Part shown: positions 1 to 20,714 of the stretch, in pieces
Position numbering within the stretch: the stretch's first letter is position 1
How the letters are laid out: the number at the start of each line of letters is the position of its first letter
IMG/VR virus record: IMGVR_UViG_3300030450_002913
Location: 1-20,714 of that record
Length of the DNA: 20,714 nucleotides
Strand: one strand, 5' to 3'
DNA from: a virus
Notes under the pieces: model-generated
What the model was told of the DNA's origin: nothing
Database searches by the model: none
Seen by the model: only the letters and a program-made list of their open reading frames with translations
Position numbers and translations under genes: made by a program

Positions 1-504
1 GACAATACGTGGGCTGCTGCTGGCGGCGGAAAACTTCTTCAGGTTGTACAAGGAACTACAGCTACAGAAGTATCTAGCACAACGACTTCAATGGCTGATA
101 CCGGGTTAACTGCAAGCATTACTCCAGAAACAAATAGCAAGGTATTAATATTAGTTAACCAATCTTTTACGGTAACAAGAGATAGAAATAGTACTAATAA
201 TAATGGTATGGGAGCTGATATTTTAAGGGGATCAACGATTATATTTAACTCTAAGAAAAATGATGCTAATGCACCTTATGGTTTTTATCATAAAGGCGGA
301 GATACAAACTTCAATACTTTTAGATGGACAATAAACTGGTTAGACGCTTCTCCTGGTGGCGACGGATCAACCTCCGTAACGTACAAAACACAGTTTGGTA
401 TTTCTACGGCGTCTGATTCTGGGCAAGGATGGGCACAAAATGATACTGAGGGACAAAACAATGCTCCCACTTCAACCATTGTATTACTGGAGATAGGAGC
501 ATGA
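1..504 (+). CDS. Tail-fibre C-terminal domain protein (5' partial)
   Basis: The reading frame is open from base 1, so the N terminus lies outside the window; the first in-window ATG at 91 is internal. The visible part begins with a Gly-rich turn followed by KLLQVVQGTT, then ADTGLTASITPETNSKVLIL. This is the compact beta-rich C-terminal domain that recurs in fibre proteins of marine phages, where it usually forms the distal receptor-contact part. The rest is Asn/Thr/Ser/Gly rich with no membrane segment. The stop overlaps the next start (ATGA), so the two are probably translationally coupled. Family membership is from pattern recognition; a role in host binding is inferred. Confidence 0.7.
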   Translation, partial: DNTWAAAGGGKLLQVVQGTTATEVSSTTTSMADTGLTASITPETNSKVLILVNQSFTVTRDRNSTNNNGMGADILRGSTIIFNSKKNDANAPYGFYHKGGDTNFNTFRWTINWLDASPGGDGSTSVTYKTQFGISTASDSGQGWAQNDTEGQNNAPTSTIVLLEIGA

Positions 505-806
505 CTGTAAGTAAATCCAGAGCGTTAGCTTCTTTAAAACCTGGGGCGGAGTTTGTATGGACAGGCAAAGACTGGAGTGGTCTTAATTGGATAGATAGCA
601 AACAGGCAAAACCTACGGAAGCAGAGGTTAATGCTGAAGTGACTAGATTAACTAATCTAGAAACAGCTAATAAATACCAGGAGGACAGAAAACCTCTTTA
701 CCCTCTTATCGGTGATCAATTAGACGACCTTTATAAACAGGGTGCTTTCTCGGCTGACATGACAGCTAAGATTAAAAAAGTCAAAGATGACAATCCGAAA
801 CCATAA
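501..806 (+). CDS. Small fibre-partner protein with YPxxxDQLD motif
   Basis: A 101-residue protein that overlaps the upstream fibre gene by 4 bases. It carries YPLIGDQLDDLYKQGAFS, a motif (Y-P-x-x-x-D-Q-L-D) widespread in small proteins encoded next to phage tail fibres, where a fibre-assembly or chaperone-like role is usually assumed. The C terminus is Lys rich (AKIKKVKDDNPKP). The middle is charged and helical. It is the first of four small genes that each follow a fibre gene here. The motif is seen; the chaperone role is inference. Confidence 0.65.
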   Translation: MTVSKSRALASLKPGAEFVWTGKDWSGLNWIDSKQAKPTEAEVNAEVTRLTNLETANKYQEDRKPLYPLIGDQLDDLYKQGAFSADMTAKIKKVKDDNPKP

Positions 807-1528
807 TGGGCGCAATTAAATTCCCACACGCATCAGGAAATAGCATGAGTGTCGCAGCTCCTGCAACTAATCCTGCATCTGATTTAGAACTTAAACTACC
901 AGCAACTATTGGTACTGCTAATCAGTATTTGAAGAATAGCTCTACACCAGGAACTCTTGAGTTTGGGGCTGATCCTGCAATGGTAAAACTCAATACCTTT
1001 GAAACTACAGCAGGTGACAATGTACAAGCCTGTAATGTTGATGGTCATTTTACATCGGCTTACCATACTTATTTATATATACTTCATGTATCACCAGATG
1101 ACGCTAATAGTGACTTTAGTTGGAGAGTGATGAGAGGTGGTTCAGTAGTAACAGCTAGTGAATATGTTGGACATGCTTTCAGAGGTTACAACGATCAATC
1201 TGATAACAACCAAGTAAGTACAGGAGAACCATCAGCTGGTGATTACAATAATCCAGATGATGGAGTCTTCCCACATGCTGATGACATGGTAGATGGAGAT
1301 TTAACAAAAACAAGTACATTAGAATTATGGATATATAATCCACTAAGTACTAGTGAATGGAAACGGTTTAAATCTACGTTTATGTGGCAGGCTGCATTAA
1401 ACATTCAAACTCATTATCAAAATGGTGCTGTACAAAATACAGCTGCATTAAGCGGTGTGTCTTTTTATATGAATAACAGCTCTGCAGATCTAGTCTGTAA
1501 AGGAGCTCTTTATGGTCTTACAATTTAA
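806..1528 (+). CDS. Tail-fibre / receptor-binding protein
   Basis: A 240-residue protein whose ATG shares one base with the previous stop (TAATG). The N-terminal 60 residues (KFPHASGNSMSVAAPATNP, then ELKLPATIGTANQYLKNS) match the adapter region of marine phage fibres in which a 'lpatiGtanQvLkn' segment links repeated modules. Residues about 65-240 form an aromatic, Asn/Ser/Gly-rich beta domain with no Cys cluster or membrane segment. It is probably a virion tip protein that determines host range. No exact relative can be named from sequence reading alone. Confidence 0.6.
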   Translation: MGAIKFPHASGNSMSVAAPATNPASDLELKLPATIGTANQYLKNSSTPGTLEFGADPAMVKLNTFETTAGDNVQACNVDGHFTSAYHTYLYILHVSPDDANSDFSWRVMRGGSVVTASEYVGHAFRGYNDQSDNNQVSTGEPSAGDYNNPDDGVFPHADDMVDGDLTKTSTLELWIYNPLSTSEWKRFKSTFMWQAALNIQTHYQNGAVQNTAALSGVSFYMNNSSADLVCKGALYGLTI

Positions 1529-1540
1529 GGAGGGATAGTT

Positions 1541-1771
1541 ATGCCAAAAAAAGTATCATTTACTCCTAGTGGTAAAGTCATAGAGGAGTTAACAACTACA
1601 GAAGTAAATGCAATAGAAGCTGACAGAACTACATCTGCAGCAAGGTTAAAAGCAGTGAAAGACGCTGCTGATAAAAAAGCAGTAGACGCTGCATCTGGCA
1701 ACAAGAAACTTCTAGATCTTGGGCTTACTCAAGCAGAAGCCACAGCCCTAACTGGTTACACACCATCATGA
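1541..1771 (+). CDS. Small Ala/Lys-rich fibre-partner protein
   Basis: A 76-residue protein preceded by a strong ribosome binding site (AGGAGG at 1529-1534, 6 bases before ATG). The central part is a helical Ala/Lys/Asp stretch (AARLKAVKDAADKKAVDAAS), and the C terminus is KKLLDLGLTQAEATALTGY. This ending is common in small proteins encoded between tail-fibre genes of marine phages. The stop overlaps the next start by 4 bases. Function is unknown; an assembly partner for the neighbouring fibre is inferred from position. Confidence 0.6.
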   Translation: MPKKVSFTPSGKVIEELTTTEVNAIEADRTTSAARLKAVKDAADKKAVDAASGNKKLLDLGLTQAEATALTGYTPS

Positions 1772-2904
1772 GCATACTTAAAGTCAACAAACTAGAGAGC
1801 ACTACCAGCGGTGGCGACTGCGTTGTTAATGCAACGAATATAAGCAATCACAATTTAATAATTAACGGAGCTTGTTTCGTCGCACAAAGAGGTACTTCAT
1901 CAACTGCTAATGGTTATAAAACTGTAGACAGAGTTGACCCATATTCTGTAAGCCACAACGCAGGTACTATTACTTATTCCCAATCAGATATAACTAGTGG
2001 CGCAGCTTGGGACGCTGGCTTTAGAAATGCATTTAAACTTGCAACATCTCAGGCTGGTAATACAACTACTGCTGCCTGCTATGTAAGTTCTTATGTAACT
2101 AAAATAGAAGCACAAGATATAGCAAATTCAGGATGGGACTATACAGACCCTACTAGTAAAGTAACTCTTTCATTCTGGATTAAAGCAAGTACTGCTGATG
2201 ACTTTCAGATACAACTAGTTACAGATGACGGAACGAAAAAGAAATATAATACAACTGTTGCTGCAACGACAAGTTGGACAAAGGTTACTAAAACAATTCC
2301 AGGTCATGCAGATTTAACATTTAATAATGACAATGGAAAAGGTCTAACCATTCAATTAGTCCTTGCGACTGGAGATGATATGACTGGTACTGTTACTCAA
2401 GATACTTGGGTTGCTAATACCACAGCCCAAGTTAAGTCCAGTAAGGTAGGTAATACTTGGATAACTGCTGGAGCTGGGTCAGTAGAAGCGACAGGTTTTC
2501 AACTTGAACTAGGAGAGGCAGCCAGTTTGTTTCAACATAGACCGTATGGTGATGAATTAGTTAGGTGTCAAAGATACTTTCAACATCATTTCTCAAAAGA
2601 GAATGAAGGGCAGACATTTGCCACAAGATTTACTACACAAGCACAAGGTGGAATCACTTATTACACTGCTTTAAGATCAGCCCCTACGGCTACTTTAAAA
2701 GGAATAAATATCCATGTTATGAGCAGTGGGGCTAACGCTGATGTGACCAGTATGAATATGACTATAGGTGGTACAAATGTTACTACTCAGACTAGTTTAG
2801 TTGCTTTAATTACTGCTGGTAGTTTAGTTCAAGGAGAGGCGTGTTTAGCACATGGCAATGCTGGAGATTCACCGATGGGTCTCTGGTTAGACTCGGAGCT
2901 TTAA
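1768..2904 (+). CDS. Large tail-fibre protein with carbohydrate-binding-like fold
   Basis: A 378-residue protein starting at an ATGA overlap with the upstream gene. After about 25 residues comes NLIINGACFVAQRGTSS, and near residues 250-270 GFQLELGEAASLFQHR followed by YGDELVRCQRYFQ. This pair of landmarks (NLIINGxxxVAQRG ... xQLExGxxAxxFxHRxxGDEL.RCQRYF) is a well-known signature of phage fibre proteins whose middle part resembles a carbohydrate-binding jelly roll. About 110 residues follow as a small beta domain. It is most likely the main receptor-binding protein of this cluster. Confidence 0.7.
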   Translation: MSILKVNKLESTTSGGDCVVNATNISNHNLIINGACFVAQRGTSSTANGYKTVDRVDPYSVSHNAGTITYSQSDITSGAAWDAGFRNAFKLATSQAGNTTTAACYVSSYVTKIEAQDIANSGWDYTDPTSKVTLSFWIKASTADDFQIQLVTDDGTKKKYNTTVAATTSWTKVTKTIPGHADLTFNNDNGKGLTIQLVLATGDDMTGTVTQDTWVANTTAQVKSSKVGNTWITAGAGSVEATGFQLELGEAASLFQHRPYGDELVRCQRYFQHHFSKENEGQTFATRFTTQAQGGITYYTALRSAPTATLKGINIHVMSSGANADVTSMNMTIGGTNVTTQTSLVALITAGSLVQGEACLAHGNAGDSPMGLWLDSEL

Positions 2905-2906
2905 TT

Positions 2907-3086
2907 ATGAATTTCACAAATGTAAAAAAAGTCTTCTACAATGAAGTCTTCACTAATTCGTATAATGTAACTGTAAATGGAGAGAACATGTCTATTCCTC
3001 TTGATACGGCTAACAAAGATTATGTCGAGCTGAAAGAATGGATTGATGCTGGCGGAACAGTAACTGATTTGGAGATAGGTAAGTAA
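2907..3086 (+). CDS. Small fibre-partner protein (XkdW-like ending)
   Basis: A 59-residue protein. I chose the ATG at 2907 (MNFTNVKKVF) just after the previous stop, because an earlier ATG at 2841 would run inside the end of the fibre gene. The C-terminal half reads SIPLDTANKDYVELKEWIDA, then GGTV. This is the 'sIP.d.aN.dY.e...Wi..Gn' pattern of small phage proteins found beside tail fibres. Its stop overlaps the next start by one base. An assembly or chaperone role is inferred. Confidence 0.6.
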   Translation: MNFTNVKKVFYNEVFTNSYNVTVNGENMSIPLDTANKDYVELKEWIDAGGTVTDLEIGK

Positions 3087-4063
3087 TGGCACTAACACAA
3101 GTCAACACTGACGGCGTTAAAGATGATGCCGTATCTTTGGCAAAAATGGCTGTTGGAACGGACGGCCAAATTATTACTTATGACGCATCAGGTAATCCAA
3201 CAGCAGTAGGCCCAGGTACAGATGGCCAAGTATTAACTTCTACAGGTGCAGGATCACCTCCAGCTTTTGAAGACGCAGCAGGTGGTGTAGATAATGTTAC
3301 ATCTGACAACTATGGAATAATAGTTCAAACAACAAATGCCAGTAATGACTCCATAGTAATAGTTAAAGGTAATGAAGCTAAAGATGCTGAACTTCGTTTA
3401 TATGCTGACGAAGCCGATGATAATGCAGATATGTGGAGGCTAAACGCATCAGCTAGTGATGGTACTTTAGCTATACAAAATTATGCTGGAGGCGGCTGGG
3501 AAAATAGTATATTACTATACGGAAATGGTGCAGCAAAGTTTTATAAAGATAATACCTTGATGTGTGAAACATCTAATGATGGTCTGAAATTCCCAGCTGG
3601 CAAAGGAATTGACTTTAGTGCTCAAACAGTTACTTCAGTTACAGGTACTACAGCTTCACAGACTACAGAAGTTCTTGACCACTATGAAGAGGGCTCATGG
3701 ACGCCTAGCTGTCAGACAGGTTCTGGTGGTGGGGCAGGGCAATACGTGAGGATTGGTAATTTAGTTACAATAACTGGATATATAAATCCTCAAGATACCA
3801 GTAGTAGTAATACTGTACACCTAGAAAATATCCCATATCCCGCTACATCAGGTGGAGGTACTGGATGGAACGGTGCTGTCCGTGGTTACCACATAAACGA
3901 TATAAATAGTAAACGAGCCCACGTAAGTGTCGTAGACACAAACGATACCGTCCAATTTGGTACACTAGAATCCGCTAATGCTTGGACAATGTTGAAACAC
4001 AACAACATTGCTAGCACTAATAATGCTATAAACTTCACTATTACCTACAGGACAGACGCATAA
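3086..4063 (+). CDS. Modular tail-fibre protein
   Basis: A 325-residue protein. The N terminus is the collagen-like linker module of marine phage fibres (MALTQVNTDGVKDDAVSLAK, then GTDGQIITYDASGNPTAVGP and GTDGQVLTSTGAGSPPAFED). A central beta module follows, then the neck TTEVLDHYEEGSWTPS at about residues 203-218, which typically joins the shaft to a C-terminal head domain (about residues 218-325). The repeated GTDGQ units form the shaft linker. Host-range function is inferred from family and position. Confidence 0.7.
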   Translation: MALTQVNTDGVKDDAVSLAKMAVGTDGQIITYDASGNPTAVGPGTDGQVLTSTGAGSPPAFEDAAGGVDNVTSDNYGIIVQTTNASNDSIVIVKGNEAKDAELRLYADEADDNADMWRLNASASDGTLAIQNYAGGGWENSILLYGNGAAKFYKDNTLMCETSNDGLKFPAGKGIDFSAQTVTSVTGTTASQTTEVLDHYEEGSWTPSCQTGSGGGAGQYVRIGNLVTITGYINPQDTSSSNTVHLENIPYPATSGGGTGWNGAVRGYHINDINSKRAHVSVVDTNDTVQFGTLESANAWTMLKHNNIASTNNAINFTITYRTDA

Positions 4064-4347
4064 TGGCACTTACAAAAACAATCGAAGAAGATCAAATACA
4101 AGTAGTTGGTGAGTTTAAAAAACTATGTATTCGCACAGCTACAATAATAAAAGAAGATGGTAAAGAGCTAAGTAGAACTTTTCATCGTAAAACAATAAAT
4201 CCAGGTACTTTAGATGCAAGTGATAATCTCGTAGATAGAGATATAAGTGCAGAATCTGCTGATGTAAAAGGCATAGCGGCTACTGTATGGACTAAATCCG
4301 TGAAAGATGCTTGGAAAGATTATCTAATTGCTAATAAGACACTTTGA
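4063..4347 (+). CDS. Small fibre-associated protein of a common marine-phage family
   Basis: A 94-residue protein joined to the previous gene by TAATG. It begins MALTKTIEEDQIQVVGEFK and continues to a TIIKEDGKELSRTFHRKTI segment. I recognise this arrangement (VGEyK...RtatvI.EDGkE.SRsFHR) from small proteins next to fibres in marine phages. The fold is probably a short beta sandwich with a C-terminal helix (AWKDYLIANKT). Function is unknown. It is the fourth small partner gene following a fibre gene. Confidence 0.6.
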   Translation: MALTKTIEEDQIQVVGEFKKLCIRTATIIKEDGKELSRTFHRKTINPGTLDASDNLVDRDISAESADVKGIAATVWTKSVKDAWKDYLIANKTL

Positions 4348-4849
4348 TAACAAGGTTCCTTTTTCTACAAGGGAACGACTTATTAACGCCTGTGCAGAAT
4401 CAAAGTTTTCTTTGGGTTGGTGTGACCGACCTTTTATAGATGGCGAAAAAGTAATTCCTAATGTTCACAGTGTTTGGTCAGCCACTCAAGCAGAAGAACT
4501 TTTGAATTGTTTGTGGGAATGTACAGAGGAAACTGAATGGTTTACAGCTAAGTCACTTGATTCTGTAATCGTTAATCTTGTTAGACCAAATGATGTTCAT
4601 TATATTCATTCACATCCTGGCAAACAGGTTGCACTTTATTATGCAAATTTAGACTGGGAGGATGGTTGGTACGGAGAGACTTTGTTCTACGATAAATGTG
4701 ATTTAAAAGAAGTTATTTATACTTCTAGTTTTGTACCAGGGAGAATTTTGCTTTTCGATGGCGGTATTCCACATGCAATAAGACCGCAGTCAATTAAGGC
4801 TCCGAAGTATAGAATGACGATAACAACAATCTTCAATGAAATAAAATGA
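4328..4849 (+). CDS. 2-oxoglutarate/Fe(II)-dependent oxygenase-like protein
   Basis: A 173-residue protein resembling prolyl-4-hydroxylase-type dioxygenases encoded by cyanophages. Visible landmarks: NLVRPNDVHYIHSHPGKQ (residues about 83-100), LYYANLDW, YGETLFYD with the family GET (116-118), PGRILLFDGGIPHAIRPQS with the distal metal His149 and the 2OG-binding Arg152, and a final YRMTITTIF strand. The usual HxD metal pair is not obvious: the position reads H94-S-H96. The only in-frame start is TTG at 4328, overlapping the previous gene by 20 bases. Such enzymes could hydroxylate a fibre or host protein, but the substrate is unknown. Confidence 0.65.
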   Translation: MLIRHFDNKVPFSTRERLINACAESKFSLGWCDRPFIDGEKVIPNVHSVWSATQAEELLNCLWECTEETEWFTAKSLDSVIVNLVRPNDVHYIHSHPGKQVALYYANLDWEDGWYGETLFYDKCDLKEVIYTSSFVPGRILLFDGGIPHAIRPQSIKAPKYRMTITTIFNEIK

Positions 4850-5034
4850 CTGTAGAAACTGAATTAGCAGCTTTGTTGGAACGTAGGCAGCAAGTCACAA
4901 ATACTTTCAATCAGGCTAATGATGTTCTTAATCAATGCAAACAGGAGCACGCTGAATTAAGCGGAGCAATCAAGCTTGCAGAGAAGCTTATTCAAGAAGT
5001 CGAACAGGGAGAGGAGGTTGCCGCCGAGGAGTAG
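4846..5034 (+). CDS. Small coiled-coil protein
   Basis: A 62-residue, almost entirely helical protein (ALLERRQQVTNTFNQANDVL, then an acidic tail EVEQGEEVAAEE) overlapping the oxygenase gene by 4 bases. Short coiled-coil proteins of this kind are common near tail genes of marine phages and have no known function. The frame stays open for 17 codons after its TAG stop, ending in a TAATG junction with the next tiny gene, which raises the possibility of stop readthrough or a recent nonsense change. Confidence 0.55.
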   Translation: MTVETELAALLERRQQVTNTFNQANDVLNQCKQEHAELSGAIKLAEKLIQEVEQGEEVAAEE

Positions 5035-5087
5035 GCGAGTGTAATTCAGCAATTACATAGAGAGGCAATAAGCCAAGTAAAAGCATA

Positions 5088-5177
5088 ATGACCATTATGA
5101 ATGTTGGCCCTAGTGCTTTTAGAAAAGCATCTCTAAACAAGACGTTGACAGCGAATAGACTTATTATGCCGACGTAG
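5088..5177 (+). CDS. Tiny hypothetical protein (29 aa)
   Basis: ATG at 5088 overlaps a TAA (TAATG) and gives MTIMNVGPSAFRKASLNKT plus ten residues to TAG at 5175-5177. The peptide is basic, with no membrane segment. There is no strong ribosome binding site, so translation would depend on coupling. The case rests on the compact spacing (12 bases to the next gene) and may be wrong. Confidence 0.3.
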   Translation: MTIMNVGPSAFRKASLNKTLTANRLIMPT

Positions 5178-5189
5178 CAAAATTAAGTT

Positions 5190-5402
5190 ATGCGTAAAGT
5201 TTTAGACAGTTTAGTTGTGGCATCATTCCTAATGAGCGCTGCTGTGCTTGGAAGTGGCGTGTATGGATATTTTTGGATTACTAATGAAGACACGCAAAAA
5301 GAGCTGATGGATAGCGCAGTAGAAAAGATCAAAGAAAGCATTTCTATCCCTGGCCTGCCTAAGTCGACAGGTGGCGTTAAAGGGCCGAAGCTTCCCTTCT
5401 AG
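5190..5402 (+). CDS. Small single-pass membrane protein
   Basis: A 70-residue protein with one clear transmembrane segment at about residues 8-29 (VVASFLMSAAVLGSGVYGYF), then an amphipathic stretch (KELMDSAVEKIKESI) and a Pro/Gly/Lys tail ending GPKLPF. Its stop TAG overlaps the GTG start of the next gene, so the two are probably made together. The N terminus resembles a signal anchor with the C terminus outside. Function is unknown; a membrane partner of the proline-rich protein downstream is plausible. Confidence 0.55.
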   Translation: MRKVLDSLVVASFLMSAAVLGSGVYGYFWITNEDTQKELMDSAVEKIKESISIPGLPKSTGGVKGPKLPF

Positions 5403-6136
5403 TGGAGGTTCAAGAACCTCAGATAGTTGAGCCATCTATACCGTCGATTGAAGTACCACCGCCAATAGCAATTCCAGCGCCGATTGATCTAAGCCTGCCT
5501 GTTATTGATATGCCTTGTGCATTGACGCGGGAAAAAGAGACAGGAGGCAAGGACCATTTCAATAACGACCCTGATGGGAACGTGGCGTTGTGCGATCACA
5601 CGGCCCCTTGGTTTTTTGCTCCCGACTATTCCCCTGGCGTCAAGATCATTAGGAATGAACCACCTAAAACTTCAGAGCAACCAAACCAGGAACCTCTAAC
5701 ACCTCCGCAACCAGAGGTGCCTAAAATTGCGAGCCAGGAAGAGAAAAAAACGCCTTGTCCAGATGAGACAAAAAATAATCCCCGGATAGGAGACATATCA
5801 GCAAGCGGTAAAGAAAAGGTTTCAGGCTTTGAATTGAGAGATGGAACTTGTGTTGTCACTTATTCACCTGTAACCGCAATAGAGACCTATCTGCCTAGAT
5901 CTGGGGTCGTAACGACCACAAGTTTGATCGCCTCGGCGGCTGTAGTCAGTTCCGTCTTAGCCAAGCCCTTAGCCGACCTACTTTTAAAAATAATCAAGCC
6001 TTCTGTAAAAAAATTGATTACTACTGTTCAAACAAAGATTTTTCGTAAACCGGAAAAGGTCGTTTCATATCATGAGAAGTTGATGCTTCAAAGGGAGAGG
6101 AATCGGGCGGTGAGGAAATTAAAGAAAGGCTGGTAG
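5402..6136 (+). CDS. Proline-rich membrane protein
   Basis: A 244-residue protein starting at GTG inside the overlap TAGTG. Residues 1-40 are a Pro/Ile repeat (EPSIPSIEVPPPIAIPAPID); four cysteines follow in the mid region (CALTREKE, LCDHTAPWF, TPCPDE, GTCVVTY). Around residues 172-200 there is a hydrophobic stretch (TTTSLIASAAVVSSVLAKPL), and the C terminus is strongly basic (QRERNRAVRKLKKGW). Topology suggests a mostly external Cys-containing domain with a basic cytoplasmic tail. Its last 116 bases overlap the opposite-strand gene. No family is named with confidence. Confidence 0.55.
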   Translation: MEVQEPQIVEPSIPSIEVPPPIAIPAPIDLSLPVIDMPCALTREKETGGKDHFNNDPDGNVALCDHTAPWFFAPDYSPGVKIIRNEPPKTSEQPNQEPLTPPQPEVPKIASQEEKKTPCPDETKNNPRIGDISASGKEKVSGFELRDGTCVVTYSPVTAIETYLPRSGVVTTTSLIASAAVVSSVLAKPLADLLLKIIKPSVKKLITTVQTKIFRKPEKVVSYHEKLMLQRERNRAVRKLKKGW

Positions 6137-6806
6137 GTTTTATCGAATGCTCATGGTCGATCAAAGTATTTGGTGGCGAGATCAGTTCAATATCACTACA
6201 GAGCTTGGCGTATTTAGAGTCGCTCTTAAACCTCATGCCATTCTTGAGGAGAGTGCCGCATGTTTTAAGCCTGCCCAATTCCATTGCCAGTTTTGAATCA
6301 TTTAATTTGGCAAGGATTAGATCAGACTGACGCTTCTGTGCTTCGCGGCAATTGCGAACTGAAGCCCTGTCGAGTTGAATATTCCAACTGAGAGAAATGC
6401 CTGGTGACAAGGAATAGGTGTCCTTCTGTGCGGTCCTAATCCTTTTGTAGCCGATTATTTGGCCGGGATTATCTGGGTCGCCATCTCCGATTGTGTTCCC
6501 ATCGGCATCGGTAGCACCTTCGACATCCTTTGTGGAATAGATCGGGTCGAGATAGGACGGCGTATAGGGCCGGGTAGCAGACATGCTTGAAGTAACAAAG
6601 GGCTGGACAACAAGGGTGTCGCCTTGGCATACGACCGTTTGCATTCCCACCTGATTTTGAAATTGCCGGGTTGGCATATTCATCACGCCAAGATTTGTAA
6701 CAGACCCTGAGGAGTTCGCAACTGGGTTATTAGTCATATTGGTATTTGCATAAGCGGCACTATTTATGGTCGCTACAAATAAAAGAGCGAAATATCTACG
6801 CTTCAT
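6021..6806 (-). CDS. Exported protein with Sec signal, last gene of minus-strand operon
   Basis: A 261-residue protein with a typical Sec signal peptide (MKRRYFALLFVATINSAAYA, cleavage after A-Y-A). The mature part has Cys residues in VVCQGDTLVV, RNCREAQ, KTCGTLL and KLCSDI, possibly two disulfides. A Gly/Asp-rich turn (DGNTIGDGDPDNPGQ) and a helical segment (QKRQSDLILAKLNDSKLAME) are visible. It starts at an ATGA overlap with the upstream gene. The C-terminal tail overlaps the 3' end of the plus-strand gene by 116 bases. Periplasmic or surface location is inferred; function unknown. Confidence 0.6.
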   Translation of the reverse strand: MKRRYFALLFVATINSAAYANTNMTNNPVANSSGSVTNLGVMNMPTRQFQNQVGMQTVVCQGDTLVVQPFVTSSMSATRPYTPSYLDPIYSTKDVEGATDADGNTIGDGDPDNPGQIIGYKRIRTAQKDTYSLSPGISLSWNIQLDRASVRNCREAQKRQSDLILAKLNDSKLAMELGRLKTCGTLLKNGMRFKSDSKYAKLCSDIELISPPNTLIDHEHSIKPTSLSLISSPPDSSPFEASTSHDMKRPFPVYEKSLFEQ

Positions 6807-7234
6807 TGAGTAAACGTGGACGTGCTCTCAGTGACCGATTGGGTAGTGATAGTCCGATCAATCTCGATAAAGGATTGAAGGCCTGGCCCCATATAACTTT
6901 CGTGGTATTGCGTATTTCCACCGGCCACCGATTGTTTCCATTGGGGTTTGTTATTTAGATCTATCCCTGTCGTTGTGGATGTGATTCCGTTAATGGTTGT
7001 TGGTGTTCCACCTACAGATGGCGGGGTAATGGTTCCACCGTTTAAAGGTTCGATATTGGAACCGCCAGAGGTGTATTGATACCCCGTCGAATAGGAATAA
7101 GACCGGATAATTTCTCGCGTATCCTGAGAACTAGTGGTTCGAGAGATGGTCGAACCTGAGGAGAAATTTGGGATTACGGGGATTGCCGAGCAAGGACTAG
7201 CCGTTAGCAGAAACAGCGCAACGAGCCGTTTCAT
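6803..7234 (-). CDS. Exported Ser/Thr/Gly-rich protein
   Basis: A 143-residue protein with a short Sec signal (MKRLVALFLLTASPCSA). The rest is rich in Ser, Thr and Gly with repeated short turns (GGTITPPSVGGTPTTINGIT), the look of a beta-structured surface protein. It starts directly after the stop of the upstream gene (TAAATG) and overlaps the next by 4 bases, so all four minus-strand genes appear translationally coupled. No known family recognised. Confidence 0.6.
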   Translation of the reverse strand: MKRLVALFLLTASPCSAIPVIPNFSSGSTISRTTSSQDTREIIRSYSYSTGYQYTSGGSNIEPLNGGTITPPSVGGTPTTINGITSTTTGIDLNNKPQWKQSVAGGNTQYHESYMGPGLQSFIEIDRTITTQSVTESTSTFTQ

Positions 7235-7747
7235 TTAGTCAATTTCTAAAAGACTAGAGACGCTACCTGTCACGCTTGTACCTGCTGATCCAGGCGTCAA
7301 GGTAACTGTTCCACCGCCAACGGTTGTGATGCCTACAGCCATCGTTGTCCTATTACCGCCGCTATAGGTCACTGTCGAACCGAGGCTTGGCAAGGTTGCT
7401 GTTGTTCCTGTGGTAGCAGTAACAGCCGTTGCGCTAGTTATATTATCGCCCATTGTGAATGACTCTGTTAGGGACGTCGCGGCCCCTGCTGTTGTCTGCG
7501 TATACGCCGTGGAACCCATCGTTGCTGCCACACCCGTCAGATCACCGTTATTGTCAGCGGCGGGTGCTGTTAGCTTCCCAAGCGTTGTTGCTGTTACTCC
7601 GCTGGATTGCATCGAATAAGTTGAACCGAGGCGAGTCGCATTTGAATAGCTGCCGTCCACGATGCCTTGGGCAGAGGTGGTGAGTTTATGAACGTAACCA
7701 GCGTTTGCGGGTGCTGCTAGTAGCAGTAGGAAAATAAGTCGTTTCAT
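7235..7747 (-). CDS. Exported Thr/Gly-rich low-complexity protein
   Basis: A 170-residue protein with a Sec signal peptide (MKRLIFLLLLAAPANA, cleavage after A-N-A). The mature part is highly Thr/Ala/Gly rich (TATTGTTATLPSLGSTVTYS) with no Cys, suggesting a repetitive beta surface protein. It overlaps the upstream membrane-protein gene by 4 bases (ATGA). Composition is unlike the tail-fibre genes on the plus strand. Function unknown. Confidence 0.6.
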   Translation of the reverse strand: MKRLIFLLLLAAPANAGYVHKLTTSAQGIVDGSYSNATRLGSTYSMQSSGVTATTLGKLTAPAADNNGDLTGVAATMGSTAYTQTTAGAATSLTESFTMGDNITSATAVTATTGTTATLPSLGSTVTYSGGNRTTMAVGITTVGGGTVTLTPGSAGTSVTGSVSSLLEID

Positions 7748-8160
7748 AGTTTGTCTAGATCGCTAATTCTTGTAGCTGTAGGTTGTTTTGTTATCAATTC
7801 TATTGGCTGCCGAATGACGATTGTTTGTTGTCCAGTTGAGCCACTAATGGCCTCGCCTTCTTTTTTCTTTTTCTTATTACCCCCAGCGGCTCCAACTGAA
7901 ATTCCCATTCCTGCCAAAATATTTCCTAAGAGCCCCGCCGCAAAAGTGCTGTCCACGCGAGGCTGGTCGGGTATATCAACGCCAAACATTCGCGCAGGAA
8001 GTTTTACATAACCTAGGCTTAGTACGATTAAACACCAAAGTAATATCAACCCCTGAGCTGAGGTACTAACCAAGAACATTATTTTCTCTTGGTATTCGGG
8101 TTGATCCTCAACAGGTGGCTTAATTACATCCTGTTTCTTTTCGGGTGGTTTCTCAGCCAT
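7744..8160 (-). CDS. Membrane protein heading the exported-protein operon
   Basis: A 138-residue protein: a Pro/Lys/Glu cytoplasmic N terminus (KPPEKKQDVIKPPVEDQPE), a transmembrane segment at about residues 27-51 (SAQGLILLWCLIVLSLGYV), a weaker Gly-rich hydrophobic segment (AAGLLGNILAGMGISVGAAG), a poly-Lys run and a C-terminal beta/helix part. It is divergent from the plus-strand gene at 8207, so the operon promoter should lie in 8161-8206. It may anchor or export the three following secreted proteins; this is inference. Confidence 0.6.
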   Translation of the reverse strand: MAEKPPEKKQDVIKPPVEDQPEYQEKIMFLVSTSAQGLILLWCLIVLSLGYVKLPARMFGVDIPDQPRVDSTFAAGLLGNILAGMGISVGAAGGNKKKKKEGEAISGSTGQQTIVIRQPIELITKQPTATRISDLDKL

Positions 8161-8206
8161 ACGCAGGAATAGTAAATGCGCCTAGTCTGGGGCAGTATCT
8201 TCTAAT

Positions 8207-8374
8207 TTGCAATTGACTGAAGTATTGGCCGCCATTGTCTCCGGGCTTTTTGTCTTCGGTGCAATGAACGCACGCAAATCTTCAGAACTCAATAGGGAAA
8301 TTTTCACGCGATTAAACAAGCTTGAAACTACCCAAGCGCGATTAGAAGAAGCCATACGTCTACAAAGAAACTAA
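8207..8374 (+). CDS. Holin-like peptide: one membrane helix plus coiled coil (TTG start)
   Basis: A 55-codon frame beginning at TTG 8207 (or TTG 8213), bounded upstream by an in-frame TAG. It reads LTEVLAAIVSGLFVFGAMNA (one transmembrane helix) and then a charged coiled coil (LNRLETTQ-type heptads ending ARLEEAIRLQRN). Its TAA directly precedes the next ATG. One-helix peptides with a charged coiled tail are typical of phage lysis or membrane-associated genes. A holin role is a guess from architecture; the only ATG in frame is internal. Confidence 0.45.
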   Translation: MQLTEVLAAIVSGLFVFGAMNARKSSELNREIFTRLNKLETTQARLEEAIRLQRN

Positions 8375-8536
8375 ATGGACAGCATTATTTCCAGTCCCGT
8401 CTTTTGGGCGGTGATCGCTTTATTAAGTGAGCTAATTGCACTGAATCCAAAGTTTAAGAGCAACTCTGTTATTCAATTGGCAATGGCGGCATTGGCAGAC
8501 ATCAAAGCAAAGCAGGACAAAAAAGATGTCAAATGA
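8375..8536 (+). CDS. Small hydrophobic protein (53 aa)
   Basis: ATG at 8375 follows the upstream TAA without a gap, and the frame ends at TGA 8534-8536, overlapping the next gene by 11 bases. The protein starts MDSIISSPVFWAVIALLSEL, a hydrophobic helix, and continues as an amphipathic helix to a charged tail (ADIKAKQDKKDVK). It may act with the preceding peptide in the membrane. No known family. Confidence 0.5.
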   Translation: MDSIISSPVFWAVIALLSELIALNPKFKSNSVIQLAMAALADIKAKQDKKDVK

Positions 8537-8738
8537 AATGGGCCCCGAATGGGTTAAGGAACAACAGCAAAGAGTTGAGCTGATGAATGAGTTATACGAG
8601 CTAGACGGTAGAGACGGCGATCATCCCAAAGCGGGAACCTATACGGGTCTCTATCAGGAATATCTGAACTATCTCAAATGGGCAAAGTACTTTTATCCTG
8701 TTGACCAAATACAACAAAGCCCAACACGGGTTAGGTGA
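8526..8738 (+). CDS. Small hypothetical protein of a cyanophage-type family
   Basis: A 70-residue soluble protein. The core MNELYELDGRDGDHPKAG followed by TYTGLYQEYLNYLKW resembles a small protein I associate with cyanophage genomes ('YELDGR...HP..G.YTGLY'). No catalytic motif is visible. It overlaps the previous gene by 11 bases in another frame. Function unknown. Confidence 0.6.
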   Translation: MSNEMGPEWVKEQQQRVELMNELYELDGRDGDHPKAGTYTGLYQEYLNYLKWAKYFYPVDQIQQSPTRVR

Positions 8739-8751
8739 AGGGCCTTGAGCC

Positions 8752-8922
8752 TTAATGATATTCCTGCTCAATAATCAAGTCAACTAGTGTTTGTTTTTTG
8801 GCATGAAGGTTTTTACCAAGGATTATTTCTAGTTGCCTGTTTGGTAATCCCATTAGGAAGAAGCGGCGAAAATCTTTTTCCTCCATTGGTGGAGGAGATC
8901 TGTATACAAAGGGATTTTTCAT
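8752..8922 (-). CDS. Small basic hypothetical protein (56 aa)
   Basis: ATG at 8922 on minus to TAA at 8752; start MKNPFVYRSPPPMEEKDF, then RRFFLMGLPNRQLEIILGKN and a helical end LVDLIIEQEYH. The protein-like sequence, Met start and full use of the gap between two plus-strand genes support it as real. An AAGAGTAGG stretch lies about 7-15 bases upstream. The start codon is only 26 bases from the divergent ATG at 8949. Function unknown; the second half could be a small helical DNA- or protein-binding unit. Confidence 0.5.
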   Translation of the reverse strand: MKNPFVYRSPPPMEEKDFRRFFLMGLPNRQLEIILGKNLHAKKQTLVDLIIEQEYH

Positions 8923-8948
8923 TGAGCCATGCCTACTCTTAAACCATT

Positions 8949-9248
8949 ATGTCGCCGTATTACATGGACGATCAGATTCAGCCCGTCACTCATCGGCTTG
9001 AATTGGCTGATTTCTTTATTCACTACGACGGCGATTCACATCAACACGCCGCAATCAATGAGCTTGAAAGGGCAATCATTAGGCTTGATCCATCATTGCT
9101 AGAGAGTTCAGCCGATTGGTATAAGACCTGGACTTGGTGCGTGGGTGGAAAGCGAGACCCCATAACAGGACTGAAAGTGCGAGACGGAAAGTTTGTGCAG
9201 CCGGATTATTCGTTGCGTAGGGACGAGGACTTGATAGGTTTGGACTGA
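8949..9248 (+). CDS. Hypothetical protein (99 aa)
   Basis: A soluble acidic protein with aromatic clusters (LELADFFIHYDGDSHQHAA, then SADWYKTWTWCVGGKRD). Start could be ATG 8949 or ATG 8964; neither has a good ribosome binding site. No recognised domain. It is divergent from the 8752-8922 gene and followed by the hairpin at 9294-9339. Confidence 0.5.
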   Translation: MSPYYMDDQIQPVTHRLELADFFIHYDGDSHQHAAINELERAIIRLDPSLLESSADWYKTWTWCVGGKRDPITGLKVRDGKFVQPDYSLRRDEDLIGLD

Positions 9249-9293
9249 TTCGCTTCCCGTAGGTCTGCATAACCAATTTCGATGGAGTGAATC

Positions 9294-9339
9294 CCCTCGT
9301 CCCCCATTAGGCCTGAGCATGAGCCTGATGGATCGAGGG
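9294..9339. other. Stable hairpin in the 9249-9374 gap
   Basis: CCCTCG (9294-9299) pairs with CGAGGG (9334-9339), and inside it CCATTAGGC pairs with GCCTGATGG (one G-U pair). No T tract follows, so it is not a classic intrinsic terminator. It may protect the 3' end of the 8949 transcript. The 3' arm shares the 10-mer GAGCCTGATG with the structured region at 9770. The rest of the 154-base gap holds only the following promoter. Confidence 0.45.
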
Positions 9340-9374
9340 CGATATGTAAACAATTATTACTATTAGGACGTATC

Positions 9375-9407
9375 GGGGTTTACTCCTATAGGTGGCGGAT
9401 ATATGTT
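9375..9407 (+). promoter_or_regulatory. Operator overlapping a promoter for the 81-aa gene
   Basis: The operator GGGGTTTACTCC (9375-9386) contains a -35-like TTTACT (9379-9384), followed 17 bases later by TATGTT (9402-9407) as -10. Transcription would start around 9414, ahead of the ribosome binding site at 9436-9441. It is one of five copies of the same operator. Confidence 0.55.
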
Positions 9408-9447
9408 TATAGAGCCGGAGACGGTACCACTAAACAAGGAGACTCAA

Positions 9448-9693
9448 ATGTCCTTTTCTCACAAAAACCCAGTCACCAATAAAGTCTGGAACCGTGAGCA
9501 ACTATTCGAAGCCCTCCAACTGGAGCAAGCCAAGAATAAAAAGAGCACCTCAGATTTAATTACCTGGGAAGCTCAAGTCAAAAACGTCCTACATCGCTGG
9601 GACAACCACGACGAAGCCTTTAACAATTTTGTTCAGGAAATCGTGGATGCAGGAAGATTTAGCCGCAAGGTGTTTGATTCCATTCTTGCTTAA
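9448..9693 (+). CDS. Small hypothetical protein under repressor control (81 aa)
   Basis: The start at ATG 9448 (MSFSHKNPVTNKVWNREQLF) is preferred over ATG 9403, because AAGGAGA lies 6 bases upstream and 9403 falls inside the -10 box. The protein is helical and soluble (EALQLEQAKNKKSTSDLITW, VLHRWDNHDEAFNNFVQEIV). It is a monocistronic unit: promoter/operator upstream, strong intrinsic terminator 9 bases downstream. Such isolated operator-controlled small genes in phages often encode regulators or host-takeover proteins; no family is recognised. Confidence 0.6.
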   Translation: MSFSHKNPVTNKVWNREQLFEALQLEQAKNKKSTSDLITWEAQVKNVLHRWDNHDEAFNNFVQEIVDAGRFSRKVFDSILA

Positions 9694-9701
9694 TCACCAA
9701 G

Positions 9702-9726
9702 GCCCCTCAAACCAGGGGCTTTTTTA
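9702..9726 (+). terminator. Intrinsic terminator
   Basis: Stem GCCCCT / AGGGGC (9702-9707 with 9714-9719), loop CAAACC, followed by six T. It ends the transcript of the 81-aa gene. Confidence 0.85.
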
Positions 9727-9760
9727 TTTGCCCTGTTTCAACCGCCTATGTAATGACCTG

Positions 9761-9873
9761 ACTACCGGGGAGCCTGATGCCTTAGGGCTGAAAGTCATAC
9801 AAGACCCGTAAAGGGAAAGACAGGGCGTTTACAAGGGAACTCCTCCCTGTGGTGCGATCCATCCCCCGGTAGT
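9761..9873 (+). ncRNA. Candidate structured RNA, about 113 nt
   Basis: A perfect 10-bp closing stem, ACTACCGGGG (9761-9770) with CCCCGGTAGT (9864-9873), encloses smaller helices: AGCC (9771-9774) with GGCT (9786-9789), CCC-GTAAA-GGG (9805-9815), and ACAGGG (9820-9825) with CCCTGT (9845-9850). The segment lies between an intrinsic terminator and the next promoter and has no credible ORF. ACATA/TATGT plus a T-rich run (9898-9923) could end the RNA. The strand is not proven; plus is assumed because of the trailing T run. No match to a known riboswitch or ribozyme was recognised. Confidence 0.45.
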
Positions 9874-9938
9874 GAATTTGGAGAGTCGCTACGTCGACAT
9901 ATTACAGTATGTTAATTTTTTATATTCTGCCATACGTA

Positions 9939-9975
9939 GGGGTATACCCCGGTAATACAATATATATAGGCAGCA
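9939..9975 (+). promoter_or_regulatory. Perfectly palindromic operator with AT-rich promoter
   Basis: GGGGTATACCCC (9939-9950) is a perfect 12-bp palindrome and the most symmetric of the five operators. An AT-rich stretch (AATATATATAGG) follows at a distance fitting a -10 region, with TATACC inside the operator as a poor -35. It precedes the structured leader of the 62-aa gene. Confidence 0.5.
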
Positions 9976-10212
9976 AGCCGGACGGATGCCCCGGATTCTC
10001 GCCTAGGAAGACAAGAGTCCTAGGAGTCCTGGGGAGGGACTTTAACTCTCCCTATCATTTACAACAACCGCGACGGCGCGGGGAAATAAAGTTTGAAGAG
10101 ACTAAATTCTTCCATCCGCTAAATAGCCGGATGTGTCTTCCAGAGGGAACCAAATCCCGGCAACGAGTCTGCGCCGCCGGGTCGCAGGCTGTCCCTCTAC
10201 TCAGGAGTTCAC
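9976..10212 (+). promoter_or_regulatory. Long structured 5' leader of the 62-aa gene
   Basis: At least five local helices line up before the gene: CCTAGGA/TCCTAGG (10002-10008 with 10018-10024), GGGAG/CTCCC (10032-10036 with 10048-10052), GAAGA/TCTTC (10095-10099 with 10108-10112), CATCCG/CGGATG (10113-10118 with 10128-10133), and AGAGGGA/TCCCTCT (10142-10148 with 10192-10198) enclosing CCCGGC/GCCGGG. The last helix ends four bases before AGGAG, so the ribosome site stays exposed in this fold. This suggests a riboregulatory leader or a separate functional RNA. A 131-codon frame crosses it, but it looks non-coding. Confidence 0.4.
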
Positions 10213-10401
10213 ATGAACTATTTAAGCGGTATGCCTCTCGACTTCCAGGCCGAGATCGCCCGATTGCGCAGAGCGCAGGCGGAAACGACCGAAGCACTGG
10301 ATGAAGCGGCTGAGACCGGTGACAACCAGTTTGCCATCGCAGCACTCAACCACTACATGAGTCTCCAACAAGAGTTGGATCGACTTTGGGACGAGAGGTA
10401 A
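10213..10401 (+). CDS. Small helical protein (62 aa) behind the structured leader
   Basis: ATG 10213 has AGGAG 5 bases upstream. The protein is nearly all helix (AEIARLRRAQAETTEALDEA, then NHYMSLQQELDRLWDER), Arg/Glu/Ala rich, and probably a coiled-coil dimer. Its GC content is visibly higher than that of the flanking genes. It is a single-gene unit closed by a strong terminator, with the most symmetric operator of the set at its promoter. A regulatory or host-interaction role is inferred; no family recognised. Confidence 0.65.
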   Translation: MNYLSGMPLDFQAEIARLRRAQAETTEALDEAAETGDNQFAIAALNHYMSLQQELDRLWDER

Positions 10402-10408
10402 GGAACGG

Positions 10409-10432
10409 CCCCCTAGCAATAGGGGGTTTTTT
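10409..10432 (+). terminator. Intrinsic terminator of the 62-aa gene
   Basis: CCCCCTA (10409-10415), loop GCAA, TAGGGGG (10420-10426), then six T. It also separates this unit from the convergent minus-strand genes; it lacks a T tract on the other strand. Confidence 0.9.
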
Positions 10433-10437
10433 ATTGC

Positions 10438-10779
10438 CTATTCATCAACGGCGTCTGTTAGTAGTCGTGCGAATTGATCCACTGTCATCACCATACGAAA
10501 ATGCCCACCACGCCACCGAATCATTGATGCGGCATATTTCGCTTTAGCGTTGCGACGTTGAATCTCAATTTCTCTTGGCTTTTCTAAACATGCCTTTGAC
10601 TTGTCAGCCCAATCAGCAACTTGAATAACTAAATCAGAACAACCCTCTAATTCAATATCCCCTTCGTCATCAAATCGGCCAGCCCCTAGTTTTCGCCTCG
10701 CCTTCCAAGGTAGTTTTTCAGATAGCAATTCAGCGGCTTCTCTCTCCGCCTTATCGCCTTTATTTTTTTGACTGTTCAT
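10438..10779 (-). CDS. Holliday-junction-resolvase-like nuclease
   Basis: A 113-residue protein resembling the small phage resolvases of the PD-(D/E)XK superfamily. It has an N-terminal helix with the conserved Glu (NKGDKAEREAAELLSEKL), then RRKLGAGRFDDEGDIELEG with the acidic metal-binding cluster, then DLVIQVADWADK in place of the usual V-x-x-K strand. The rest (RRNAKAKYAASMIRWRGGHF) fits the core-fold ending. It would cut branched DNA during phage replication or packaging. It is the last gene of the leftward block and overlaps the upstream gene by 20 bases. Confidence 0.65.
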   Translation of the reverse strand: MNSQKNKGDKAEREAAELLSEKLPWKARRKLGAGRFDDEGDIELEGCSDLVIQVADWADKSKACLEKPREIEIQRRNAKAKYAASMIRWRGGHFRMVMTVDQFARLLTDAVDE

Positions 10780-10993
10780 ATTGCCTCCTGGCTTTAATCC
10801 ATTCCTCTAATTCAACAATCCTTGCCTGGGCTTTTTGTATTGCCTCAGAATCGGGTGTTTTATTAATGTCAACATATTCTCCCTTATCGTTCATTTGATA
10901 GACCTCCTTGATGGGCTCATCCCAAAAATGTATTGGATTTGCATAGATAGGTGTTGCTTCTTCAGCGATTGCACGCTGGCGTTTAGTTGCCAT
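10760..10993 (-). CDS. Hypothetical protein (77 aa)
   Basis: A small soluble protein with a basic N terminus (MATKRQRAIAEEATPIYANP), then IHFWDEPIKEVYQMNDKGEY and a helical C terminus (AQARIVELEEWIKARRQYEQ). It overlaps both neighbours by 11-20 bases, as is usual for co-translated phage genes. No domain recognised. Confidence 0.55.
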   Translation of the reverse strand: MATKRQRAIAEEATPIYANPIHFWDEPIKEVYQMNDKGEYVDINKTPDSEAIQKAQARIVELEEWIKARRQYEQSKK

Positions 10994-11357
10994 GTTTTCT
11001 CACCGTCCAGTAGTAAGTCGGCTCATCTTGAGTAGCGATTCCATCCTCACGCTCAAGCGCTAGACGTTGGTCTAAATCTTTCTTAAGTTTCTTGGCGAAT
11101 TGATCCGCCATTTCTGAATAGTTCCATTTGCCTTGCTTACAGCATCGAGTACAGGCAACACCGTCAAAAATAATCTTGTCGGTAATAGTCCCAATATGTA
11201 GATGGCTATCTAATTCCCTTTTAAGGCTTTGCACGTATTCCTCTTGATCTCGAATGATCTGTTGAGCCGCGTAGATTTCTTTAATTAATCTTTCTGGCTT
11301 GTTTGGAAATTTTTCTTCAGTAAAGGATGTCATCACAGGGGGAGATTGAATAGTCAA
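10983..11357 (-). CDS. Hypothetical protein of a phage replication-cluster family
   Basis: A 124-residue protein: a helical N-terminal half (EIYAAQQIIRDQEEYVQSLK) and a C-terminal half containing IFDGVACTRCCKQGKWNYS and ending DEPTYYWTVRKHGN. The combination 'gv..tR..rqGkW.Ys' and 'GEPtryW.vR' is one I associate with small proteins in replication clusters of cyanobacterial phages. The CTRCC cluster could be structural or metal-binding, but two pairs of ligands are not evident. Function unknown. Confidence 0.55.
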   Translation of the reverse strand: MTIQSPPVMTSFTEEKFPNKPERLIKEIYAAQQIIRDQEEYVQSLKRELDSHLHIGTITDKIIFDGVACTRCCKQGKWNYSEMADQFAKKLKKDLDQRLALEREDGIATQDEPTYYWTVRKHGN

Positions 11358-11511
11358 GGCAGATTTCGAGATGTTGGCGCATCAATGTCAAAGTCATTGG
11401 GTCGGAAAGTAAAACATCCCATGCTTCCGATCCTTCAACATCTAACAAGTCATTCCATTCGTTGTCAGAGACTTTTTTTTTAGGAATCTCAGGGGCCCGT
11501 GTATAACCCAT
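11317..11511 (-). CDS. Small acidic hypothetical protein (64 aa)
   Basis: I chose ATG 11511 (MGYTRAPEIPKKKVSDNEW). The frame extends up to 11685, but that N-terminal part lies on top of the membrane-protein gene in another frame and looks like a shadow. The downstream part (DLLDVEGSEAWDVLLSDPMT, LRQHLEICLDYSISPCDD-like end) is acidic and protein-like. It overlaps the preceding stop by 23 bases and the next gene by 41. Function unknown. Confidence 0.45.
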   Translation of the reverse strand: MGYTRAPEIPKKKVSDNEWNDLLDVEGSEAWDVLLSDPMTLTLMRQHLEICLDYSISPCDDILY

Positions 11512-11680
11512 TCGCGAACTTGGATTGCTGCGGTTGCTCAGACGTAGCGCTGATAGGAGTCGAAAAAAGATTGCCATCGCTAGATAGAGAGGGAGGGATG
11601 CTAGATAAATAGGTAGCACCGCTAAAACAAATGAGGTAGAGAGGTAGCCAGATGAAAAGGGTTTTCTTGAGTTCGTACAT
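11489..11680 (-). CDS. Small membrane or exported peptide (63 aa)
   Basis: MYELKKTLFIWLPLYLICFS gives a charged N terminus and one hydrophobic segment, followed by a Ser/Pro-rich tail (SSIPPSLSSDGNLFSTPISA) ending NGLYTGP. It is the first gene after the operator-controlled promoter at 11748-11778. It could be an inner-membrane superinfection or host-modifying peptide; this is inference. The competing frame starting at 11685 is discussed with the 64-aa gene. Confidence 0.45.
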   Translation of the reverse strand: MYELKKTLFIWLPLYLICFSGATYLSSIPPSLSSDGNLFSTPISATSEQPQQSKFANGLYTGP

Positions 11681-11747
11681 GTCATTTTCTTGTTAGCGCT
11701 GGACTTACTGCGACTGATTAGCCCACCAATCGAAGCCAGCTATATAC

Positions 11748-11778
11748 GGAGTAAACCCCAGGCTTGGATGGTTGTCAA
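11748..11778 (-). promoter_or_regulatory. Operator covering the -10 of a leftward promoter
   Basis: On the minus strand a consensus -35 TTGACA (11778-11773) is followed after 17 bases by TTTACT (11755-11750) as -10. That -10 lies inside the operator GGGGTTTACTCC (11759-11748). A bound repressor would block it directly. It would drive the genes from 11680 to 10438. Confidence 0.6.
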
Positions 11779-11786
11779 TACGTCTA

Positions 11787-12101
11787 TTAGAACGTATTGC
11801 TAATTGGCAGGCAAAATTGCTTTTCTTCGTTGAGAATCCATAAGTGCTCATGTTTTCCGTAGTTGCCTTTCACATACTGATCGGTTTTAAAAATCTTTCC
11901 ACTTACCGTTAAGTTCGTAATGGCTCTTCTTACCGAGGTGATAGGGCAGTTAAGGCCTAATCGATTCAGCACCATTGATGGGCTTAATGGTTCTTTGCAA
12001 GAAAGGAAGTAGGAGTAGATAGCTTCCTCTTGTGTTTTGGCTCTTCTGTGTGACGTTGCAAGAGCTTCGCCAGTTTCGTTGGTTGTGTTGTAGTAAGACA
12101 T
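11787..12101 (-). CDS. Winged-helix DNA-binding-like protein
   Basis: A 104-residue protein. Residues about 22-80 fit a winged helix: KTQEEAIYSYFLSCKEPLSP (helix 1), SMVLNRLGLNCPITSVRRAI (helices 2-3), TNLTVSGKIFKTDQYVKGNY (wing), and GKHEHLWILNEE. The pattern 'pitSVRRaItnLt..G.i.Kt....g.yGk.e..W' is common in small phage proteins that sense or bind DNA in replication clusters. A role in replication initiation or regulation is inferred. It follows the nuclease gene with one base between. Confidence 0.65.
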   Translation of the reverse strand: MSYYNTTNETGEALATSHRRAKTQEEAIYSYFLSCKEPLSPSMVLNRLGLNCPITSVRRAITNLTVSGKIFKTDQYVKGNYGKHEHLWILNEEKQFCLPISNTF

Positions 12102-12102
12102 G

Positions 12103-12729
12103 TCAGAAAGGAAGTTGTTTGTCGAAGTAAATAGAACGGGCCGCTTCGTATGACGTCACACAATCAGTCGGGTCATATTCATTGGTCGTCGTCTCTTTAG
12201 GACTAACCCAATAGATCCGGCATGAATCAATTTCAATCTGTGGGTATTGCTGCCACAAAAGCGATAGATAGCCGCCTAATTGAGGTCGATGATTTGCTTT
12301 GCTGAACTTCTCGTTTTTAGTCTTGTAATCGCATAAAGCTATGCGCCCGTTTTCTTTGTGCTTAAGAAGCAAGTCAAGAGTGCCAGCAATATTAAAGCGG
12401 CGATCAATTACAGGAAATTCAACGGCCATAGGCTCCCAGCTTTTTATGTTGGGATAGGAAAGAAAACTATCAATCCAATCCTGGTATTTCAGGGATGTGC
12501 CAGCTTTGCCTGTTTTCCAGTATTCACAAACTGCGCTGTGAAATTCATCGCCTCTTTGCCTGGCCTCATCAAAACGGGAGTTCGCCAGAAAGTCCGACTT
12601 CTTCACTATGTCCGAGATACTTCTTGGAACGTATGCTTTCTTTTTCAGGTCGTAGTACTTGTGATACTTGGGCACGAACTCTAGAAATTTGTCCGGCATC
12701 AGCTTCTCCGGCATCGTCATCGTTATCAC
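12103..12729 (-). CDS. PD-(D/E)XK nuclease, RecB/Cas4-like
   Basis: About 208 residues from the proposed GTG at 12729, which has GGAGG (12744-12740) 10 bases upstream; ATGs at 12720, 12714 and 12699 are alternatives. Motifs in order: ARQRGDEFHSAVCEYW (RecB-type His), IAGTLDLLLKHKENGR (motif with the catalytic Asp), ALCDYKTKNEKFSK (D-x-K), and RPQLGGYLSLL (Q-x-x-x-Y-type helix). This is the exonuclease fold of phage recombination and replication modules and could pair with the ERF annealase. It overlaps the upstream gene by about 160 bases. Confidence 0.75.
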   Translation of the reverse strand: MITMTMPEKLMPDKFLEFVPKYHKYYDLKKKAYVPRSISDIVKKSDFLANSRFDEARQRGDEFHSAVCEYWKTGKAGTSLKYQDWIDSFLSYPNIKSWEPMAVEFPVIDRRFNIAGTLDLLLKHKENGRIALCDYKTKNEKFSKANHRPQLGGYLSLLWQQYPQIEIDSCRIYWVSPKETTTNEYDPTDCVTSYEAARSIYFDKQLPF

Positions 12730-12916
12730 GTAGCAAATTCCTCCAAGGGGTGAGTTTGATTTCTGGGTAATGTTTGGCCGCAAAATCGTAATTTTCTTGC
12801 CAGTGATTTGAAGGCGTATTTAAATCCTCGATTGTGATTTTTCCTGATTCGACCATTCTTTGAAGAACTTCCCTAGCTCCTTCGGGTGTGCCGATTGGCT
12901 CTAGTCGATTCTTCAT
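12569..12916 (-). CDS. Hypothetical protein with long overlap into the nuclease gene
   Basis: A 115-residue frame. Its first 62 residues look genuine (TPEGAREVLQRMVESGKITI, EDLNTPSNHWQENYDFAAKH, LTPWRNLLRD), matching a short 'IEDLd.PS......RNlLR' unit I associate with proteins beside phage replication genes. The remaining about 50 residues overlap the nuclease in another frame and are Arg/Ser rich, ending SGELPF. Either the tail is a real overlap or the gene was once shorter or fused. Start ATG 12916 overlaps the preceding stop by 4 bases. Confidence 0.5.
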   Translation of the reverse strand: MKNRLEPIGTPEGAREVLQRMVESGKITIEDLNTPSNHWQENYDFAAKHYPEIKLTPWRNLLRDNDDDAGEADAGQISRVRAQVSQVLRPEKESIRSKKYLGHSEEVGLSGELPF

Positions 12917-13269
12917 CGAACGGCCTCAAGTTCAAACTGAGGAGGTGTATGACCATGACGCCTATAGGTTTGGTCGCGCTCGTAGTTTTCTTTGACTCGC
13001 CTCAAGTACTTACCTTGAAGCACGCGGAAATACTTGCCAGGAAATTTGCCTTCTACGGCGGGTCTGTAAGTACAAAAAAATCCTTCTTCGTCATACATTC
13101 CTGTTTGGTAAGGGCCAGCCATGACATAACCCTGTAGTTCCCAATTTTTAGGTGATGGTTCTGAAGTGAGCTGATAGGTGGTCTGTTGCCCAGGTTTATA
13201 GGCCTTTGGAACCATTGGCCAAACGTATTGCCCAGCCTTTGAAGGGTCGTACAGTTTTTCCGTGTTCAT
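12913..13269 (-). CDS. Hypothetical protein (118 aa)
   Basis: A soluble, Tyr/Pro/Gly-rich protein (SKAGQYVWPMVPKAYKPGQQ, LQGYVMAGPYQTGMYDEEGF) followed by a basic helical part (GKYFRVLQGKYLRRVKENYE). Alternating short strands suggest a small beta domain with a basic helix. ATGA overlaps join it to genes on both sides. No family recognised; a replication-module accessory protein by position. Confidence 0.55.
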   Translation of the reverse strand: MNTEKLYDPSKAGQYVWPMVPKAYKPGQQTTYQLTSEPSPKNWELQGYVMAGPYQTGMYDEEGFFCTYRPAVEGKFPGKYFRVLQGKYLRRVKENYERDQTYRRHGHTPPQFELEAVR

Positions 13270-13883
13270 AGGACAGTGACTCCTGGGATAATTTCCTGCG
13301 GTTGCTCAACCGTAATGTCTTCGAGCCATAGGGCAAAACATTCATCTCTAAGCCATCTATGGCAGTCAGGAAAGGGTGCGCACCATGTGTCCTTCCCAAT
13401 CTTGCTGGCCTGATCTTTCACAGCCCTCTTAGCGGCTTCTATGAGGTTTTCAGCTTCCTCAGTTTTTAGAGCTTCTTTCCAAGCGGTTCTTGCTTTTGAT
13501 TTGGACTGATTGTGCGCTTTGCTGGGACTTGCTTGGTAGACCTCCCAGAAAACTTGGAAAGCTGGCGAATCTTTTTCAGCTACTTTTTTTGTTTCTTTAA
13601 GAAAGGCCTCGTGTTCTTTTGGATTGTGGCAAACGAAGTTCTCGGAGACAGGAGCAAGAAAAGTTTCTCTTCCTCTCATACTCTCTAACTCTTCAAAAGA
13701 ATTAGAAGAAGAAGAATATGAATAGCGGCCCGGGGGTCCGCTAATTGTGGCACTACTGTCAAGACCATTTATCGCATTTTCGATTAATTGGCTGAGAAAC
13801 GCTGTCTTGTTTAGGTAGTTGGGCTTTTGGGCTAATGCCTTCTGTAACACAGAGGAATCAACCCGTATCGATTCTGTGGTCAT
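13266..13883 (-). CDS. Phage replication protein with N-terminal RHH domain
   Basis: A 205-residue protein at the head of the leftward block. Residues 4-40 read ESIRVDSSVLQKALAQKPNY then KTAFLSQLIENAINGL, a ribbon-helix-helix pattern. A Ser-rich linker (SYSSSSNSFEELE) follows. Residues about 107-190 match the C-terminal domain of phage replication-initiation proteins: FQVFWEVYQASPSKAHNQSK, ARTAWKEALK, then WCAPFPDCHRWLRDECFALW ('FW..YP.k..K..A..aw..al ... p....wL....w'). It would bind the phage origin or recruit host helicase. The RHH could let it bind its own promoter next door. Start ATG 13883; weak ribosome site. Confidence 0.65.
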   Translation of the reverse strand: MTTESIRVDSSVLQKALAQKPNYLNKTAFLSQLIENAINGLDSSATISGPPGRYSYSSSSNSFEELESMRGRETFLAPVSENFVCHNPKEHEAFLKETKKVAEKDSPAFQVFWEVYQASPSKAHNQSKSKARTAWKEALKTEEAENLIEAAKRAVKDQASKIGKDTWCAPFPDCHRWLRDECFALWLEDITVEQPQEIIPGVTVL

Positions 13884-13930
13884 ACGCTACACATGGTGTT
13901 ACGTGGTCGTAGCAAGGATGCCTCACACAG

Positions 13931-13991
13931 TGACAAGTGTCAATACGAGCGAATAGCAAATATTTGCTATGTCTTAATATCTCGTTACTAT
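13931..13991. promoter_or_regulatory. Divergent control region with an 18-bp perfect palindrome
   Basis: ATAGCAAATATTTGCTAT at 13953-13970 is a perfect 18-bp palindrome. Beside it TGACA-AG-TGTCA (13931-13942) is a second inverted repeat. Rightward, TTGCTA (13964-13969, inside the palindrome) and TACTAT (13986-13991) with 16-base spacing could drive the 14018 gene. Leftward, TTGACA (13943-13938) is a perfect -35 but has no good -10 (CATCCT at 17 bases), hinting at activation or another sigma factor. A protein binding the palindrome would affect both directions. Confidence 0.6.
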
Positions 13992-14017
13992 GCATTTGTA
14001 CCCAAAGCGCGAGGCCC

Positions 14018-14182
14018 ATGACCTCTCCCACCGAGGAACGTAAAAGGATTAAAGAATTACGAAAAGATCTCACTACCTGTCAGGATCCTTTTGATTTATT
14101 AGCCGAGTATTCCTACGAGAACGAAATGCTGCGAAAGCAAGTAAGAATACTTACACAAGGCGAAAAATGTTCATTCGACTAG
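14018..14182 (+). CDS. Small charged helical protein (54 aa)
   Basis: I chose ATG 14018 (MTSPTEERKRIKELRKDLTT), because the frame's first ATG at 13937 lies upstream of the promoter and reads through the palindrome. The protein is helical and charged (DPFDLLAEYSYENEMLRKQV). GAGG lies 4 bases before ATG. It sits between two control regions, where a Cro-like or antirepressor gene is often found, but no HTH is visible. Confidence 0.45.
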   Translation: MTSPTEERKRIKELRKDLTTCQDPFDLLAEYSYENEMLRKQVRILTQGEKCSFD

Positions 14183-14214
14183 TGGTTCTAGACCCCTGAT
14201 GTGTTAGGGCCTAC

Positions 14215-14243
14215 TTGAACGTAGGAGTAAACCCCGTTAAGGT
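14215..14243 (+). promoter_or_regulatory. Operator in the spacer of the repressor promoter
   Basis: TTGAAC (14215-14220) as -35 and TAAGGT (14238-14243) as a weak -10, with the operator GGAGTAAACCCC (14224-14235) filling the 17-base spacer. This placement would allow autorepression of the HTH gene. CCTAC/GTAGG (14210-14214 with 14221-14225) flanks the -35 as an inverted repeat. Confidence 0.5.
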
Positions 14244-14276
14244 GTTCATATTGATACGCAGTACATCCGCCCACCA

Positions 14277-14519
14277 ATGGCTGCCCATAACCCGCCCGTT
14301 TCAGACGAGGCCGTTCAACTAGGTCAAGCATTTAAAACTTGGCGATTGTCAAACGGTCTTTCACACCAAGATCTACACAACTACGGTAAAGATCGAGGTG
14401 TCAAGCTCTACAACTCTCAAGTTGCATATTTTGAACGTGGGGTCTTAACCCCTCAACCAGGATTTTTTGTAGCACTTGCAAAATTAATGGAGGACCTTAA
14501 AAACGGAGGCCAGTCATGA
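14277..14519 (+). CDS. Cro/CI-type HTH repressor candidate
   Basis: An 80-residue protein that is essentially one XRE-family HTH domain: LGQAFKTWRLSNGLSHQDLH (helices 1-2), DRGVKLYNSQVAYFERGVLT (recognition helix and the following turn), PGFFVALAKLMEDL (last helix). There is no C-terminal LexA/CI peptidase domain, so induction would need another route. It sits downstream of an operator copy and between two regulated units, making it the best candidate for binding the GGGGTWNACYCC sites. Its stop overlaps the next gene (ATGA). Confidence 0.7.
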   Translation: MAAHNPPVSDEAVQLGQAFKTWRLSNGLSHQDLHNYGKDRGVKLYNSQVAYFERGVLTPQPGFFVALAKLMEDLKNGGQS

Positions 14520-15034
14520 GTACTAAAAAAGGCTTCAAATTTGTACAGAAAGAAACAACACGAGAACGTTTACAAAAAGCTGTTCCGTTTGTTAATTCAA
14601 AAGGCGACCCGGCTACAGCGACAGACCTTTTTGGGATGTATATCGGTGAACAGGAAATAAATCCTTTATATGCAGGGACTAAGGAAGAATTAACAGAAGA
14701 ATTTTGCAATCATTATGGGCATTCACTTGAGGAGGCCTTTAATAAAATTGCGCGTGAGCGCATGTTGACCCCAAAAAAGGCATGGCAAGAACTAACGCAA
14801 GTTGAAAAGTTTCCTCAAGATCCTGAATATCAAACCATTTGTCAGGATGTATTAAGGGGTGCCCATGAATTAACAAAAGGAGAGACCTTAGACATCGTTG
14901 AAGAGTATGCCCCTGGATGCGATGGCCAATGTCCGTGTTTTCACGCTTTATCTGTGCTTGCTGATGACAAAGAAGACCCTGTAGATATTTCAGGTTTAAA
15001 GAAGGAGAACGAGAGGTTGCTGGAGATGATGTAA
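14516..15034 (+). CDS. Protein co-translated with the repressor (172 aa)
   Basis: ATG 14516 overlaps the repressor stop by 4 bases and has GGAGG 7 bases upstream. The protein is soluble and acidic (DLFGMYIGEQEINPLYAGTK, HYGHSLEEAFNKIARERMLT) with a Cys-containing segment EYAPGCDGQCPCFHAL (C-x3-C-x-C) that could bind a metal, and a C-terminal helix LKKENERLLEMM. Coupling suggests a partner that modulates the repressor (stability, induction or co-repression), but this is inference. No family recognised. Confidence 0.6.
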   Translation: MSTKKGFKFVQKETTRERLQKAVPFVNSKGDPATATDLFGMYIGEQEINPLYAGTKEELTEEFCNHYGHSLEEAFNKIARERMLTPKKAWQELTQVEKFPQDPEYQTICQDVLRGAHELTKGETLDIVEEYAPGCDGQCPCFHALSVLADDKEDPVDISGLKKENERLLEMM

Positions 15035-15081
15035 TTTTTCGATACGCCCCCATATCTAGTGTCTGTCAATATCCCTGCGTA

Positions 15082-15114
15082 GGGGTTGACTCCTAGATCC
15101 AGAGTGATTATTAT
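15082..15114 (+). promoter_or_regulatory. Strong promoter with -35 inside an operator (ERF-sigma operon)
   Basis: GGGGTTGACTCC (15082-15093) is an operator copy whose centre is a near-consensus -35 TTGACT (15086-15091). TATTAT (15109-15114) follows after exactly 17 bases. It is the best sigma-70-type promoter in the window. The predicted start near 15121 leaves only a short leader before ATG 15135. Confidence 0.75.
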
Positions 15115-15134
15115 TTTCATAACGCATGGACTAA

Positions 15135-15350
15135 ATGCCAGAGAACCGAGAAGCTAACCCCCTTTTCGATCAGCTTCTTGCCATTCAAGAAAACGCTGCT
15201 CAAATTGTTGAAGGCGCTGAACAATCTTTTTGTTCTTCTATTGGTTTCATCTGTTGGGATGAATTAACCGAAGACGAAAGATGCCAAATCCATGAATGGC
15301 ATAAAACTCTTCAAAACGCTGTTAAAGCTCTTAGGGACATAGAAGAATGA
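15135..15350 (+). CDS. Hypothetical protein leading the ERF operon (71 aa)
   Basis: A small acidic helical protein (NPLFDQLLAIQENAAQIVEG, EDERCQIHEWHKTLQNAVKA). It is the first gene after the operator-promoter and overlaps the ERF start by 4 bases. It could be an ERF partner or a host-nuclease inhibitor by position, but no motif proves this. Confidence 0.55.
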   Translation: MPENREANPLFDQLLAIQENAAQIVEGAEQSFCSSIGFICWDELTEDERCQIHEWHKTLQNAVKALRDIEE

Positions 15351-15988
15351 CAAGCGAACTCACAAAAGCCCATGCTGCCTTTATTAAAGAGGTCGGCACT
15401 ATCGGCAAGGACGGCGATGCTCAATTTGGTAAGCACGCCACGCTACAAGGTGTTTTAGGTGTTATTAATCCCTCGTTATCTCGTCAGGGTTTATCGGTTC
15501 ACCAAGTCTTTGACTACACAGAAGACGGCAAAACTGTTTTAAGAACAATCCTTAGACATACAAGCGGAGAGGAAGTTGTTAGTTCGGCTTTGTTCCCGTC
15601 TACGTCAGGTCGTAATCCGCTACATGATTGGGGATCAAATGTCACATACATGAGGCGATTCAGCCTATTGGCGATTTTAGGGATCGCACCCGGAATAGAA
15701 GATAACGATGGCGATCATGCCACTGCACCTGAACCTGTTATTTCAAAGCCTGTAGTTACTACGCCTGCTCAACCGCAGCAAGATATAACTATCACAAATC
15801 CTCCTTTAGAACCCAACGACAGAAAAGAACTCTTGGACGTTTTGGCCAATCTCTACGGCGAAAACAAATCAAAATTTGATCAGCTCAATGTTGCATACAG
15901 AAAACAATTCCCTGATTGCAAAGACAAAATGAGCGATCACATCCAAGAACCAAAGCATCGTGACTTTATTTTCAGCTTTTTGAAATGA
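15347..15988 (+). CDS. erf: ERF-family single-strand annealing protein
   Basis: A 213-residue protein with the ERF fold signature: KAHAAFIKEVGTIGKDGDAQ, KHATLQGVLGVINPSLSRQG (the 'Y.....i......L...gl' helix), LRTILRHTSGEEVVSSALFP, then DWGSNVTYMRRFSLLAILGI (the conserved 'G...TY..RYal...lgi' helix) and EDNDGD. A Pro-rich linker leads to a C-terminal helical domain (PNDRKELLDVLANLYGENKS). It anneals complementary single strands during phage recombination or genome circularisation. It likely works with the RecB-like nuclease encoded leftward. ATGA overlaps on both sides. Confidence 0.85.
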   Translation: MTSELTKAHAAFIKEVGTIGKDGDAQFGKHATLQGVLGVINPSLSRQGLSVHQVFDYTEDGKTVLRTILRHTSGEEVVSSALFPSTSGRNPLHDWGSNVTYMRRFSLLAILGIAPGIEDNDGDHATAPEPVISKPVVTTPAQPQQDITITNPPLEPNDRKELLDVLANLYGENKSKFDQLNVAYRKQFPDCKDKMSDHIQEPKHRDFIFSFLK

Positions 15989-16242
15989 GTGATTCGGAAT
16001 TTAATGCTCAACAACAAAGAGATTCCATCAAGCGTAAAGGTGGAAAATTTCGTATCCCAGAGAGGAGCCGTCCTGAAGGTGTTAGCTATCAAGCCCATAA
16101 GAATCGCTATCTGGTCAGCGCAAAGTTGACCCAAACCAATTGGGAAGTTTTACGAGCTTGGCTTGTATCTAACAATCTCAACTACAACACAGGCTTAAAC
16201 CGCCTTATCGCTACCCATCCTGAACTAGAACAACATGGCTAA
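15985..16242 (+). CDS. Small basic hypothetical protein (85 aa)
   Basis: A basic protein (QQQRDSIKRKGGKFRIPERS) with a C-terminal helical part (LTQTNWEVLRAWLVSNNLNY, NTGLNRLIATHPEL). The second half resembles small helical units that dimerise or bind DNA ('s..NW..l..W...nn...s..LN.LI'), but this is not a firm family call. It overlaps ERF by 4 bases and the next gene by 8. Confidence 0.55.
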   Translation: MSDSEFNAQQQRDSIKRKGGKFRIPERSRPEGVSYQAHKNRYLVSAKLTQTNWEVLRAWLVSNNLNYNTGLNRLIATHPELEQHG

Positions 16243-16459
16243 TCCAAACCGCGAAAAAATCACTGGCCTTTGGGTCAGAGAGTGGGTTAATCCACAAGGC
16301 GAAACCGTTCGTTATATGACGGGCAAATCTGACGGCATGAGCTATTCGATTTGGCCTAATGGATTTAAAGAGAAAGAAACTGACCCAACTCATGTTCTGT
16401 TTAAAGAGCCTGCTGAATCTTTCAAGCCAGCTCCTAAAAAAGAAGATCTGCCTTTTTAA
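16235..16459 (+). CDS. Small protein with SSB-like acidic C-terminal tip
   Basis: A 74-residue protein: a short beta domain (KITGLWVREWVNPQGETVRY, YSIWPNGFKEKE) and a flexible Pro/Lys/Glu tail ending KKEDLPF. The last residues resemble the D-(I/L)-P-F tip by which single-strand DNA-binding proteins recruit repair enzymes. Its place between ERF and the sigma gene fits a recombination accessory role, possibly a small ssDNA-binding protein. The beta part is too short for a full OB fold. Confidence 0.55.
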   Translation: MANPNREKITGLWVREWVNPQGETVRYMTGKSDGMSYSIWPNGFKEKETDPTHVLFKEPAESFKPAPKKEDLPF

Positions 16460-17353
16460 ATGCCTGATGGTGTGGGCGCTTACCTATCCGAGATAGGTCG
16501 CATTCCTTTATTAACCAATTCCGAGGAAATCATTCTTGGGAATCAAGTCAAGCACTGGCAGGAAATAAAAGGCATAAAAGATCCCACACCTGAGCAACGA
16601 AAAATTATTAGACAGGGCAAGAAGGCAAAAGATCGGATGATTTCAGCCAACCTTCGCTTGGTCGTTCATATAGCGAAGCGTCACGTTAAGGAATCGATGA
16701 CTCACATGAGTCTTATGGATTTGGTGCAGGAAGGAACGATTGGCCTAAATCGTGGTATAGAAAAATTTGATCCATCACGCGGGTATAAGCTTTCAACCTA
16801 TTGCTATTGGTGGATAAAACAGGGCATAACCAGGGCAATAGGGAATCAAGAGCGTTCAATAAGACTTCCAGTCAATGCCATCGATGTTCAGCGCAGGATT
16901 ACTAAATATCTAGATTCTTTCAAACATGAGCATGGACGATTCCCAACACTTGAAGAGTGCGTAGAAGCTTCAAAGGTCACTAAGCCGACGCTTCGGGCTT
17001 ATATCGAACATTCAGAGAGGCCTATCAGTTTGGATCAGCTTGTTTGCCAAAATGGATCAGAAAGAATGGTAGATAGATCTTTACTTGAACTGATTGCATC
17101 AGAAGATCCATTACCAGAGGAAGATCTTGAATATCAAAGTTGTCTTGATCAGTTAGAAGCGTTGCTTTCGATTCTTCCTACTCGTGATCGTCAAATGCTT
17201 GAGCTTAGGTATGGAATCAGAAATGGAGGCGAAAAGATGACCTATGCGCAGGTGGGAGAGAAGATGAAAGTCAGTAGAGAACGGGTTAGACAGATAGAAA
17301 TGAAAAGCCTTAGACAGATGCGTAAAAAGATTGATGGCAAGGCTTTTCCGTAA
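16460..17353 (+). CDS. Sigma-70-family sigma factor (cyanobacterial group 2-like)
   Basis: A 297-residue sigma factor with all DNA-binding regions and no region 1.1: region 1.2 (VGAYLSEIGRIPLLTNSEE, residues 5-23), region 2 (SANLRLVVHIAKRHV; LMDLVQEGTIGLNRGIEKFD; LSTYCYWWIKQGITRAIGNQ, residues about 62-130), region 3, and region 4 (LPTRDRQMLELRYGIRNGG; KMKVSRERVRQIEMKSLRQM, residues 239-288). Architecture matches cyanobacterial group 2 factors, not the small T4 gp55 type. ATG abuts the previous TAA. As last gene of the operator-controlled ERF operon it probably redirects host RNA polymerase after induction. Confidence 0.9.
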   Translation: MPDGVGAYLSEIGRIPLLTNSEEIILGNQVKHWQEIKGIKDPTPEQRKIIRQGKKAKDRMISANLRLVVHIAKRHVKESMTHMSLMDLVQEGTIGLNRGIEKFDPSRGYKLSTYCYWWIKQGITRAIGNQERSIRLPVNAIDVQRRITKYLDSFKHEHGRFPTLEECVEASKVTKPTLRAYIEHSERPISLDQLVCQNGSERMVDRSLLELIASEDPLPEEDLEYQSCLDQLEALLSILPTRDRQMLELRYGIRNGGEKMTYAQVGEKMKVSRERVRQIEMKSLRQMRKKIDGKAFP

Positions 17354-17357
17354 TTCC

Positions 17358-17378
17358 TAGGCCGCTTCTAGGCCGCTT
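17358..17378. repeat. Left direct repeats, putative integrase arm sites
   Basis: Two copies of TAGGCCGCTT (17358-17367 and 17369-17378), 11 bases apart start to start, one helical turn. The same octamer pair with the same 11-base period recurs on the other side of the tRNA fragment. Paired arm-type repeats flanking a core are typical of tyrosine-integrase attP sites. Confidence 0.65.
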
Positions 17379-17436
17379 ATGGAAAGGCTGATTTTAATTA
17401 TCCCTTTCCCTGATTAGCTTTTAGCCTTGTAGCAAT

Positions 17437-17480
17437 AGTGCTCCCAAAGCACCCGCGCTACCAAGCTGCGCCACGCCCCG
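17437..17480 (-). other. 5' half of tRNA-Pro(UGG): attP core
   Basis: On the minus strand the sequence begins CGGGGCGTGGCGCAGCTTGG and continues through the D stem GCGC/GCGC and the anticodon arm GGTGC-TTTGGGA-GCACT, with anticodon TGG. After 44 bases the match stops: no T arm or 3' acceptor strand follows. It is therefore a tRNA-Pro fragment, not a working gene, and the likely identity block for integration into host tRNA-Pro. Homology covers the 5' half, whereas most tRNA-targeting integrases carry the 3' half. Confidence 0.75.
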
Positions 17481-17554
17481 TTACTACTTTTTTAGTCTCT
17501 CACTAGCTTTGTACTTTAGCCTACCTATGCACGCCTGGGCATACATGGTATTCT

Positions 17555-17573
17555 TAGGCCGCTGTTAGGCCGC
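17555..17573. repeat. Right direct repeats, putative integrase arm sites
   Basis: TAGGCCGC at 17555-17562 and again at 17566-17573, the same octamer and 11-base period as the left pair. The right pair ends 7 bases before the integrase start, so integrase binding could also repress its own gene. Confidence 0.65.
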
Positions 17574-17579
17574 AAAACC

Positions 17580-18800
17580 TTGCCTAAGATAAAAAGAACT
17601 CAAAGATGGGAGGAGACTTTAAAAGAGGATGTAAGAAGTTTAAACCGTGGATGGAGTGTTGCGGAAGACAAAGGTAAAATGCGCTTGAGATGGCGGTACG
17701 TTCCAAATCAGAAAGACCAATCTGTAATGCTTCCTTTTGCATGGGCTGAAAATCTCAGAAAAGCCGCAACCTCACGCATCAACAATATTTATAACCTCAC
17801 CCTTGAAGGACATGATCTAAAGACAGCCGCAAAAATAGCTGATGGGAAAGCGCCAAAAATTGAACGTGATTGGTCTCTATGCTTGAAAAATTTCCAGCAA
17901 TACAAAACAGAACACGAAAACGCAATTACACAAAAAACCTTTGAACACGATTATCTAAAAGTCTTGGATGATGCTGTACGGCTCTTAGAAAGTTATAAGC
18001 CGCCAACTAATCCACCGGATTTAATAGATCTTTGTATTAGAGACTGGAAGCCCGGAAGCGCAACACGCAAAAGGCGGGCTAACTCACTCTGCCAATTCCT
18101 TGAATATTGCGTCACCCGTGAAAATGCACCCGCATCATGGTTACCACCTAAAGACCGAAAAATTCACATCGGACGTAAATCAGCTAATGCGAAAACACAA
18201 AAGAAAGACCCTATAACCGATCAGGAAATATTGACCCTGATAGAAGATCTGCAAACAACTGATGCAGGAAGTAGATGGGGGAATGCTCTTAAGCTCTTAG
18301 CGGTTTACGGCCTTCGACCTGTAGAACTAACCCATCTACATGTAAGACAAACTCCAAAAGGTGAAAATTATTTATGGTGTTCTTACGAAAAAAGATCAGG
18401 TGGTGGAATAACTAAACCTAGAAGATTAGAACCTTTACCAATAGCAAATACAGATTGGAAGTTGTTACCTTTATTAGAGGCCGGATTATTGGAGTTGCCT
18501 AAATTATCCGCTGAAGGAAATGGGGTAGCTGAACAGATTAGAAAGTACTTAGAAAGGCGCAAAGCATGGACATCATTAAAAGCAAAAGTCAAAGCAAGAA
18601 ATGAAGAATTAGGAACTTATAGCTTCAGACATTCCTACTCAGTTAGGGGGCATAAATTAGGGATTGATAGCGGCTCAATGGCTAGCGCAATGGGGCATTC
18701 TTTAGAAGTCCACTCTCGTGAATACCCTTGGGCTACATCTGAAACCACAACCAAAGCATTTCAAGTGGCTAGGTCGTTATCCCTTCCCCACTCGCGGTGA
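17580..18800 (+). CDS. int: Tyrosine recombinase (phage integrase)
   Basis: A 406-residue integrase. The N-terminal part (about 1-95) is a basic arm-binding region, 105-190 a core-binding domain (WSLCLKNFQQYKTEHENAIT, RANSLCQFLEYCV), and 211-406 the catalytic domain. Catalytic residues visible: R246 in LLAVYGLRPVELTHL, R350 in TYSFRHSYSVRG (the usual His of HxxR is Y347), H373 in AMGHSLEVHSREYPW and the nucleophile Y382. The proposed start is TTG 17580 (upstream frame open to 17520 without ATG), with no clear ribosome site, suggesting low expression. It integrates the phage at the adjacent attP. Confidence 0.9.
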   Translation: MPKIKRTQRWEETLKEDVRSLNRGWSVAEDKGKMRLRWRYVPNQKDQSVMLPFAWAENLRKAATSRINNIYNLTLEGHDLKTAAKIADGKAPKIERDWSLCLKNFQQYKTEHENAITQKTFEHDYLKVLDDAVRLLESYKPPTNPPDLIDLCIRDWKPGSATRKRRANSLCQFLEYCVTRENAPASWLPPKDRKIHIGRKSANAKTQKKDPITDQEILTLIEDLQTTDAGSRWGNALKLLAVYGLRPVELTHLHVRQTPKGENYLWCSYEKRSGGGITKPRRLEPLPIANTDWKLLPLLEAGLLELPKLSAEGNGVAEQIRKYLERRKAWTSLKAKVKARNEELGTYSFRHSYSVRGHKLGIDSGSMASAMGHSLEVHSREYPWATSETTTKAFQVARSLSLPHSR

Positions 18801-19306
18801 TATTTTTTAGATGCTTCTGCATAAGCTAAAGCGGCTTCCTCTTTCGTTCTGAATGCTCCTAAATATTTATCAATTCCATTAGCGTTAATTCTTGCGCAAT
18901 AAGGCAAAGTTTCACTTCTCGTTTCATAAACACCCTTAAAGCCAGTCTTATTATTAATACCTTTCTTTCTATTCTTATTATTTTGTTCTTCCGTCGCCAA
19001 TCTGAGGTTTTCGATCCTGTTATCTAATTTATTCCCATCTCTATGATCGACCAATCGATCAATTCCAGGGTCTTCTTTGTAATGAAGTAACCAAGCAAGT
19101 CTGTTGCCTCGAATTGCCTGGCCATTGATCCAAACTCGCCAGTATTGTTCACCTGGTTTGCCATGAGGGCCTCCAGCAAGCTCGCCTTTTTTATATTTGC
19201 CATTAGCACTGTCTATTTTCCGTCGCAGCTCCCCTGTGGTCGGGTCGTAACTTATATATTGATTGACCAGCTCAAAAGGTGGGCAAGGTTTTGGTTTTTT
19301 GGTCAT
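18761..19306 (-). CDS. AP2-HNH homing-type endonuclease
   Basis: About 181 residues from ATG 19306 (MTKKPKPCPPFELVNQYISY); the frame extends upstream to 19384 but that part crosses the excisionase gene and promoter. The N-terminal half has YDPTTGELRRKID and the HNH core RLVDHRDGNKLDNRIENLRL with the catalytic His. The C-terminal half is an AP2 DNA-binding domain (NKTGFKGVYETRSETLPYCA, DKYLGAFRTKEEAALAYAEA). Such free-standing nucleases spread by cutting related phage genomes. Its 3' end overlaps the integrase 3' end by 40 bases on the opposite strand. Confidence 0.85.
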   Translation of the reverse strand: MTKKPKPCPPFELVNQYISYDPTTGELRRKIDSANGKYKKGELAGGPHGKPGEQYWRVWINGQAIRGNRLAWLLHYKEDPGIDRLVDHRDGNKLDNRIENLRLATEEQNNKNRKKGINNKTGFKGVYETRSETLPYCARINANGIDKYLGAFRTKEEAALAYAEASKKYHREWGRDNDLAT

Positions 19307-19310
19307 CTTG

Positions 19311-19358
19311 CTATTGCTACGTGCGCATAGTATCCTATTCATACATACGCAGCAATAG
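19311..19358. promoter_or_regulatory. Divergent control region with inverted CTATTGCTRCGT repeats
   Basis: CTATTGCTACGTGCG starts at 19311 on plus, and CTATTGCTGCGTATG reads from 19358 on minus; the two face each other between the HNH and excisionase-like starts. The first also contains a partial palindrome (CTAT-N4-ACGT-N4-ATAG). CTATTGCTAC occurs again at the edge of the attP core (17438-17429, minus). It could be a binding site for the excisionase-like protein. Confidence 0.45.
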
Positions 19359-19360
19359 GC

Positions 19361-19570
19361 ATGGCCATTAAATGGGTTACTCAAAGATCAGCAAGTGACG
19401 CTTTGGGGGTTAGTGAATCAACCCTTCAAAAATGGCGTAATAAAGATAAAATCTTGGTCATGGGAAAACATTTCAGGCGTACGACCCCAACCAACCAGAA
19501 ACTTCTATATGACTTAGAAGCCTGTGAAAAGACCTTGCATCAGCTCTGTACAACTCCATTAGAAGTTTGA
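19361..19570 (+). CDS. Excisionase-like MerR/AlpA-type HTH protein
   Basis: A 69-residue protein: WVTQRSASDALGVSESTLQK then WRNKDKILVMGKHFRRT, the winged HTH layout of small excisionase-type DNA-binding proteins (recognition helix around VSESTLQKW, wing with GKHFRR), and a C-terminal helix (LLYDLEACEKTLHQL). Next to an integrase, such a protein most likely directs excision or regulates int. It starts just after the inverted repeats at 19311-19358. A plain transcription regulator is the alternative. Confidence 0.65.
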   Translation: MAIKWVTQRSASDALGVSESTLQKWRNKDKILVMGKHFRRTTPTNQKLLYDLEACEKTLHQLCTTPLEV

Positions 19571-19580
19571 TCCTGCTAAC

Positions 19581-19630
19581 GTAAATGCAACTCAAGGCCG
19601 CTACGAACGCCATGAGTAAAAAGCATTTAC
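19581..19630 (+). repeat. 8-bp inverted repeat before the virion gene block
   Basis: GTAAATGC (19581-19588) and GCATTTAC (19623-19630) can form a hairpin with a 34-base loop that holds AAGGCCGCT, a near copy of the arm repeat. The 3' arm ends 9 bases before ATG 19640 and may affect translation there. Confidence 0.35.
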
Positions 19631-19639
19631 AACTGAACA

Positions 19640-19825
19640 ATGACTACTCCATTCTCTGCGGATGAGTGGCGCAATATTTTTCGAGGCTATAAAGATACCC
19701 CTGAAAATCAAATGGGAATCGAGATTTTGCGGCAACACCTCATCGAAGACGATGCTCAACTTCTTACTTCTGAGTCAACATGGTATAAGCACTACAAGCG
19801 CAATCCAAACGCCTATTTCCCATGA
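19640..19825 (+). CDS. Hypothetical protein (61 aa) coupled to the tail gene
   Basis: A small soluble protein (MTTPFSADEWRNIFRGYKDT, GIEILRQHLIEDDAQLLTSE, ending YKHYKRNPNAYFP). Acidic helical middle and basic C terminus. ATGA overlap with the next gene indicates co-translation. It opens the virion gene block; no domain recognised. Confidence 0.5.
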   Translation: MTTPFSADEWRNIFRGYKDTPENQMGIEILRQHLIEDDAQLLTSESTWYKHYKRNPNAYFP

Positions 19826-20568
19826 TCGTTTTAGACGTAAAAAGCGAATTGCCAAAAGGAGTGAAATGGACAAACGAAATGACAAAACAACTGCCATTTA
19901 GTGCTTCTCAGGCCTTGAACGCAACGGTAGGAAATAGAGCAGGCATTAATCAATTTCCTGAAGCCTCAAGTAAAGGGATATTGGCTGATATGAAACGCTT
20001 GATGAATAGAAACCTAGATAGGCCTAAAAAACAAACAGCAGAAGGCTTTTATGCAACGACTGCTAAGAAGACCGCTTTGTTCGTAAAAATCACGCCTAAA
20101 AACAGACCTTGGGATAGGAATAGATACATTGTTGGCAATATTGAGGGTGGAGATAGGCCCAATAAATGGATTGAATTAGAGGCCAGAAAATTAGGCAGTA
20201 TTCCAAGCAATATTTCTTTAGTACCTACATACAATGTCAAGCGTGATAATAAGCATGGCAATCCAAAAAGAACACAAATAAGGAATGCGTTTAAAGACGT
20301 TGGTAGTGGTAAGACATTTATAGGAAAGCCAGAGAACTCAACACGTCCTTTCGGTATTTACTCAGTAGCCAAGACAGGGAGCCTTGAGGCATTGTTCGTT
20401 GCTAAATCTTCTACTCAATACCCAACACTCTTGGCAGGTATGGAAAACTATGCCTACTCAAGAGCTAGTAGAACCTTTGGCCCTTATCTACGCAGAGCAC
20501 TTGAAAGAAATGTCAACGCAAGGATTAAGCAGGGGAAAGCTGACCTCAAAGCTGGATTATTCAGTTAG
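19822..20568 (+). CDS. Minor tail protein Z-like (neck/tail completion) protein
   Basis: A 248-residue protein. The N terminus LPFSASQALNATVGNRAG matches the 'pfa.a.ALN.tA' opening of the phage minor tail protein Z family. Later segments include TAEGFYATTAKKTALFVKIT, basic loops (KRDNKHGNPKRTQIRNAF), and a C-terminal helical region (FGPYLRRALERNVNARIKQG). Length and layout fit that family, which acts at tail completion or head-tail joining in siphoviruses. It supports the presence of a full virion module to the right of the window. Confidence 0.5.
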   Translation: MIVLDVKSELPKGVKWTNEMTKQLPFSASQALNATVGNRAGINQFPEASSKGILADMKRLMNRNLDRPKKQTAEGFYATTAKKTALFVKITPKNRPWDRNRYIVGNIEGGDRPNKWIELEARKLGSIPSNISLVPTYNVKRDNKHGNPKRTQIRNAFKDVGSGKTFIGKPENSTRPFGIYSVAKTGSLEALFVAKSSTQYPTLLAGMENYAYSRASRTFGPYLRRALERNVNARIKQGKADLKAGLFS

Positions 20569-20714
20569 GCACTAGATGTGGAATGCCTATTCTCAATAAG
20601 ATTTGCACGTTAAATAAATATGCCTCAGATCTTGTAGACATTTAGATGTATTCCTTGAGATCCCTTGGTATAACTGGGTCCTTCTCTGTAAATAGCCCGT
20701 GGGTCATCCGAAGG
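20569..20714. other. Right end: no clear gene
   Basis: Two short frames reach the window edge: plus from ATG 20646 (MYSLRSLGITGSFSVNSPW) and minus ending at TGA 20625 (reading ...AIYREGPSYTKGSQGIHLN). Neither has a ribosome site or recognisable family. One may be the edge of a real gene; the window stops too early to decide. Confidence 0.25.

Follow-up and report, generated by a model that had tools for sequence, protein, structure and literature searches.

A σ factor encoded by a lineage of cyanophages, represented here by a 297-codon gene that comes last in an early operon, probably serves as the switch from early to late phage transcription. In the reading that we favor, release of repression at the promoter of the ERF operon would allow a host SigA-type polymerase to transcribe that operon, of which the σ factor would be the final product; the σ factor would then bind host core polymerase and direct it to promoters of the phage, among which those of the adjacent late operon are the most likely targets. 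This late operon would be read downstream of the integrase gene and through cos into the genes for terminase, portal, and tail proteins. The σ factor gene is phage-specific, shows no disruption, and has been kept by purifying selection in relatives; the -35 element of its operon promoter lies inside an operator, and the late operon adjoins it. The DNA analyzed (the window) is the IMG/VR virus record IMGVR_UViG_3300030450_002913, 20,714 bases in length, which probably represents a temperate virus of marine picocyanobacteria; its features are collected in Table 1.

Little is known about the temperate phages that infect marine Synechococcus and Prochlorococcus, and this lineage offers a testable circuit that would lead from operator to early operon, σ factor, and late operon. 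The original prediction of a phage-encoded, group 2-like σ factor in a putatively repressor-controlled early operon of a probably temperate cyanophage is supported by the analyses reported here. What is fresh is the operator-over-promoter control found in eight contigs, the persistence of the σ factor gene in a relative that has lost its integrase, the cos terminus, and the position of attP.

Table 1. Features of the window, with the evidence on which each assignment is based.
Feature	Position	Strand	Evidence
Operator CGGGGTTTACTCCT 5' of ORF 9403-9693	9374-9387	.	Palindrome search
Operator AGGGGTATACCCCG	9938-9951	.	Palindrome search
RusA, leftward operon	10438-10779	-	PHROGs
Exonuclease, leftward operon	12103-12783	-	PHROGs
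Replication initiation protein, first gene of leftward operon	13266-13883	-	PHROGs
Leftward promoter of replication operon, TTGACA-17-CATCCT	13915-13943	-	Orthologous promoters in G302, G303, G304, G305
Operator AGGAGTAAACCCCG 5' of HTH gene	14223-14236	.	Palindrome search
80-aa helix-turn-helix (HTH)-like protein, candidate repressor	14277-14519	+	Conserved in relatives
Operator AGGGGTTGACTCCT, 14-bp palindrome over -35 of ERF-σ promoter	15081-15094	.	Palindrome search; same arrangement in 8/8 contigs
Rest of early operon: 15135-15350, ERF 15347-15988, 15985-16242, 16235-16459	15135-16459	+	ORF table; Pfam ERF; order kept in relatives
σ70 family (group 2-like) σ factor, 297 aa	16460-17353	+	Pfam/PHROG/NCBIfam; virus-only clade; same slot in relatives
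Left integrase arm sites, tandem TAGGCCGC	17353-17376	+	Same in G302
attP core (45 bp), exact match to tRNA-Pro(UGG) 5' half of picocyanobacteria	17436-17480	-	Sequence match
Right integrase arm sites, tandem TAGGCCGC	17550-17573	+	Same in G302
Tyrosine integrase, 406 aa	17580-18800	+	PHROG_1, E 3.2e-11; 81% in G302; 46-53% in Cyanobiaceae tRNA-Pro elements
69-aa HTH-like protein	19361-19570	+	Travels with integrase
Two genes opening late operon: 61 aa; 248 aa, PHROG_1924 minor tail protein	19640-20568	+	Profile match; order in relatives
Right end of virion DNA, putative cos-type terminus GTGGGTCATCCGAAGG	20699-20714	+	Shared ends of contigs

The σ factor and its viral relatives

The σ factor gene is open from ATG to stop without interruption, and the regions 1.2 to 4.2 that had been claimed as intact were recovered with Pfam as region 1.2 (residues 3-33, E 1.5e-8), region 2 (residues 60-132, E 2.8e-17), region 3 (residues 146-200, E 1.8e-5, scoring 25.2 bits where the cut-off is 25.3, i.e., 0.1 bit below), and region 4 (residues 235-289, E 2.5e-15). 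The protein matches the profile for phage RNA polymerase σ factors (PHROG_351, E 1.6e-68); with 290.4 bits against a curated cut-off of 384.5 for NCBIfam TIGR02997 (cyanobacterial RpoD/SigA), it is related to this subfamily, but not a member by the score rule. Its classification as group 2-type agrees with the presence of regions 1.2, 2, 3, and 4, with the conservation of -10 and -35 contact residues (see below), and with the start of region 1.2 at residue 3, with no long region 1.1 extension at the N-terminus; solved cyanobacterial SigA proteins can be aligned over its length. The presence of full regions 1.2-4 indicates that it is not of the T4 gp55 type, i.e., a small, truncated, region 2-like late σ factor that works with the sliding clamp and gp33.

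While a scan of viral contigs with the single σ factor sequence yielded no relatives, use of an alignment of phage σ factors as the query instead yielded at least 570 candidate viral stretches. Among the matches listed, the nearest viral σ factors were those of L229 (60% identity), L230 (54%), L231 (52%), and L232 (51%). Cyanobiaceae SigA and group 2 σ factors share regions 1.2-4.2 and most promoter-contact residues with the window protein, but are at most 47% identical to it among the matches listed for 300 Cyanobiaceae genomes and fall in a separate clade. Two trees were built, one with LG+G4 and 53 rows and one with LG+C20 and 43 rows after removal of long branches; both grouped the window σ factor with L229-L232, which represent four syntenic contigs, with support of 99/96 and outside the host group 1/2 σ factors. 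The LG+G4 tree also supported (95/89) a broader clade that comprised 14 rows, all viral, but this clade was not resolved in the LG+C20 tree. The σ factors of S-CBS1, S-CBS3, and KBS-S-2A form a separate viral clade.

Phylogeny had been set in advance as the analysis that might reveal the gene to be recently copied from a host and to lack phage relatives. A recent host copy is rejected on the basis of the identities (60% to the nearest virus versus 47% to the nearest host among the matches listed for 300 Cyanobiaceae genomes) together with the virus-only clade.

Early operon, integration module, and late operon

Genes in the interval 15135-17353 run rightward, each overlapping or abutting the next; the σ factor gene comes last, with its ATG directly after the stop of the preceding gene, which bears out its predicted position at the end of an operon with the ERF recombinase gene (Pfam ERF, E 1.2e-10). 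The operon promoter, TTGACT-17-TATTAT (15086-15114; -35 starting at 15086 and -10 ending at 15114), contains an operator copy, as had also been proposed: the palindrome AGGGGTWWACCCCT, with up to two mismatches, is found four times in the window, including the 15081 site, versus 0.23 expected from shuffles, and six times in G303 versus 0.13 expected. In all eight lineage contigs examined, which span A+T-rich marine (40-43% G+C) to G+C-rich (58-62%) genomes, the palindrome overlaps TTGAC upstream of the ERF operon. The 80-aa HTH-like protein, whose gene has an operator (14223) in its promoter region, is the best candidate for, and the probable, repressor acting on the palindromic operators; while the operators are supported statistically by their copy numbers versus shuffles, the protein, for which Pfam and NCBIfam gave no family match above cut-off, is a candidate repressor only. 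A perfect 18-bp palindrome, ATAGCAAATATTTGCTAT, is located between the divergent promoters (13953-13970), and a related box, TTGCTATTGCTA(C/T)GTG, is found 5' of the 19361 gene in the window and in G302; these may represent the site of a second regulator.

The inference of a temperate lifestyle is supported by the integrase gene and by an attP core equal to one half of a picocyanobacterial tRNA-Pro; among the matches listed, this core matches the tRNA-Pro 5' half in more than 80 Cyanobiaceae-rich loci. The 69-aa HTH-like protein is probably excisionase-like. Because attP is located between the σ factor and integrase genes, the map implies that an integrated prophage of this lineage would carry the σ operon at one end and the integrase/late operon at the other, such that integration parts the σ factor gene from the integrase and late genes. 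In addition, after integration the phage would have to supply the tRNA 5' half as well as its promoter. Related integrases in Cyanobiaceae genomes adjoin the anticodon-to-3' half of tRNA-Pro, while the window attP is the 5' half. Widespread integrative elements at tRNA-Pro(UGG) were observed in Cyanobiaceae genomes (L187-L206), with integrases 46-53% identical to that of the phage and often with a small 19361-like HTH gene. Among 20 Cyanobiaceae integrase loci read, none represented a lysogen of this lineage with the σ factor gene; all were other tRNA-Pro elements.

Whole-window megablast against isolated phages gave no match. The closest relative among the matches listed, IMGVR_UViG_3300020445_000062 (L229/G302), shares 24 genes in order, the integrase (81%), the σ factor (60%), and the attP arms and core, but has extra ORFs and an H at the T440 position of its σ factor. 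The gene order of the lineage is HTH, 14516-like, ERF, 15985-like, σ factor, integrase, 19361-like, 19640-like, and tail-type gene. The σ factor slot after ERF is kept across the lineage, beside genes for either tyrosine or serine recombinases; in the G+C-rich contigs G306 and G307, the two that were read past the σ factor gene, a serine-recombinase-like ORF, assigned by reading the sequence, replaces the integrase. In G304 (L355), the sister of G303, the integrase gene is gone, while the arm repeats, a truncated 19361-like gene, and the σ factor gene remain; the scar of this deletion is found at 14040-14170, between the σ factor gene and the 19640-like gene, and marks a recent temperate-to-virulent change within the lineage. 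With a σ factor dN/dS of 0.087 between G304 and G303, retention under purifying selection in a phage without integrase argues that the σ factor is selected for something other than integration. Contig G173:C20 has ERF, RusA, exonuclease, and integrase genes without a σ factor gene, and G309 and G310 carry related late genes, also without one.

On the circular map, the late operon extends from approximately 19640 through cos and, downstream of the integrase gene, adjoins the σ factor region. The right end of the window is best read as a cos-type terminus of virion DNA, since independent contigs stop on one base and relatives continue into terminase- and portal-like genes. The window, G303, L383, L384, L385, L394, L397, L428, L435, L455, and L471 share the final base after GGGTCATCCGAAGG, while L399, L382, and L386 extend beyond it into a small HTH gene and a large terminase-like gene, followed in L399 and L386 by a portal-like gene (all assigned by reading the sequence); the order after cos in L399 is terS, terL, portal. 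The conserved cos-type terminus is a mark of this phage group.

Promoter specificity and alternative roles

Promoter contacts were compared using the residue numbering and contact roles of Escherichia coli σ70. By alignment, the window σ factor retains T429, Y430, W433, W434, Q437, T440, and R441 in region 2.3/2.4 as well as R584, E585, R588, and Q589 in region 4.2, and carries the changes F427L, A431C, and R436K at positions that are invariant in 58 host σ factors. Because the contact residues are mostly host-like, ordinary TTGACA/TATAAT-like promoters are predicted as its targets. The proposal of a shared non-standard promoter is weakened by the same finding, as nearly all region 2.4/4.2 contacts are host-like, even though a C at -12 is constant in the 13943-type promoters discussed below. 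Comparison by eye of the intergenic regions 5' of the late genes in the window, G302, G303, and G304 did not reveal a convincing -35/-10 pair for a shared late promoter; the shared blocks were gene starts only. A generic σ70 promoter scan gave 20 matches versus 36.8 in shuffles, i.e., fewer than chance, and hence carries no weight alone.

The early-to-late switch is favored by the intact domains, the virus-only clade, the fixed slot after ERF, the operator over the -35 element (8/8), the retention in G304, the late operon that starts directly afterward, and the contact residues kept; in S-CBS1, KBS-S-2A, and S-LBS1 as well, the σ factor gene is found close to where the early module ends and next to late genes. 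Against it counts that no late promoter motif emerged and that G309 and G310 have related late genes without a σ factor gene, so these late genes can be expressed without a σ factor of their own. In addition, host-like specificity residues mean that these promoters could be read by host SigA as well, and the gain from an own σ factor is thus unproven. The host-like -35 and -10 contacts would also fit a σ factor that acts mainly on host promoters, as an auxiliary gene that reprograms metabolism or sustains transcription during infection rather than as a phage gene switch; according to the summary of Sawa 2019 in a review (PMC10452541), the S-CBS2 and S-CBS3 σ factors, when expressed in S. elongatus, changed metabolism, with altered growth and acetyl-CoA levels. 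We consider this role unlikely, however, as a phage regulator better fits the fixed location of the gene, where early and late genes meet, and its control by a presumed repressor, both seen throughout the lineage.

The σ factor might instead feed back on early or middle genes and boost middle gene expression, for example from the leftward promoter at 13943, which had been proposed as a possible target. As initially described, this promoter has a perfect -35 (TTGACA) and no standard -10, with CATCCT 17 nt on, but the idea of a non-standard promoter is weakened, since it feeds replication and recombination genes rather than virion genes and takes an ordinary TTGACA-16/17-CATNNT form in relatives. 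Across the five sequences, the -35 is TTGACA or TTGACT, the spacing is 16-17 nt, the -10 elements of the relatives are CATTAT, CATACT, CATACT, and CATATT, and C is found at -12 in all; host SigA could read such a promoter. Feedback would be consistent with this constant C and with the replacement of T440, which faces -12, in four of the five clade σ factors, compared to its retention in 56 of 58 host σ factors; the replacement may relax or shift -12 recognition in these four members. The window's own σ factor, however, is the one that keeps T440, the pattern was noticed after the fact in five sequences, and an operator is located near the 13943-type promoter in G303, as expected for an early host SigA promoter, which together make feedback distinctly unlikely.

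With regard to -10 elements, CATAGTAA is enriched in G303 (5 copies versus 0.5 expected), G304 (6 versus 0.3), and G305 (3 versus 0.2), and occurs twice in the window, where 0.5 copies are expected; G302 has a single copy (expectation 1.3), and the σ-less G309 and G310 have none. It is a possible -10 element that was picked after the data had been seen and is offered as a lead only. Very doubtful, in our view, is a broader scheme in which a clade σ factor with shifted -12 preference (T440 replaced in 4/5) serves phage promoters with the -10 CATAGT(AA) or CATNNT, such that one repressor-controlled σ factor would move the phage out of lysogeny and into the lytic cycle. Finally, viruses acquired σ factor genes more than once, as illustrated by the L238-like group inside a clade of host group 2 factors. 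Nevertheless, a host-derived passenger (moron) without a regulatory role in the phage is highly improbable and largely refuted by conservation, given that the viral clade is old, that purifying selection is strong, and that the gene keeps its slot and persists where the integrase has been lost.

Known cyanophage σ factors

The claim that a group 2-like σ factor gives cyanophages a novel route to the takeover of transcription did not hold, as P-SS2, S-CBS1, S-CBS3, KBS2A, and S-LBS1 already carry such factors. According to a review, 65 of the 153 cyanophage genomes considered encode σ factors (PMC10452541). The window σ factor is a well-conserved further case of σ factor genes known in related cyanophages. 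Prochlorococcus siphovirus P-SS2, described in 2009, is likewise an integrase-bearing marine cyanosiphovirus with a group 2-type σ70 gene (ORF 113) in its replication region, and its authors expected σ70 promoter use (PMC2784084); however, its σ factor is 27% identical to that of the window, its genome is far larger, and it also has a group 3 σ factor, an attP at tRNA-Met, and no identified repressor. S-CBS1 and S-CBS3 are annotated with an RpsD4 "group 2" σ factor and KBS-S-2A with RpoD, and a group 2-like σ factor has been reported for KBS2A (PMC3751600). These proteins resemble the window σ factor in domains and length; in S-CBS1 and KBS-S-2A the gene closes the early module and borders late genes, and S-CBS1 and S-CBS3 have packaging genes of the lambda type. 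However, the proteins are 37-39% identical to the window σ factor and belong to the separate viral clade, in phages with no annotated integrase and without a similar ERF operon. The freshwater Synechococcus phage S-LBS1, reported in 2018, is a cyanosiphovirus that also combines a group 2-like σ factor with an integrase (PMC6157547) and a single-strand annealing protein; by contrast, its σ factor is 34% identical, with a diverged -35 recognition helix, and its integrase is located elsewhere in the genome. Cyanosiphoviruses have thus long used σ factors, under selection and in several separate virus lineages, rather than having copied them recently from a host.

A third viral group of σ factors, typified by L238, is nested in a host group 2 clade and represents a later capture from hosts. 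With 51 of the 80 contigs kept after 70% clustering, it is a large marine virus group with a host-derived group 2 σ factor in which -35 recognition residues are altered; megablast of these contigs against isolated phages gave no match. In the 65 remaining viral σ factors, Q589T was found in 54 and E585D in 55.
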